This document shows positions 1-64,000 of a stretch of DNA of 64,000 nucleotides, piece after piece; position 1 is the stretch's first letter; the number at the start of each line of letters is the position of its first letter. Made by a program: the position numbers and the translations under genes. Source of the stretch: Candidatus Gastranaerophilales bacterium (GTDB lineage Bacteria > Cyanobacteriota > Vampirovibrionia > Gastranaerophilales > Gastranaerophilaceae); NCBI GenBank assembly GCA_944324915.1, contig CALUYD010000006.1, forward strand, positions 1-64,000. The letters run 5' to 3'. Under the pieces are notes generated by a model, which saw nothing but the letters and a program-made list of their open reading frames with translations, did not search any database and had not been told where the DNA came from.

Positions 1-4
1 TTTT

Positions 5-78
5 CGGGATGTAGCGCAGTTTGGTAGCGCACCGTGTTCGGGTCGCGGGGGTCGCAAGTTCGAATCTTGTCATCCCGA
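5..78 (+). tRNA. tRNA-Pro (anticodon CGG)
   Basis: A full cloverleaf can be folded. The acceptor CGGGATG pairs with CATCCCG (71-77), with A as discriminator. The D arm is GCGC/GCGC. The anticodon stem CCGTG/CGCGG encloses the loop TTCGGGT, giving anticodon CGG. The T arm contains TTCGAAT. The sequence closely resembles bacterial tRNA-Pro. The 3' CCA is not encoded, because the acceptor runs straight into a T tract. CGG reads CCG, a rare codon class in such an AT-rich genome. Confidence 0.95.
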
Positions 79-105
79 TTTTTGTATCTATATTAAAGTT
101 GTATA

Positions 106-114
106 TGCTATAAT
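106..114 (+). promoter_or_regulatory. Extended -10 promoter for the phosphonate genes
   Basis: TGcTATAAT is a perfect -10 hexamer with a TGn extension, 25 nt before the ATG at 140. No convincing -35 box is seen, which fits an extended -10 promoter. A Shine-Dalgarno-like GAGG lies at about 130-133. Confidence 0.6.
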
Positions 115-139
115 AAAACATATTATTTAGAGGCGTTTA

Positions 140-1456
140 ATGAAAAAAGTTTATATAGGAATGAGTGCGGATTTATTGCACCCCGGACATTTAAATATTA
201 TTGATGAAGCAAGAAAATTATTAGATTCGCTTGGTGGTGGTGAACTTATAGTAGGACTGTTAACAGATAAGGCTATTGCAAGCTATAAAAGACTTCCTTA
301 TATGACTTGGGAGCAAAGAAAAATTGTTGTTGAAAATGTCAAAGGTGTGGATAAAGTTATAGCGCAAGAAACTTTAGATTATGTTCCTAATTTGATAAAA
401 ATAAAACCGGATTATGTTTTGCATGGGGATGATTGGAAAGAAGGCGTTCAAGCTAAAACCAGACAGCGAATAATTGATGTTATGAGTGAATGGGGCGGAA
501 AAGTTATAGATATTCCATATACAAAAGGGATTTCATCCACTCAATTAAATAATATTTTAAAAGAAGTTGGAACAACTCCTGAGATAAGATGTAAAAGATT
601 AAGAAGATTATTAAATTCAAAAGATATAGTAACAATCCTTGAAGCGCATAATGGTTTATCAGGGTTGATTGTTGAAAATATCAGCATAAATGAAAATAAT
701 AAAAAAGTAGAATTTGACGGTATCTGGTTATCTTCTTTAACTCAATCTGCTGCAAAAGGTAAACCCGATACAGGTTATTTAGATACTATTTCAAGGATGG
801 AGACTTTAAACGATATTTTAGAAGTTACAACAAAACCTGTTATATATGATGGTGACAACGGTGGATGCCAAGAACATTTTGTAATGACTGTAAAAACTCT
901 TGAAAGGCTTGGAGTATCAGCAATTATTATTGAAGATAAAATAGGACTAAAGAAAAATTCTTTATTTGGTTGTGAAGTAGAGCAAAATCAAGATACCAAA
1001 GAAGAATTTGCTCAAAAAATTAAAGCAGGAAAACAAGCTCAAGTCGGCGAAGATTTTATGATTATTGCAAGAATTGAAAGTTTAATTCTTGAAAAAGGTA
1101 TGAATGATGCCATAGATAGAGCAAAAGCATATCTTGAAGCAGGAGCAGACGGCATTATGATACATTCTTGCAGGGAAACATTCGATGAAGTAAAAGAATT
1201 TGCAAGATTGTATAATGAATTACCAAACAGGAAGCCTTTAGTTGTCGTACCTTCATCTTATTGTGAAGTGGATGAAAAAGAGCTTGTTGAAAATAATATT
1301 AATATTGTAATATATGCCAATCAGCTTTTAAGAGCGGCATATCCTGCTATGGTTAATAGTGCAAAATCAATTTTAGAAAATCATAGAGCAAAAGAGGCTT
1401 CTGATAAATATTGCATGAAAATAAAAGATATAATAACTCTTATTCCGGGGAGCTAA
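140..1456 (+). CDS. pepM: Cytidylyltransferase-phosphoenolpyruvate mutase fusion
   Basis: The protein has 438 aa and two domains. Residues 1-135 are a Rossmann nucleotidyltransferase with the HPGH motif (HIGH family), like glycerol-3-phosphate cytidylyltransferase. Residues about 165-430 are a PEP mutase/isocitrate-lyase barrel with the diagnostic [10 protein letters not shown] loop and a metal-site YDGDNGG stretch. PEP mutase converts PEP to phosphonopyruvate, the first step of nearly all C-P bond biosynthesis. The next gene starts 3 nt downstream and supplies the next two steps, so the two form an operon. The fused cytidylyltransferase suggests that a later phosphonate is activated as a CMP derivative for transfer to a glycan or lipid (inference). 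The ATG follows a GAGG-type ribosome site. The mutase call is strong; the cytidylyl substrate is unknown. Confidence 0.92.
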
Positions 1457-1459
1457 CAA

Positions 1460-3622
1460 ATGAAAGCAAAAGAATTATATGATTATTTAAAAGAAAAAAA
1501 TGTTGATTGTTTTTGCGGGGTGCCTGATAGTCTTTTGAAAGATTTTTGTGCTTATCTAGAAGACAATGTTGATGATATTAACCACACAGTAGTTGCAAAT
1601 GAAGGAAATGCAATTGCTCTTGCTTGCGGAAATTATCTTGCTAGTAGAAATATAGCCCTTGTTTATATGCAAAATTCAGGAATTGGAAATTGTATAAATC
1701 CATTGTTATCTTTATCAGATGAAGAAGTTTATAATATTCCTTTTTTGATGTTTATAGGTTGGCGTGGTGAACCTAATCAAAAAGATGAGCCTCAACATAT
1801 TAAACAAGGAAAATTAACAGACAAATTGCTTGATAAGATAGGCATAAAATACGAAATTATGTCTGATAATTTTGAAATGGCAAAAATATCCTTAGATAAA
1901 GCATTTGAATATATGAAAGAAACAAAAAAACCTTTTGCTTTTATAATTCGAAAAAATACTTTTGAAAAATATATTAAAAAAAATGATACTAAAAACAATT
2001 ACACTCTTGAGCGAGAAGTTGCAATAGAAGAAGTTTTAAAAACTCTAAAATCAAGCGATGTAATTGTTTCAACCACAGGACATATCTCAAGAGAAGTTTA
2101 TGAAATAAGGGAAAAATATAATCAATCGCATAAGCAAGATTTTTTAACAGTGGGCTCTATGGGGCATTCCAGCTCTATTGCTTTAGGTATTGCACTTAAA
2201 AAGCCTGATAGAAATATATATTGCTTTGATGGTGATGGTTCTTTTTTAATGCATCAAGGGGCTTTGATTGTTAACGCATCTAAAAATTTATCTAATTTTA
2301 AACACATTATTTTTAACAATGAAGCCCATGATAGCGTCGGAGCTCAAACTTGCGCTACAAAATACGCACATATTTCAAAAATAGCCCTAAATTCAGGTTA
2401 TAAAAAGGTTTATAGCGTTAAAACAAAAAAACAGTTATTGAAAGTTTTACCAAAATTTATTTCAAATAAATGCACATCATTATTGGAAATTAAAGTAAAA
2501 TGCGGAGCAAGAGCGGACTTAGGACGTCCAAAGGAAAAACCTGTTGAAAATAAAGAAATTTTTATGGAAAACTTAAATCAAGTTGAATTTTGCTATAAAG
2601 GTGCTATAAAAAATTTATCAAAGATATTAAAAGAAGAAAAATTTAAAAAACCTCTCGTTTTTACAGGTAAAAAGTCCTTTGAAAAAATAAAACCAATAAT
2701 AGATGAACAATTTAAAAAAGCTAAACCAAAGTTTTATAGCGATTTTTCAACAAATCCTAAAAAAGAAGAGATTGATTTAGCAATAAAAAAAATAAAATCA
2801 AAATATGATGTAATTATAGCTATTGGCGGTGGTAGTGTAATTGATTTTGCAAAAGCGTTTAGATATTATTCAAAAACAAAATTAAAGTTGATTGTAATAC
2901 CTACAACATTTGGAACAGGCTCTGAAGCAACTCAATTTGCAGTAATTTATATAGATAATATTAAACAATCATTGGATGAAAAATCAATATTACCTGAATT
3001 TGCAATAATAGACGCTAATTTTTCAAAAAATACTTCTAAATATTTAAAAGCATGTTGTGCAATGGATGCATATTGTCAAGCAATAGAGAGCTTTTGGTCT
3101 GTAAAATCGACTGATTTAAGCAGAAAATATGCCAAAAAAGCTATTCAATTATGCAGAGAAAATATTGTTGATTTTGTAAATACTGAAGATGAAAAAGCGT
3201 CTTTAAATATGGCGCTAGCTTCAAATTTAGCAGGAAAAGCGATAAATATTTCAAGAACAACAGCTTCTCATGCGCTTTCATATAAAATTACTACAAAATA
3301 TGGTATTCCTCACGGGCATGCAGTTGCTTTGACTATTAAAAATTTAATTAAGAAAAATTTTGAGCTTAATTGTGAAATTAATGATACCAGAGGAAAAGAG
3401 TATTTATCAGGTATTTTTGATGAGTTAAAAAATTTGTTTGATGAAGATATAGATGAATATTTTAATAATTTATTTAAAAATATAGAGCTTGAAATGAATT
3501 TTGAAAAATTAAATATAAAAGATACAAAAGAATTAGCCATTTCTGCAAATCTTGATAGAATGAAAAATAATCCTTTAAAATTAAGTCAGGATGATTTATT
3601 GGATTTATTTAAGAACTTGTAA
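1460..3622 (+). CDS. Phosphonopyruvate decarboxylase-phosphonoacetaldehyde reductase fusion
   Basis: The protein has 720 aa and two enzymes. Residues 1 to about 370 are a ThDP-dependent phosphonopyruvate decarboxylase (Ppd/AepY type), with CGVPDSLL at the start, ANEGNA (catalytic Glu region) and the cofactor motif GDGSFLMHQG. Residues about 385-720 are an iron-type alcohol dehydrogenase with GGGSVID near residue 455, PTTFGTGSE, and metal ligands in AMDAYCQ, ASHALSY and GIPHGHAV. One canonical His position reads Gln (AMDAYCQ). Together they would turn phosphonopyruvate into phosphonoacetaldehyde and then 2-hydroxyethylphosphonate. No aminotransferase for aminoethylphosphonate is adjacent. The start has a strong GGGGAG site 9 nt upstream and the gene is coupled to pepM. 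The reductase role is inferred from the fusion and from family knowledge (PhpC-type reductases). Confidence 0.88.
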   Translation: MKAKELYDYLKEKNVDCFCGVPDSLLKDFCAYLEDNVDDINHTVVANEGNAIALACGNYLASRNIALVYMQNSGIGNCINPLLSLSDEEVYNIPFLMFIGWRGEPNQKDEPQHIKQGKLTDKLLDKIGIKYEIMSDNFEMAKISLDKAFEYMKETKKPFAFIIRKNTFEKYIKKNDTKNNYTLEREVAIEEVLKTLKSSDVIVSTTGHISREVYEIREKYNQSHKQDFLTVGSMGHSSSIALGIALKKPDRNIYCFDGDGSFLMHQGALIVNASKNLSNFKHIIFNNEAHDSVGAQTCATKYAHISKIALNSGYKKVYSVKTKKQLLKVLPKFISNKCTSLLEIKVKCGARADLGRPKEKPVENKEIFMENLNQVEFCYKGAIKNLSKILKEEKFKKPLVFTGKKSFEKIKPIIDEQFKKAKPKFYSDFSTNPKKEEIDLAIKKIKSKYDVIIAIGGGSVIDFAKAFRYYSKTKLKLIVIPTTFGTGSEATQFAVIYIDNIKQSLDEKSILPEFAIIDANFSKNTSKYLKACCAMDAYCQAIESFWSVKSTDLSRKYAKKAIQLCRENIVDFVNTEDEKASLNMALASNLAGKAINISRTTASHALSYKITTKYGIPHGHAVALTIKNLIKKNFELNCEINDTRGKEYLSGIFDELKNLFDEDIDEYFNNLFKNIELEMNFEKLNIKDTKELAISANLDRMKNNPLKLSQDDLLDLFKNL

Positions 3623-3672
3623 ACCACAGTAAAATTTGCTATCATGGTTATGTAGCAATATGTAAGGCAATT

Positions 3673-4710
3673 ATGCCCTTAAGTAAAAGAAGATTATCTC
3701 CCCAAGATTATTTAAAATATTATTATGATATTCCTTATGAAGGTACTACTTCTGCCGGTAAACCTTTAAGGAAGCTTAAAAATATAATTTGCCCATATCG
3801 TGGCATAGAAATTATACCAAGTTCAGCTATAAAAGATTTTGAAAAAAAACTTGAAAAATGCAAAGTTGCGCTTGATTATTTTGAATTGCTTACAAATTAC
3901 TATAATCATTTTTTGCCAACCGAAAAAGAGATATATTCAATATTTAAAGATTTTGTTGAATTAAATCCTAATGATAGTTTGAAAAATTGTTTGCAGATGA
4001 TAAGAGGAAATTGTCTGATAAAACTAAAACTTGAAGAACTTGAAGTTTTAGATGAAGTTGATATGCTGACACATAAATTGTCCTCTAAAACAGCTCTTGA
4101 AATGCGAGCTAAAACAACTAAATGCCGTCAAATTATAATATCTGATAACGAAAGAGACTTTTTTAAAAGAAAAGTTTTTCTAGCGTCACTAGAAGATATA
4201 ATTCCTAAGGAAAACGAAAAAGAAATATTTGCAACCATAAAAAACAAGGCCTTATTTTTGCCGACATCAGAAAGTTCTAAAAATGCTTTTGTTGTTAAAT
4301 ATTCAAAAAGAACTCCAAAAGAAATTACAAGAAGGCTTTTTATTGCTTCAACAGGAACTATTGAACATATTGTCCCTGCTTCATTGGGCGGATTAAATAC
4401 TATTGGAAATTTCTTATTAACAAGCGCAAGCGGAAATAGATACCGAGAAAATATGCCCCTTGTAGAATATATTAAAAGACATCCCAAAATCCCTAAATAT
4501 ACTCAAACTTATATTGATTGCATAATTAATCAAATTCATAGCGGTAATCTTAAGGGTTGCGAAACATATCCTTATAAAATTAAAAAGAAACTTTTCGAAG
4601 AATCTATGGGACGAATTTTAATAAGTCTTGGAAAATATAAATATACTGAAGAAGAAGCAATTATATTGACTAAAGAATACGATGAAAGATGGAAAAAATA
4701 TAAAAAATAA
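3673..4710 (+). CDS. HNH-endonuclease-like protein
   Basis: A 345-aa protein with no signal peptide. Around residues 231-250 it has EHIVPASLGG followed by an Asn-containing helix (TIGNFLLTS). This matches the HNH/His-Me core, in which EH-I-P-x-S-x-GG and a downstream Asn bind the metal. Near residue 40 there is a CPYRG motif, where HNH zinc knuckles usually carry CPYCG, so a structural zinc site is probably degenerate. The middle is helical and charged. It may be a nuclease or a fold relative without cutting activity. It lies 50 nt after the phosphonate operon. A TGcTATCAT extended -10-like element is at 3637-3645. No toxin, immunity or methylase partner is adjacent. The function is unknown. 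Confidence 0.7.
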   Translation: MPLSKRRLSPQDYLKYYYDIPYEGTTSAGKPLRKLKNIICPYRGIEIIPSSAIKDFEKKLEKCKVALDYFELLTNYYNHFLPTEKEIYSIFKDFVELNPNDSLKNCLQMIRGNCLIKLKLEELEVLDEVDMLTHKLSSKTALEMRAKTTKCRQIIISDNERDFFKRKVFLASLEDIIPKENEKEIFATIKNKALFLPTSESSKNAFVVKYSKRTPKEITRRLFIASTGTIEHIVPASLGGLNTIGNFLLTSASGNRYRENMPLVEYIKRHPKIPKYTQTYIDCIINQIHSGNLKGCETYPYKIKKKLFEESMGRILISLGKYKYTEEEAIILTKEYDERWKKYKK

Positions 4711-4742
4711 ATCGGTCAATTTTTTGTTTTGATGTGTTTTAA

Positions 4743-5393
4743 ATGGTTATGAAAATTAATCATTCTAAAAATACTTTTCAATTTGCTTCAAGAAATATTG
4801 TAATAAGAAAAGCAGATGATATAGCAAGAACCGTTAACAGGGAATTTCCAAGAGTTTCTTTATCGAGAATAAATTCTTATAGAAATGAACCTAGCGCATA
4901 TCTGCTATATAAATATAAAGATAAATTGCAAAAAATGCGCAATTATAAAGGCGCAAAATTTAATAACGCAAAAAGTCCGCTAGAAAAACTGCTTGCTTTT
5001 TTTATTCCAATAAGTGAAAGAAAGATTGGAAATTGTGCTGAATCTGCTCAAATGACAATGATTTTAGCTAAATTAAACGGAATCGAAAATTGCTCAATGG
5101 CAAGATTAAAAACGCTTGACGGTTTTAGTCTTGATCATCAAGTGGTTATAGTTAATGATAAAAACCCTTATGTTATTGATTCTTGGCTTGGTTTTGCTGA
5201 TTATTTGCCTAATATTTTAGATAAATATAAAGGCGAATATCGTAGATGTTTTAAAATAACAAGAAATAATGAAAAAGGTATAAATTTTGTTCAAGATAGC
5301 GTTACTCAATACGATAGTTTTTTAAAAAAGCCAATTGATGAAAAAACAAAAAAAGAACTTTTAGAATTATATCCAAAATTTTTAATTAAATAA
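4743..5393 (+). CDS. Transglutaminase/papain-like fold protein, uncharacterised
   Basis: A 216-aa protein without signal peptide or membrane segment. A Cys-His-Asp series appears in the order and spacing of transglutaminase-like peptidases: Cys in GNCAESA (about residue 98), His in LDHQVVIV (about 132) and Asp in YVIDSWLG (about 146). The fold assignment rests on these motifs only. The N-terminus (MVMKINHSKNTFQFAS) resembles the short N-terminal tag on other proteins in this window. An in-frame ATG at 4749 is an equally good start. No Shine-Dalgarno is visible, so the message may be leaderless. It could be a protease, amidase or transferase; the substrate is unknown. Confidence 0.65.
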   Translation: MVMKINHSKNTFQFASRNIVIRKADDIARTVNREFPRVSLSRINSYRNEPSAYLLYKYKDKLQKMRNYKGAKFNNAKSPLEKLLAFFIPISERKIGNCAESAQMTMILAKLNGIENCSMARLKTLDGFSLDHQVVIVNDKNPYVIDSWLGFADYLPNILDKYKGEYRRCFKITRNNEKGINFVQDSVTQYDSFLKKPIDEKTKKELLELYPKFLIK

Positions 5394-5459
5394 TTTTAAC
5401 AATTAGGCATTTTTTTATATTCAGATGTTTTATTAAAGCAAAAATATAGGGGAAAAATT

Positions 5460-5549
5460 ATGTTATCAATTTTATCTATTAGCTTTAGCGGTGTTAAAAC
5501 TTTACCTAAAACAAATGCTAAAAAAAGAAAATATATAAAAACCAAATAA
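5460..5549 (+). CDS. Small 29-aa ORF upstream of thrS
   Basis: ATG at 5460 is preceded 6 nt upstream by a strong AGGGGA ribosome site, unusually good for this region. The peptide begins MLSILSISFSGVK and ends in a Lys/Arg-rich tail (KKRKYIKTK). The ISFSG segment resembles the short N-terminal tag seen in the neighbouring protein MKISPINF... (24333). It may be a real microprotein, the remnant of a longer gene, or a leader peptide. It stops before the thrS promoter, so translational attenuation of thrS is unlikely. Confidence 0.45.
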   Translation: MLSILSISFSGVKTLPKTNAKKRKYIKTK

Positions 5550-5559
5550 ACATTAATAT

Positions 5560-5587
5560 TTTACATATTACCCATTCGTGCTAGAAT
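5560..5587 (+). promoter_or_regulatory. thrS promoter
   Basis: TTTACA (5560-5565) and TAGAAT (5582-5587) are separated by 16 nt, and the -10 carries a TGc extension (TGcTAGAAT). The expected start lies about 25 nt before the thrS ATG. No long leader or T-box-like structure can fit between them. Confidence 0.6.
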
Positions 5588-5618
5588 GTAATCAATACTA
5601 TAAACATCGAGGAAAATT

Positions 5619-7391
5619 ATGGATAAAATCGAAAAATTACACACTCTTCGCCATTCTTGTTCTCATATTATGGCGCAAGCTGTTCAAAAACTTTACCCCC
5701 AAGCTAAATTAGCAATTGGTCCTGCCATTGAAAATGGTTTTTATTATGATTTTGATATTGAAGGCGTAACATTGTCTGATGAAAATCTTAAAGAGATTGA
5801 AAAGACGATGAAAAAATTAATCGCTCAAAATTTAACATTTGAAAAATATGTTATTCCTGATGTTGAAGCTCAAATTGAAGAATTTAAAGCTCAAGGTGAA
5901 ATATATAAAGCAGAATTATTGGAAGAACACAAAAACGACAACCCTACTTTATATTTAACAAAAGATAAAGACGGAAATGTTTTATTTAACGATTTGTGTT
6001 CAGGTCCTCATATTGAATCAACTAAAGAAATAAAAGCATTTAAGTTAATGAGCGTAGCAGGCGCATATTGGAGAGGCAATGAAAATAACAAAATGCTTCA
6101 AAGAATTTATGCTACTGCATTTTTAACTCAAGAAGAATTAGATAATTATATTCATCAGCTTGAAGAAGCTAAAAGACGTGACCATAGAAAATTAGGAACT
6201 CAATTAGATTTATTCTCTGTAAGAGATGAAATCGGCGGAGGTCTTGTTTTATGGCATCCAAATTTATATACAGTAAGAGAACAAATTGAAAATTATTGGA
6301 GAGAAGAACACAGAAAACGTGGCTATGTTCTTGTTCAAACTCCTCAATTGGCAAAATCAAAATTATGGGAATTATCAGGCCATATTGATCATTATAGAGA
6401 AAATATGTTTTTTATCCAAAAAGAAGATGAAAATGATGAACAATATATCGTAAAACCTATGAATTGCCCTTTTCATATTTTGATTTATCAATCACAAAGA
6501 CACTCATATCGTGATTTACCTTTAAGAATGGGTGAATTAGGAACTGTATACAGACGTGAAAAATCAGGTGCATTATCCGGTTTAACTCGTGTTCAAGGTT
6601 TTACTCAAGATGATGCTCATATTTTCTGTACTCCTGAACAATTAGTTGATGAAATTAATGAAATTATTGATTTTGTTGCTGATACTATGAAAATATTTAA
6701 CATGACTTTTGAAGTTGAATTATCAACTCGTCCTGAAAGTTATGTTGGAAAACTTGAAAATTGGGACTTAGCAGAAGCCGGTTTAAAAGAAGCTATGGAT
6801 AAGCGCAATATGCAATATGAAATTAATGAAGGAGATGGCGCATTCTATGGTCCTAAAATTGATTTCAAAGTTAAAGATGCACTAGGTAGAACTTGGCAAT
6901 GTGCAACAATTCAATTAGACTTTAACTTGCCTGAGCGTTTTGATATTAAATATCAAGATAAAGACGGTCAATTAAAAACTCCTGTAATGCTTCATAGAGT
7001 TATTTTTGGCTCAATGGAAAGATTCCATGGAATTTTAATTGAACATTACGCCGGTGCTTTCCCTGCTTGGCTTGCACCTCATCAAGTTGCTCTTGTTCCT
7101 ATTGCAGATAGACATAATGATTATATGGATGAAATTTATAAAAAACTTAGAAAAAATGGTATTCGTGTAATCTTTGAAGAAAAATCTGAATCAATGAACT
7201 ATAAAATAAGAGATTACTTGCAAAATCAAAAAGTGCCTTATGTTTTAATTGCAGGCGATAAGGAAATCGAACAAGGCAAAGTTGCAATTAGAAAACGTGG
7301 CGTAGGTCAAATTGGCGAAATGACAATCGATGAATTTATTGAAAAACTTAAAAAAGAAATAGATTCAAAAGGTAGCGATGAAATTAAATAA
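5619..7391 (+). CDS. thrS: Threonyl-tRNA synthetase lacking the TGS domain
   Basis: A class II synthetase of 590 aa that charges tRNA-Thr. It starts almost directly at the editing domain (LRHSCSHIMAQAV; the HxxxH editing site), so the roughly 60-residue N-terminal TGS domain of the usual 640-aa enzyme is absent. The zinc/threonine-binding core has MNCPFH (about residue 281), motif 2 around YRREKSGALSGL, and motif 3 in GSMERFHGILIEHYAG. The anticodon-binding domain is C-terminal. GAGGA precedes the ATG by 5 nt and there is no in-frame upstream extension carrying a TGS, so the shorter form is genuine. It is monocistronic, with its own promoter and terminator. Confidence 0.97.
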   Translation: MDKIEKLHTLRHSCSHIMAQAVQKLYPQAKLAIGPAIENGFYYDFDIEGVTLSDENLKEIEKTMKKLIAQNLTFEKYVIPDVEAQIEEFKAQGEIYKAELLEEHKNDNPTLYLTKDKDGNVLFNDLCSGPHIESTKEIKAFKLMSVAGAYWRGNENNKMLQRIYATAFLTQEELDNYIHQLEEAKRRDHRKLGTQLDLFSVRDEIGGGLVLWHPNLYTVREQIENYWREEHRKRGYVLVQTPQLAKSKLWELSGHIDHYRENMFFIQKEDENDEQYIVKPMNCPFHILIYQSQRHSYRDLPLRMGELGTVYRREKSGALSGLTRVQGFTQDDAHIFCTPEQLVDEINEIIDFVADTMKIFNMTFEVELSTRPESYVGKLENWDLAEAGLKEAMDKRNMQYEINEGDGAFYGPKIDFKVKDALGRTWQCATIQLDFNLPERFDIKYQDKDGQLKTPVMLHRVIFGSMERFHGILIEHYAGAFPAWLAPHQVALVPIADRHNDYMDEIYKKLRKNGIRVIFEEKSESMNYKIRDYLQNQKVPYVLIAGDKEIEQGKVAIRKRGVGQIGEMTIDEFIEKLKKEIDSKGSDEIK

Positions 7392-7417
7392 AAAGAGGGC
7401 TTAAAACCCTCTTTTTT
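7391..7417. terminator. Bidirectional rho-independent terminator
   Basis: A 9-bp stem AAAAGAGGG/CCCTCTTTT (7391-7399 with 7407-7415) has a 7-nt loop and is followed by T residues. It lies between thrS and the convergent XRE gene and works as a hairpin with A/T flanks in both directions. Confidence 0.9.
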
Positions 7418-7730
7418 ATATAATCATTCCATAGATAAAATTTAGCTTTTCTATGCTTAATTTATCAATATTTTCTATAATTTCTTTTTTTATTTCTTCT
7501 TTTGATTTTATGTGGTTATAATCAAACAAATTTTTTATTTCTACATTTAATTGAATTGAAATTCTCTCTAGTGTCGGAAGAGATGGAAAATGTCTGCCTG
7601 ATTCAATTCCGCTTAGAGAGCTTGTTTCGATATTGATTAGCTCTGCCAATTGTTCTTGAGTAAGACCCTTGCTTTTTCTTAGTTCTTTTATTCTTTTGCC
7701 TAGTAATTTTTTATTATTCATATCGTTCAT
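7416..7730 (-). CDS. XRE-family helix-turn-helix regulator
   Basis: About 104 aa. Residues 5-65 form a Cro/CI-type HTH with the family pattern LGKRIKELRKSKGLTQEQLAELINIE...SGIESGRHFPSLPTLERIS (shown in parts), followed by a short helical tail of about 35 residues that could dimerise. The start is uncertain: ATG at 7730, an in-frame TTG just upstream, or ATG at 7721; none has a clear ribosome site. The gene is divergent from the prepilin-like gene at 7879, and the 148-nt gap holds direct repeats. It is therefore a plausible regulator of itself and of that gene (inference). Confidence 0.88.
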   Translation of the reverse strand: MNDMNNKKLLGKRIKELRKSKGLTQEQLAELINIETSSLSGIESGRHFPSLPTLERISIQLNVEIKNLFDYNHIKSKEEIKKEIIENIDKLSIEKLNFIYGMII

Positions 7731-7828
7731 CAATTTTAATCTTAGTTTATAAATGAATAAAAAATAAGCGTAAATTATACATATTTTTTATTAAATTAAG
7801 TAAATAATACAAATATTTTATTGTTTAA

Positions 7829-7868
7829 TACGTAGTTTTTTATTAAACTATACATGATTTACGTAGTT
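7829..7868. repeat. Direct repeats in the XRE/prepilin intergenic region
   Basis: TACGTAGTT occurs at 7829-7837 and again at 7860-7868, 31 nt apart (about three helical turns). The inner TACGTA is palindromic. A TTTTATTAAA motif is also repeated nearby. The spacing and symmetry suit operator sites for the adjacent XRE protein, but this is not proven. Confidence 0.4.
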
Positions 7869-7878
7869 AAGGAATAAT

Positions 7879-9645
7879 ATGAAAAAGATTTTTGGTTTTT
7901 CGCTTGTCGAAATCGTTGTAGCGTTGATTATATTTTCAGTAATCACCGCAGCATTAGCCCCAATTATTACGAAAAAATTAAAAAGTACAGGTGTAACAAT
8001 AGGTGGTGGTGATGGCGGAACATTACAAATGACATGCGATAAGTTTGGTCCTGAATGCGGTCTTTGTTATCCTGATAAGTGTGTATCTTGTGTTAAATCA
8101 TGTTTAGATACTCAAGCGCTGGATATTGCTCAATGTAAATGCAAAGATTGCAATGATACCGAAGATATGTTTGGTCCAAATTGTCTAAAGTGCGATATAT
8201 CAAATTGTTCAAAGTGTATATCAACCAATTATGTTGAAAATGGACAATGCAAGATTTGCCCTGTTAAAAACTATTGCGATGGTACAAGTAAAAAAACATG
8301 TGAAAATGGTAAATATACTGATACCACAGGTCAAACATCATGCAAAAATTGTGAAGCAGGTTATTATTGCACAGGTGGCGAGAAAAAAGAGTGTGCTAGT
8401 GGTACATATTCTGCAGCAAATGGTTCAAGTTGTGCAACATGTCCTGTTGGATATTATTGCCCCGGGGTAAGTGATAAGATTTTATGCAGCACAAATAAAT
8501 ATCAACCTAATGAAGGTAAAGATACTTGTCTAACTTGTTCTGCCGGAAGCTATGTATCAAATGATAGAACTCAATGTTTAATTTGTGAAGCAGGGTATAA
8601 GTGCACTGGCGATGGATCAAAAGTAGCATGTGGAGCTGGAACTTATCAACCACACCCTGGGCAAATTGATTGTCTAACTTGTCCTGCTGGTTATACTTGC
8701 TCTGGAGCTAATCAAACATATTGTGCAGCAGGAACATACGCATCATCAACAGGAGCAACAAGTTGTACAACATGTCCTAAGGGATATTATTGTACAGGCG
8801 GAACAAATAAGACAGCATGTGGAAGTGGAAAATACAATGATTTAACAGGACAAGGTTCATCAACTGCATGTAAAACGTGTTCATCAAAAACAGCAAATTG
8901 TGCTACATGTAATGCTGAAACAGGTACGTGTACAGGATGTAATAGTGGGTATGAAATAGATGGAAGTTCATGTATAGCAGAAAGTAGTAAATTGATATTT
9001 ACATATACAGGAGATTATCTTGAAACAGTCAATGCTAACGGAAAACAAAAGATATATTTGAAAAGTAGCGGTACATTACTAACACAAAATTCCACACAAT
9101 CAATGCTATTTTTGGTTGGCGGTGGCGGCGGAGGCGGCGGCTATAATAGTGGCGGCGGCGGAGGCGGCGGCGGAGGATATTATAAAGAAGAAATATTTAC
9201 CTTTGCATCAAATACACGTTATGACGTAGTAATTGGAAATGGTGGCACAGGTGGAGATAGAATTGGTACCAACGGTTCGCAAACTTCACTATCATCTATA
9301 TCTGCAGCAGGCGGTATAGCAGGTAATAAAAATATAGGAGGATCAGGAACAGGACAAGGCGGTAATGGTGCCCTCAATGGAAGTAATGGTGCAAATGGCA
9401 GGTATTTTGACGGGGAATGGTATGGCGGCGGCGGAGGCGGCGGCGGTGGCGCTAGACAGGTAACAGGCACTGCTGGATCTGGTGGAAGTGGCGGTGGTGG
9501 CGCCGGAAGTACTTACCATGTTTGTGGCCATGATGGTGTAAATAATACAGGAGGCGGCGGTGGTGGCGCCGGTCACGATGGCACCTCAAATAGGTCTTTT
9601 GGAGGAGACGGAGGTTCGGGAATAATAATAATTCTTGAGATCTAA
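7879..9645 (+). CDS. Prepilin-like protein with Cys-rich repeats and a Gly-rich domain
   Basis: A 588-aa protein. The N-terminus is a textbook class III/type IV prepilin signal: a short basic leader, then G|FSLVEI with Glu at +5 and a 20-residue hydrophobic helix, so a PilD-type peptidase should process it. Residues about 50-375 are Cys-rich, with 40-45-residue repeats of the form CxxCPxGYYCxGG...CxxGTY...G...C, like the GCC2/GCC3 or ephrin-receptor-like modules of eukaryotic and protist surface proteins. The last 200 residues begin with a beta segment (LIFTYTGDY) and become a Gly-rich sheet with runs of 8-10 glycines, matching glycine-rich adhesin-like domains. No pilus assembly genes are adjacent. 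AAGGA precedes the ATG. A pseudopilin-anchored surface adhesin is the best inference. Confidence 0.8.
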   Translation: MKKIFGFSLVEIVVALIIFSVITAALAPIITKKLKSTGVTIGGGDGGTLQMTCDKFGPECGLCYPDKCVSCVKSCLDTQALDIAQCKCKDCNDTEDMFGPNCLKCDISNCSKCISTNYVENGQCKICPVKNYCDGTSKKTCENGKYTDTTGQTSCKNCEAGYYCTGGEKKECASGTYSAANGSSCATCPVGYYCPGVSDKILCSTNKYQPNEGKDTCLTCSAGSYVSNDRTQCLICEAGYKCTGDGSKVACGAGTYQPHPGQIDCLTCPAGYTCSGANQTYCAAGTYASSTGATSCTTCPKGYYCTGGTNKTACGSGKYNDLTGQGSSTACKTCSSKTANCATCNAETGTCTGCNSGYEIDGSSCIAESSKLIFTYTGDYLETVNANGKQKIYLKSSGTLLTQNSTQSMLFLVGGGGGGGGYNSGGGGGGGGGYYKEEIFTFASNTRYDVVIGNGGTGGDRIGTNGSQTSLSSISAAGGIAGNKNIGGSGTGQGGNGALNGSNGANGRYFDGEWYGGGGGGGGGARQVTGTAGSGGSGGGGAGSTYHVCGHDGVNNTGGGGGGAGHDGTSNRSFGGDGGSGIIIILEI

Positions 9646-9689
9646 ATTATATCAGACTAAATTTTTCATGTTATTTTTAAACCATACGT

Positions 9690-9713
9690 GGGGGATAGAT
9701 TATCCCCCCTTTT
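9690..9713 (+). terminator. Rho-independent terminator after the prepilin-like gene
   Basis: A perfect 8-bp stem GGGGGATA/TATCCCCC (9690-9697, 9701-9708) with a 3-nt loop is followed by C and four T residues. It also sits just past the stop of the convergent AsmA-like gene. Confidence 0.85.
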
Positions 9714-9714
9714 C

Positions 9715-12700
9715 TTATTCTTTAATAATCCATTTGAAATCTTGGATAGATGAGTTATTTTTTATTATTCCTTCAATTAAAACAATAAATTCTCTTGTAG
9801 GAATTTCATCAACTTGATAAGCTAGAGGTGGAATTTTATTATAATCATTTTGAGATATAGTTGTTGATAATTTCTTTTCAATAGGTGAAGCAGTAATTAA
9901 ATTAATTGTTTCTTTTGTGTCTTTATCCATTTCATCTACTTTTTGGCTTAAGCTGAATTTTCCAATATTTCCCATAACGCTAACTATTGAATTTGGAATT
10001 CTGCCTAGGATTTTTGTGCTTGCATATTGATTTAAAAGGTTAAATGTTCCTGTGATATAAAGGCTCATATTTGAACCTTGTGAATTTATGTATTGTATAT
10101 TTGCAATTGAATTTTTAATTTTTACGGTACCTTCTATTGTTTTAAAATCGCCTGTGTTTTGCTTTGTTATAGCGGATAAGGTTGAATTTAGGGTTAATTT
10201 TAATATGCTTTGAGATAAGATATTTCCTGCTTGCAAAAATCTTTCAAGTTTTGCAAATTGAGATAATTCTCCATTATCGATATTAAATTTAATATAACCA
10301 TCTAATGTATTTAAAATTTTATCAATATCAAATCCTTTAAATTCAGCATTAATTAGTGCGCTTAATTTTCCGCTTGTTGCAATAGATAGGCTTTTTAATT
10401 TATTTGATAAAAGTCTTATATTTAATTCTTTTAAAATTAATTCTGCTTTTGTTTTTTGATTTAAAAGATTGATGCTTGTTTTGCCTGTAATTTTGCCGTT
10501 TAGAGTTTCTGCGCTAAAAGTTTCAATATTTAAAATATTATTTTTTACATTGCCCTCAAAAGAAACATTATTAAGCAAAATATCTGATGTTTCTATTGTT
10601 AAAATATTTCCTTTTATATTGTTTATTTCATAATCTAATTTATTTATTGTGTTTGAATTTTTTAAATATTTTTCAAAACTTTCAAGATTAACATGCATTG
10701 ATTGAATTTGTGCAAAATCAATAACCACTTTGTTTTTTATAAGTTTTGCTTGTGCAACTAAATCAAAATCAAAGTCAAAAATTCTACCTTTTATAATATT
10801 TATATAAAATTCTGAATTTTTGATATTCAAGATTAAATCAGATATATTTAAATTTAAATCGTTGAGCGTTATATTTTGAAGATTTAAATTACCTGTGATA
10901 TTTGGTTTTTCTATGTTGCCATTGATTAAAATATTTCCTTTAGCGCTAAAATTAAGATTTTCATAATTTGGAATTACAAGAGGAGTTTTATCCAAAATAT
11001 TGATTTTTATATTGTTTAAATAAGGGCTTTTATCAACGTTTAAAATTTCACCGCTAACAAAAATCATATTTGATATATTGCAGGATGAAATCGTTAATTT
11101 ATTTTGTTTGATATTAATTTGGCTATTTAATTTTGTGGGTTTATTTTTGATTAATAAAAGTTTGTTTCCTTTAGAAAAATCGCTTTGAATATTTATTATT
11201 GTTTCTGTTTGTTTTGTTTTGTAATTTTTAACTGTACCATTGATATTAAATGTAATATTATCAACAATAATTTTAGTATTTGGAATTTCAATATCTTTTT
11301 CTAAGAAATTAAGATGTAGTTTTGGAATATATATTTCTTTATTATATTTTTTTAAATATACTTTAAAATTGCTAAGGTTAGAGTTTGATTTAAGAATAGG
11401 ATGTTTTAGAGTTCCTATTATATTAGAGTTAATTTTAAGTAAACCATTTTTAAACTCATAATCTTTCAATTTTGGCATTATCATGTTGCTAAAAGGAAGT
11501 TCTTTAATTAAAGATAATAATTGAGCAATATTTATTTCATCAGAATTGATTTTGATATTTAAATTTGTTTTATCATCAATTGTTCCTATTAGATTAAATT
11601 TTGCTTTATTGATAAATGCGCTTGTGTTGATGATATTTATTGTATTATTAGCAAAATTGATGTTTGAATTTATATTATTTAAGATAAGTCCTGTTTTTTT
11701 ATCTTTTATTTTTGTATCTTTTATTAATAGATTTCCTTTTGATTGCAAGGTTTTAAAATTGCTTTTTAAATATACGTCAATTTTTGATGTGCCTTGTATA
11801 TCAATATCATTAAGATTAAATTTAAAATTGAAAATTTTTCCTATTGCATCTAAAATTTCTCTTAAATCTGATAGATTTATTTCATTTGAAATTAATTTTG
11901 CTTCAATAAAATTATTTTTTGATATAGTAGCATTTGATTTTATTTGAATAAATTGATTTTTTATAAATTTAAAATCGCAATCAGTTGTTATTTTTCCGCC
12001 TTTAAAATTTAAAAGAAGTTTATTTTTAGGTAGTGTTAAACCTTGGATTTTAAATGTGTAATCACTTAAAAGAACTGTACCTAAAATATCCGGGTTTTTA
12101 TTTTGATTATTGATTTTTAGATTAATATCTGATTTTGTATAAAAATTATATTTGTCTGCCCAATACAATGGATTTTTATTTAATTTTGCAAGTTTTTCTC
12201 TGAATTTTCCTATTGAATCGGGGTTTAATTTAATAGATAAATTTAGATTAAAATCAGATATTTTATGGTTAGCGCTTGCAATTTTGCCATTTGTTGAAAT
12301 TGTTATTGTTTTTTTAAATTCTGAGGAAGATATTTTTAATTTGTTTGATTTTATATAAAAATTTTTCTTTATATTTTCGTCATACAAATTTAGCAAAAAT
12401 ATGTCGCTTGATAGATTGATGTTTTTTATTTTGAATTTTGTTGCTGTTTTTTTAGGCATAATATCAAAATATTTAAAACAATCATATTTATTTTCATCCG
12501 TAAAAGAAGTATTTATTTCTATTTTGTCTGTCTTGATTTTATTCAAATCAATATATTTATAAAAAAGAGATAATATATTTATATCTATATCAGGATTTGA
12601 GACCCATAAGAAATCTTTTTTGTTTGGATATTTTAATTTTATATAGTCTGCTTTTAAATTTATGTCGAATTTATAATTAGGTTTGATTTGAAGATTTGAT

Positions 12701-12942
12701 ATATCAAGAGTTAATTTTGAATTTTTTAATACAAAGTTATTTATAGCATTTTCAATTTTTGCTTCATCAATAAATTTAGGCATTAAAAATAAATAAGTTA
12801 AATAAAGCCCAACAATAAATAACCCCAAGAAAACAAAAAAGCCTTTAGAAAGCGAAAAAACAGGAAGCTCAAGATTTTGCGTTTTTTCTTTGATTTTATT
12901 TATAGCTTTCTTAATCAGACTTTTCTTTTTGTAATATATCAT
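9715..12942 (-). CDS. AsmA-like envelope bridge protein
   Basis: A 1075-aa protein. A basic cytoplasmic tail is followed by one membrane helix (about residues 30-52, FFVFLGLFIVGLYLTYLFL). The rest is a very long, regular beta-strand repeat typical of the AsmA/TamB/YhdP repeating-beta-groove proteins that span the periplasm and move phospholipids. The C-terminal 200 residues hold an AsmA-C-like segment (GELSQFAKLERFLQAGN, then IEGTVKIKNS...) and end in KIPPL...FKWIIKE. The same ending is found in the protein at 17169. It is the last gene of the TonB/ExbB/ExbD/ExbD operon, 9 nt after exbD, so its work may be coupled to the proton motive force (inference). It is extremely rich in Asn, Lys and Ile, as are its neighbours. 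Confidence 0.82.
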   Translation of the reverse strand: MIYYKKKSLIKKAINKIKEKTQNLELPVFSLSKGFFVFLGLFIVGLYLTYLFLMPKFIDEAKIENAINNFVLKNSKLTLDISNLQIKPNYKFDINLKADYIKLKYPNKKDFLWVSNPDIDINILSLFYKYIDLNKIKTDKIEINTSFTDENKYDCFKYFDIMPKKTATKFKIKNINLSSDIFLLNLYDENIKKNFYIKSNKLKISSSEFKKTITISTNGKIASANHKISDFNLNLSIKLNPDSIGKFREKLAKLNKNPLYWADKYNFYTKSDINLKINNQNKNPDILGTVLLSDYTFKIQGLTLPKNKLLLNFKGGKITTDCDFKFIKNQFIQIKSNATISKNNFIEAKLISNEINLSDLREILDAIGKIFNFKFNLNDIDIQGTSKIDVYLKSNFKTLQSKGNLLIKDTKIKDKKTGLILNNINSNINFANNTINIINTSAFINKAKFNLIGTIDDKTNLNIKINSDEINIAQLLSLIKELPFSNMIMPKLKDYEFKNGLLKINSNIIGTLKHPILKSNSNLSNFKVYLKKYNKEIYIPKLHLNFLEKDIEIPNTKIIVDNITFNINGTVKNYKTKQTETIINIQSDFSKGNKLLLIKNKPTKLNSQINIKQNKLTISSCNISNMIFVSGEILNVDKSPYLNNIKINILDKTPLVIPNYENLNFSAKGNILINGNIEKPNITGNLNLQNITLNDLNLNISDLILNIKNSEFYINIIKGRIFDFDFDLVAQAKLIKNKVVIDFAQIQSMHVNLESFEKYLKNSNTINKLDYEINNIKGNILTIETSDILLNNVSFEGNVKNNILNIETFSAETLNGKITGKTSINLLNQKTKAELILKELNIRLLSNKLKSLSIATSGKLSALINAEFKGFDIDKILNTLDGYIKFNIDNGELSQFAKLERFLQAGNILSQSILKLTLNSTLSAITKQNTGDFKTIEGTVKIKNSIANIQYINSQGSNMSLYITGTFNLLNQYASTKILGRIPNSIVSVMGNIGKFSLSQKVDEMDKDTKETINLITASPIEKKLSTTISQNDYNKIPPLAYQVDEIPTREFIVLIEGIIKNNSSIQDFKWIIKE

Positions 12943-12951
12943 TTTTTATTT

Positions 12952-13335
12952 TTATAATTCAACGATTGAAATACTTTGCACTCCTGCATTTCTAGCGTTA
13001 TCCATTAACCTTACCACGCTTTGATGTGATGAATCACCGGATGCTTGAATTAAAAGACCGTCGCTTTTTTCTTGCGATAAATCCTTGATTGTAGCTAATA
13101 AATCAGCTTCTAAAACTTCATTATTATCAATTAAATATCTGTTATCTTCAGTTACTGTAACAGTTAATAGTTTTGCTTCTTTATCAATATTATTTTGCTC
13201 AACATATTCAGGAACCGCTAAAGATAAGCCTTGTTGATCAAGTATCGGCGCTATTACCATCATAATAATCAATAGCACAAGAAAAATATCAGTTAAAGGA
13301 GTGATATTTATTTCGTTAAATGTTTGTCTTTTCAT
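12952..13335 (-). CDS. ExbD/TolR-family biopolymer transport protein (second copy)
   Basis: A 127-aa protein with one membrane helix near the N-terminus, carrying the proton-relay Asp in INITPLTDIFLV, followed by a periplasmic domain ending in VQSISIVEL. The ATG overlaps the previous gene's stop by one base (TAATG), so translation is coupled. Its first 30 residues are nearly identical to the upstream ExbD paralogue at DNA level, while the periplasmic domains differ. It should form the stator with the ExbB/TolQ protein and pass proton energy to the TonB-like protein. Confidence 0.93.
   Translation of the reverse strand: MKRQTFNEINITPLTDIFLVLLIIMMVIAPILDQQGLSLAVPEYVEQNNIDKEAKLLTVTVTEDNRYLIDNNEVLEADLLATIKDLSQEKSDGLLIQASGDSSHQSVVRLMDNARNAGVQSISIVEL
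13247..13331. repeat. ExbD paralogue repeat, copy 1
   Basis: This 85-nt stretch matches 13675-13759 with a single mismatch (G versus A at a third codon position). It covers the membrane-helix codons of the second exbD. The sequence on either side of the block is not alignable at DNA level. Confidence 0.9.
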
Positions 13336-13787
13336 TATCCTTCAACCTCGTCTTCTAGTCTTTTTTGCTCTTTTTCTTTTAATGGTTCGCCTGCTACTAC
13401 AAGTTTTTCAAAACCTGCATTTTGAGCTGCTTTCATTACTTTCATAATTTCAGAGCTTTTAGTATCTTTATCGGCTCTAACTACTACTTCTTTCTTTTCT
13501 AAACTTCCTATTAATGAACCTAGGCTTTGCTCTAAATCATCAGAATTTACTCTTGTTTCATTTACATAGAAATTACCGTCTTTTGTGATTGATACTGTGG
13601 CATCTTTCGTTTCAATCGCTAATCCTGAGTTGATATTAGGCATTTTAATATTATTATCGATAGATTGGAAGCTAGGCGCTATTACCATCATAATAATCAA
13701 TAGCACAAGAAAAATATCAGTTAAAGGAGTGATATTTATTTCATTAAATGTTTGTCTTTCGTTTTCTTGTGAAGAACTAAAATTCAT
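13335..13787 (-). CDS. ExbD/TolR-family biopolymer transport protein (first copy)
   Basis: A 150-aa protein with the same ERQTFNEINITPLTD membrane segment and catalytic Asp as the gene that follows. Its distinct periplasmic domain (VSITKDGNFYVNETRV...VVVRADKDTK) contains the usual ExbD pattern of a 'DG.' turn and a '.I.AD....' strand. It is 13 nt after the ExbB gene, with an AAGGAT ribosome site. Two different ExbD proteins behind one ExbB suggest a heteromeric stator or two output proteins. Confidence 0.93.
   Translation of the reverse strand: MNFSSSQENERQTFNEINITPLTDIFLVLLIIMMVIAPSFQSIDNNIKMPNINSGLAIETKDATVSITKDGNFYVNETRVNSDDLEQSLGSLIGSLEKKEVVVRADKDTKSSEIMKVMKAAQNAGFEKLVVAGEPLKEKEQKRLEDEVEG
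13675..13759. repeat. ExbD paralogue repeat, copy 2
   Basis: Partner of 13247-13331, with 84 of 85 bases identical, in direct orientation 428 nt apart. Recombination between the copies would delete one exbD and keep a functional chimera. Confidence 0.9.
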
Positions 13788-13800
13788 TTTTTATCCTTAA

Positions 13801-14448
13801 TTACAATGTGATTGAATTGCTGTTATCAACTGTAACTTCTTCATCTGAATCAATAAAACTTAAAAATACAAGTTTAATTAATTTGAAATCAGATTCAAAT
13901 CTTGCAACAACTGTTTGAAAATAGTTAAATAAAACTACCGCAACAATCGCAACACCAAGACCTAGCGCTGTTGCAATAAGAGCTGAAGCGATACCTGTTG
14001 CAACAGCTGCTGATTGGTTGCCTTGAGTTGCTAAATCTTGGAATGTGTATAAAATACGAACTACTGTACCAAACAAGCCTAAAAATGGTGCAACACCACC
14101 TATTGTACCAAGGATTGTTAAGTGTCTTTCAAGTTTTCTTGTAGCTAATGAAGATGAAATATCGTAAGCTCTAGAAAAACCTGCTTTTTGTTCTGTGTAG
14201 ATACGAAGTGCTTCATCAACCATTTCAGAAATAATACCGCCTAATTGAACAGACATTCTTTGAGCAGCTCCAATGTTATTTTTAACTAAAGCCTTTTGCA
14301 GCCCCGGGATAAACTCTGAAATATTTCTTTCGTTCTTTTTGTAGTAAGAAATTCTGTTGATTGCTACATAGATAACTAAAATTGAGCAGATGAAAATTGG
14401 TGTAAGTACCGCCCAATCTTGTGCAATTGCTTTTAGCATTAAATCCAT
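13801..14448 (-). CDS. MotA/TolQ/ExbB-family proton channel protein
   Basis: A 215-aa protein with three predicted membrane helices (about 15-33, 115-140 and 155-180) in the ExbB arrangement. The conserved channel stretch reads ILGTIGGVAPFLGLFGTVVRI, then ATGIASALIATALGLGVAI. Those paired helices line the proton pore of TolQ/ExbB. The gene sits between the TonB-like gene and the two exbD genes with gaps of 13-25 nt and good ribosome sites, so the operon encodes a complete Ton/Tol-type motor. Sequence alone does not separate ExbB from TolQ here. Confidence 0.95.
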   Translation of the reverse strand: MDLMLKAIAQDWAVLTPIFICSILVIYVAINRISYYKKNERNISEFIPGLQKALVKNNIGAAQRMSVQLGGIISEMVDEALRIYTEQKAGFSRAYDISSSLATRKLERHLTILGTIGGVAPFLGLFGTVVRILYTFQDLATQGNQSAAVATGIASALIATALGLGVAIVAVVLFNYFQTVVARFESDFKLIKLVFLSFIDSDEEVTVDNSNSITL

Positions 14449-14473
14449 TTTTTTATCCTCATATTTTCTATTT

Positions 14474-15691
14474 TTATCTTAATACACTGTTTATTACGTT
14501 GTAATCAAATGTGAATTCAATAGGTACTGATTGACCTTTAAATTCAGGTGGCAGTGGTCGAAATGGTGCTGTTAATTCTATTGCGCTCATTGCGGCTCTG
14601 TCTGCCAAAGGTACGCCTGAAGATTTTGTAACTTTTGCTGATAATAATCTTCCGTCACGACCTATTGTAAATGTTATTACTACACGTTTTGAGCTATCTC
14701 CTTTTGGAGGTGACCAATTTCTTTTTATTCTTTGCTCTAAATCCTTCATATAAGGACCCCAATTTGGTTGTCTTATAGCGTCAATTCCGGGGGCGCCGTT
14801 AGGATTTCCGGGGCTTGGATTACCGCCTGAGCCATATCCGCCGTATGAACCTCTTGAAGCGTATTGTCCGCCTCCTGAAGATGATGCTCTTGAGCCGCCT
14901 GATGAGCTACCTCCGCTTGAGCTGAATTTTGGAGCAGGTGCATAACCTGAACCGCCTTTTGAAGATGATGAGCTTGAAGGTGCTCCTGAAGGCTTATAGG
15001 TAGAGCCTACAGGCGCTGATGATTTTGGCGCTTGAACAACAAATGGGCTTTTTGGCGCAGTCGCAATTTTTGGTGCAGAAGGTGCGCTTACCCCTTGAGG
15101 TTTTCTAGTCGGTTTTATTGCCGGTTTAACCGCACTTGGTTTTGCAATTGTTGGTTTTGTTACAACTTTTTGAGGTTGAACAGTCGGTTTTGTAACCGTT
15201 TTTTGTACTTGCGGTTTAGATATTGGTTTTTGTACAGTTTTTTGTGGTTGTTTTTGAACTGTTTTTTGCGGTTGTGGTTTTGTTTTTGGTTTTTGAGCAA
15301 CAGATTTTTTAGCTTGCGGAGCACTAGCCGGACTTGGTTCTGAAATCATTTTTTTAGGGTCGTGCTTTCCGCCTGCACGAGAATCTCTATCTGATCTTAT
15401 TTTTGTTTTTTTATTAATCGGTGGTTTGGATTCATTTTGAACAAGTTTGAATTCTAAATTTCTGTTAGGAAGTTCAGGTTTTGGTAAATGTGGAAAAACT
15501 AAACCATGAACTATTGAAATAATGATTAAAAGAAAAACAAACATTAAATGAAACACTACTGATAAAGCAAGACCTATTACAGGTTTTACTTCATCATCCG
15601 AATCGAAAAAGTTTGGCAGATGCTTGCCTGTGTTAATTTTTTCGTCAGTTAGCGAATTTGTTATATCAAATTTGTTTCTTATCTGTGCCAT
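14474..15691 (-). CDS. TonB-like energy transducer
   Basis: A 405-aa protein. A cytoplasmic N-terminus of about 40 residues precedes one membrane helix (about 40-65), then a long periplasmic spacer rich in Pro, Lys, Gln, Ser and Gly (with repeated QKTVQKP-like units), and a C-terminal TonB/TolA domain of about 90 residues (MKDLEQRIKRNW...VVITFTIGRDGRL...SSGVPLADRAAMSAI). The roughly 230-residue spacer could span a wide periplasm. It is cotranscribed with ExbB, two ExbD and an AsmA-like protein, and no TonB-dependent receptor is in the window. The C-terminal domain family is clear. Whether it energises receptors or envelope constriction (TolA role) is open. Confidence 0.9.
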   Translation of the reverse strand: MAQIRNKFDITNSLTDEKINTGKHLPNFFDSDDEVKPVIGLALSVVFHLMFVFLLIIISIVHGLVFPHLPKPELPNRNLEFKLVQNESKPPINKKTKIRSDRDSRAGGKHDPKKMISEPSPASAPQAKKSVAQKPKTKPQPQKTVQKQPQKTVQKPISKPQVQKTVTKPTVQPQKVVTKPTIAKPSAVKPAIKPTRKPQGVSAPSAPKIATAPKSPFVVQAPKSSAPVGSTYKPSGAPSSSSSSKGGSGYAPAPKFSSSGGSSSGGSRASSSGGGQYASRGSYGGYGSGGNPSPGNPNGAPGIDAIRQPNWGPYMKDLEQRIKRNWSPPKGDSSKRVVITFTIGRDGRLLSAKVTKSSGVPLADRAAMSAIELTAPFRPLPPEFKGQSVPIEFTFDYNVINSVLR

Positions 15692-15757
15692 AATTTTTAA
15701 TCTTTAAATAAATTATATTTGTATAATGTTTTTTCTAAATTAGCCACTTGTTTATAT

Positions 15758-16447
15758 TTATTGAGCACCGAGTGTAATCGGTTGGTCAAAATGCAGATTA
15801 ATTTGGCTGTTTGCAGGAATTAATATATTCTCACCTTTTTCACAAGCGCCTTTAATTAGACCTAATCCTGCACCAAGTGCTGTTCCATATACCGCGCCTT
15901 TTCCAACAGAACCGCTTGATAGAGCGCCCATTGCAGTACCTAATACTGCGCCTGAACCTGCTCCGATTGCTGTATTTTTTGCGTAATCTTTAGCGCTATC
16001 CTTTGCGGTTGCACCTTTCAATGTGCCTGTTGAATCGTTTGTCATAATGGTTGCGCTGATTGGTATTATGTTATTATATGGAGTTCTTATTGTTGTAAAT
16101 CTTATTTGCATTTGTGCGTTTCTGTTTCCAAAACCTGCTTTTTTAATTTGTACAACGCTACCTTGAACTACACTGCCTTGACCTGCAATAAGTGTGCCGT
16201 TGTATATAAAATCTTCTGTTAATACTGCATTTATAACTTGTCCTACAACTGCGCTTTGAGAATTAATTTCTTGTGATAAAACTGCACTAACACTAACACC
16301 GGCAGGAACGTAAATAGCATAACCTTGTAAATTAGAATTATTTTGTGTTTGCGGTGGTGTATAAAGATAATTAGTATCTGCGAAAGCAAAGTTGCCTAAC
16401 AATACTAAAGTTGACAAAAAAGCCATTGTAAAGATATTTTTTTTCAT
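15758..16447 (-). CDS. Secreted glycine-zipper protein
   Basis: A 229-aa protein with a Sec signal peptide (about residues 1-23, ending NFAFA). A beta-rich domain covers residues 45-140 (VPAGVSVSAVLSQEINSQSA...), and a small-residue zipper near 155-195 (GAGSGAVLGTAMGAL...GTALGAGLG) could insert in or pack against a membrane. The beta-rich part shares the plan 'value, KG, G.V...IKKAG..N..AQM, IPI.AT' with the upstream 187-aa gene, so the two are probably distant paralogues. It precedes tonB by 66 nt. GGAGAGGA is a strong ribosome site. The function is unknown; an outer-membrane-associated role is likely. Confidence 0.75.
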   Translation of the reverse strand: MKKNIFTMAFLSTLVLLGNFAFADTNYLYTPPQTQNNSNLQGYAIYVPAGVSVSAVLSQEINSQSAVVGQVINAVLTEDFIYNGTLIAGQGSVVQGSVVQIKKAGFGNRNAQMQIRFTTIRTPYNNIIPISATIMTNDSTGTLKGATAKDSAKDYAKNTAIGAGSGAVLGTAMGALSSGSVGKGAVYGTALGAGLGLIKGACEKGENILIPANSQINLHFDQPITLGAQ

Positions 16448-16478
16448 AAATCCTCTCCCGATAAATATCCTTTTTAGT

Positions 16479-16487
16479 ATTTTATCA
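16479..16487 (-). promoter_or_regulatory. Extended -10 promoter for the glycine-zipper/TonB operon
   Basis: Read on the minus strand this is TGaTAAAAT within TATGATAAAATAC, about 31 nt upstream of the ATG at 16447 and ahead of the GGAGAGGA ribosome site. It would drive the operon from the glycine-zipper gene to the AsmA-like gene. Confidence 0.55.
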
Positions 16488-16513
16488 TACTTAAAATTTT
16501 TTTTACAATTATA

Positions 16514-17077
16514 TTAATAAATGTAATAATCTTCGTCAAACCTTACAAAGACGCTATCTCTTTGAGTAATTTTTACATGTTGACCAAATTCATATTCACC
16601 GCTTGGAACGTATTGCAATGTTCCGCCCCAGCGATTGCCGTATACTCTTCTTGGATGTATGGTGGTGTTGTATGAAGCCGGATTTGTTAAATCTCCCCCT
16701 AGTGTTTCTTCTCCGTTTGAAAAAATAAGAGTTGCTTTTATCGGGATTCTTTCTTTTGTATTTTTATCTATTATATCCGTTATATTTATGCTGATTGCAG
16801 CATTTACGCCTTGAGTCGGCATTTTTAATTTACTTACGTATCCTAAAAAAATATCACCTTTTTTAATAGCCTTTTTTTCTACTACCCAAACATCACTTGG
16901 GGCTATAAAATAAACTTCGGAACCTTCTTCAAGGTTTTGTGTAGAAAGGGGGATTTTTGTATAGACTTTTACAAGTGAATTTTTAGGCATAAAGTGTTTA
17001 TATTCTTCACCTTTTGCTAAAAAGAATATATTTGTTACAAATATTATAAAAATTATAAACAGGATTTTTTTAGTCAT
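16514..17077 (-). CDS. Secreted beta-rich protein, uncharacterised
   Basis: A 187-aa protein with an N-terminal signal peptide (FIIFIIFVTNIFFLAKG). The mature part is beta-rich with no known catalytic motif. It shares a layout with the next gene: LVKVYTKIPLSTQ, GSEVYFIA, a KKGDIFLGYV turn and an IPIKATL strand. The conserved 'KGD.F.G.V' turn suggests an OmpA/LPS-transport-like sandwich, but I cannot assign a family. It is the first gene of the minus-strand run leading to tonB and is divergent, by 91 nt, from the large AsmA-like gene, so it may share regulation with it. Confidence 0.7.
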   Translation of the reverse strand: MTKKILFIIFIIFVTNIFFLAKGEEYKHFMPKNSLVKVYTKIPLSTQNLEEGSEVYFIAPSDVWVVEKKAIKKGDIFLGYVSKLKMPTQGVNAAISINITDIIDKNTKERIPIKATLIFSNGEETLGGDLTNPASYNTTIHPRRVYGNRWGGTLQYVPSGEYEFGQHVKITQRDSVFVRFDEDYYIY

Positions 17078-17155
17078 AATTCAATATTAATGGTTTTTTT
17101 AATATTTTCAACCTTACAATTGTATGAATTTTTAGCCCTTATTTAAAAAACAAAC

Positions 17156-17161
17156 TATAAT
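17156..17161 (+). promoter_or_regulatory. -10 box for the large AsmA-like gene
   Basis: A perfect TATAAT ends 7 nt before the ATG at 17169. Transcription would then begin at or next to the start codon, giving a leaderless message. No Shine-Dalgarno is present, which agrees with this. Confidence 0.5.
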
Positions 17162-17168
17162 CAAATAT

Positions 17169-20100
17169 ATGCAAAAAATGTTTTCATTATTTAAAAATAA
17201 TATATACGCTAAAACGGCTTTGATATTGTTTTCTGCTGTTTTGGTTTTGTTTTGCTTTTTGTTGTTTATTTTTAAATATTTGATTTCATATTCTTTTATC
17301 GAAAAAAAGTTTGATGATATTACAGGTTTAAAAATAGAATTTGTCGAGCCTGATACAAATTTTGACTTTAGATTTAATTTAAACATTAAAGCAAAAAAGA
17401 TAAATGTTTATGATAAAACAAAGAAAAATTGTTTTGTTTCTTTGGATAGTCCAAATATTGCATTTAAGCCTTTGGGGTTTTTGTTTAACAGGGCATATTT
17501 TAAAAAAGTCGATATAAATAATATCGATATTAAGCTAAATAGAAACTCAAGCGGGCAAATTGATATATTAAATGCGCTAAATAAAGATTTAGATAAATAT
17601 TTAAATAAAAATATTAAAGTTACAAGATTGAGTGCAGATATTGCTCAAATTAATTTATTATTTAGTGATGAATATCTTATTAAAAGTCAAATAAAATTAA
17701 ATTTAAAAAACACAGATATTGATATTAATAAGAAGAAGAAAACTTTCTCATATAGTCAAACAGGCTTTATTGAAACTAACATAAATAATAATAAACAAAT
17801 TGCAAATATTTCAGCAAAACTTAATTCAAAATACCCCATAGAAAACCTTAACTCTAATGATTTAGAGGCCGATATTAATTTAGATAATATTAATCTTTAT
17901 ATCTTTAATGATTTAGTAAAAAAATATATTTCAAAAGATATTAAATATACCAAAGGTCAAGCTAATCTTGCTATTAAAACGCAAGATGAAAAACAAAGAT
18001 TTGATTTAAAAATTATAAATCCGACTTTAGGTTTAAATAACGGTAAAATTATTTCACCTTATAAAAATAATGTTGATATTTGCGCATATTTAACTTTGGA
18101 TAAAAAACAAATTAATATCCAAAATGCAAAAATTTCATCCGATAACCTTTTAATGCTGCTTGACGGCAATATTTTAGAACCTTTTTCTAAAAATCCTAAA
18201 GTTGATTTAAATATTGAATCTAAAAATACTCAAATTAATAATTTAATACCTTTTATTCCTGATAATGCAATATTTTATCGCCCTAAAGGAATACCGACTC
18301 TTAAAAAATCAAATTTCTATGCTTTAGCAAATGGTAAAGTTAATCTTAAACTCTTTCCTTTGAATGTTGAGGGTAATTTAAAGGTTGAAAATATTCATAT
18401 TCCAAATTATCCAAAACCATACAAGCAAAATGATGTAAATTTGATATTTATGAAAGATAAAGTTAGAGTTTATACAAGAGTTTATACTCCCGATAATGAA
18501 TATGTTTTAATTGATGGAATATCTAATCTTGATAATTCTTTGTATGGAGAATATAGCGTAAAATCAACATCAAAGATTAATTTATCTTTTGCTCAATTAT
18601 ATCTTGTTCCGATTCAGCAGGTAATAGGTTTTAATATAGGGCCTGTTCCGATTATGGATATTAAGGGTTATGGAAATATTGATATAAGCGCAAAAGGTAC
18701 AATTTTTGACGGTCAAGTTTTTGGTATATTTAATGCTTATAATGCAAGCGCAAAGATGAAAGGTCTAGACGCAAATTTAGAAAATGCAACTTGTAAATTA
18801 GTCTTTAATGACAAAGATGTAGTTATTGAACAAATTAAAGGAAAAATCGAAGACGGTGACTTTTCCTTAAAAGGAAAAGCAAATATTAAGGGTGAAGTTG
18901 AGCTTAATACTCAAATAAAAAATGTTTCAACAAGTAAGATTTTAAAAGTATTTAATAATAGTATAATTGCAAAACCATACATTAAACATACAAAAAATAT
19001 TGCTGCAACATCAGGCAAAATGAATGCTGATATTAATTTATCCGGTGTTGTAAAAGATTTTGAAAATGAATCATTTTTAGAAGAATTAATTCCTTTTGGA
19101 GAAATTAATCTTATAAATAATAAAGTAATATTGAATAATGGTTTTACACTAGATAAACTTTCATCGATTGCAAAGTTTGGAAAAGAACAATCAATAAAAG
19201 CTGATTTTAATATTAAAAATTCAAGATTTAATTTAGAGGTTTATTCTAAAGATGATTTATCGAAAATTGCAAAAGGGGATAAATTTAATGTTAGTTCTCA
19301 AATTTCTTCAAATAAAATAGCTTTTAGTGATGTATTGGATAGTTTGAATAGTTCAAAATTATTAAATGAAAATCATAAAAAGTTTACATCTCAATTAAAC
19401 GGTATAAATTTTTATACTAAGTTGTTCTTAAAATCAACTTGTGAGTTAACAATAAATGAATTGAATTTTGATAAAATTAAAAACAGTGGTTATTTGATAG
19501 GCTTAAATTCAAGTCAAAATGAAAATATAAAATTTAATTCGGGTTTAATTAAATTTGAAAATAATAAAATAAAATTTGATAATTTAAAAATCGGCTATAA
19601 ACAAGGAAAAATATTTGCAACAGGCAATATTTATAATGCGTTTTCAAAAAATCCATTGGGTGATTTGATTGTTAAATTTGAAGATATAAGTTTAGAAAAA
19701 TTAGATAAAGTTATTCCAAAAATTAAAACTCCAAAAGGTGTTATTAAATCAGGACAGTTAATTTTTAGAAATAATAACCTTAAATTAAATTCAATAAGTA
19801 TGGATTTAGGCGAAGCTCCTTTATTTTTAAATGCAAATTTAAAAAATATATATGATTTAAAGAGTATAAGTGCTAATTTTTCAACAATTTTAAATGAAAA
19901 AACAAGTGATAATATAATAAATCCGTATTTAGTTTCACCTTTAAAAATTACAGGCGAAATGCCTATAAAAGGTACATTTTATGGAGATATTAATAATTAT
20001 AATATTAGTTTTAGCGTATCTATTCCAAGAAGCTCTGATATTTCATTTAGCGGTGCTAATTTAGGTGATATTAACCATAAAAGGGAAATAACAGGGGTAA

Positions 20101-21542
20101 TAAATGTTGCTGATAATGTTGTTAAATTAAATAATATAAGATTAGTTAAATATATTGCAAATCAGAACAACAAAATAAATCCGCTTAATGCGCTAAAAGT
20201 TGACGGTAAAATTGTTCAAAAAAATAATTCTGTCATTTATGATGATTTAAAAATTACTACAAATACACCAATTAATGTTAGAGTTTTAAATTTAATATTT
20301 AAAAAATCTATCCTTAAAAAAGGAAATTTTGATTGCAATATTTCCTTAAATGGAGATTTAAAACTTCCTAAAATATTAGGCAGAGTGAATTTATATGATT
20401 TAGATATTCCTTTGTATAACACTAAAATTGATAGTATTAAATTTAATATTTTAAATAAATATATAGATGGTGAAATTCTTGCAAAAAATAAACAAAGTGA
20501 TGTTAAATTAGATTTTATTGCTTTGAATAAATTTGATACACCATATATAGTTAAAGATTTTAAAATTTTGTCTAACAAACTTGATATAAATGACATTTTA
20601 AACAGTATATATCCTTCAAGCTCTAAAGTTGATATAGAAGTAAAAAATGATTTTATTATTAAACCTTCTGATGTTGTAATCGAAAAAGGAACATTTGATT
20701 TTAGAGAGGTTCAATATAATAAAGTCGTATCCCAAAATTTAAAAGGTAAATTAAATTATAAAGATAACATTGTAAATCTTGATGATGTTTCTTTGGATAT
20801 TGCTCAAGGCTCTATTGATGGTAGTGGAAAATACAATATTAAATCAACAAAATTAGATATGTCTGCAAAAATGATTAATTGCGATTCTAATCTTTTGGCT
20901 AAAGAATTTTTAGGCTTATCAAATCAAATTTTTGGAAAAATGGACGGTACAATCGTTTTGAGTGGTAAAAATTTAAACACTCCTCAAGGAATAAAAAATG
21001 TTAAATCAGAAATTAATTTTTCTATTGATGACGGAAAAATGCCTAAATTGGGCTCTTTAGAATATTTATTAAGAGCCGGAAATTTATTTAAAAATGGTAT
21101 TTTAGGGCTTTCTTTAAATAATATTATCGAGGTTTTAACTCCTTATAAAACAGGCGAATTTGATAAAATTTCGGGAAGTTTATCTGTTAAAGACGGCGAA
21201 GTCGAAAAACTAAATATATTATCAAAAGGCAAAAATTTAAGTCTGTTTTTAGAAGGAAATTACAGTATTTTAGAAAAATTTGCTTATATTGAAATATATG
21301 GCAAGTTATCTCAAAATATCTCAAATGCTTTGGGTGCTTTGGGTAACGCATCTATTAATCAATTTATTAATATGATTACTCAATCTAAACATGATAAGAA
21401 TTTGCAAGATGAAAAATTACAAGAAAAACTATATAAAATTCCTCCTATCGAAGTTGAAAATCCGCAACCAAGATATTTTAAAGCGAGAGTTTTAGGCGAT
21501 ATCAATAAAGATGACTATATAAAAAGTTTTAATTGGATATAA
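17169..21542 (+). CDS. Large AsmA/TamB-like envelope bridge protein
   Basis: A 1457-aa protein. One membrane helix near residues 17-42 precedes an AsmA-type N-terminal motif (GLKIEFVEP...) and more than 1300 residues of short beta strands with the recurring pattern 'N.k.I.aKG.' expected of a periplasm-spanning repeating-beta-groove protein. The C-terminus repeats the plan of the 1075-aa protein at 9715: DDGKMPKLGSLEYLLRAGN, ISGSLSVKDG, then KIPPIE...FKARVLGDI and a terminal FNWI. Proteins of this class (TamB, YhdP, YdbH) carry phospholipid or assist beta-barrel assembly. It is divergent from the TonB operon that contains its paralogue. An alternative start is ATG 17178. Confidence 0.82.
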   Translation: MQKMFSLFKNNIYAKTALILFSAVLVLFCFLLFIFKYLISYSFIEKKFDDITGLKIEFVEPDTNFDFRFNLNIKAKKINVYDKTKKNCFVSLDSPNIAFKPLGFLFNRAYFKKVDINNIDIKLNRNSSGQIDILNALNKDLDKYLNKNIKVTRLSADIAQINLLFSDEYLIKSQIKLNLKNTDIDINKKKKTFSYSQTGFIETNINNNKQIANISAKLNSKYPIENLNSNDLEADINLDNINLYIFNDLVKKYISKDIKYTKGQANLAIKTQDEKQRFDLKIINPTLGLNNGKIISPYKNNVDICAYLTLDKKQINIQNAKISSDNLLMLLDGNILEPFSKNPKVDLNIESKNTQINNLIPFIPDNAIFYRPKGIPTLKKSNFYALANGKVNLKLFPLNVEGNLKVENIHIPNYPKPYKQNDVNLIFMKDKVRVYTRVYTPDNEYVLIDGISNLDNSLYGEYSVKSTSKINLSFAQLYLVPIQQVIGFNIGPVPIMDIKGYGNIDISAKGTIFDGQVFGIFNAYNASAKMKGLDANLENATCKLVFNDKDVVIEQIKGKIEDGDFSLKGKANIKGEVELNTQIKNVSTSKILKVFNNSIIAKPYIKHTKNIAATSGKMNADINLSGVVKDFENESFLEELIPFGEINLINNKVILNNGFTLDKLSSIAKFGKEQSIKADFNIKNSRFNLEVYSKDDLSKIAKGDKFNVSSQISSNKIAFSDVLDSLNSSKLLNENHKKFTSQLNGINFYTKLFLKSTCELTINELNFDKIKNSGYLIGLNSSQNENIKFNSGLIKFENNKIKFDNLKIGYKQGKIFATGNIYNAFSKNPLGDLIVKFEDISLEKLDKVIPKIKTPKGVIKSGQLIFRNNNLKLNSISMDLGEAPLFLNANLKNIYDLKSISANFSTILNEKTSDNIINPYLVSPLKITGEMPIKGTFYGDINNYNISFSVSIPRSSDISFSGANLGDINHKREITGVINVADNVVKLNNIRLVKYIANQNNKINPLNALKVDGKIVQKNNSVIYDDLKITTNTPINVRVLNLIFKKSILKKGNFDCNISLNGDLKLPKILGRVNLYDLDIPLYNTKIDSIKFNILNKYIDGEILAKNKQSDVKLDFIALNKFDTPYIVKDFKILSNKLDINDILNSIYPSSSKVDIEVKNDFIIKPSDVVIEKGTFDFREVQYNKVVSQNLKGKLNYKDNIVNLDDVSLDIAQGSIDGSGKYNIKSTKLDMSAKMINCDSNLLAKEFLGLSNQIFGKMDGTIVLSGKNLNTPQGIKNVKSEINFSIDDGKMPKLGSLEYLLRAGNLFKNGILGLSLNNIIEVLTPYKTGEFDKISGSLSVKDGEVEKLNILSKGKNLSLFLEGNYSILEKFAYIEIYGKLSQNISNALGALGNASINQFINMITQSKHDKNLQDEKLQEKLYKIPPIEVENPQPRYFKARVLGDINKDDYIKSFNWI

Positions 21543-21562
21543 ATAAACATGTAACAATTAAA

Positions 21563-21601
21563 TTTACATACAAACGTAAAAATAGAGATTTTTGGTAGAA
21601 T
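21563..21601 (+). promoter_or_regulatory. Promoter of the TreS-like gene
   Basis: TTTACA (21563-21568) and an extended -10 TGgTAGAAT (hexamer 21596-21601) lie directly before the ATG at 21608. The 27-nt spacing is too long for a classical -35, so the extended -10 is probably the working element. The message would be leaderless or nearly so. Confidence 0.45.
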
Positions 21602-21607
21602 TAAATT

Positions 21608-23614
21608 ATGAAAAAAATATTATCAATGATATTGGCATTTATGCTTGTTGGTGTACCCGCTTTAGCAGAAGTAAAAGCGGTAAATAACGAAATAAAACCT
21701 ATTGAAACAGCGCAGACAAGCGACAAAATAAAAAAAGAAATTAAAGATGCTATTGTTACTATATATGGAAAAGATTTGGCAGAAGATGTTTATGCTAATG
21801 TATTATTCCATGCTTATAAAGCAATAGGAGAAAGACCAAAGGCGCTTTTAGATCAAGATTATGAAAGAAAATCAGATTGGTATAAAGATGAAATTATCTA
21901 TATGTTTTATGTTGACCAATTTGGTGTTGTTTCTGATAAAGAAAATAATACTTTTAAAGATACAGCTTTAATGCTTGATTATTTAAAGGATTTAGGTGTT
22001 ACAACGCTATATATGCTTCCTTTTGCGGATAGCCCCATGAAAGATGCGGGTTTTGATGTAAAAGATCCAAGAAATATAAGACGTGATTTGGGCGGAATGT
22101 CTGAGTTTAAGCAATTTGTTAAAGAAGCAAAAGCAAGAGGTTTTAAAATAAAATCCGATTTGGTTTTAAACCATTTTTCAGATACTCATGAGTGGTTTAA
22201 AAAAATAAGCGAGGGTGATGAAAGTTATCTTGAATATTTTGTATATAAAACAAAAATGCCTGAATATAAAAGATATCAAGATGAAAAATTAGGTACTGTT
22301 GTTGAATACAAAGAAGATGACGGCACAATATCAAAAAGAAGAATAATTTTCCCTGAAAACACTGAAACAAATTATAGAGAAATTACTGTAAACGGTAAAA
22401 AATATTATCTATATCACACTTTCTACCCGTTCCAATTAGATATAAATTGGCAAAATCCAAAAGTTTTATATTATGTTTTGGATGTAATTTCATATTGGGC
22501 TAATTTAGGTATTGATATTTTCAGAATGGATGCTATCCCTTATTTATCTAAAGATATAGGAACTAACGCTGAAAATCAGCCAAAAACTCACGCTATTGTG
22601 ACACTTTTAAGTAATTATATTCAATTAACTGCTCCATCAAGCGTAATTCAAGTTGAAGCATGTCAGCCTCCTAAAGATATTTTGCATTATTTTGGCAAAG
22701 AAAGAGAAGTTAGTGTTCAAATAGAAGAAGATGTTAAAAATCTAAAACGTACATCCGAAGCTCAAATTGCATATCACTTCCCTTATATGCCTGCTATTTG
22801 GGCAAGTTTAGTTACCCAAGATAAGAAATATTTTATTGATGCATATAAAAATACTCCAACTATTCCAAAAACTGCTACTTGGGGAATATTTTTAAGAGTA
22901 CATGATGAATTAACTTTGGAAATGGTAAGTCCTGAAGTTAGAGAAATTGTGTTTGATAGCTTGGTTGATAAAGGCGCAAGTTTTAGAAAAGGTTTTGGTG
23001 TAGCCGGAAGATTAGCAAACTTCTTAGATAAAGACCCTGATAGAATTGAAGAAGCATTTTCAATTTTATTATCGCTTCCGGGTATTCCTATCATATATTA
23101 TGGCGATGAAGTAGGCGCTGCCAATAATTATGAACATGCAAAAAAATCAGCTCTTTTAAGGGCTAAAGATAAATTGAATTTATTATCCGTATTTGATTCT
23201 CGTGATATTAATCGTGGAAATGTTCCTCAAAAATTATTTTATGGTTCAACAAAAGGATATTATGAATTCAATTCAAAAGTATATGAAAAAGTGCAAAACT
23301 TAATTGCTTTAAGAAAAAAATTGCCCGTTATGGTGGATGGTGATTTTGAAATATTGAAAACCAAAGATAAAAGTAATTTTTCATATATAAGAAAAAATAA
23401 AGAAAAGCAAATTTTGGTAATTCATAATTTATCAAATAAAAGACTTGTTAGCGAAATTACTTTGCCTGCTGATATTGTCTTAAAAAATAACGGAAAAATA
23501 TCATCGCTAAAGAATTTGATTAACAATGATAATATAAAAGTAAATATTTCATTGCAAAATAGAACCATGCATTTAAGATTATCTCCATATCAAACTGTTT
23601 GGCTTGAATTATAG
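21608..23614 (+). CDS. Exported TreS-like GH13 alpha-glucosyl enzyme
   Basis: A 668-aa protein with a Sec signal peptide (MKKILSMILAFMLVGVPALA). After a helical extension of about 65 residues comes the GH13 barrel. Its motifs follow trehalose synthase (maltose glucosyltransferase): WYKDEIIYMFYVDQFG, DLVLNHFSDTHEWF, nucleophile Asp in GIDIFRMDA (about 309), acid/base Glu in VIQVEACQPP (about 345), and HDELTLEM (about 431), a wording typical of TreS. A beta domain ends the protein. All catalytic residues are present. TreS is normally cytoplasmic, so the export signal is unusual; the enzyme may instead hydrolyse or rearrange alpha-glucans in the periplasm. The next gene follows after 8 nt. Confidence 0.85.
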   Translation: MKKILSMILAFMLVGVPALAEVKAVNNEIKPIETAQTSDKIKKEIKDAIVTIYGKDLAEDVYANVLFHAYKAIGERPKALLDQDYERKSDWYKDEIIYMFYVDQFGVVSDKENNTFKDTALMLDYLKDLGVTTLYMLPFADSPMKDAGFDVKDPRNIRRDLGGMSEFKQFVKEAKARGFKIKSDLVLNHFSDTHEWFKKISEGDESYLEYFVYKTKMPEYKRYQDEKLGTVVEYKEDDGTISKRRIIFPENTETNYREITVNGKKYYLYHTFYPFQLDINWQNPKVLYYVLDVISYWANLGIDIFRMDAIPYLSKDIGTNAENQPKTHAIVTLLSNYIQLTAPSSVIQVEACQPPKDILHYFGKEREVSVQIEEDVKNLKRTSEAQIAYHFPYMPAIWASLVTQDKKYFIDAYKNTPTIPKTATWGIFLRVHDELTLEMVSPEVREIVFDSLVDKGASFRKGFGVAGRLANFLDKDPDRIEEAFSILLSLPGIPIIYYGDEVGAANNYEHAKKSALLRAKDKLNLLSVFDSRDINRGNVPQKLFYGSTKGYYEFNSKVYEKVQNLIALRKKLPVMVDGDFEILKTKDKSNFSYIRKNKEKQILVIHNLSNKRLVSEITLPADIVLKNNGKISSLKNLINNDNIKVNISLQNRTMHLRLSPYQTVWLEL

Positions 23615-23622
23615 GAGCTTAG

Positions 23623-24306
23623 ATGGCAGATTTTTTAGAACGCACAAGATCGCTAATTGGTGAAAATTCTTTATTAAAACTTTCAAAATCAAAAATTCTT
23701 GTTTTTGGAATTGGAGGTGTCGGGGGTTACGTGGTTGAAGCTCTAGTGCGCTCAGGAATTGGCGAGATTGATATTGTTGACAATGACAAAGTTTCGATTT
23801 CTAATTTAAACCGTCAAATTGTCGCTCTTAATTCAACTATTGGTGAATATAAAGTTGATGTTATGAAAAAAAGAGCTCTTGATATTAATCCAGATTTAAA
23901 AATAAATACATATAAATTGTTTTTTGATGATGATACAAAAGATGAATTTGATTTTTCAAAATATGATTATATAGTTGATGCAATTGATTCTGTTAAATCA
24001 AAGCTATTATTAGTTGAATTGGCTAAAAATAATAATACTCCGATAATTTCATCTATGGGTACAGGAAATAAATTAAATCCTCTTAAATTTGAAATAGCCG
24101 ATATTTCAAAAACTTCTGTTTGCCCTTTGGCTAGAGTAGTTAGGATTGAACTTAAAAAAAGAGGAATAAAAGAATTAAAAGTGCTTTATTCTAAAGAAAC
24201 GCCGTATAAAGACGGTTCAAGAATTCCATCATCAATTTCTTTTGTTCCTTCAACTGCCGGTTTAATTATAGCTTCAGAAGTTATTAAGGATATTATTGCG
24301 CAATAA
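23623..24306 (+). CDS. tcdA: tRNA threonylcarbamoyladenosine dehydratase (TcdA)
   Basis: A 227-aa E1-like protein. The nucleotide-binding loop is GIGGVGGYVVEAL. NLNRQI (adenylation Arg) and DAIDSVKSK follow the ThiF/MoeB/TcdA pattern, and the opening ERTRSLIGENSLLKL plus CPLARVVRIELKKRGI are typical of TcdA (CsdL). The enzyme uses ATP to cyclise t6A37 to ct6A in tRNAs that read ANN codons. It lacks the zinc CxxC pairs of MoeB, which favours TcdA. AGGAG precedes the ATG, 8 nt after the TreS-like stop, so the two are probably cotranscribed without an obvious functional link. Confidence 0.92.
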   Translation: MADFLERTRSLIGENSLLKLSKSKILVFGIGGVGGYVVEALVRSGIGEIDIVDNDKVSISNLNRQIVALNSTIGEYKVDVMKKRALDINPDLKINTYKLFFDDDTKDEFDFSKYDYIVDAIDSVKSKLLLVELAKNNNTPIISSMGTGNKLNPLKFEIADISKTSVCPLARVVRIELKKRGIKELKVLYSKETPYKDGSRIPSSISFVPSTAGLIIASEVIKDIIAQ

Positions 24307-24332
24307 AAAAAGTTTTTCTGTTTTATAGTGAT

Positions 24333-25253
24333 ATGAAAATATCCCCAATAAATTTTAATAGACAAAATTTTACATCAACAACAAGAACAACCTATATAAG
24401 TAATACTGATGGCGTTTTTGCGCTGCCTCGTTTTAATCCTTTGGTTGGTACAAACTCCACCTTTTCAAGAGATGAAAACGTTAAAATGGTTGCTTCAAAT
24501 TCAACTAATTTTTTTAGAAAAGATATTTCTTGGGAGAATTTAGGTAAAATTTTTAAAAAACAATTTCCAAAAGGTGATGTAAAAATATATGATTTTGCTT
24601 GCTCTGACGGCTCTGAAGCCTATTCTATTATAATTGCTTTAATGGAGCAATTAGGACAAAAAGAAGCACAAAGGTTTTTACCCATTATTGCAAGTGATGT
24701 TGATGAAGAAATAATTAGAATGGCAAATTCAGGTAAGATTGGCGTTAGAGAAGATGAATTTCCTAAAATTAAAGATATGATTAAAAAGGGCGGTATTGAA
24801 AAATATTTTATAGTTCATAAAACAGGCTCAGGTTACATTTTATCTCCAAAAGAGATTTTATCTAAAAATGTTGTGTTTAAAAAAGAAACAATATCTAATG
24901 GGCTTGATGAAGTCGATAAAGGTGAAAATAATATAATTTTTTGTAGAAATTTTTGGAAATATTTGCCGTTTAATGAAATGTCTGAAGCATCTTGGAAATT
25001 AAAAGAAAAATTAAATGATAAAACACTTGTTGCTATTGGTGATTTCGATATAGATAAATTTTCTAATGCTCCATCTTTTATTCTTAATTCCGGTTTAAGA
25101 TTGCATAATGAATGTTTATCAGACAATATTTATTCATATAGAAAAGGTCTTGAAAATATTATGGTTTCAAGAGATAAACGCTCTTGGGATAAATTGTTGC
25201 AAGGGTATTATAGAAATTATATTCCTTTTTATATTAATGCTTCTAGGATTTAA
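24333..25253 (+). CDS. CheR-like SAM-dependent methyltransferase
   Basis: A 306-aa protein. After the tag-like N-terminus MKISPINFNRQNFTS, residues 50-290 follow CheR: NSTNFFRKDISW (CheR 'TxFFR'), the SAM-binding YDFACSDGSEAYSI (CheR 'aCStGeEpYSia'), ASDVDEEIIRMA, and NIIFCRNFWKYL (CheR 'D.IfCRNvliYf'). CheR methylates chemoreceptor glutamates, but there are no chemotaxis or flagellar genes here and the N-terminal helical receptor-binding part is shortened. The substrate is therefore unknown. A TATAGT box ends 3 nt before the ATG, suggesting a leaderless transcript. The 3' end overlaps the convergent crcB by 11 nt. Confidence 0.8.
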   Translation: MKISPINFNRQNFTSTTRTTYISNTDGVFALPRFNPLVGTNSTFSRDENVKMVASNSTNFFRKDISWENLGKIFKKQFPKGDVKIYDFACSDGSEAYSIIIALMEQLGQKEAQRFLPIIASDVDEEIIRMANSGKIGVREDEFPKIKDMIKKGGIEKYFIVHKTGSGYILSPKEILSKNVVFKKETISNGLDEVDKGENNIIFCRNFWKYLPFNEMSEASWKLKEKLNDKTLVAIGDFDIDKFSNAPSFILNSGLRLHNECLSDNIYSYRKGLENIMVSRDKRSWDKLLQGYYRNYIPFYINASRI

Positions 25254-25629
25254 ATTGAATATTTGCAAGATAAAAGCCTAAAAATGTTAATGCTAAGCCT
25301 ATAACACAACTTGAAAACATATATATTAACCCGTGAAGAATTTTTTCATCTTTAATAAAAGAAAAAATTTCATAATTAAATGTGCTAAAAGTTGTAAGTC
25401 CGCCTAAAAATCCGACTGTTAAAAACAGTTTTAAATTTTGAGGTAGAATTTGAGCTTTAAGGTAGAATATTGCGCAAATATATCCAATTAGAAAACACCC
25501 TATTAAATTCGCGATAAATGTTCCTAAATATGACATATTTAGCACTTTTATAAAAAATGAAGTTATTGAAAATCTAGTAATTGCGCCTATTCCGCCACCT
25601 AAAAAAATAGCTAAAAATTTATATATCAT
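25243..25629 (-). CDS. crcB: CrcB/Fluc fluoride channel
   Basis: A 128-aa protein with four membrane helices. Family motifs are GGGIGAITRF near the N-terminus, NLIGCFLIG in helix 2, and GFLGGLTTFSTFNYE, which holds the fluoride-lining Phe/Thr/Ser residues. Fluc dimers export fluoride. The ATG at 25629 has an AGAGGA ribosome site; a longer frame runs upstream only because it reads through tRNA-Ser. A single homodimeric-type gene is present. No fluoride riboswitch can fit in the 34 nt between the tRNA and the gene. Confidence 0.93.
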   Translation of the reverse strand: MIYKFLAIFLGGGIGAITRFSITSFFIKVLNMSYLGTFIANLIGCFLIGYICAIFYLKAQILPQNLKLFLTVGFLGGLTTFSTFNYEIFSFIKDEKILHGLIYMFSSCVIGLALTFLGFYLANIQFKS

Positions 25630-25663
25630 ATTTTCCTCTTTTATGTAATTATATACAAAAAAA

Positions 25664-25750
25664 CAGAGATGAAGGGATTCGAACCCTTGGCGGAGTCTCC
25701 CCCGCACAGTCGTTCCAGGACTGCACCTTAAACCACTCGGACACATCTCT
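25664..25750 (-). tRNA. tRNA-Ser (anticodon GGA)
   Basis: On the minus strand the acceptor AGAGATG pairs with CATCTCT, with G as discriminator. The anticodon stem CAGTC/GACTG holds the loop CTGGAAC (anticodon GGA). A long variable arm (GCGGGGGAGACTCCGC) marks it as class II, and the T loop contains TTCGAAT. CCA is not encoded. Confidence 0.96.
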
Positions 25751-25777
25751 ATTTTGTTTTATTATAATATCAAAAAA

Positions 25778-26530
25778 CTATTCTTTTGTTAAGTTTTTAG
25801 CTTTCTGCCACAAATTGTTATATTCTTCAAAAGTTAATTCGCTCAAAGGTTTTGTTGTCAATTCTTCAAGTTTATTAAATCTTTTTGTAAATTTATTATT
25901 TGCTTTTGATAGTGCAACTTCAGGATCAATTTTATTCCATCTTGCAACATTTACGAGCGCAAACAGAATATCTCCAAATTCATCTTCTTTTTCTTCAAAA
26001 GTCTTAGCTTCCATAAACTCTTTAATTTCAGAATTAAAGCAATCTAAAAGCTGATTGTAATTTTGCCATTCAAACCCTGCTCTTACTGCTTTTTTAGATA
26101 TTTTCATGGCTTTTAGGAGCGCCGGCAGTTTTGGTATACCGTCTAGGGTTCTTTTTCTTTCTTTTTTTTCTTCTAATTTTAATTTTTCCCAATTTTCAAG
26201 AATAACTTTTGTATCGTTTGTTTTTTCATCTCCAAAAACATGGGGGTGTCTGTGAATTAGTTTATCATTGAGCATTTTAGCTACATCTTGAATATCAAAT
26301 TCATTATTATCTTGTGCAATTTGAGATTGTAATACAACTTGTAATAAAACATCTCCTAGTTCTTCTTTTAGATGTTCCATATTGTTTTCATCAATTGCTT
26401 CTGCTGCTTCATAGGCTTCTTCAAGCATATTTTGTCTTATTGATTGATGTGTTTGTTGTCTATCCCATTCGCAACCATTTGGAGAGCGAAGTATTTTTAT
26501 TGTTTTTATAAGTTCATCTAAGTAGTTCAT
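25778..26530 (-). CDS. mazG: Nucleoside triphosphate pyrophosphohydrolase MazG
   Basis: A 250-aa all-helical protein with both MazG repeats. The N-terminal half has CEWDRQQTHQSI and the metal-binding EEAYEAAEAI...EELGDVLLQVV (ExxE12-28ExxD). The C-terminal half has KKAVRAGFEW and EDEFGDILFALV. It hydrolyses NTPs to NMPs and PPi, cleaning damaged nucleotides and lowering ppGpp. The length is normal for the full two-domain form. It is transcribed toward the tRNA-Ser gene. Confidence 0.96.
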   Translation of the reverse strand: MNYLDELIKTIKILRSPNGCEWDRQQTHQSIRQNMLEEAYEAAEAIDENNMEHLKEELGDVLLQVVLQSQIAQDNNEFDIQDVAKMLNDKLIHRHPHVFGDEKTNDTKVILENWEKLKLEEKKERKRTLDGIPKLPALLKAMKISKKAVRAGFEWQNYNQLLDCFNSEIKEFMEAKTFEEKEDEFGDILFALVNVARWNKIDPEVALSKANNKFTKRFNKLEELTTKPLSELTFEEYNNLWQKAKNLTKE

Positions 26531-26557
26531 ATTTAATCCATTTATTCTTTTAAAAAA

Positions 26558-26566
26558 ATACTATCA
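26558..26566 (-). promoter_or_regulatory. Extended -10 promoter for mazG
   Basis: The minus-strand reading is TGaTAGTAT, about 28 nt upstream of the mazG ATG. It has the same TGn-extended form as other promoters in the window. Confidence 0.4.
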
Positions 26567-26637
26567 CAAATATTGTTACTTTACTTAACCTGTTTTTTAT
26601 ATAAAATTGCAATAGTTTAGTTAATTAGAGGAAAACA

Positions 26638-27957
26638 ATGGAAAATTTACACACGATGGTTTCCCAAAATGCGGTTTTAATTTCTACAATAATTTTAATC
26701 GTAGCTTATATTTTTATCGCTTGGGAAAAAATTTCAAAAGTTACAGTTGCGCTTTTGGGTGGTGCATTAACTTTATTTTTAGGCTTATTAGCGACAGAAA
26801 AAACCCATGAAACATTAGCTCAATATTTTACTTCATATATTGATTTCAATGTAATATTCTTGCTTGTTTCAATGATGATTATTGTTCATATTGCTTCTAA
26901 ATCAGGCATGTTTACATGGTTAGCTAATGAAATTCTTAAAAAAACAAAAGGTAAACCAAAATTAGTTTTAGTTGCTTTGGCTGTTTTTACAGCAATTGCT
27001 TCAGCATTTTTGGATAATGTTACAACTGTTATTTTAATTATGCCGATAACATTTGCGGCATGTAAATTGTTAGATATTAACCCTATTCCTTTTTTGATTT
27101 CAGAAGTTTTCTGCTCAAACATTGGCGGTACAGCTACATTAATCGGTGATCCTCCAAATATTATTATTGGTTCTGCTGCTGGTTTTTCTTTTATGGATTT
27201 TGTAAGAGAATTAACCGGAGTTGTTGTATTAATTATCCTTGTTGTGGTTTCAATGCTTGTGTTTATTTATCGCAAGGAGTTGAAATCATCTCCTGAAAAA
27301 ATGGAGCTTGTATCTAAAATAGATAATTCAAATACAATTGTAGATAAAGCATTAGCTATTCGCTCAGGAATTGTTCTATTGCTTGTTGTATTAGGTTTTG
27401 TAACTCACGACATTACTCATATTTCAACATTTTTAGTTGCTATGATTGGTGCTGCTGTATTGATGATATTTGAAAAACCGGAAAAAGTTCTTGTTGAAGT
27501 AGAATGGAATACAATTTTCTTTTTCGTGGGTTTATTTATTATTATCGGCGGTTTTGAGCGTGCAGGCGGTATCGAAATAATGGCAAATTGGTTACTTGAA
27601 GTGACAAAAGGTTCACAAAGTGCAACATCTATGATTATACTTTGGGCTTCAGGTGTATTATCCGGTATTATTGATAATATTCCATACACCGCTACAATGG
27701 CTCCTATGATTGGTGCTATTGAAGTTGCAAAAGGTGCTCAATATGCTCATCCTCTATGGTGGTCATTAGCACTTGGTGCATGTCTTGGCGGAAACATGAC
27801 AATGATTGGTGCAGCAGCGAATGTTATAGTTACAGAAAACGCTCATAAAGCAGGTTATCCTATTTCATTTATGTATTTCCTGAAATATGGTATAATCGTT
27901 ACTATGATATCTTTATTGATATCAACTGCGTACATATATCTTAGATATTTAATTTAA
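26638..27957 (+). CDS. ArsB/NhaD-family ion transporter
   Basis: A 439-aa inner-membrane protein with about 11 helices. The ion transporter superfamily signature [17 protein letters not shown] is clear, followed in the second repeat by [15 protein letters not shown] and [14 protein letters not shown]. This arrangement is shared by ArsB arsenite carriers, NhaD Na+/H+ antiporters and P-protein relatives, so the substrate cannot be fixed from sequence. No arsR, arsC or arsA gene is adjacent. AGAGGA precedes the ATG. The stop overlaps the ruvB start (TAATG), so the two genes are translationally coupled despite unrelated roles. Confidence 0.88.
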
Positions 27958-29024
27958 TGATAATTTCAGATAACGAAAAACAAAAAAATATAAAAGCACT
28001 CAAGAAAGGGCAAAACCTTGACTTGAGTGCTTCTTCTAATTCAAATGAAGATAATTATGAAAAAAGTATTCGCCCGCTTTCTTTTGATGATTACATAGGT
28101 CAATCTTCAATAAAAGAAACACTAAAAATCTCAATTGAAGCAAGCAAAAAAAGAAATACTCATTTAGATCATCTTTTGTTTTATGGTCCTCCTGGGCTTG
28201 GAAAGACTACATTAGCAAATATTATTGCAAATGAATTAAATACATCAATTAAAATTACATCCGCTCCATCTATTGAGCGTCCTCGTGATATTATCGGCAT
28301 TTTAATGCAGATAAAAGAAGGTGAAGTTTTATTTATTGATGAAATTCATCGTTTGAATAAAATAGCAGAAGAAATTTTGTATCCTGCAATGGAAGATTTT
28401 TCTATTGATTTAACAACAGGTAAATCTCAATCTGTTAAAACGATGAGAATACCTATTCCTAAATTTACTTTAATTGGCGCAACAACTAAAGCAGGAGCTT
28501 TGTCCGGTCCTTTAAGGGATAGATTTGGAATAATTCATCGCCTTGAATTTTATACTGTTGATGAATTAGCTCAAATTATTAAAAGAACGGCAAGAATTTT
28601 AAATTTTGATATTGATGAAAAAGGCGCTTTAACTATTGCGCAACGCTCACGCTGTACTCCAAGAATTGCAAATCGATTAACAAAAAGATGTGCTGATTGG
28701 GCAATTGTAAAAAGTGACGGAAAAATTACTCAAGATGTTGCAAATGACGCTCTCAATGCTCTTGAAATTGATGAAATAGGGCTTGATGTAACTGATAGAG
28801 CTTTATTAAGGCTTATGATAGAATCTTTTGACGGACGTCCTGTTGGAATTGAAACTTTAGCAGTAGCGCTAGGCGAAGATATAAGAACAATCGAAGATGT
28901 GTATGAGCCTTATTTAATTCAAAAAGGTTTAATTGCAAGAACTCCAAGAGGAAGAAAAGTTACAAGTACTGCATATAAACACTTAGGGATTAAGCAAGAC
29001 AATTATCAACTAGATTTATTTTAA
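27957..29024 (+). CDS. ruvB: Holliday junction branch migration ATPase RuvB
   Basis: A 355-aa AAA+ helicase subunit. It has Walker [10 protein letters not shown], Walker B DEIHRL, sensor I GATTKAG, the arginine-finger region GPLRDRFG, and the C-terminal winged-helix with [12 protein letters not shown] and RTPRGR. RuvB hexamers drive RuvA-bound Holliday junctions. Neither ruvA nor ruvC is in the window. An unusual N-terminal extension of about 30 residues, polar and Ser/Asn-rich, precedes the conserved start ([12 protein letters not shown]). Confidence 0.97.
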
Positions 29025-29083
29025 AATATAAAAAAATAATTAAGAAAAAGAAAAAATAACAATTTTAGATTTAAGATAATATT

Positions 29084-30127
29084 ATGAAATACAAAGATTA
29101 TTACGACATATTAGGCGTTTCAAGAACCGCCTCTCAACAAGAAATTAAATCGGCATATAGAAAATTAGCAAGAAAGTATCATCCTGATGTTAATAAAGCA
29201 CCTGATGCTCAAGCTAAATTTAAAGATATTAATGAAGCCTATGAAGTTTTAGGTGATGAAACTAAAAGAAAAAGATACGATCAACTAGGTTCATCTTGGC
29301 AACAAGGTGCTGATTTTAATGTTCCACCAGGGTTTGAAGGATTTAATTTTTCTAATTTTGGCGGTGGCGGAGCTTCTGCCGGCGGTTTTTCAGACTTTTT
29401 CTCTGCAATATTTGGCGATATGATGAGTGGTAGTGCTTCTCAAGGATATAGTCAAGGCTTTTCATCAGGTAATTTTAGAGATTTTTCTCAATTTAGCCAA
29501 AATGCTCAAAGACGCTCTAATACTCAATCTCAACCAAAGGAAAAAGATAATTCATTAGATATTATTCAAAACGTTAATTTGTCAATTAACGATATAATTA
29601 ATGCTCCTAAAAAAACTATAACAATTTCAGCATATCAACAATGTTCATCTTGCCATGGTTCAAGACAAGGATTTTGCTCGAATTGTTCCGGTACAGGTTT
29701 AGAAAAAATTACTAAAAATATAACCTTCCAAGTGCCAAAATTTGTTAAAGCGGGTCAAAAAATTCGCTTAAAAGGCGAAGGTAAAAAAGATGCTTATGGC
29801 AGAGTGGGTGATGTTTATCTTGTTGTTAAAATTCAAGATAAAGAATATGATTTTGATGGTGATAATTTAATTAAAGATGTTGAATTATTGCCTTATGAAG
29901 CGGTTTTAGGATGTGAAAAACAAATTCTCACTCCATCAGGCAAAGTTAAAGTAAAATTCCCTGCTAAAACTTCATCAGGTAAGAAACTAAGACTCAAAGA
30001 AATGGGTCTTAATCAAAAAAACGGTCAAAAAGGCGACTTAGAAATTAGGGTTAAAATAGTAGTACCTGATGAATTAAGCGATGAAGCTATAAAATTATAC
30101 GAAAAATTAAAACAAATAAACTCTTAA
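29084..30127 (+). CDS. dnaJ: DnaJ-family co-chaperone with a reduced zinc finger
   Basis: A 347-aa protein. The J domain (residues 1-65, with HPD in YHPDVNK) is followed by a Gly/Phe linker and the two C-terminal beta substrate domains. Only two CxxCxG-type repeats are present (CSSCHG and CSNCSG, about residues 186-205) instead of the four of DnaJ, so at most one zinc can bind. It stimulates DnaK ATPase and delivers unfolded clients. It is intermediate between DnaJ and CbpA types. No dnaK or grpE is nearby. Confidence 0.92.
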
Positions 30128-30232
30128 TACCTGTATTGATGTATTTATTTTTCTTATACTTTCGTCTATTATTATTACAATGAAACAGTTGTATAATACT
30201 CTTGTGGATATTATCGAATAGAGGAAAGTAAA

Positions 30233-31441
30233 ATGGACAATTTAAAATTTGATAAGTTGCGTTTTTGGTCAATTTTAATTTTGATATTAATTGGTATAGC
30301 TTTATGTATAGAACTTGGTATGATTTTTTATAAAACTAATTTTTTGAGTTTTTATGAGCCAAGTTTTTGTACTGTTTCAGAATTAATTGATTGTGATGGC
30401 GTTGCAAGAACTCCTTATTCGGTATCTATGGGTGTTCCTAATGCGCTATGGGGTTTAATATTATATGTAGTAATGTTAATGCTTTTATTTGTTGATAGAA
30501 TTCAAGCAAAATTTAAAAACACAATTTTTGATGTTTTTAAAAACCCAAGAAGCTATATTGCAACGCTAGGTGTTATATCTTTTGCAATTTCAATGGTCTT
30601 AGCTTTTATATCAATATTTGAAATTAAGAAAATATGTGCACTATGTTTTTGTACTTATTTTGTTAATTTTTTAATTGCTTTAATTGCAAAAAATAAAGGC
30701 TTTTTCGTATATGATATTGAGACAACAATAAAAGATTTTATATCTGGTGCAAAACAATATTTTGCATTGTTTATAATTGTTTTAGTTGGTTTTGTTTCAA
30801 CTTTAGTATATCTTGACAGAACTTTAATATTTTCACCTAAATTAAAAAGAGAAAGAACTCAAAAAGAATTTTTCACTGCGAAATATAATAAATATGCTGT
30901 AAAAGGCAATATTTTGGGTGATAAAGACGCTAAAGTTATAATTAATGTATATAGCGATTATAATTGTCCATTTTGCAGAGTTGTTAATATAATGCTTCAT
31001 AAAGCAGCTAAACAAAGAAAAATTCTGGTTAATGAGATAAATTATCCTCTTGATACAACTTGTAATAAAAAAATAGTTCACACATTGGGCGGACATGAAA
31101 GTTCTTGTATATATTCAAAATATGCTCTTGCAGCCCAAAAACAAGGATATTTCTGGGGTGTTGCTAATATACTTTTTGATAAACATCCGCAAAATTTTGA
31201 TATTTTTGTTGATGAAATCAAAAAAGCAAAATTGGATATTGATATTGAACAACTTAGAAAAGATGCGCTAAGTAAAGAAATTGATGATATTATTCAAAAA
31301 GAAATAGATATAGTTACAAAAAGACAAATCAATGGAACTCCAGCTATTGAAATTAATGGAGTAATTCATATTGGTGCTATGCCTTATGACGAGTTGTTAA
31401 AAGAAATTGATTTAGCGCAAAAAAGAGCAATGAACAAATGA
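30233..31441 (+). CDS. VKOR-DsbA fusion disulfide-forming protein
   Basis: A 402-aa protein. Residues 10-165 form the four-to-five-helix vitamin K epoxide reductase domain, with the loop Cys pair in FCTVSELIDC and the quinone-side CALC (about residue 135). A further helix leads to a periplasmic thioredoxin-fold domain (residues about 220-400) with CPFC (about 245) and the cis-Pro turn in NGTPAIEING. VKOR oxidises the fused DsbA-like domain and passes electrons to quinone, so one protein replaces DsbA plus DsbB. Cyanobacteria have similar fusions, which fits the lineage. An AGAGGA site precedes the ATG. It overlaps queH by 4 nt. Confidence 0.93.
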   Translation: MDNLKFDKLRFWSILILILIGIALCIELGMIFYKTNFLSFYEPSFCTVSELIDCDGVARTPYSVSMGVPNALWGLILYVVMLMLLFVDRIQAKFKNTIFDVFKNPRSYIATLGVISFAISMVLAFISIFEIKKICALCFCTYFVNFLIALIAKNKGFFVYDIETTIKDFISGAKQYFALFIIVLVGFVSTLVYLDRTLIFSPKLKRERTQKEFFTAKYNKYAVKGNILGDKDAKVIINVYSDYNCPFCRVVNIMLHKAAKQRKILVNEINYPLDTTCNKKIVHTLGGHESSCIYSKYALAAQKQGYFWGVANILFDKHPQNFDIFVDEIKKAKLDIDIEQLRKDALSKEIDDIIQKEIDIVTKRQINGTPAIEINGVIHIGAMPYDELLKEIDLAQKRAMNK

Positions 31442-31974
31442 AAAAAGTAGTACTGCACGCATGTTGTGCTCCTTGTGCGAGTTATCCTATAAATAAACTT
31501 ATTCAAGATGGCTTTGAGCCTGTTGTATATTTCTATAATCCTAATATCTTTCCTCTTGAGGAATATGATATTAGGAGGCTGGAATTAGAAAAATATTGTA
31601 AAAAAATTGGCGTTGAATATTATTGCGGCGATTATGATATTAAAAATTTTTATAACACTATAAAAGGCTATGAAAAAGAGCCTGAAAAAGGTTTAAGATG
31701 TAGCATTTGTTTTAATTTAAGATTGGATAAAACGGCAGAATTTGCGCTAAATAATGATATTAAGTATTTTACAACAACACTGAGTGTTTCTCCTCATAAA
31801 AACACTAATCAAATATTTGAACAAGGAAGAGTTGTTTCAAAAAAATATGATGTTGAATTTTTGGAATATAACTTTAAAAAACAAGACGGCTTTAAAATAT
31901 CAAGACAAATTGCAAAAGAAAACAATATGTATGCTCAGAAATATTGCGGATGTGAGTTCAGTATAAGAGATTAA
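31438..31974 (+). CDS. queH: Epoxyqueuosine reductase QueH
   Basis: A 178-aa protein of the DUF208/QueH family. It has the N-terminal LHACCAPCASYP, the middle RCSICFNLRLDKTAE, TTLSVSPHKN, and the C-terminal YCGCEFSI; these Cys residues bind a 4Fe-4S cluster and a metal. It reduces epoxyqueuosine to queuosine in tRNA wobble position 34, the non-orthologous alternative to cobalamin-dependent QueG. It is translationally coupled by an ATGA overlap to the VKOR fusion. No other queuosine gene is seen here. Confidence 0.95.
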   Translation: MKKVVLHACCAPCASYPINKLIQDGFEPVVYFYNPNIFPLEEYDIRRLELEKYCKKIGVEYYCGDYDIKNFYNTIKGYEKEPEKGLRCSICFNLRLDKTAEFALNNDIKYFTTTLSVSPHKNTNQIFEQGRVVSKKYDVEFLEYNFKKQDGFKISRQIAKENNMYAQKYCGCEFSIRD

Positions 31975-32104
31975 AATTAGTACTTTTATTTTTTTAAATA
32001 TAAAACACTCATCCAAAAAAATGATTTTTTTCTTAGAGCCTACGTATTTTACACGATTTTTTAAAAAATTCAAGTCTTTTGTAAAATTTTATTAAGTCAA
32101 AATC

Positions 32105-32132
32105 TTGACCCTGTCTATTTAGCCCATATAAT
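32105..32132 (+). promoter_or_regulatory. Strong sigma-70-type promoter for rpoB-rpoC1-rpoC2
   Basis: TTGACC (32105-32110), a 16-nt spacer and a perfect TATAAT (32127-32132) form the best promoter in the window. It implies a leader of about 128 nt. Within that leader a second candidate, TTGTCA-18-TAAAAT (32209-32238), is possible. I see no ribosomal-protein binding mimic in the leader. Confidence 0.7.
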
Positions 32133-32266
32133 TAATAAAGTCTAATAAAATGTTGCATTATGGCATAAAATGCGCTTTTAAGAGGATAGAGCCTAAAAAC
32201 AGCACTTATTGTCACTTTTGCATAGTTTTAAATAAAATTGTAATTACATATATTAGAGGTATTTAG

Positions 32267-35200
32267 ATGACAACAACAAAAAAAGCAAGCCGTGTTACTC
32301 CTCAAGGTATTCCGGGTACTCGTCTGACTGATTTACCCGACTTGATTGAAGTTCAAAAGAAATCGTTTGAACAGTTTTTAAAAGAAGGCTTAAAAGAAGA
32401 ATTATTGTCTTTTAGCCCTATTAAGGATTACACAGGCAGATTGGAATTACATTTTCTTCCAAACTATACTTTCGATAAACCGAAATATACAATTGAAGAA
32501 GCTCGAATTCATGATGCGACTTATGCTAAACAACTTCGCGTTATGATGAGATTAGTTAACCGTGATAGCGGTGAAATTAAAGAACAAGAAGTATATATCG
32601 GCGATATTCCTACAATGACAGATAAAGGTACATTTATTGTAAATGGTGCTGAACGTGTTATTGTTTCTCAAATCGTTAGAAGCCCCGGTATTTACTATAA
32701 AAAAGAAGTTTCTCCAACAGGTAAACGTCTTTATAATGCTACATTAATTCCAAACCGCGGGGCATGGTTAAAAATAGAAACAGATTCTAATGACCTTGTT
32801 TATGTAAAAATTGATAAAAATAGAAAAATCTTAGCTACAACTTTATTAAAAGCCCTTGGTATTACTCCTGTTGAAATGGAATCATTGTTTACTCACTTTG
32901 ATTTCTTGAAAAAGACTTTAGATAAAGATACAGCTCAAACAACCGATGAAGCTTTAGTTGAAGTTTATAAAAAACTTCGTCCCGGCGATCCTGCTACTCC
33001 TGCTGGTGGTCGTTCAATTTTAGAAGCACGTTTCTTTGATGAAAAGAAATATGACATCGGTAAAGTTGGTCGTTATAAATTAAACAAAAAATTAGGTTTG
33101 AATTTACCTGAAACACAAAGAACAATTACAATTCAAGATATCGTTGCAGGTATAGAATATTTAATCAACCTAACTTATGATGAAGGTACATTGGATGACA
33201 TCGACCACTTAGGAAACAGAAGAATTCGCTCAGTTGGTGAATTGTTACAAAACCAATTCAGAGTTGGTTTATCAAGAATTGAAAGAATCGTTAAAGAAAG
33301 AATGACTCTTCAAGATTCTGATACATTAACTCCTCTAAACCTTTTAAATACAAAACCGTTGGTTGCGTCTTTAAAAGAATTCTTTGGTTCATCTCAATTA
33401 TCACAATTTATGGACCAAACAAATCCATTGGCTGAGTTAACTCATAAACGTCGTATTTCAGCTTTAGGACCCGGTGGTTTAATGAGAGAACGTGCAGGTT
33501 TTGCAGTTCGTGATATTCACCCATCACACTATGGTCGTTTATGTCCTGTTGAAACTCCTGAAGGACCTAACGCTGGTTTGATTAACTCATTAGCAACTCA
33601 TGCCAGAGTTAATGATTATGGCTTTATTGAAACACCTTTCTTTGTTGTAAAAGATGGTCAAGTTACAGATGAAGTACATTATCTAACAGCAGACGAAGAC
33701 GAAAATTATCGTGTAGCGCCTGCTGATATCGAATTAACAAAAGATAGAAAAATTAAAGAACCTTATGTTCCTGTTCGTTATCGTTCAGAATTTACAATGG
33801 GTGAATCAACAAAAGTTGACTATGTTGGTGTTTCACCAATTCAAATCATCTCAGTTGCAACTTCTTTAATTCCATTTATTGAACACGATGATGCGAACCG
33901 TGCATTGATGGGTTCTAACATGCAACGTCAAGCAGTTCCTCTGTTGGTTACCGAAAGACCGGTTGTTGGTACAGGTTTAGAAGCTCGTGTTGCAAAAGAC
34001 TCCGGTATGGTTGCGGTTTCAACCGTTGACGGTACCGTTGTTAAAGTAATGGGCGAAGAAATTCATATTAAAGATAAAGATGGTAATGTTCATCAATATC
34101 AATTATTAAAATATGTTCGCTCAAACCAAGACACTTGTATTAATCAAAGACCTATCGTAAAAGAAGGTGATACAGTTAAAGCAGGTGATGTTATAGCAGA
34201 TGGTGCTTCAACAAATTGTGGTGAACTTTCATTAGGTAAAAACGTTTTAGTTGCGTATATGCCTTGGGAAGGTTATAACTACGAAGATGCTATCTTGCTT
34301 AACGAAAGATTAGTATATGATGATGTATTTACATCACTACACATTGAAAAATTAGAAATTGACGCTCGTCAAACAAAACTTGGACCTGAAGAAATTACTC
34401 GTGAAATTCCTAATGTTTCTGAAGATTCAATCAGACACTTAGATGAAAGAGGTATTGTTCGTATAGGTGCCAGAGTTTATGCTGATGACGTTTTGGTTGG
34501 TAAAATTACACCAAAAGGTGAATCAGAACATCCACCTGAAGAAAAACTTTTAAGAGCAATCTTTGCTGAAAAAGCTCGTGATGTTAAAGATAACTCTTTA
34601 AGAGTTCCTCACGGCGAAGGTGGTCGTGTAGTCGACGTTAAAGTATTTGATAGAGAAAAAGGTGATGAACTTCCACCGGGTGCAAATACTGTTATTAGAG
34701 TATACATTGCTCAAAAACGTAAAGTATCTGTTGGTGATAAATTATCAGGTCGTCATGGTAACAAAGGTATTGTTTCAAGAATTCTTCCAAAAGAAGATAT
34801 GCCATTCTTACCGGACGGTACACCAATTGATATCGTATTGAACCCTCTAGGTGTTCCTTCACGTATGAACGTTGGTCAAACTTATGAACATTTATTAGGT
34901 TTGGCTGCATATTTAACAGGTAATCATTATGAATCTCCATTATTTGATGAAATGTATGGAGCTAACCAATCAGAAATTAATACCAGAGAAGAATTAATTA
35001 AAGGTATCAGAGAAAAAGGTATCGATTGGGTTAGAGATGATGGTAAAGTTACACTTTATGACGGTAGAACAGGTGAAGCGTTTGATGAACCTATTGCCGT
35101 TGGTGTTTCTTATATCCTTAAACTTGTTCACTTAGTTGACGATAAGATTCACGCTCGTTCAACAGGTCCATATTCATTAGTTACACAACAACCTTTGGGT

Positions 35201-35581
35201 GGTAAAGCTCAATTCGGTGGTCAAAGATTTGGTGAAATGGAAGTTTGGGCACTTGAGGCTTATGGTGCAGCTTATACATTACAAGAAATGTTAACAATTA
35301 AATCAGACGATGTTAATGGTCGTTCTAGAGCCTATGAAGCTATAGTAAAAGGCGATAATATTCCAAGACCGGGTATTCCTGAATCATTTAAAGTATTGGT
35401 TCGTGAATTACAAAGTATCGGTTTGGATATCGCAGTTTCCAAAAAAGGCGGAGAAGAAGTTGATTTAATGAGTGATACTGATGATTTAAGAAAGTCTGCT
35501 CCAAAAAGAGTATTGTCTGACTTAGATTCAGAACTTCTTAACATTGACTTTTTCGACACAAGCGCAAGCTTTAAAGACTAG
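32267..35581 (+). CDS. rpoB: RNA polymerase beta subunit
   Basis: A 1104-aa protein, near the length of cyanobacterial RpoB. It has the rifampicin region ([21 protein letters not shown]), [12 protein letters not shown], the catalytic-centre segments [10 protein letters not shown] and [23 protein letters not shown], and the C-terminal [15 protein letters not shown]. The rifampicin pocket residues look wild type (for example [12 protein letters not shown]), so intrinsic resistance is not indicated. It is 44 nt before rpoC1, whose start has an AAAGGAG ribosome site. Confidence 0.99.
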
Positions 35582-35625
35582 GTTAAAGACAGTTAATTAA
35601 GATTATTAAAATCAAAGGAGAATAA

Positions 35626-37338
35626 ATGTCTACAAGTATTGATTATTTTGATTATATAAGAATCTCAATAGCATCGCCTGAGAGAATTCTAAAATGGTCA
35701 TACGGGGAAGTTACAAAACCCGAAACAATTAATTATAGAACACTAAAACCTGAAAGAGACGGTTTGTTCTGCGAAAAAATCTTTGGACCAACAAAGGACT
35801 GGGAATGTTTTTGCGGAAAATATAAAAGAGTACGTCACAAAGGTATTATTTGTGAACGTTGTGGCGTTGAAGTTACTGATTCAAAAGTAAGACGTCACAG
35901 AATGGGACACATTAAACTTGCTGCTCCTGTTTCACATATTTGGTTCTTAAAAGGTATTCCATCTTATCTTGGTTTACTTTTAGATATGACTTTAAAAGAC
36001 TTAGAACAAATCATCTATTTTAACAACTACGTTGTAGTAGATGGCGCAGATAGTCCTTTCAAAAAATATCAACTTTTAACAGAAGAAGAATATGAAGATT
36101 TCATTATGGAAAATGAAGAAACGCAGCTAAAAGTTGGTATTGGCGCTGAAGTTATTAAAGAATTGCTTTCTGAAATTAATCTTGAAGAATTAGCAAATGA
36201 AATCAGAGCTGAATTAGACGCAGCAGGCGGATCTGTTCAAAAAAGAGCTAAATTAATCAAACGTTTAAGATTAGTTGAATCTTTAATTGAATCAGGAACA
36301 GAACCTACTTGGTTTGTAATGGATGTATTACCTGTTACACCTCCTGATTTAAGACCAATGGTACAATTGGACGGCGGCAGATTTGCAACATCAGACTTAA
36401 ATGATTTATATAGACGTGTAATCAACAGAAATAATCGTTTATTAAGATTGTTGGAAATGGGTGCACCTGAAATTATCGTTAGAAACGAAAAACGTATGCT
36501 TCAAGAAGCAGTTGACGCTCTAATTGATAATGGCAGACGCGGAAGAACTGTTGTTGGACCAAATTCTCGTCCATTAAAATCATTATCAAATATTATCGAA
36601 GGTAAACAAGGTCGTTTCAGACAAAACCTACTTGGTAAACGTGTTGACTATTCTGGTCGTTCAGTTATCGTTGTAGGTCCGCAATTACAATTAAATCAAT
36701 GCGGTTTGCCTAAAGAAATGGCTATTGAATTATTCAAACCATTCGTAGTTAATAAATTAATTGAAAGAGGACTTGTTCAAAATATCAAATCAGCTAAAAA
36801 GAAAATTGAACGTTCTGAAGCAGTTGTTTGGGATATTTTAGAAGAAGTTGTAGACGGACACCCTGTAATGTTGAACCGTGCTCCAACCCTACACAGACTT
36901 GGTATTCAAGCATTTGAACCTGTGTTAGTTGAAGGTAGAGCTATTCAATTACATCCGTTGGTATGTACAGCATTCAACGCCGATTTCGATGGTGACCAAA
37001 TGGCTGTTCACGTTCCATTGTCAATCGAAGCTCAAGCAGAAGCAAGAATGCTTATGTTAGCTACAAATAATATATTGGCACCTGCAACAGGTAAACCAAT
37101 TATTACACCTACTCAAGACATGGTACTTGGTATGTATTATTTGACTATTATCAAAGATCCAAATGCACCTGTTAAAGGTTATTATCATGACTTTACAGAT
37201 GTAATGGCAGCCCATGCAACAGGTGTTTTGAAATTACACGATAAAGTTATCGTTAGAGATGAAAATAATCACAGAATTGAAACTACTCCGGGAAGAATTA
37301 TCTTCAACGAAACAGTTAGAAAATCTGTATTATCATAG
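35626..37338 (+). CDS. rpoC1: RNA polymerase gamma subunit (N-terminal half of beta')
   Basis: A 570-aa protein. The N-terminal zinc ribbon (CFCGK...CERCG, about residues 66-85), the clamp and rudder regions, and the catalytic [10 protein letters not shown] (about residues 451-460), which binds the active-site Mg, are all present. The gene ends where bacterial beta' is cut in Cyanobacteria, and the rest lies in rpoC2. This split is a strong marker of the Cyanobacteria/Melainabacteria group. It is a little shorter than the cyanobacterial subunit (about 625 aa). Confidence 0.98.
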
Positions 37339-37382
37339 TCTTTGTTAATAGAAAATTAAACAAAAAGAGGTAAATAAGATAT

Positions 37383-40300
37383 ATGACTACATTAACTCCT
37401 GAAAGCTCAAAAAAGAAAAAACACGTTGAGTTTATCAATAAGGTAATGAATAAAAAAGCTCTTAACCAATTATTATCTCAAGTATATCTTGAATGGGGCG
37501 GAGCAAAAACTGCTGAGCTTGCAAATAACCTTAAAAACTTGGGTTATAAATATGCTACTAAATCAGGTACTACAATTTCAATCCATGATTTGGAAGTACC
37601 AAAAGCAAAAGCTCAACTTTTACAAGAAGCACAAGACGAAATTGAACGTTCAACTCGTCGCTACTTAAAAGGTGAAATTACAGAAGTTGAAAGATATACA
37701 AAGGTTATCGATACTTGGAGCGAAACAACAGCTAAATTAACAGAAAAAGTTGTTGAAGGCTTCAATAAATTAAACCCTGTATATATGATGGCATTCTCCG
37801 GTGCGAGAGGTAACTTATCTCAAGTATCACAATTGGTTGGTATGCGTGGTTTGATGGCCGATGCGCAAGGTCAAATCATCGACTTACCTATTAAATCAAA
37901 CTTTAAAGAAGGTCTATCTTGTACTGAATACGTTATTTCTTCATACGGTGCAAGAAAAGGTCTGGTTGATACCGCCCTAAAAACAGCTGACTCCGGTTAT
38001 TTAACAAGACGTCTTGTTGACGTTGCTCAAGATGTTATTATCAGAGATGAAGATTGTCATACTGAAAAATATATTAATTTAACAGCTATTACAGATGGTG
38101 AAGATGTAATTGTTCCATTAGAAGATAGACTTCTAGGCAGAACGATTGCTCAAGATGTCTTAGATAGCGAAGGTAATGTATTAGTTACTAAAAATACAAC
38201 AGTTGATAGAGATGATTTAGAAAAAATCAAATCAGTAAATCTAAAAGAAATTCGTGTTCGTTCTACTTTAACTTGCGAATTAGAATATGGTATTTGTCAA
38301 AAATGTTACGGTTGGTCAATGACCACTCAAAGACCTGTTGATATTGGTGAAGCAATCGGTATTATCGCTGCTCAATCAATCGGCGAACCCGGTACACAAT
38401 TGACAATGAGAACATTCCACACAGGCGGTGTATTTAAAGGTTCCGGTGTTACTCGTCAAGCAAAAACAACTATTGACGGTGTTGTTAATACTGAAGTTAA
38501 GACAAAAGAACAAAGAACTCGTCACGGGGATGTTGTACAAATTGCTATTAAAGAAGCTGATGTTGAAATCAAAGGTGCTAAAGAATCTGAAAAAGTTCAC
38601 GTTCCAATGGGCGCTAGAGTTATGGTTAAAAAAGGCGATAAAATCACTGCTGGTGGTGTAGTTGCTGAATTTGACCCGGCATCAAAAGGTGACGGTTCTC
38701 GTTTAACAGAAAAAGCTCTTAAAGATATTACATCAGATATTTCAGGTGAAGTTGTATTCCAAGACTTCGTTGCTGATGAAAGAAAAGATAGACAAGGCAA
38801 TATCTCAAGAATTGCAAATAAACAAGGTATTGTTTGGGTTCTTGGTGGTGATGTTTATGCGCTTCCTGCCGGTTCAAAAGTTTTAGTTAAAGATGGTCAA
38901 AAAATTAAAAAAGGCGAAAAATTGGCTGAAACATTAATTATATCAGAACATGGCGGCGAAGTTCGTGTAAACGATAATCTTCAAATTGAAGAAGTTAAAT
39001 TTGAAGGCAAGAAAATTAAAAAGATTGTTTCAGGTAAAGAATTAACAATTGTAATTGCTTCAATTCAAGCAGCAAACGCTGTATTTGAACAAACTAAAAA
39101 AGAACAATTATGGACAGTTCCAACTACAGGTGAAAAATATATCGTTAAATCTCCTGTTGATACAACAGTTGAAAACGGTATGATTATTGCAGAACTTATC
39201 GATGAAACTTATAAAGTTGAATCTTCAGGTGAAATCAGATACAACGGACTTGAAGTTGATGAAAATCAAGTTGTTATCAATCCCGGTCAATTGATATTTA
39301 TTCCTGAAGAAATTCATCAAATTTCAAAAGATGCTTCATTAAAACTTGTTGAATCAGGTACTTATGTTGAAGCAGGTACTGAAGTTGTAAAAGATATTTA
39401 CACTCATATCGCAGGTATTGTTGAAATTAAAGAATTTAACGATATTATCCATGAAATCGTTGTTCGTCCTGGTGAATTGCATACGCTAGATAGTATTAAC
39501 GACCTAAAAGTCGGCGAAGGTGAAGTAATTAAAGCAGGAACTGTCGTTGCAGGCAAAATTAAAGCAAAAGTTGATTCAATTGTAACTATTGTTGAAAATG
39601 AATCAGATATGATGGAATTAGATGATTTAGATGAAGAATTAACAGATGATACTCTAGATGATGAAGATTCACTAGATGGTAAACCTGTTCAAATCTTAAT
39701 CAGACCAATTCAAGCATTTGATATTCAACAAAAAGATGTTTCAATTAAATTTAGCGCAACAGATGACGCTATCGAGCTTGTTCCAATTACTCAAGTTCAA
39801 TTCAAAGACGGTGCTCGTGTAAGAAATTTAGACGGTGCTATCTTAACAAGAACATCTTTAGTATTATCAATGTCAGGTTATATTTCACACCTAAAAGGTA
39901 TGGTTGAACTTGATAAGAAAGGTGATTTAAAAATCGTTGTTCTTGAAACATTAATCGTTAGAAGAGAACAAGAAGATAATTCACGCGGACTTTCATCAAC
40001 TCAAACTGAATTATTGGTTGAAAACGGACAAGTAATTGAACCAAAAACTCCTGTTACAAAAACACAAGTACTTGCAGTTAATGATTCAATAGCTTCAATT
40101 AATTCTAAAGATAACGAATTAAGAAGATTATTGCTTGTTTCTGATAATTATGAAGAAACAATTAATGTTACTTCAAAACCAATAGTTAAAGTTGGTGATT
40201 ATGTAACAATTGATCAAGCTGTTTCTGATAAAGAAACAACACCATTCTCAGGAAAAGTTGTAAAAGCTGATTCTAAAGCAGTTGTTGTTAGAGTTGGTCG

Positions 40301-41234
40301 TCCACACTTAATTTCTCCTGGGGCAATGTTACAGGTTGATAACTCAGCTCTAATTTTAAGAGGTGACTTGCTTGCAACATTGGTATTTGAAAGACAAAAA
40401 ACAGGTGATATCGTTCAAGGTCTTCCTCGTGTTGAAGAACTTTTAGAAGCTAGAAAACCTAAAGATTCTGCTATTGCTGCTGAAGAAGACGGTGTTGCAA
40501 TAATTGAGTATGAAGACGATATTCCTCGTTTATATATTGAAAACGAAAATGGTAGAACTGAAATTAAATATCCAATTGAAGCTACTGTTATCGTAAACAA
40601 CAAACAACAAATTAAAAAAGGTGATGCGCTAACTTCTGGACCTATGAATCCGCATGATGTTATCAGATTAAGAGGTGCAAATGCTGCTCAACAATATCTT
40701 GTAGATGAAGTACAAAGAGTATATCGTTCTCAAGGTGTTGAAATTTCTGATAAACACGTTGAAGTTATTGTTCGTCAAATGATTAAGAAAGTAAAAGTTG
40801 TTGATTCAGGTACAACTAAATTGTTGCCGGGTGAATTGGTTGAGCTTAAAGTTATTGAAGCTGAAAATGCTCAAGCAAGAGAAAATGGCGGACAAGAAGC
40901 TACATACGAAGCATTATTGCTTGGTATTACAAAGGCTTCATTGAATACTGAATCATTCATATCAGCTGCTTCATTCCAAGAAACTACAAGAATTCTTACA
41001 GAAGCTGCCGTTGAAGGTAAAAAAGACTTATTAAGAGGTCTAAAAGAAAACGTAATTATTGGTAGATTAATCCCCGCAGGTACAGGTTACTATCATTTAA
41101 TTAACGCTTCTGAAGAAAAAGAAAAAGAAGCTCAAAGAAGAGCAGCTCAAAAACATCAAGCAAGAAAACCATCTGCAATTTTAGAAGAAATTGAAGGTAT
41201 GTTTGGTGTAGTTGATCCTGATATGCAATTTTAA
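37383..41234 (+). CDS. rpoC2: RNA polymerase beta' subunit (C-terminal half)
   Basis: A 1283-aa protein. The second zinc site (CELEYGICQKCYG), the bridge/trigger region GIIAAQSIGEPGTQLTMRTFHTGG (about residues 325-350, shown in parts) and the C-terminal QGLPRVEELLEAR block are conserved. Between about residues 360 and 975 there is a long insertion of repeated barrel-like units (G..V..G..I..G), as in the SI3 insertion of cyanobacterial RpoC2. An acidic patch (DDLDEELTDDTLDDEDSLD) lies within it. It is cotranscribed with rpoB and rpoC1 and ends at a strong terminator. Confidence 0.98.
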   Translation: MTTLTPESSKKKKHVEFINKVMNKKALNQLLSQVYLEWGGAKTAELANNLKNLGYKYATKSGTTISIHDLEVPKAKAQLLQEAQDEIERSTRRYLKGEITEVERYTKVIDTWSETTAKLTEKVVEGFNKLNPVYMMAFSGARGNLSQVSQLVGMRGLMADAQGQIIDLPIKSNFKEGLSCTEYVISSYGARKGLVDTALKTADSGYLTRRLVDVAQDVIIRDEDCHTEKYINLTAITDGEDVIVPLEDRLLGRTIAQDVLDSEGNVLVTKNTTVDRDDLEKIKSVNLKEIRVRSTLTCELEYGICQKCYGWSMTTQRPVDIGEAIGIIAAQSIGEPGTQLTMRTFHTGGVFKGSGVTRQAKTTIDGVVNTEVKTKEQRTRHGDVVQIAIKEADVEIKGAKESEKVHVPMGARVMVKKGDKITAGGVVAEFDPASKGDGSRLTEKALKDITSDISGEVVFQDFVADERKDRQGNISRIANKQGIVWVLGGDVYALPAGSKVLVKDGQKIKKGEKLAETLIISEHGGEVRVNDNLQIEEVKFEGKKIKKIVSGKELTIVIASIQAANAVFEQTKKEQLWTVPTTGEKYIVKSPVDTTVENGMIIAELIDETYKVESSGEIRYNGLEVDENQVVINPGQLIFIPEEIHQISKDASLKLVESGTYVEAGTEVVKDIYTHIAGIVEIKEFNDIIHEIVVRPGELHTLDSINDLKVGEGEVIKAGTVVAGKIKAKVDSIVTIVENESDMMELDDLDEELTDDTLDDEDSLDGKPVQILIRPIQAFDIQQKDVSIKFSATDDAIELVPITQVQFKDGARVRNLDGAILTRTSLVLSMSGYISHLKGMVELDKKGDLKIVVLETLIVRREQEDNSRGLSSTQTELLVENGQVIEPKTPVTKTQVLAVNDSIASINSKDNELRRLLLVSDNYEETINVTSKPIVKVGDYVTIDQAVSDKETTPFSGKVVKADSKAVVVRVGRPHLISPGAMLQVDNSALILRGDLLATLVFERQKTGDIVQGLPRVEELLEARKPKDSAIAAEEDGVAIIEYEDDIPRLYIENENGRTEIKYPIEATVIVNNKQQIKKGDALTSGPMNPHDVIRLRGANAAQQYLVDEVQRVYRSQGVEISDKHVEVIVRQMIKKVKVVDSGTTKLLPGELVELKVIEAENAQARENGGQEATYEALLLGITKASLNTESFISAASFQETTRILTEAAVEGKKDLLRGLKENVIIGRLIPAGTGYYHLINASEEKEKEAQRRAAQKHQARKPSAILEEIEGMFGVVDPDMQF

Positions 41235-41246
41235 TTAAAAACACAA

Positions 41247-41279
41247 ACGCAAGCTCTTTAATTAGGGCTTGCGTTTTTT
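41247..41279 (+). terminator. Rho-independent terminator of the rpoB-rpoC2 operon
   Basis: An 8-bp stem ACGCAAGC/GCTTGCGT (41247-41254, 41267-41274) with a 12-nt loop is followed by a T run. It separates rpoC2 from mutS. Confidence 0.93.
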
Positions 41280-41307
41280 AGTGCAATTTTATTGGCTTTG
41301 GTTTGTT

Positions 41308-43602
41308 ATGTATTTTAATTCTTCCGATATCGACAGATTAAATTTATCAAATGAAATATTGATTGATTATTTTTCTATTAAGGATTTAAATCCTAAAGCA
41401 ATTTTGTTGTTTCAGATTGGAAGTTTTTATGAAGCATTTTTTGAAGACGCTAAAATATTATCTGATATTACAGGTATTATTTATTCTTCAAGAACTTTTT
41501 CAAATGTGGGAGAAGTTTCTCAAGCCGGTTTTCCAAGAACTCAAGATGTTAAAATTTATATAAAACAGCTTTTAGATAATAATTATGATGTTTGTATTTG
41601 CGATGAAATTGTTGATAAACAAGGCAAAATTAAAAGAATATTAAAAAGAAAATATACTAAAGGCACAATTGTTGAAAATGAGCTTTTAGATAGCACCCAA
41701 AATAATTATATTTGTTCGCTTTTAAATAAAAATGATTTTGTTGAATTTTCTTACGCCGATGTTTCTGTTGGTAATTTTTATAAAACAAAAGGAACGCTAG
41801 ATGAAATTAATCTTGAAATAAATAAAATTGAACCTAGTGAGATAGTTATTTTAAAAGAACAAGAAAGTTTTTTTAAGGATAAAATTAATTATAATTTTGT
41901 TTTGGTTGAATATGATGCTAAAAATTCTGATGAAATTATAAAAAAATATTGTTTGGATAATCAAAAAGATTATTTTGTTGAGCTTCAAGAGCCACAACGT
42001 TACAATATTCAGAATTTTTTATTAATGGATGAAATAACAAGAAGAAATCTTGAACTTGTTAGAACTAAAATGTTTCTAAAGAAAAAAGGGTCGCTACTGT
42101 GGTTTTTGAATAATACGAAAACCCCTATGGGGATAAGACTTTTAAAAAAATATTTAAATGAACCGCTTTTAGATATGGATGAAATATTTAAAAGACAATT
42201 TGTTGTTGAAAAATTGGTAAATAATTCTGATTTATTGGTTGAATTTGAGAAAAAATTATCGGATTTTTCTGATTTATCGAGAGTTTGTGCTAAAATTTTA
42301 AATTCCACAATTCTTCCAAAAGACCTTTTAGATGTAGCAAAATGTGCATCTTCTTTTGATGAATTAAATAATTTAATTAATAAATTTGATTTAAAATATA
42401 TAAAATTTGATAATAAAAAATTATCAGAAATATTAAATCTAATTGATGAAATTAAAAAGTCTATAAAAGAAAATCCTTCTGATGAAATCACAAAAGGAAA
42501 TATAATAAATATTGGTTATAATTCAGAATTAGATTATTTAAAGAACAAACTTTCCGATTTTGAGAAAAAATTATTGAATTATGAGCAAAAAGAAAGAAAA
42601 AATCTTGATATAGCAAATCTAAAAATCTCAATTTCAAAAACTTTAGGCTATTATATTGAAATTCCAAATTCAAAAGTTCAAAGGCTTTCAAATGATTATA
42701 TTAAAAAACAAGAACTTTCATCAACTTCAAGATATACAACAAATATTTTAAATGAATTAGAAATTGAAATATTTAATTTAAAATACAAGATAAATGAATT
42801 TGAATATAAACTTTATTGTGATATTCGAGAAAAATCTAAAAAATTTGCACAAAGTATTAGACAAATTGCAAATGAAATTGCAAAATTGGATGTTTTGGTG
42901 TCTTTTGCAAGATGTGCGATAGAATATAATTTTTCTAAACCTACATTTAATCTTTCGGGAATTTATATTAAAGATGGTTATCATCCAAGCCTTTTAAAGA
43001 ATGAAAATGAAATCATAAAAAATGATACTAATTTAAAAAAAGGTTGTTTGATAGTTTTGACAGGTGCAAATATGAGTGGTAAATCAACATATTTGAAGCA
43101 TAATGCTATTATTTGTCTTTTGGCTCAGATTGGCTCTTTTGTTCCTGCGAAAAGTGCGGATTTAGCTATAATTGATAAACTTTTTGTTCGTCAAGATACA
43201 AGTGATGATATTTCAAAACAAAATTCAAGTTTTATGGTTGAGATGAATGATTTAAAATTTATTATTGATAATATTTCTGATTCATCCTTGGTTTTATTGG
43301 ATGAACCGGCTAAAAGCACAAGCGCAAAAGAAGGCGGAGCTATTGCAAGAGCATTTTTGGAATATATTTTAGAAAATCATCAAACAAAAATTATGGTTGC
43401 AACTCATAATTTTGAATTAACAAAACTTGAGAATGAATTTAAAAATCGAGCATTCAATTATTTAATCGGAGATAACAACTCCTCTTTCAATAGAAAAATT
43501 AAAAGAGGAGTGATAAGTTCTAGTTTTGCGATAGATACTGCAATTTTAGCTGATTTGCCTGATGAAATTATTAACAAAGCTAAAAAATATGTTCTATCTT
43601 AA
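41308..43602 (+). CDS. mutS: Divergent DNA mismatch repair ATPase MutS
   Basis: About 764 aa. The N-terminal mismatch-binding motif FYEAF (the Phe-x-Glu wedge) in LLFQIGSFYEAFFEDA shows a MutS1-type protein. Connector, lever and clamp regions follow, then the ATPase with Walker A GANMSGKSTY (about residues 585-594) and Walker B LVLLDEPAKSTSAKEGG. The latter replaces the usual DEIGRGTS signature, keeping Asp-Glu but losing the Gly-Arg-Gly turn. It stops soon after the ATPase, without the C-terminal tetramerisation segment. ATG 41308 is preferred; earlier GTG/TTG codons lie in or next to the rpoC2 terminator. No mutL is in the window. It could be a specialised MutS1 paralogue. Confidence 0.85.
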   Translation: MYFNSSDIDRLNLSNEILIDYFSIKDLNPKAILLFQIGSFYEAFFEDAKILSDITGIIYSSRTFSNVGEVSQAGFPRTQDVKIYIKQLLDNNYDVCICDEIVDKQGKIKRILKRKYTKGTIVENELLDSTQNNYICSLLNKNDFVEFSYADVSVGNFYKTKGTLDEINLEINKIEPSEIVILKEQESFFKDKINYNFVLVEYDAKNSDEIIKKYCLDNQKDYFVELQEPQRYNIQNFLLMDEITRRNLELVRTKMFLKKKGSLLWFLNNTKTPMGIRLLKKYLNEPLLDMDEIFKRQFVVEKLVNNSDLLVEFEKKLSDFSDLSRVCAKILNSTILPKDLLDVAKCASSFDELNNLINKFDLKYIKFDNKKLSEILNLIDEIKKSIKENPSDEITKGNIINIGYNSELDYLKNKLSDFEKKLLNYEQKERKNLDIANLKISISKTLGYYIEIPNSKVQRLSNDYIKKQELSSTSRYTTNILNELEIEIFNLKYKINEFEYKLYCDIREKSKKFAQSIRQIANEIAKLDVLVSFARCAIEYNFSKPTFNLSGIYIKDGYHPSLLKNENEIIKNDTNLKKGCLIVLTGANMSGKSTYLKHNAIICLLAQIGSFVPAKSADLAIIDKLFVRQDTSDDISKQNSSFMVEMNDLKFIIDNISDSSLVLLDEPAKSTSAKEGGAIARAFLEYILENHQTKIMVATHNFELTKLENEFKNRAFNYLIGDNNSSFNRKIKRGVISSSFAIDTAILADLPDEIINKAKKYVLS

Positions 43603-44994
43603 TTATTTTGTAACTCTGCCATAGATATCTTTATATCTTATAATATCTTCTTCAATTAGTTTATCGCCTTTTTGAACTTCGATTATTTTTAATTCGGTAT
43701 CATAAGGGTTAGCTAAAGAGTGTATCGCTTTTACGGGAATATCTATTGATGAACCTGCTTTTAGCATAAACACTTTATCATCCAAAGTAACACGAGCAAT
43801 ACCTGATAAAACAACCCAATGTTCAGAGCGATAGTTATGAGATTGTAGACTTAATTGCCCTTTTCTTGATACACTTATCATCTTTGTTAAATAACCTTCT
43901 CCTTGGTTTAATACTGTGTAATAACCCCAAGGGCGGTATACTGTTGTATGAATTCTATGTGCGTCATTTTTATTTTCTTTTAATTTTTCAAAAACTTGTT
44001 TTACTCCTTGAGTGTCGTTTTTGTCACATGCTAAAATAGCGTCCGGTGTTTCAACTATGATAACGTCTTTTAAGCCAACTCCAGCCAGCATTCTGCCTGA
44101 AGAATAAAGCATTGAATTTTGACAATCTTTTTCTATAATATTACCTATTTTAACATTTCCGTTTTCATCTTTTTTGTTTATGTCATAAACTGCATCCCAT
44201 GAGCCAAGGTCATTCCAATCACATTGCATTTCAACCATAGCAATATTTTTAGCATGCTCCATTATGGCATAATCAATTGAAATTGACGGATATTTATCAA
44301 ATGTCATATAGTCAATATCATCTTGTACTTTAAAATTGAATTTTTGTGTAACTTCATAAATTTCAGGTGCATATTCTTTAAGGGTTTCCATAAATGTGGA
44401 TGCACTAAATACAAATATACCTGAATTCCAATAATAATCACCGCTTTCAAGATATTCTTGTGCAGTTTTTAGGTCAGGTTTTTCTTTAAAACAGTCAACT
44501 TTGTAACCATTTTCCATTTTTTGACCTTTTTTGATATAGCCAAAACCGGTTCCCGCATTAGTTGGTTTAACGCCAATAGTTACAATATATCCTTCTTTTG
44601 CAAGTTTTTGAGCTTCATCAACTGTTTTTCTGAATAATTCAGAATTATTAATTAAATGATCTGATGGTACAACTAAAATAATATCATCAGAATCAAAGTC
44701 TAAAAGGTATTTTACTGCTATTGATATTGCAGGAGCGGTGTTTTTAGCTGATGGTTCAGATAAAACAATTGCATCTTTTGAATATTCGCTTAGTTGCATT
44801 TTTACATCGCTGTAATGTTTGGTGTTGGTTACAGCAATAATATTATCAATATCCATAATTCCCATTAAACGCTCATAAGTACGTTCTAAAAGGCTTTTGT
44901 CTGAGCTAATTTTTAAGAGTTGTTTTGGATATAATTCACGTGACAATGGCCAAAGTCTTGAACCTGAGCCGCCAGCTAATATTATTCCATGCAT
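43603..44994 (-). CDS. manC: Mannose-1-phosphate guanylyltransferase/mannose-6-phosphate isomerase
   Basis: About 463 aa. The N-terminal GDP-mannose pyrophosphorylase domain starts GIILAGGSGSRLWPLSRELYPKQ and has SGIFVF and FKEKPD motifs. The C-terminal cupin (type II phosphomannose isomerase) has YRPWGYY, GQLSLQSHNYRSEHWVVL and the metal-binding His/Glu residues. It makes GDP-mannose for surface polysaccharide. ATG 44994 is chosen because GAGGTG lies 6 nt upstream; the frame extends 9 nt further to a GTG. It lies downstream of rmlD on the same strand. Confidence 0.96.
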   Translation of the reverse strand: MHGIILAGGSGSRLWPLSRELYPKQLLKISSDKSLLERTYERLMGIMDIDNIIAVTNTKHYSDVKMQLSEYSKDAIVLSEPSAKNTAPAISIAVKYLLDFDSDDIILVVPSDHLINNSELFRKTVDEAQKLAKEGYIVTIGVKPTNAGTGFGYIKKGQKMENGYKVDCFKEKPDLKTAQEYLESGDYYWNSGIFVFSASTFMETLKEYAPEIYEVTQKFNFKVQDDIDYMTFDKYPSISIDYAIMEHAKNIAMVEMQCDWNDLGSWDAVYDINKKDENGNVKIGNIIEKDCQNSMLYSSGRMLAGVGLKDVIIVETPDAILACDKNDTQGVKQVFEKLKENKNDAHRIHTTVYRPWGYYTVLNQGEGYLTKMISVSRKGQLSLQSHNYRSEHWVVLSGIARVTLDDKVFMLKAGSSIDIPVKAIHSLANPYDTELKIIEVQKGDKLIEEDIIRYKDIYGRVTK

Positions 44995-45030
44995 AATTAA
45001 CACCTCACTTACAACTATTTTATTAGCTAA

Positions 45031-45039
45031 ATTATATCA
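45031..45039 (-). promoter_or_regulatory. Extended -10 promoter of manC
   Basis: The minus-strand reading is TGaTATAAT, a perfect hexamer with TGn extension, about 37 nt upstream of the manC ATG. It allows manC transcription independent of rmlD. Confidence 0.6.
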
Positions 45040-45061
45040 TAAATAATAGTATGAGGTCTAT

Positions 45062-45880
45062 TTATTTTTTTGATAAAAGATAGTCCGATAAAGAATTTTC
45101 CCAATTTGGAAGTATATTGTTGCTATCTAACACACAATAGTGCGGTCTTAGCGCTGGACGAGGAAAATCGCTTTTATCAATTGCAGTAACTGCCACATCT
45201 CTTTTTTTAATTTCAAATATTTTCTTTGTGAAATCAGCCCAACCGGCGCTTCCGGATGATGTAATGTGATATATGCCATAGGGTTTATTTTCTTTTATTA
45301 TTTCTATTATTTTTTTTGATAAATCTTGAGCGCTTGTAGGGCAACCGATTTGATCATCAACTACTGATATTTCTTTTCTGAAGTTTGAAAAAGTTAACAT
45401 AGCATCAACATATCCACCTGCACCATACAGCCAAGAAGTTCTTAAAATGTAGTGTTTTTTGGTTGCTTTGATTATTTCTTTTTCGCCCGCAAGTTTTGAT
45501 TTGCCATATACGTTAATAGGGTTTGTTGCGTCTGTTGTTTTGTATGGTTTATCTGCTTTGCCATCAAAAACATTGTCTGTTGAAACATATAAAATTGGAA
45601 TATCGTGTTTTTTTGCTATGTTTGCAATGTTTCTTGTACCGATTTGATTAACATTATATGCAATATCTGGGTTGTCTTCTGCTTGGTCAATATTGGTATA
45701 TCCTGCTAAGTGGATAATAAAATCAAGGCTAATTTTATCCATTATTTCATTAACCATTTTGGTATTGGTAATATCAAAAATTTTAGAATTACATGCCCAA
45801 TATTGCCATTTTTCTTCGTCAAGCAAAGGACACAATGATTTACCCAATAAACCCGATGCGCCTGTAACCAATATTCTCAT
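45062..45880 (-). CDS. rmlD: RmlD-family dTDP-4-dehydrorhamnose reductase
   Basis: A 272-aa short-chain dehydrogenase. The NAD(P)-binding GASGLLGKSL, the STDNVFDG strand, the catalytic YGKSKLAGE (Tyr-x3-Lys), and the RmlD-specific RTSWLYG and DDQIGCPTSAQDL are present. It would complete dTDP-L-rhamnose synthesis, or a related deoxyhexose or nucleotide-sugar reduction. The rmlA, B and C genes are not in the window, so the exact sugar is inferred. AAGGA lies before the start, about 12 nt away. It is divergent from the peptide-binding protein gene at 45962. Confidence 0.92.
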   Translation of the reverse strand: MRILVTGASGLLGKSLCPLLDEEKWQYWACNSKIFDITNTKMVNEIMDKISLDFIIHLAGYTNIDQAEDNPDIAYNVNQIGTRNIANIAKKHDIPILYVSTDNVFDGKADKPYKTTDATNPINVYGKSKLAGEKEIIKATKKHYILRTSWLYGAGGYVDAMLTFSNFRKEISVVDDQIGCPTSAQDLSKKIIEIIKENKPYGIYHITSSGSAGWADFTKKIFEIKKRDVAVTAIDKSDFPRPALRPHYCVLDSNNILPNWENSLSDYLLSKK

Positions 45881-45945
45881 TTATATGCTTCGTTTCCTTA
45901 AAGAAAAAAATAACTCTACTTAAGACTTTTTATATCATTTAATTA

Positions 45946-45954
45946 TGATAAAAT
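45946..45954 (+). promoter_or_regulatory. Extended -10 promoter of the peptide-binding protein gene
   Basis: TGaTAAAAT ends 7 nt before the ATG at 45962, so the message would be leaderless. No Shine-Dalgarno is present. Confidence 0.5.
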
Positions 45955-45961
45955 CAATATT

Positions 45962-47803
45962 ATGAAGAAGTTTACTTATTTAATCTTAATAATTTTATTA
46001 TTAACAATTTTTTGTTTAATCGTATTTAAAAAAGATTACGGCTACGATAAAGAAATTAATTTTGATTATGCGCCACTAGATGTTGTAAATAGTTATATTC
46101 CAAAACCAAAGAATGTAACAATTAATGGAATTGATTATCTTCAAACTCAATTGCCTGTTGGTAAATTTGGAGGTACATTTACATCAGGCTCTATTGGTGA
46201 TCCTAAAACATTTAATCCGTATAATGCAAACGATGCAACAAGTGCAGAATTATCTGAAATTATGTATGACGGTTTGGTTCAAACAAATCCTACTAATGGT
46301 GAGGTTATACCCAAACTAGCTAAAAGTTTTGAAATATTAGATGATAATAAAACATATATTATATATTTAAGACACGGAATAAAATGGTCAGATGGCAGAG
46401 AAATTACATCGGATGATGTTTATTTTACATATAATACTATTATTTTTGGCGGTTTTGGCGATGGTTCTACAAGAGATGTTATGACTATTGATAATAAATT
46501 GCCAAAAGTAGAAAAAATAGATAAATATACCGTTAAATTTATTACATCTAAGCCTTTTGCGCCATTTTTGAGGACATTAAGTGCTTCAATTATGCCAAAG
46601 CATATTTTTGAACCTGTTACAAATAAAGGAAAAGCATATTTTTTAACTTATCAAGGAGTGGATGTAAAGCCAGATAATTTAGTTATTTCAGGTGCTTTTA
46701 AATTAAGCGAATATGTGCCATCTCAAAGAGTTGTGTATAAAAGAAATCCAAATTATTATTTAATAAATAAAAATAACGAAAAATTACCTTATATTGATAA
46801 ATGGGTTAGTATAATTACAGGTGATACTAATAATCAAACGCTAAAATTTGAAGCAGGTGCAATTGATGTTTTATCAGTGAACGGAGCTTTGGTTAACAGA
46901 TATAGAGAACTTGAAAAACATGGTGATTTTAAACTTTATAATTTAGGTGCGAGTACAAATACGACTTTTGTTGTTTTTAATTTAAATAACAGAAAAAATA
47001 AAGATGGAAAATATTATGTAAATCCAATTAAACAATCTTGGTTCCAAGATAGAAATTTTAGAACCGCTCTCGATTGGGTTATCGATAGAGATGATTTAAT
47101 TTTAAATATTTTCTCAGGTCTTGCAAGCCCTTTGTATAGCGCAGAACCATTAAACAGCCTCTTTTTAAATGAAAAAGTGGCTAAAGGTCATGGTGTTAAT
47201 TTAGATTATGCTAATGAACTTTTAAAAAAAAGCGGTTTTTATAAAAAAGACGGTATTTTATACGATAAAAAAGGAAACAAAGTAGAATTTGAACTTTTAA
47301 CAAATGCAGGAAATACTCAAAGAGAAGCAACAGGAGTTTCTATTAAACAAGATTTTGAAAAATTAGGCATAAAAGTTAATTTTAAAGCGGTTGAGTTTAA
47401 TAGTTTAATCAATAGAATTGTTAATTCTGCTGATTACGATTGTGTAATTATAGCGCTTACTTCAAATATTAATGAGCCAAATTCAGGCTATAATGTTTGG
47501 AATCCTAACGGTGCTTTGCATTTATTTAACAAAAGAACTCAAAATGATTTAAAATCATCAGATAAAATTTTAGATTTTGAACAGGAAATAATTGATATAT
47601 TTAATAAAGGCGCTCTTGAGCTTGATTTTAATAAACGCAAAAATATTTATGATAAATACCAAGAAATTGTTGCAAGAGAAAATCCAATGCTATTTTTATA
47701 TGCGCCATTAAATATTTATGCTATTCGCTCTAACGTAAAAAATGTTTATCCGACAAAAATAGGCGGATTATTTCATTCAATGGCAGAAATATACAAAAAT
47801 TAA
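45962..47803 (+). CDS. Peptide/nickel ABC transporter substrate-binding protein (family 5)
   Basis: A 613-aa protein. A hydrophobic N-terminal segment (residues 5-23) without a lipobox Cys suggests an uncleaved membrane anchor or signal peptide. The family 5 (OppA/DppA) pattern is clear: GDPKTFNPYNANDATSAEL, YDGLVQTNP, LAKSFEILDDNKTYIIYLRHGIKWSDG (parts) and FRTALDWVIDRDDLI. It would bind oligopeptides or similar ligands in the periplasm. No permease or ATPase gene is adjacent, so it is an orphan receptor here. Its 3' end overlaps the convergent O-antigen ligase-like gene by 4 nt. Confidence 0.92.
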   Translation: MKKFTYLILIILLLTIFCLIVFKKDYGYDKEINFDYAPLDVVNSYIPKPKNVTINGIDYLQTQLPVGKFGGTFTSGSIGDPKTFNPYNANDATSAELSEIMYDGLVQTNPTNGEVIPKLAKSFEILDDNKTYIIYLRHGIKWSDGREITSDDVYFTYNTIIFGGFGDGSTRDVMTIDNKLPKVEKIDKYTVKFITSKPFAPFLRTLSASIMPKHIFEPVTNKGKAYFLTYQGVDVKPDNLVISGAFKLSEYVPSQRVVYKRNPNYYLINKNNEKLPYIDKWVSIITGDTNNQTLKFEAGAIDVLSVNGALVNRYRELEKHGDFKLYNLGASTNTTFVVFNLNNRKNKDGKYYVNPIKQSWFQDRNFRTALDWVIDRDDLILNIFSGLASPLYSAEPLNSLFLNEKVAKGHGVNLDYANELLKKSGFYKKDGILYDKKGNKVEFELLTNAGNTQREATGVSIKQDFEKLGIKVNFKAVEFNSLINRIVNSADYDCVIIALTSNINEPNSGYNVWNPNGALHLFNKRTQNDLKSSDKILDFEQEIIDIFNKGALELDFNKRKNIYDKYQEIVARENPMLFLYAPLNIYAIRSNVKNVYPTKIGGLFHSMAEIYKN

Positions 47804-49107
47804 TTTAAATCTTTTGAATTTAGCATAGCAATTGTTGTCCAGAATAAAAATTGTAATTGCGGTCTGAACCAAATAGTATCAAAAAGACCATGACCTGCTG
47901 TTGCTGCTATCATTAGAATAATTGATAATGCTAAAACTTTTGAATTTGTTGTTTTTTGATTATTTAAACAAACTTTTAAACAGTGTTTAATAACTAAAAT
48001 TAAAAATATAATAAAAGCGCCAAGCGCAAAAATACCGCTTTCAACAGCTATTTCTAAAGGTACGCAATATGAACCAAGCGCATCAAAGCCTGTTTTCATA
48101 TATAGACCATATATTTCTCTGAAGTTTTGATTTCCTACCCCTATTCCAAATATGGGGTTATCTAAAAACATTCTCCAAACTGCTTCATAAACATTAAATC
48201 TGAATGATATTGAGCTATCTGCCCTAAGGGCAAAAATTGATTCAAATCTTTTAATTAATGCGGGGTTTGTTATTATAAAAAGTATAAAACCAATAATACT
48301 TGCAATAGATAGGTTTTTATATCTTTTTTTGATGTTTGATAATCCGCCAAATTGTTTTTTTACATAATAAATTAAAGCAATGAATAATGCCGGGAAGAAT
48401 AATAAAAATCCTAAATATGCTCCTCTGCATCCTGTGTAGATTATTGCTGTTAAATTTAAAAATAACAAGCAAAGAAAAACAAGAGCTATTCTTTTTTTAC
48501 CGCTTTTTAAATTAACTAAAATTAAATATACAAAATTTGATAATCCACACAATAAATAACCTGCTAAAAGATTGGGGTTATATGGCTGTAATGTCCCATA
48601 AGCGCGAGAAACTACTTCTTCAGGGTTAATATTTGTCATATCTTGCCAGCCTGAAATTTCTACAACTCCGCCTAGGTTTTGAATTATAGCTATGATTGAT
48701 TCATAGCTCATTAAACCTGTTGTAAATAAAATTATAATAGGGATTTTATTTGAATTTGTTTTAAAAAATATACCTGCACAATAAAAGAATAATATATATA
48801 TAAAGGTTTTAATGTATCCATGAAGGCTTAGTTTAAATAAAGTTGAAGCAAATAAGCTCACTGTTACCAATAAAAAATAGATTAACAATGCTTTTTCAAA
48901 AGGTTTTAGCGAAAAATCGATTTTATTTTCTATAAAAATACTTTTAAATATTACAAGAAAGCTAAATAATAACGCTACAAGACCCATCATATCACTTGAT
49001 GTGCATATAGCACAAAATAATAGCGCAAGTAATACTATAAAAGTAATTCTATCTATATTTTGCGAAAATAAACTGTTGTTAATATATTTTTTAATATTAG
49101 TGAACAT
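47800..49107 (-). CDS. O-antigen ligase/polymerase-like membrane protein
   Basis: A 435-aa protein with about 11-12 membrane helices and a large periplasmic loop. The Wzy_C/WaaL-type motif region reads YTGCRGAYLGFLLF, then NPIFGIGVGNQNF in the large loop, where the catalytic Arg and His of ligases lie. It either joins polysaccharide to lipid A-core or polymerises repeat units; the family does not distinguish these reliably. It is the last gene of a GT2, heptose kinase, DUF4330-like, ligase run and overlaps the preceding gene by 11 nt. Confidence 0.85.
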   Translation of the reverse strand: MFTNIKKYINNSLFSQNIDRITFIVLLALLFCAICTSSDMMGLVALLFSFLVIFKSIFIENKIDFSLKPFEKALLIYFLLVTVSLFASTLFKLSLHGYIKTFIYILFFYCAGIFFKTNSNKIPIIILFTTGLMSYESIIAIIQNLGGVVEISGWQDMTNINPEEVVSRAYGTLQPYNPNLLAGYLLCGLSNFVYLILVNLKSGKKRIALVFLCLLFLNLTAIIYTGCRGAYLGFLLFFPALFIALIYYVKKQFGGLSNIKKRYKNLSIASIIGFILFIITNPALIKRFESIFALRADSSISFRFNVYEAVWRMFLDNPIFGIGVGNQNFREIYGLYMKTGFDALGSYCVPLEIAVESGIFALGAFIIFLILVIKHCLKVCLNNQKTTNSKVLALSIILMIAATAGHGLFDTIWFRPQLQFLFWTTIAMLNSKDLN

Positions 49108-49666
49108 CTTGATTTATTTTTGTGTGTTTATCTAAATCTTCGTGTATTTCATTTGTTGGTTCAGGGCTTGCTATAACATTTGTTATGACTCCGTTTAATT
49201 TATATTTTGCACCCTCCAGAGTTATAGGAAGTCCGATTTTTACTTTGTTTCCGCCAACAACCGCATCGCCGTCTTTTGTTATTTTTGCACTATCAACTAC
49301 TTTTACCAAGTAATCATATTGATAAGGTGTTGTATCATCATTAACAGTAATATAAGGCTTTTTAGGGTTGATTGTAGGAAGCATTATTTTTCTTTTGTCA
49401 AATTTAACATCTTTAATTTTTAGTTTTGTGTAAGGAACGTTTCTTATTGTGATAAATGTTTCATCATCTTTTTTAAATATTGGTTCATCTGATGTTGAAG
49501 CAACACCTCTTAAATATATTTCCATTTCGATATTAACTGTTGCTTCAATTTGATTTGATGAAGTTGCTCTTTTTCCTTTGATTGTCATAAAACCGACAAT
49601 TAATCCAACAAGCACAATAATTATTATCAGATAATCAAATGGTTTAATTTTTTTTATAAAATCCAT
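49097..49666 (-). CDS. DUF4330-like membrane-anchored protein
   Basis: A 189-aa protein. One N-terminal membrane helix (about residues 11-28) precedes an extracytoplasmic beta-rich domain. The order 'FDYLIIIIVLVGLIVGF..., NQIEATVNIEM..., VVGGNKVKIGLPITLEG' matches what I recall of the DUF4330 family, which is common in Cyanobacteria and Firmicutes. There is no catalytic motif. It lies 15 nt after the heptose kinase gene and overlaps the O-antigen ligase-like gene, so a role in surface polysaccharide assembly or export is likely (inference from position). Confidence 0.65.
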   Translation of the reverse strand: MDFIKKIKPFDYLIIIIVLVGLIVGFMTIKGKRATSSNQIEATVNIEMEIYLRGVASTSDEPIFKKDDETFITIRNVPYTKLKIKDVKFDKRKIMLPTINPKKPYITVNDDTTPYQYDYLVKVVDSAKITKDGDAVVGGNKVKIGLPITLEGAKYKLNGVITNVIASPEPTNEIHEDLDKHTKINQDVH

Positions 49667-49681
49667 ATTAAACTCCTTTTC

Positions 49682-50686
49682 TTAGCAAGACAATTCGTCT
49701 TTTAAGTCCTCAACTGTAACCGTATGACAGCCAAAGTATCTTATTACTATGCTGGCTGCAAGATTACCTATATACATTGCAATTTTTGCATCTAACCCTG
49801 CTGCAAGTCCTAATGTAAAAGCAGCAACAACGGTATCGCCTGCGCCTGTTACATCAAACACTTCTTTTTTGTTATATGCATTGATTTTTTCAAATGTAAT
49901 TTTTTCATTTTCTTTTTCAAAAAGTGCCATGCCATTTTCTCCTCTGGTTAAAAGCACTTTTTGCAAATTTAATTCATTAAGCAGTTTTTCACCTGCTTTT
50001 TTAAGTGTTTCATCGTCTTTTATGAAAAATCCAACCTGTTTTTCACTATCAGGTTGATTTGGTGTAATTGCGCTAACACCTTTATATTTTTCCATATTTT
50101 TTTGAATGTCTGCAACAATAATTTTATTATGTTTTTTAGCTTCTTCAATTGCTGAATTTATAACATTTTGTGTTAAACAGCCAAGATGATAATCTGATAA
50201 AATTATTCCATCAAAATTTGGTATTGCCTTTTTAATATTTTCAATTATTTTTTCTTCTGTTTCTTTGTTTAGAGGGGTTTTTGTTTGTCTATCTATTCTT
50301 ACGATTTGTTGTGTAATACTTTGATTACAAGAACCTGAAATGCGGGTTTTTGTGGTTGTTTTTCTTGTTTTATCCATAACCATATGGCTTGTATTTATGC
50401 CTTTTTCTTCAAGAATTTTAAGAAGTTCACCGCCATAATAATCATCGCCATAAACCCCTATGGCACTTGCTTTTCCAAGGTTTAATCTTGAAACGTTATG
50501 AGCAGCGTTTGACGCAGCACCTAGAATTTTTTTTGTTTCATAGTGTTCTAAAATTAATACAGGTGCTTCCCTTGATATTCTCTCAGTATTTCCATACACC
50601 ATTTCATCAAGAGCAAAATCACCAATAATAAGAATTTTTGGCTCTTTTAATTTATCTAGATATTGTATTAATTCTTTCTTTTCCAT
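49682..50686 (-). CDS. rfaE1: PfkB-family heptose-7-phosphate kinase (RfaE domain I)
   Basis: A 334-aa ribokinase-fold protein. It has the LIIGDFALDEMVYGNTERISREAPVLI-type N-terminus typical of RfaE1/HldA (parts shown), GAASNAAHNVSRL, TTKTRISG...QQIVRIDRQ, and the catalytic DVTGAGDTV. It would phosphorylate D-glycero-D-manno-heptose 7-phosphate at C1 for ADP-heptose, the LPS-core precursor. The second RfaE domain (adenylyltransferase) is absent, so it must be encoded elsewhere; the nucleotidyltransferase domain fused to PepM belongs to the same fold. A CAGGA site precedes the ATG, and an extended -10 lies at 50709. Confidence 0.9.
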   Translation of the reverse strand: MEKKELIQYLDKLKEPKILIIGDFALDEMVYGNTERISREAPVLILEHYETKKILGAASNAAHNVSRLNLGKASAIGVYGDDYYGGELLKILEEKGINTSHMVMDKTRKTTTKTRISGSCNQSITQQIVRIDRQTKTPLNKETEEKIIENIKKAIPNFDGIILSDYHLGCLTQNVINSAIEEAKKHNKIIVADIQKNMEKYKGVSAITPNQPDSEKQVGFFIKDDETLKKAGEKLLNELNLQKVLLTRGENGMALFEKENEKITFEKINAYNKKEVFDVTGAGDTVVAAFTLGLAAGLDAKIAMYIGNLAASIVIRYFGCHTVTVEDLKDELSC

Positions 50687-50708
50687 ATAAAATCCTGTTG
50701 CGAAAAAT

Positions 50709-50717
50709 ATATTATCA
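50709..50717 (-). promoter_or_regulatory. Extended -10 promoter before the heptose kinase gene
   Basis: The minus-strand reading is TGaTAATAT, about 23 nt upstream of the ATG at 50686, in the gap after the GT2 stop. It could provide a second transcript start inside the polysaccharide operon. Confidence 0.45.
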
Positions 50718-50723
50718 CAAAAG

Positions 50724-51665
50724 TTATTTTTTGTATTTATTTTGTCTTATTTCTAATTGTATGTCTTCTAATAATTTTCGATTTATTGAAAATAAATCGC
50801 CCACAATTGCAAGCATAGCACATATAAATGACAATGTCATAATTATTGTACATAAAATTAACGATTGAATGTGTCCATTGCCTTCAAAATTGATAAAATA
50901 ATATAAAAATCTTGCGCCGATTAACAACCCGATTATGAATAAAATTAATGAAAATACTCCAAAAAATTGACTTGGTTTATATACTATAAAAAATCTTATA
51001 AGATTTTTTGATTGTTTTATGATGTAATCTAAATTATTTTTAAATAATCTTGATTTTCTATTTGGTTGCGGATTAGTTGTTATATCAACATTTACAATGG
51101 ATAAATTTTTAAATTTTGCTTGAATAAGCATTTCAATTGTATAAGTAAAATTATTAAATATATTTAATTTAAGCATTGCATTTCGATTTAGCGCTCTAAA
51201 ACCGCTTGTTGCATCTTTTATATTCGCATTTATAAACTTACTTACAATTGATGAACCAAATTTTTGTAAGAATTTTTTAAATGGTGTAAATGTTGATATT
51301 TTATCAATAGGACGAGCGCCAATTGTAACATCTGCTTTGTTTTCTATAATTGGGGTTATTAATTTTTCAATATCTTTGGCATTATATTGGTTATCGCCAT
51401 CTAAATTAACTAAAATATCAGCTTTATTTTTAAGTGCGTTTTCAATTCCAAATTTAAAAGTATAAGATAACCCTTTTTGAGGGTATATATCTATAACATT
51501 AACATTATTTTTTTTGCAAATTTGAGATGTTTTATCATTACTTCCGTCATTAAGTACAAAAATTTCTATTTCATCGATATTTTTTATCTTTTTAGAAATA
51601 GATTGTAAAACCTCTAAAATGCTTTCCTGTTCGTTATGTGCAGGAATTTGAATAATTAATTTCAT
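50724..51665 (-). CDS. Family 2 glycosyltransferase (DPM1/ArnC-like)
   Basis: About 313 aa. The GT-A domain opens with LIIQIPAHNEQESI and has VLNDGSNDKT, the DxD-type VNLDGDNQY, TIGARPIDK and KDATSGFRALNR, as in polyprenyl-phosphate mannosyl/glucosyltransferases. Two C-terminal membrane helices (about 235-255 and 270-295) anchor it. It would charge undecaprenyl phosphate with a sugar or act directly in core synthesis. ATG 51665 gives the conventional family start; in-frame ATG 51680 and TTG 51683 lie upstream. None has a Shine-Dalgarno. It is the first gene of the polysaccharide operon read toward 47.8 kb. Confidence 0.88.
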   Translation of the reverse strand: MKLIIQIPAHNEQESILEVLQSISKKIKNIDEIEIFVLNDGSNDKTSQICKKNNVNVIDIYPQKGLSYTFKFGIENALKNKADILVNLDGDNQYNAKDIEKLITPIIENKADVTIGARPIDKISTFTPFKKFLQKFGSSIVSKFINANIKDATSGFRALNRNAMLKLNIFNNFTYTIEMLIQAKFKNLSIVNVDITTNPQPNRKSRLFKNNLDYIIKQSKNLIRFFIVYKPSQFFGVFSLILFIIGLLIGARFLYYFINFEGNGHIQSLILCTIIMTLSFICAMLAIVGDLFSINRKLLEDIQLEIRQNKYKK

Positions 51666-51803
51666 AAAAGGATTATACATCAAATGGAGGATATTTAAAA
51701 AGTAATGTTAAAGAATGTGAATTCGTGGCACGATAACTAACTTGTAAGAAATAAAAAATAATTTATACACACCATATAACTTTATTGTCATCCTTATTAG
51801 AGC

Positions 51804-51833
51804 CTATTGTACAAGATACAATAGCTTTTTTTT
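51804..51833 (+). terminator. Plus-strand rho-independent terminator with no plus-strand gene before it
   Basis: An 8-bp stem CTATTGTA/TACAATAG (51804-51811, 51817-51824) with a 5-nt loop is followed by C and eight T residues. All neighbouring genes point the other way. A weak promoter, TTGTAA-16-TATACA (51742-51769), lies about 35 nt upstream, so a very short plus-strand RNA is possible. Confidence 0.6.
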
Positions 51834-51843
51834 ACCCGAACCA

Positions 51844-51862
51844 AGCGAAACGTAGTGCGACT
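51844..51862. repeat. Direct repeat B at the left edge of the GC-rich element
   Basis: A 19-nt exact match (AGCGAAACGTAGTGCGACT) to 52125-52143. The two copies bracket the whole element, as expected from a duplicated module or a recombination product. Confidence 0.85.
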
Positions 51863-51951
51863 GCACACGTTGAGCGAAGAAAGCGCAAGCCGTGTGTGGA
51901 GCCGTAAGAAATGGCAAGGCGTTGAGCCTTGACATTTTAGGCGTAACCGTT

Positions 51952-52017
51952 CGATGGCGACGTTTCAAATTCTTGCCGTAGGCGAATTTGACAGGAGCAA
52001 AAACGCGCAAGCCGGTG
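51952..52017. repeat. Direct repeat unit A, copy 1
   Basis: A 66-nt unit starting CGATGGCGACGTTTCAAATT and ending in GCGCAAGCCGGTG. It matches 52057-52121 except for one base change and a one-base length difference in the A-rich spot. It encloses the CAAATTC/GAATTTG hairpin. Confidence 0.9.
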
Positions 52018-52056
52018 CGATAACGAGCTTTCGTTGAGAAAGCGAGTTAAGCATTA

Positions 52057-52121
52057 CGATGGCGACGTTTCAAATTCTTGCCGTAGGCGAATTTGACAGG
52101 AGCAGAACGCGCAAGCCGGTG
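52057..52121. repeat. Direct repeat unit A, copy 2
   Basis: A 65-nt partner of 51952-52017, 105 nt downstream in the same orientation. Between the copies lies a separate GCTTTC/GAAAGC hairpin. Confidence 0.9.
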
Positions 52122-52124
52122 TTT

Positions 52125-52143
52125 AGCGAAACGTAGTGCGACT
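52125..52143. repeat. Direct repeat B at the right edge of the GC-rich element
   Basis: Exact 19-nt partner of 51844-51862, ending 3 nt before the stop codon of the convergent-reading gene at 52147. Confidence 0.85.
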
Positions 52144-52146
52144 TAG

Positions 52147-53022
52147 TTATTTCTGCTCTATTTTTTCAATAGCATCAAGCCCTACGAGGTTTTCTAATAT
52201 TGCTCTTGAAGTAGTAAATTCATCTTGTGCTTTTTGTGCGTTTGTTTTAGCGTTTCTATAATAAACGTCTGATATTACAAGTTCTTCTTTTGATTTTTTT
52301 TGAGCTTGCTTATATATTTCTTCCCTTTTTTCAAAATTTTCCTGTGTCATTTTTGCAAGTTTTTCTTTGGTTTTATAGTCAACATATAAATTTAATAATT
52401 TTTTTTGCAATTCATCAATTTTTCTTACCATTAAAACCATATCAGCATCTGAAACTTTAGAAAAACGATAGTTAACTTCTTTATCATCTTTCATAAAAGC
52501 GTTAACCAAGCCTCCGCCAATTAAAGCACTTGTTGCAACAAAAGGATCTCCTGCAACAGAGGCTCCGGCGATAGATGAAAAATTAGCTAGTGGTTTTAGA
52601 ATTTTTTTCATGGTTGATTCATTTGGTTTATCTTCATCAGGATTTGATAGTTTATAAATTGCATATTTCATTGTTTCTGAGCGTGATACTGTTGCATTCC
52701 ATAAAATAGCTAAATCCGAATTAATTTCGTTTGAATCTTCTTCTAATTCCCAAGCAATATCATCAGCTAGTCTTTTAAGGCTTAAATCAGCATAATTTGC
52801 GTTAATTTCACTTGCTTGTTTTTCTTCAATTTTTTTATCTTCTTTTTTTGTAACAAGTTGAGCTTTTTGCTCATCATTTGTAATTTTTTCAACTTTTCTT
52901 GATTCAACTTTGTCTGTATTTGATAATCTTCCTTCTAGTGGTTTTGGCTCTTTTAGATCATCAATTGTAATTCCTAAAGCGATAGAATTTATCAATAATG
53001 CTATAACAAGGAGTTTTTTCAT
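52147..53022 (-). CDS. Secreted helical protein, paralogue B
   Basis: A 291-aa protein with a signal peptide (KKLLVIALLINSIALG). A Lys/Glu-rich linker of about 70 residues precedes a conserved block starting LAILWNATVSRSETMKYAIYKL, a small-residue segment (AGASVAGDPFVATSALIGGG) and a long helical hairpin (about 195-280) that resembles one TolC coiled-coil hairpin (YDYK..., A..N...AQDEFTTSRAILENLVG). It is a paralogue of the gene immediately upstream, overlapping it by 4 nt. A half-TolC or coiled-coil scaffold role is possible but unproven. The 3' end abuts the GC-rich element. Confidence 0.7.
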   Translation of the reverse strand: MKKLLVIALLINSIALGITIDDLKEPKPLEGRLSNTDKVESRKVEKITNDEQKAQLVTKKEDKKIEEKQASEINANYADLSLKRLADDIAWELEEDSNEINSDLAILWNATVSRSETMKYAIYKLSNPDEDKPNESTMKKILKPLANFSSIAGASVAGDPFVATSALIGGGLVNAFMKDDKEVNYRFSKVSDADMVLMVRKIDELQKKLLNLYVDYKTKEKLAKMTQENFEKREEIYKQAQKKSKEELVISDVYYRNAKTNAQKAQDEFTTSRAILENLVGLDAIEKIEQK

Positions 53023-53888
53023 TTTTCCTCCTTATTTGTCACATTTATTGTTTTCTTTTCAAAATTTAAATCTTTTTTATCTACGTTTTGAGTTATTAAA
53101 TCCATTTGGATTATATTTAATTCATCAACTGTTTTTTTACCTGCAAGACGAGTGAGTGCAAGGCGATATTTTTTAACTTCTTGTTTTAATCTGTATTCTT
53201 CAATTAACTCGTCTTCCCATTGGGATGATGTTATTGCTATATCGAGCGAATTATTTTTGTCAAGCGCATCAGAGTAATTTTTATTATGCAAAAGAAGCTG
53301 TTCTCTGCATTTTTTTAGTTTAATTAATGCACCTTTATAATTATAATAATCAACTATGATTTCATCCTGTAAATCTTCAATTAAACTTGCAAGCTCAATT
53401 GCTTCAGTATCAGTTAAGGATGGATTTTGTAATTTATCATTATTTTCTTTGTTTATTAAATTATTAGCTAATCTTCCGGCTGCATAAGCTCCTGATTGGA
53501 TACCGTAATTCATTCCTAAAAAACTAGGTAAAAGCGCAGCTCCTGAAATAATTGCACTCATTGATTTTGCCATTAAAGAGGAATGTATTCTTCTTTGCTC
53601 AGCCGGAATTGCTAATTTTTTAAGACAAAAAGATATCATCGGATTATTTGAAACAGTTGCATTCCAAAGGTTTTCTATGTCTTGCAAATCTGCTTTTTGT
53701 TGTTCGTTTATTTGTTTTTGTGCTTCAAGAGCGTTATCTACAAATAATGAACCTTTTAGGGTTTCAACTTTATCTTTATATTTGACATCAAAATCTTCAA
53801 CTTTTTCAAGTTTGATTAAATCTCCTGCAAAAGCGCACCAGCTTGTGTTTAAAAATATTAAAAATAACGCAAGAAATTTTTTTGTCAT
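53019..53888 (-). CDS. Secreted helical protein, paralogue A
   Basis: A 289-aa protein with a signal peptide (FLALFLIFLNTSWCAFA). It shares with its downstream neighbour the block LWNATVS-NNP-, a small-residue middle (ISGAALLPSFLGMNYG), the 'SLTDTEAIELASLIEDLQDEIIVDYYNYK' layout (parts) and a final helical hairpin ending RLALTRLAGKKTVDEL. The NNP and terminal 'LAG' wording recalls the outer-membrane factor (TolC) repeat, but only about half a TolC length is present. The promoter TGaTAAAAT ends 6 nt before the ATG, so the message is probably leaderless. The function is unknown. Confidence 0.7.
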   Translation of the reverse strand: MTKKFLALFLIFLNTSWCAFAGDLIKLEKVEDFDVKYKDKVETLKGSLFVDNALEAQKQINEQQKADLQDIENLWNATVSNNPMISFCLKKLAIPAEQRRIHSSLMAKSMSAIISGAALLPSFLGMNYGIQSGAYAAGRLANNLINKENNDKLQNPSLTDTEAIELASLIEDLQDEIIVDYYNYKGALIKLKKCREQLLLHNKNYSDALDKNNSLDIAITSSQWEDELIEEYRLKQEVKKYRLALTRLAGKKTVDELNIIQMDLITQNVDKKDLNFEKKTINVTNKEEK

Positions 53889-53894
53889 GATTAA

Positions 53895-53903
53895 ATTTTA
53901 TCA
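53895..53903 (-). promoter_or_regulatory. Extended -10 promoter of the helical-paralogue operon
   Basis: The minus-strand reading is TGaTAAAAT. Only 6 nt separate it from the ATG at 53888, and no ribosome site exists, indicating a leaderless transcript. Confidence 0.5.
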
Positions 53904-53948
53904 CACAAAAAGAAAACGAGCAGTTTGTAAATAATATTGGAAAATTTC

Positions 53949-53976
53949 TTGCAAGTCATTTTTTTTGTTAGATAAT
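53949..53976 (+). promoter_or_regulatory. gap promoter
   Basis: TTGCAA (53949-53954), a 16-nt T-rich spacer and GATAAT (53971-53976). A strong AAGGAG ribosome site follows at about 54008, as expected for a highly expressed gene. Confidence 0.6.
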
Positions 53977-53993
53977 ATGTTGTGTAGTATTAA

Positions 53994-55025
<1,032 letters not shown>

Positions 55026-55046
55026 TTGGTTTTACTAAATAAAATT

Positions 55047-55077
55047 AAACCGAAGGCTTTTAGTCTTCGGTTTTTTT
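55047..55077 (+). terminator. gap terminator
   Basis: A 9-bp stem AAACCGAAG/CTTCGGTTT (55047-55055, 55065-55073) with a T run to 55077. Confidence 0.93.
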
Positions 55078-55169
55078 ATTAAGAAATGTAACAAAAATAA
55101 TCAACTCTGAAATTCAATACTTTTTATATACTTTATATATATGTAAGCAGTTACTAAAGGATAAATAAA

Positions 55170-55346
55170 ATGAAACTACAAATTACTGATAACTTTGATC
55201 AAAAACTTGCAGAACTTTATTCATCTAAAGTAACTGTAAATTTAGATAACAACCAATCAACAATCGATCCTAACAAATTTTGGAATTCAATGGAATTAAT
55301 CGCAATAAACCACAAAGCAATGATTAACTATCGCATTAAAGCATAA
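55170..55346 (+). CDS. Small 58-aa protein, uncharacterised
   Basis: The ATG at 55170 has an AAAGGA ribosome site 8 nt upstream, and the frame is open for 58 codons with normal codon use for the region. The peptide starts MKLQITDNFDQKLAEL and ends INYRIKA. It is hydrophilic, with neither signal peptide nor Cys. It is followed about 65 nt later by a strong plus-strand terminator (55413), so it forms a complete small transcription unit in the gap between gap and the RND-like gene. The function is unknown. Confidence 0.7.
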   Translation: MKLQITDNFDQKLAELYSSKVTVNLDNNQSTIDPNKFWNSMELIAINHKAMINYRIKA

Positions 55347-55394
55347 TTCTAACCGAGTAAAGTTCCAAAATTTATCATATTATAGAGAGAGAAG

Positions 55395-56828
55395 TCAGCG
55401 GATTTGGAGTATAACCCTTCTTATTAAAGAAGGGTTTTTGGATTTTATAACGGTTGCGTTTTTAAAATTATATCTTGCTATAAGATTATATTGAGTCTCA
55501 AAGTTTGCTTTTAGGATTGCATCTTTTGGAATTAAACTTTTAAGTTTTTTAGAATAAATATAATTGTTATTTGTATCTTCATTTTTTAGAAGTATTTCTG
55601 TTTTATCTTCTCTATTCCAAAAATAATCACAATAAACGCCATTAGTGTTAAGTAGAATAAAATTAGAAATATCTTTGTTTGAAAGCTGATAATCATTCAA
55701 TTTATGGTTGTTCATTTCATAATTTATTCCTGTAATTTTTGTTGGTGCGAAAATTATTTTTTCATTTTTTTCTTTTATATTTTTATCTTTATTGAAAATT
55801 ATTATTCTATTTTCTTTGATTTCTTCAAAATGCTCTGTTTTATTTGTTTTTGGTGCCTCAAAACCTATAAAATAAAGGTTTTTTCTTTTTGAATTATTTT
55901 GAATTTTTTTATAAAAATCTATGCTTTCATTGATATTTGATGAGGAATTAAGATATATCTCATCTCTTTTGTAGTGGTTTGGATTGATTATTTCAATATT
56001 ATAATCTTTGAGTTTATATTTTATCAGCCAATTTGGATATGGTTTGTACTTTGAAATTGCTAAAACAATGGCGTTTTTATCTTCAAAGAAAATCCTGCCT
56101 TTATTTGGAAATTTTATTTCTTCTTTTATTTTAAAAATATCTTTTAGCTTTATTGGATAATTCGTGTTTTTATAGTCTAAAATTGTATTATTTAATTCTT
56201 CAAGGTCTTGATAAAAAGAGTCTATTTTTATTGAAAAACGGCTATTTTTTTCATTTTTTTGTGCTGTATTTTTTCTTATATTATTTGTTTTTATTATTTT
56301 TTTTATATCATCAATATCAAGGTCATATCTAAGTTGAGAATTTGGTGTAATATAGATAGAAACGGCTTTTTGCTGATAGCCTAATATTTTAATTTTTTTA
56401 GAAAATTTTAGTTTTAAAAGCTCATCTAAAACATCGTCTGCATTTTTTTCAAGCGAATAATAATCATTATTTTTTGATTTAACTATTACAAAGCAGTCGT
56501 ATTTTAGATAATATCTGTCATCGATATTAATATAGTCAAAACTATATAAATTTAAATATCTTTGAATTTTGTTTATTGCTTCATCTTTATTTGCAAATGG
56601 CTTATATTTGCAATATATATTCATTCCGTAAATTGATGAAAAAATTATAACATTTTTAATTTCTCTTAGTTGTCTGATTTCTCTTTCTATATTTTTTGCA
56701 TAGTTTATGTCCAATTCTTGCGCAGTAATGTTTTCTGATTTAATTTCTATTTTTAAATCATAGCTTTCATTTTGAAAGAAAAGAAAAAATATTATTGATA
56801 TAAATAGAATGATAAAAAGTTTTTTCAT
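55395..56828 (-). CDS. RND-like porter protein lacking the membrane domain
   Basis: A 477-aa protein with one N-terminal hydrophobic segment (LFIILFISIIFFLFF). The first half follows the RND (AcrB/CusA) porter: ENITAQELDINYAKNIEREI (RND 'pGa...evE..v..piE'), NVIIFSSIYGMNIYC, KKIKILGYQQKAVSIYI, LDIDDIKKIIKTNN, and PIKLKDIFKI ('v.L.DvA.v'). A second, C-terminal round is also visible: YQLSNKDISNFILLNTNGVY, then LKSLIPKDAILKANFETQYN and PSLIRRVILQI. All twelve transmembrane helices and the Asp/Lys proton relay of a normal protein of about 1040 aa are missing. The adaptor gene overlaps it by 4 nt. It is either a novel energy-free porter scaffold or a decaying pump; the frame is intact. Confidence 0.7.
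   Translation of the reverse strand: MKKLFIILFISIIFFLFFQNESYDLKIEIKSENITAQELDINYAKNIEREIRQLREIKNVIIFSSIYGMNIYCKYKPFANKDEAINKIQRYLNLYSFDYINIDDRYYLKYDCFVIVKSKNNDYYSLEKNADDVLDELLKLKFSKKIKILGYQQKAVSIYITPNSQLRYDLDIDDIKKIIKTNNIRKNTAQKNEKNSRFSIKIDSFYQDLEELNNTILDYKNTNYPIKLKDIFKIKEEIKFPNKGRIFFEDKNAIVLAISKYKPYPNWLIKYKLKDYNIEIINPNHYKRDEIYLNSSSNINESIDFYKKIQNNSKRKNLYFIGFEAPKTNKTEHFEEIKENRIIIFNKDKNIKEKNEKIIFAPTKITGINYEMNNHKLNDYQLSNKDISNFILLNTNGVYCDYFWNREDKTEILLKNEDTNNNYIYSKKLKSLIPKDAILKANFETQYNLIARYNFKNATVIKSKNPSLIRRVILQIR
55413..55439 (+). terminator. Terminator of the 58-aa gene, lying inside the opposing gene
   Basis: A 10-bp perfect stem AACCCTTCTT/AAGAAGGGTT (55413-55422, 55427-55436) with loop ATTA, then T residues. 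The hairpin occupies the last codons of the convergent porter gene. Confidence 0.88.
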
Positions 56829-57865
56829 AGCTTTATTTTCTTGTGGGTAATATTTTGATAGTTATCGTTTGAAATTATAATATCTTCGTTTTTTAATCCG
56901 TCTAAAATTTCAATTTCGTTATTCATGATTTTTCCTGTTGTTATTTTTGTTTTTTCTATTTCACCTGTGTTTTCTTTTATATTTGCAACTTTATAGATAT
57001 ATTTTTTGCCATTTTCTTCAAAAACATATTCAATCGGAATAAATAATTTTTCATCGTTTTTAAAATTAAAATAAACATCAGCACTCATCCCTTCTTTTAG
57101 GTAATTTGTTGTATCTTTGATTTTGACTTTTACAACATATCCGCTAAAATTCATATCGGTTTTTGAAATGTGTGCAATATTTCCTTGATAATTTTTATCA
57201 AGAATTTTTATTTTGGCGCTATCGTTTATTTTTAGCTTGTTTATAGTATTTTCATCAACCATAATATCCACTAAAAACCCTTCTGAAGATATGAAAAATG
57301 CTATTGGATTAGCAATTTTTGCAATTGCACCAACGCTTTGATATTTTTTTGCAATGTATCCGTCGTAAGGCGCTGTTACTTTGTTATAGTCAAGTTCTTT
57401 GTTTATATAATTTATCTTTTCTTTTTGTGTTTGTATTTGCTCAGCAAGAACTTTTAATTCATAATATGCGCTCTCCCAATCATTGTCTGAGATTGCACCT
57501 TCTTTGTGAAGTAAATCAAGTCTATGATAATAGCTTTTTTGTTTATCTTGTTGAATTACGTATTGTTTTAATCGGTTTTGTTCTTCTTTTTTTCTTATTT
57601 CATAAAGAGTGCCATCAAGTCTTGCTATTGTTTGCCCCTTTTTTATAAAATCACCGTCAGCAAAAGGAAAATATGTTATTTTTCCTTCTGTTTGAAAGCT
57701 CAAGTTCGCATTATTGGATGATTTTACTATGCCATGAAAAATTTTATTTTCGTATTTTGGAATATTGATTTTTATATAATTAAAGTCGTTAAGATTTTCG
57801 TATTTGGTACATCCAAATAAAAACATTGTAAATACAAGAATGAAAATTGATATTATAATCCTCAT
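56825..57865 (-). CDS. Efflux adaptor lipoprotein (HlyD/AcrA family)
   Basis: A 346-aa protein. The signal peptide ends in a lipobox (MFLFGC), so it is an inner- or outer-membrane lipoprotein like AcrA. Half-lipoyl motifs (GKITYFPFADGDFIKKGQTIARLD and the mirrored VTAPYDGYIAKKYQSVGAIAK, shown in parts) flank a coiled-coil hairpin (about 95-150). The beta-barrel and membrane-proximal domains follow (AKIKILDKNYQGNIAHIS, DGLKNEDIIISN). Such adaptors bridge an RND pump to a TolC channel. It is coupled to the truncated RND porter; no TolC gene is in the operon. Confidence 0.92.
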   Translation of the reverse strand: MRIIISIFILVFTMFLFGCTKYENLNDFNYIKINIPKYENKIFHGIVKSSNNANLSFQTEGKITYFPFADGDFIKKGQTIARLDGTLYEIRKKEEQNRLKQYVIQQDKQKSYYHRLDLLHKEGAISDNDWESAYYELKVLAEQIQTQKEKINYINKELDYNKVTAPYDGYIAKKYQSVGAIAKIANPIAFFISSEGFLVDIMVDENTINKLKINDSAKIKILDKNYQGNIAHISKTDMNFSGYVVKVKIKDTTNYLKEGMSADVYFNFKNDEKLFIPIEYVFEENGKKYIYKVANIKENTGEIEKTKITTGKIMNNEIEILDGLKNEDIIISNDNYQNITHKKIKL

Positions 57866-57891
57866 TCAAAAATTTTAATTCTTATATTTTT

Positions 57892-57911
57892 CCGATTAAT
57901 CAGACAATCGG
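57892..57911. promoter_or_regulatory. Inverted repeat between the propeller-like and adaptor genes
   Basis: CCGATT (57892-57897) and AATCGG (57906-57911) are separated by 8 nt, immediately after the stop codon of the gene at 57912. There is no T run on the minus strand, so it is not a standard terminator. It could be an mRNA-stabilising hairpin or a regulator site. Confidence 0.4.
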
Positions 57912-58910
57912 TTAATTATAGGAATGCTTTAAAAATAATCCGTTTACGCTAAGATTAGGAACATATCCTGTTTTGGATATTAAAGATGTTTCTCTTTTTG
58001 AAAAATCATATCCCCAAGTTCCAAGGTAGATTTTTTTGTTGTTGTTGTCATAAACATAACAAATGGCAATAATCATATTGTCGTTATCAGCACTAAAACC
58101 CAGGGGTTCTATATCATATCTGTATTTTGATATTTGTTTATTTTTCCAATCAAGAAAATAATGTTTTATAGCTAAATCAAAATCTCCTAATTTAATTGAA
58201 TAGCTATTTTCAATATCATCTTCAACAAAATGGATATATAGATTTGTTTTATAAATTCCATTTAGTGTCGAGCCTATTTTTTCTTTTATTAATAATTTTT
58301 TAGAGTCACTGCTCCAATCAACAAGCACTAAGCCATGAAAAGAATTAGGATAAACCTCTTTTGTGCCTGATTCTAAAACAGGTATTCTTTCTTTTTGTTG
58401 GTGTTTATATTCAAGTATTCTTTTTATTTTGTTTTTGGAAGTATCAAGTTCTTCTACAAAAAAACTTGATGATATTTGATTTGTGTCAGGCGAATAATAA
58501 TAATTAGGATATGCCGCATATTTGCATTCTTTATCTACTGTAAGATATGGCATATAAAATAAGTCTTTTTTAATATTTTCAAGGTTATATTCTCTTTTGC
58601 CTTGAGGGTAATTGTATGCTTGAAAAGTGTATTTTAGGGGCGGAACGTGATATTTTTTTGTGTCTATTTTTTGTTTTTCTTCTTTAATTTCTCTATCCTC
58701 AAGGGGAATATTTTGAGCTTCATTTTCCCATTCTTCATAAGTTTCAACCATTTTTGGTTTTGGCTGAACTTCTTTCTTTTTAAATGGTGATTTGGCTTTT
58801 ATTTTTTCGTAAGTATTTTTAAAATTTTCTTTTATATTAAGGTCTTTGCCTTCTGCTCCAGCAAAAAATACCATACATAAAAATAAAATAATTATTATTT
58901 TATTTTTCAT
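57912..58910 (-). CDS. Secreted propeller-like protein, uncharacterised
   Basis: A 332-aa protein with a signal peptide (IIIILFLCMVFFAGAEG). A charged linker with a Pro/Lys-rich stretch spans residues about 25-90. The rest is beta-rich, with repeats of the 'W/F-S-x-D-x-K-x-L-L-I' type (VDWSSDSKKLLIKEKIG; PLGFSADNDNMIIAICY) like TolB or WD40 blades, though too few blades are present for a full propeller. It is encoded between the response regulator (1-nt overlap) and the efflux adaptor, so it probably works with the adaptor/porter complex or senses its ligand (inference). I do not recognise a family. Confidence 0.65.
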   Translation of the reverse strand: MKNKIIIILFLCMVFFAGAEGKDLNIKENFKNTYEKIKAKSPFKKKEVQPKPKMVETYEEWENEAQNIPLEDREIKEEKQKIDTKKYHVPPLKYTFQAYNYPQGKREYNLENIKKDLFYMPYLTVDKECKYAAYPNYYYSPDTNQISSSFFVEELDTSKNKIKRILEYKHQQKERIPVLESGTKEVYPNSFHGLVLVDWSSDSKKLLIKEKIGSTLNGIYKTNLYIHFVEDDIENSYSIKLGDFDLAIKHYFLDWKNKQISKYRYDIEPLGFSADNDNMIIAICYVYDNNNKKIYLGTWGYDFSKRETSLISKTGYVPNLSVNGLFLKHSYN

Positions 58911-59587
58911 TAAACAAGACCTTCTTTTAGCGCAACTATTGCTGCTTTTGTTCTATCTGTTAAGTATAGTTTTTGCAATATATTGTGAACATGGGCTTTT
59001 GTTGTTGATATTGAAACAACTAATTTTTCTGAGATTTCTTGATTTGATAAACCATCAACAATTAAAGATAAAACTTCTAGTTCTTTTTTTGTTAAGCCAT
59101 ATTTTTTGTTTGCTTCTTTTTGGCTTTTTGTTGCGGTTGTTTGTATGTCGTTTTCGTTTTGAATGCTTGATAAAACTACTCTTGCAATTTGAGAATCAAT
59201 CCAAGCTGCTTTTGTAGCTACTGTATCTATTGCACTTGTAAGCGTTTCAGAGCTTGAACCTTTCATAATATAGCCGTCAGCTCCTGCTTTAAATGCTGCA
59301 AAAATATCTTCTTTATTATCTCTTGATGTAAACATTAAAACGGCGCAATCTAATTTTAATTCTTCTTTAATTTTTCTTGTTGCGCTAATGCCGTCCATTT
59401 TTGGCAATCCTATATCCATTAAAATTACATCCGGATTATATTGGCTTGCCATCATAACGCCTTGTGCTCCGTCTGTTGCTTGGGCTACAAGGTTGTATTT
59501 TGGCGTATTTTCTATTTTCATAGCAAGCCCTAATCTTGTAAACTCGTGATCTTCTACAAGTAAAATGTTGATTTTTCTATCTGTCAT
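58910..59587 (-). CDS. NarL/FixJ-family response regulator
   Basis: A 225-aa protein. The receiver domain (residues 5-120) has the acidic pocket (LLVEDHEFTR), the phospho-acceptor Asp in PDVILMDIGLPKMDG, the switch Thr in MFTSRD and the Lys in GYIMKGSS. A LuxR-type HTH follows (about 160-220: LTKKELEVLSLIVDGLSNQEISEKL, in parts). Phosphorylation should allow DNA binding. It overlaps the histidine kinase gene by 4 nt and is followed by the propeller-like and efflux-like genes, so it is the likely regulator of this operon. Confidence 0.95.
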   Translation of the reverse strand: MTDRKINILLVEDHEFTRLGLAMKIENTPKYNLVAQATDGAQGVMMASQYNPDVILMDIGLPKMDGISATRKIKEELKLDCAVLMFTSRDNKEDIFAAFKAGADGYIMKGSSSETLTSAIDTVATKAAWIDSQIARVVLSSIQNENDIQTTATKSQKEANKKYGLTKKELEVLSLIVDGLSNQEISEKLVVSISTTKAHVHNILQKLYLTDRTKAAIVALKEGLV

Positions 59588-61131
59588 AATATTACCTTAC
59601 AATCATTAATTACGTTTTTCAATTCAAAAGAAAATTTTGAACCCTTATTAAGTTCTGATTCTACATATATTTTACCATTGTGCGCTTCAATTATTTGTCT
59701 TGACAGATATAATCCAAGACCTGTGGAACTTGAGCGTTTTTGGTTTGTTCCTTGAGAGAATCTGTTAAATAATTTTGAACAGTCTTCTTGTGATAATCCG
59801 ATGCCGTCATCTATTACTTCAACTTTTATGTCTTTTTTGTCTTGTATTATGTTTACTTTGACGCATGAGCTATCTTGAGAGTGTTTTATTGCATTTCCTA
59901 TTAAATTTATAATAACTCTTCTTATCTCGTTTTTATCTGCATTTATGAATATTTCATCTTCATTTTTAGATATTTCGATTTCAATATTTGCTTTTTTGGC
60001 TAAGGATTCAAGTTCTTGATTACATTCTTGGATAAGTTTTACTATGTCAAATTTTGTTTTGCAAAGATATGTTTTTCCTGCTTCGTATCTATATACTTCT
60101 AAAAGCGCATTAACAAGACCAAGCATATCTTCTGAGCTTTTTTTCATGGCGTTAAATAAGTTATTTTGTTTTTCGTTAATTTCTCCTAATGATTTATCTA
60201 AAACAAAATCAAGCCCTGAAATTGACGCTAATAGCGGTGTTCTTAAATCATGTGTTAGTGTTGCAATGAAGTCATCTCTTAATCTTTCGGTTTCTTTTTG
60301 ATATGTACAATCTCTTATAACTGCAACATAGAAATTATTTTTTTCATCAGAAACAGGCGCAATGCTTATTTCAACGGGAATTTTTATATCTTTTTTATAA
60401 TTTATTAATGAATAGTTTCTTAAAAATACATTTGTTTTATTAGTTAGTTCGTTTGTTGAAAATTGTTTTGATTCGCTAACTACAAGCTCAAAAAGATTTT
60501 TGTTTAATAAATCTTTTTTGTTTTGACCGAATAAATTTATTGAAGCATTATTTAAATCGGTAATTTTCATATCTTGATTAAAAAGAATAATGCCATCTGC
60601 GCAATTTTCAATAACGGCGTTGAGCTTAGAATTTGCTTGCATTAATTCTAAAGTTCTTTTTTGAACTGTTTCTTCTAAGTCTTTTGAGTAATTTTCAAGT
60701 TTTTTATTTGCTATTTCTAGTTCTTCAATTTTTTTATCAAGTTCTTTTTTAAGTCTTGCCTGTGTTAGAGCATTTTTTATATTAATAATTAAATTTCTGT
60801 TGTCCCAAGGCTTTTCAATATATTTAAATATACCTATTTCATTAATTGCTCTAATGGCGTTTTCTTTATCTGCATAACCCGTTAAAAGAATTGTTGAAGC
60901 ATCTTTTTGAAGTTTTTTAGCGTTCTCTAAAAAGTCTATGCCGTTCATTTCAGGCATAATAAAATCACTTATTATTAAGTCAACTTCGTTTTTCTTTATG
61001 TAATTTAGTGCTTCATTGGGATTATTGTAAGCAGTAACATTGCTAAAGCCTTCAAGCCCCAAAAGCATACTAAGAGTTTTGGTGACCATGGCTTCATCGT
61101 CAACTATCAATATTTTACCCAACTTATCCAT
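59584..61131 (-). CDS. Hybrid sensor histidine kinase (REC-PAS-HisKA-HATPase)
   Basis: A 515-aa soluble kinase. The order is: receiver 1-120 (IVDDEAMV, phospho-acceptor in LIISDFIMPEMNG, LLTGYAD, YIEKPWD); coiled coil 125-175; PAS about 170-285 (ENCADGIILFNQDMKITDLN); HisKA with THDLRTPL (His about 292); and HATPase with NEIRRVIINLIGNAIKHS, DDGIGLS and GTGLGL-type SSTGLGLYLS. There is no membrane helix, so the signal is cytoplasmic or arrives through its own receiver domain. It is the first gene of the operon that ends with the adaptor and porter. It should phosphorylate the following response regulator. Confidence 0.95.
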   Translation of the reverse strand: MDKLGKILIVDDEAMVTKTLSMLLGLEGFSNVTAYNNPNEALNYIKKNEVDLIISDFIMPEMNGIDFLENAKKLQKDASTILLTGYADKENAIRAINEIGIFKYIEKPWDNRNLIINIKNALTQARLKKELDKKIEELEIANKKLENYSKDLEETVQKRTLELMQANSKLNAVIENCADGIILFNQDMKITDLNNASINLFGQNKKDLLNKNLFELVVSESKQFSTNELTNKTNVFLRNYSLINYKKDIKIPVEISIAPVSDEKNNFYVAVIRDCTYQKETERLRDDFIATLTHDLRTPLLASISGLDFVLDKSLGEINEKQNNLFNAMKKSSEDMLGLVNALLEVYRYEAGKTYLCKTKFDIVKLIQECNQELESLAKKANIEIEISKNEDEIFINADKNEIRRVIINLIGNAIKHSQDSSCVKVNIIQDKKDIKVEVIDDGIGLSQEDCSKLFNRFSQGTNQKRSSSTGLGLYLSRQIIEAHNGKIYVESELNKGSKFSFELKNVINDCKVIL

Positions 61132-61255
61132 AATAAAAAGATAAGATATTTTTTCTTTTAATACAAATTATTAACAAAAATACAAAAAACTTAAAATTAC
61201 TTGATTTTAAATTTACATGAAATATCTTTGTGGTAATCTTGAGTTGTAGGGTGAT

Positions 61256-61273
61256 ATTAGACAGCAGTCTAAT
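61256..61273. promoter_or_regulatory. Inverted repeat upstream of the large membrane protein gene
   Basis: A perfect ATTAGAC (61256-61262), AGCA, GTCTAAT (61267-61273). It lies 16 nt upstream of the preferred ATG at 61290 and could be an operator or a 5'-leader hairpin. If the start codon were the GTG at 61230, it would be coding. Confidence 0.45.
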
Positions 61274-61289
61274 GTATATCAAGATAGTT

Positions 61290-63557
61290 ATGAATATAAC
61301 ACGCAGTCAGTACAGAGAAATCGCTAATAAAAAGTTATTTGCCAGCAATAACGCCACAACGTCACCAAGAAATGATGTCACCTCGCTGTCTTTTACATCT
61401 AACATTACAAGAAAAATTGATAAAAAGAATGTTCAAACAATTTACAGTGGCGCAAGAACGTTAATTGACGGAATTGAAAACTCTCTTGGTAAAGGGTATT
61501 TTGAAGATTTACTTAACAAAGCGCAGATTGATTTTAATGACGATACATTAACTTATGCAAATAGAACATTTTTAAAAGATGCATTCGCTACATTGAAAGC
61601 AATAGTTGAAATTCCTTTTAGATTTACAACTAATGTTGCCAAAAAAATGAAAATTAATATTTCTGATGATAGTTTTTTAGGTGCTTGGCTTAAAAAACAT
61701 GAACAAGAAATTTCTTATAATAAAGTAGTTGATATTATCGATGAATATGTTAGACCTGTTATTTCAAAAGAAGGTAATGTAAATTCTCAAAGAGCTAATA
61801 AAATATTCAGCGATACGATAGGCTCGAACATCACAAGAGTTAAAAAGAATTACGAATCTCGAGATGAAAGAACATTAAATCGAGTAGCCACATCTATCGT
61901 TTCAGCACTTTATTCAGGTGCTGATTTTTATAATATATCCATGCTTCAAAAAGACGATAAAAATGAAGCATCAAAAGCACAAAAAAGACGTTTAAGACAA
62001 GAATTAACAAGAATGGGTTTAAGCGCAGCGTTTACCTTCTTAACTCTTGGTTTGTTTGATAGATATACTAAGAAAAATATTTGGCTAAATGCTTCTGTTA
62101 TTGCCGGTTCTACATTATTATCAGAGATTTTATCAAGAATATTTTCAAAAACACCTTTGATTCCTTTAACTTCAAAAGAAGCAGCTAAAATTTCACAAAA
62201 GAGAAAAAATAGCCCCGAAGAAAGACAAAAAATAACCTTTAGAGCAAACCTTAAAAATGAACAAGAAGAATTCCGCTCGCTTTTAAAAAGTACTCCTACA
62301 TTAGAAGAAAGCAGCAAAAAACTCGAAAATAAAGAATTAGAGCCTAAAAAACATAAAAAATCTAAACTCTTTAGAATTTTTATGGGTGCATTTGCACTTG
62401 CTAATGTTTTCTTTATTTTGTCAAAATTATCAAAAGGCGAACTTAAAGCAAATAAAATCAAAAAAGAATTTTATGATATGTACAAAGATAATATTTTAAA
62501 TAACGATATTACCGCTGAAGTTGTTGAGCAAGCAAAACAAGCTGCTAAAAAAATTAAAGAAGATAATGCAGGTCGATTAATTAAATTGCCTTCATTTGGA
62601 AGTATTAAAGATTTAATTACAAAAAGAAAAGTTGAAGTAAATCTTGATGAATTAGCTTCCAAGTTAGAATTACTCAAAAATACACAAGATGGTCAAAAGA
62701 TTTCAAATACTTTAGATATTTATTTAAATCATATTCAAAAATTAAAAGATGAAGGAAAAAATGTTGTTTCTTCAAAAGTTGATATTCCTGTTGTTTCAGG
62801 ATTATATTCAGGAATTACCAAAATATTTAATACAGTAGGAACAATATTAACAGCTCCATCAAGATTGTTATTTGCTTGTTTGAATAAAGATTATAAAGAT
62901 TCAAATAAATTATTTGATGAGGTTATGCAAGAGGTTAAACCTAATTATAATAAGGAGCTTGTTCAACTTGCTCATATTTGTGAACTTGATAAAAAATCAA
63001 AATTGCATGAAATCTTTAAATCAAAACCGAGAAAAGATTCAACAATGATCGATATTATCCAAAAACGTGCAAGAAATGTTGAAGTTGGTGCTGAAACATC
63101 TGAATTAGCTAATATTTCACGTACAATGGTTACGGCAATAACTACATATTTCTTTGTTAATGATTACAGAAATAGCGTACTTATTGAATCAGGCGGAAAA
63201 GACACAGAAGGCGCTAAAGAAGAAACAAGAGAACGTTTGATGCATAAGTTATCTAACTTTATAATTAACGGTACATTGATGAATACATTTAATACTATAT
63301 TTAAATCTGTATTAAATAAGAGCTTGTTGGGTGCTACTGTTGTTGCGGCAGCTACTGAAACAACTAATGAATTTTTGGTTAGAAAATCAATATGTCAACC
63401 TATTGGCATGAAAAAATCAAAACAAGAAATTATAGATTACGAAGAAAAACAAATGAATAAAAAAGGCTTTATGGGCTGGTGGTCAAGGACATTTAAGAAA
63501 ATTACAGGTAAAAAATCGCTAACTCAAAAAGCAGGTATTAAAACTTCAAATAAATAA
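61290..63557 (+). CDS. Large lineage-type membrane protein, uncharacterised
   Basis: About 755 aa. The N-terminus (MNITRSQYREI..., then SLSFTSNITRKI) carries the short F(T/S)S tag-like motif seen on other proteins here. Two blocks of membrane helices occur: one near residues 245-300 (LSAAFTFLTLGLF; ASVIAGSTLLSEIL) and FRIFMGAFALANVFFIL around 365-380. A second block, VSGLYSGITKIFNTVGTILTAPSRLL, is followed by TMVTAITTYFFVNDY and LLGATVVAAATETTNEFLV near the C-terminus. Long Lys/Glu-rich helical loops separate them. No enzyme motif is found. The frame opens at GTG 61230 and has ATG 61272, but ATG 61290 gives the typical start. The function is unknown. Confidence 0.7.
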   Translation: MNITRSQYREIANKKLFASNNATTSPRNDVTSLSFTSNITRKIDKKNVQTIYSGARTLIDGIENSLGKGYFEDLLNKAQIDFNDDTLTYANRTFLKDAFATLKAIVEIPFRFTTNVAKKMKINISDDSFLGAWLKKHEQEISYNKVVDIIDEYVRPVISKEGNVNSQRANKIFSDTIGSNITRVKKNYESRDERTLNRVATSIVSALYSGADFYNISMLQKDDKNEASKAQKRRLRQELTRMGLSAAFTFLTLGLFDRYTKKNIWLNASVIAGSTLLSEILSRIFSKTPLIPLTSKEAAKISQKRKNSPEERQKITFRANLKNEQEEFRSLLKSTPTLEESSKKLENKELEPKKHKKSKLFRIFMGAFALANVFFILSKLSKGELKANKIKKEFYDMYKDNILNNDITAEVVEQAKQAAKKIKEDNAGRLIKLPSFGSIKDLITKRKVEVNLDELASKLELLKNTQDGQKISNTLDIYLNHIQKLKDEGKNVVSSKVDIPVVSGLYSGITKIFNTVGTILTAPSRLLFACLNKDYKDSNKLFDEVMQEVKPNYNKELVQLAHICELDKKSKLHEIFKSKPRKDSTMIDIIQKRARNVEVGAETSELANISRTMVTAITTYFFVNDYRNSVLIESGGKDTEGAKEETRERLMHKLSNFIINGTLMNTFNTIFKSVLNKSLLGATVVAAATETTNEFLVRKSICQPIGMKKSKQEIIDYEEKQMNKKGFMGWWSRTFKKITGKKSLTQKAGIKTSNK

Positions 63558-63623
63558 ATAAATGCACGTGTTAAAAAGCTTGTTTTTTGGTTTAATTAAC
63601 TTTTACAATAAATATTATCTTTA

Positions 63624-63632
63624 TGGTAGAAT
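63624..63632 (+). promoter_or_regulatory. Extended -10 promoter of the phosphohexomutase gene
   Basis: TGgTAGAAT, the same wording as in front of the TreS-like gene, with TTTACA 19 nt upstream of the hexamer. A purine-rich AGAGAGAAAG lies between it and the ATG at 63669. Confidence 0.5.
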
Positions 63633-63668
63633 TGTAAAGTGACAATAGAGAGAAAGCAGTTTATATTT

Positions 63669-64000
63669 ATGGATTTAGAAAATTTATTAAAAACAAGTGT
63701 TGAAAACAATACGCCCGATGAAATTAAAAAAGATAAAATTTTTAATTATAATGACAAAAATTCTTTTACTTTTAAATTAACAAAAGAATTAGTTGAAAAA
63801 TTAAACTTAATGACTTGGTTTCAAGGATATAAAAAAGAAGCTATGGTTTCAACAGCAGGTATTAGAGGACCTCAAAATATTTTATATCCGCACGATACAA
63901 GATTTCCAATCAATACAATAGGAATTACTTTAGCAACATTAGCTAAAGCGTTAGTTTTAAAAGAAAAATATCCTAATCAAGAGCTAGTAAAATTAGTAGG
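63669..64000 (+). CDS. Phosphoglucomutase/phosphomannomutase family protein (partial, cut by window end)
   Basis: The frame is open from ATG 63669 to the end of the window (110 complete codons). After a leader of about 60 residues it reads STAGIRGPQNILYPHDTRF and NTIGITLATLAKALV, matching the N-terminal domain of alpha-D-phosphohexomutases ('S.sGiRG'). The catalytic phospho-Ser loop lies beyond the window. It would interconvert hexose 6-phosphates and 1-phosphates and could feed GDP-mannose or UDP-glucose synthesis. The exact sugar is not determinable from this fragment. Confidence 0.78.
   Translation, partial: MDLENLLKTSVENNTPDEIKKDKIFNYNDKNSFTFKLTKELVEKLNLMTWFQGYKKEAMVSTAGIRGPQNILYPHDTRFPINTIGITLATLAKALVLKEKYPNQELVKLV

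Follow-up and report, generated by a model that had tools for sequence, protein, structure and literature searches.

A natural RND protein without its membrane motor, kept with an efflux adaptor in Gastranaerophilales: a possible unpowered docking base

RND pumps have, to our knowledge, been taken as inseparable from their proton-driven membrane domain. The protein described here shares with AcrB, CusA and CmeB (PF00873) the periplasmic fold, the domain order TM1-PN1-PN2/DN-PC1-PC2/DC and the partnership with an adaptor, but it lacks TM2-12 and the proton relay, and in the clade to which it belongs PC1 and PC2 are partly gone as well. A closer counterpart is AcrBper (PDB 5EN5, 5ENO, 7B8R), a fusion of the two periplasmic loops of AcrB which is trimeric in crystals and able to bind drugs (PMC8617272), so that a body of this kind is able to fold and assemble without the motor. 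Both proteins consist of two loops joined after removal of the membrane block; however, AcrBper is engineered and soluble, whereas the present protein is natural, possesses TM1 and is encoded in an operon with an adaptor. In gonococcal MtrCDE, the outer-membrane factor (OMF) is opened by adaptor binding with no energy required, an RND unable to move protons is still part of the assembly and keeps the channel sealed, and drug export and dissociation do require energy (PMC3664412). The likeness to proton-dead MtrD is that an RND unable to use proton flux still forms a complex; the difference is that those proteins are laboratory point mutants from another system, in which the membrane domain is present. 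No natural RND protein without a membrane domain was found in the open-access literature, subscription journals lying outside the scope of the search.

An RND gene reduced to TM1 and two periplasmic loops

The window (the whole stretch of 64,000 nucleotides analysed, from a Candidatus Gastranaerophilales bacterium) carries on its minus strand an ORF at 55395-56828 which codes for a 477-aa protein and overlaps by 4 nt (ATGA) the adaptor ORF at 56825-57865 on the same strand. The only Pfam match of this protein is ACR_tran (PF00873), found in two stretches (E 8.8e-14; 50.6 bits against a cut-off of 28). A single hydrophobic segment is present (residues 1-23) where an RND transporter has twelve helices; since no signal-peptidase-I-like site was found at the N-terminus, we interpret this stretch as TM1, left uncleaved and serving as an anchor. 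When a profile of 25 reduced orthologues was compared with a profile of seven full-length RNDs, both periplasmic loops aligned (probability 99.9, E 1.9e-31), with a single gap across TM2-7 and an end short of TM8-12 (template position 812 of 1021). In the alignment with AcrB, the columns of the relay residues D407, D408, K940, R971 and T978 are empty in all reduced proteins. The 477-aa gene is thus an RND transporter cut down to TM1 and both periplasmic loops, with TM2-7 and TM8-12 gone. The sequence-only reading had proposed an RND-type porter without its pump, from which both membrane blocks had been cleanly removed in an open frame, and had called for a profile search against RND families; these results bear it out.

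Domain lengths were compared by aligning the 25 orthologues with E. coli AcrB and full-length relatives, using AcrB domain boundaries which we take to be established. The TM2-7 block measures 0 residues in all 25 orthologues from the window's genus (g1) and 5 in the reduced form of a second genus (g26), against 219-236 in AcrB and close full-length pumps (236 in AcrB, 222 in one sister-genus pump). The TM8-12 region amounts to 0-18 residues in the 25 orthologues rather than 190. PN1, PN2, DN and DC are all retained: the docking subdomain DN spans 78-84 aa throughout, and DC 79-85 aa in 24 of the 25, the single exception having 108. The remaining porter subdomains are variable (PC1, 5-95 aa; PC2a, 0-37; PC2b, 8-20), and trimming has gone furthest in the window's own clade and in one other genome (G006).

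On the minus strand of the window, the retained TM1, sole membrane anchor of the protein, is encoded at 56763-56828 (residues 1-22). It is followed by PN1 (56505-56762, residues 23-108), the first half of PN2 by AcrB boundaries (56370-56504, residues 109-153), the docking subdomain DN (56118-56369, residues 154-237) and the second half of PN2 (55980-56117, residues 238-283), at the 3' end of which TM2-7 is missing (junction 55979/55980). Next come a trimmed PC1/PC2a (55737-55979, residues 284-364; 81 aa versus ~120 in most orthologues), the docking subdomain DC (55491-55736, residues 365-446) and a PC2b stub with a new C-terminal tail in the place of TM8-12 (55398-55490, residues 447-477). The 'KNPS'-like tail itself (55398-55445) is common to many reduced RNDs and was not seen in full-length relatives.

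The AlphaFold model of the window protein has a pLDDT of 83 and a pTM of 0.80, and that of the g26 reduced form a pLDDT of 79.5. The best Foldseek match of both models is AcrBper (E 7e-23 for the window protein, 2e-36 for the g26 form), and the window model is superposable on full-length AcrB, CmeB and CusA with VIA Z-scores of ~21 (21.6 in one case) over 440-460 residues. As modelled, the 477-aa protein has the RND porter and docking fold, and the expectation of an AcrB/CusA-type porter is therefore upheld at the level of predicted structure.

Partner, neighbours and selection

The gene at 56825-57865 codes for an RND-type periplasmic adaptor (membrane fusion protein) of 346 aa, which matches TIGR01730 (RND_mfp) with an E-value of 2.8e-50 and 171.1 bits, versus a curated cut-off of 94.9; a lipobox with Cys19 can be read directly from its sequence. 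The sequence-only description of the overlapping partner as a normal efflux adaptor is confirmed by this match. At the tip of the adaptor hairpin (57488-57523, minus strand), the RLS motif for docking to a TolC-type OMF (R115, L119 and S126) is invariant in 27 of 27 aligned adaptors, and OMF genes are present in all 28 genomes of the genus. Two adjoining exported coiled-coil proteins of 289-291 aa, faintly OMF-like by eye, are encoded in the window at 52147-53888 (minus strand), and their homologues lie immediately 3' of the reduced RND gene in another genome (G024; L044 11004-12750). In weak searches, neither had a Pfam match and the 291-aa protein, at 52147, had none in the PDB.

Homologues of the reduced RND, with frames of ~410-570 aa which are all open, were found in 25 of the 28 genomes. 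The gene order is the same in all 25: histidine kinase, response regulator, 332-aa protein, adaptor and reduced RND. In the window, the upstream genes, all on the minus strand, code for a receiver-PAS-histidine kinase (59584-61131) whose homologues have no membrane helix, a NarL/LuxR-type response regulator (58910-59587) and the 332-aa exported protein (57912-58910), which is an upstream neighbour in every genome of the genus. The remaining three genomes (G005, G012 and G014) possess the kinase, regulator and 332-aa genes but lack both the adaptor and the reduced RND; for G014, where the contig ends ~150 bases beyond the 332-aa gene, this absence rests on whole-genome searches. The 332-aa family, which has no Pfam match, is present in 106 of 146 relatives, beside the kinase-regulator pair at nearly all loci read in other genera and mostly without an RND pair. 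Divergently oriented on the plus strand (61230-63557) is a gene for a 775-aa protein with no Pfam match, which keeps its position and is fast-evolving (dN/dS 0.17-0.32).

In close pairs, the Nei-Gojobori dN/dS values of the reduced RND (0.086-0.115) and of the adaptor (0.065-0.109) are on a par with the 0.113-0.124 of intact sister-genus pumps at similar divergence; with dS near 1 these values are rough, yet neutral decay is excluded. In the closest pair, the lowest dN/dS belongs to PN1 (0.05) and PN2a rather than to DN and DC. The usual marks of a pseudogene (relaxed selection, frameshifts, stops) were sought and not found, dN/dS being ~0.1 with 25 orthologues open. Synteny in 25 of the 28 genomes with joint absence from the other three, dN/dS of ~0.1 and frames that are all open show that the reduced gene is maintained by selection and is not decaying, as the sequence-only reading had supposed when it spoke of a reduced assembly kept with its adaptor. 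That reading would have fallen had related genomes carried a full-length gene with this copy alone degraded; sister genera do carry full-length genes, but the copy is neither alone nor degraded. A lone degraded copy is thus ruled out by orthologues, dN/dS and synteny, and a chance or assembly artefact by the 25 open orthologues of the genus together with four genomes of the second genus.

Ancestry and a second reduced form

In genus g36, the same kinase-regulator-332-aa module is followed, after a few genes, by those for a full-length RND of 1008-1023 aa with 8-10 predicted TM segments and for an adaptor. The relay positions D407, R971 and T978 are conserved in every full-length relative, and N is found at 408 and 940 in the full-length pumps of g36, g26 and g37. 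Full-length pumps with relay residues near the same module make it likely that the ancestor of the reduced RND was a powered full-length pump at or near this locus. A tyrosine recombinase gene adjoins a g36 full-length pump (L061 10085-10987, minus strand) and is possibly tied to movement of the pair.

Genus g26 holds both forms. In four of its species (G286, G360, G384 and G433) the RND lacks TM2-12 and measures 570-573 aa, the 553 aa of G433 being cut by a contig end; this form has a complete porter including PC2b and stops just before TM8. In three other g26 genomes (G052, G086 and G290) the same upstream genes are accompanied by full-length pumps of 989-1001 aa. The full-length proteins of g36 and g26 are close full-length relatives, each an orthologous pair with its adaptor near the kinase module (g36) or at the same locus (g26), differing in length (989-1023 aa), in their 8-10 predicted TM segments and in possessing the relay residues (L061, L068, L105-L112). 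The 535-aa membrane protein encoded downstream in g26, considered as a substitute engine, is a SulP sulfate permease which is also found beside a full-length pump.

The origin of the reduced form was examined on a tree built from the adaptors, whose genes are coupled to those of the RNDs, rather than from the RND proteins, and with G433 left out. Three reduced g26 systems group with the full-length g26 systems (100/100), whereas the g1 systems form a clade of their own (100/100); a single origin, with all reduced systems held together, is rejected (AU p 0.0022). From this tree and from the coexistence of both forms in g26, the motor has disappeared on at least two occasions, both times in place and with the adaptor kept. 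Searches of the class, family and phylum with profiles of this RND subfamily, which reductions within other subfamilies would escape, found reduced forms in g1 and g26 only. Two further short RND frames from the phylum (G521 and G531) still possess membrane helices and have the appearance of pumps split or broken in the ordinary way.

A docking base and its alternatives

A passive conduit or docking piece, as put forward from the sequence, remains the best reading of the reduced RND. In the form which we favour, with a probability of roughly 45%, the motor-less RND is a selected, unpowered docking base for adaptor and OMF, without proton-driven cycling. Three reduced copies, anchored by TM1, would stand at the periplasmic face of the inner membrane, and their trimer would be the unpowered base for the assembly of an adaptor hexamer with a TolC-type channel. 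Such a complex, having no proton relay, would neither cycle nor be pulled apart; the outcome would be a standing adaptor-OMF conduit, ungated or capped, for substrates that have already reached the periplasm or, alternatively, a fixed holder for the OMF. By analogy, the motor-less RND may be a permanent version of the proton-dead MtrD state, in which the adaptor-OMF duct is capped or held open. Docking fits better than substrate pumping because DN and DC are constant in length while the PC1/PC2 cleft is eroding. Against the docking base stand the absence of an OMF gene from the operon and the position of the lowest dN/dS outside DN and DC; against an open conduit, a permanently open outer-membrane route would be costly unless capped. 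Loss of PC2b in the window's clade may have deprived the porter of a continuous duct, in which case 'conduit' could fail and 'docking base' still hold.

Clean loss of the motor, a gene under selection and at least two origins suggest that the motor-less RND and its adaptor make a working pump-shaped structure which is independent of proton power. Nature has seemingly arrived two or more times at an AcrBper-like design, which selection retains together with its adaptor; this allows direct tests of an energy-free periplasmic body with its adaptor, for example of opening or sealing of the outer-membrane channel. More tentatively still, RND pumps may repeatedly have been turned, by clean motor loss, into unpowered trans-envelope assemblies with adaptor and OMF; these would form a novel class of envelope conduit, passive or static, made from the RND porter fold.

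It is rather unlikely that another inner-membrane engine (ABC, MFS or full-length RND) powers the pair, the reduced RND being its periplasmic part only or a member of a mixed trimer. The adaptor does also show similarity to adaptors of the MacA and EmrA types, the partners of ABC and MFS transporters, and one canonical full-length RND is kept in every genome of the genus; however, that RND, which is paired with an adaptor of its own, is only distantly related to this subfamily (its identity to the g36 pump is 22%), and the three genomes without the pair possess it too. No linked engine gene and no correlated transporter were found in the genus, nor was the missing membrane block found on a separate ORF, SecD being the only other partial match in a search of the window's own genome.

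Less probable again is a role in sensing or in periplasmic ligand binding on behalf of the adjacent histidine kinase and response regulator, an idea of the sequence-only reading which has weakened. The pair does lie directly 3' of the kinase, regulator and 332-aa genes in all 25 genomes, and in AcrBper the porter fold binds small molecules, but the kinase homologues have no membrane helix, in most other genera the module stands without the pair, no kinase adjoins the reduced RND in g26 and the candidate ligand cleft is the very part being lost.

A slowly decaying relic, open by chance, is strongly disfavoured: the divergence is fast (22-42% identity of the window protein to most orthologues in the genus) and PC1/PC2 were trimmed further in two lineages, but the 25 frames are open with dN/dS of ~0.1, close orthologues differ by no indels, the gene is lost together with its adaptor, there is a second independent case, and the two other broken or split RNDs of the phylum retain their membrane helices. 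Coupling to TonB/ExbBD, through which proton power would reach the porter, is scarcely credible, since the proposed cluster, although real (12.95-15.69 kb, inside the window), lies 40 kb away with no common gene order or association with the pair, and ExbB is present in 27 of the 28 genomes, including the three without the pair. The ExbB/ExbD/ExbD/TonB-like cluster is part of a minus-strand stretch at 9715-15691 in which it is followed by a gene for a 1075-aa protein that is, by eye only, AsmA/TamB-like.
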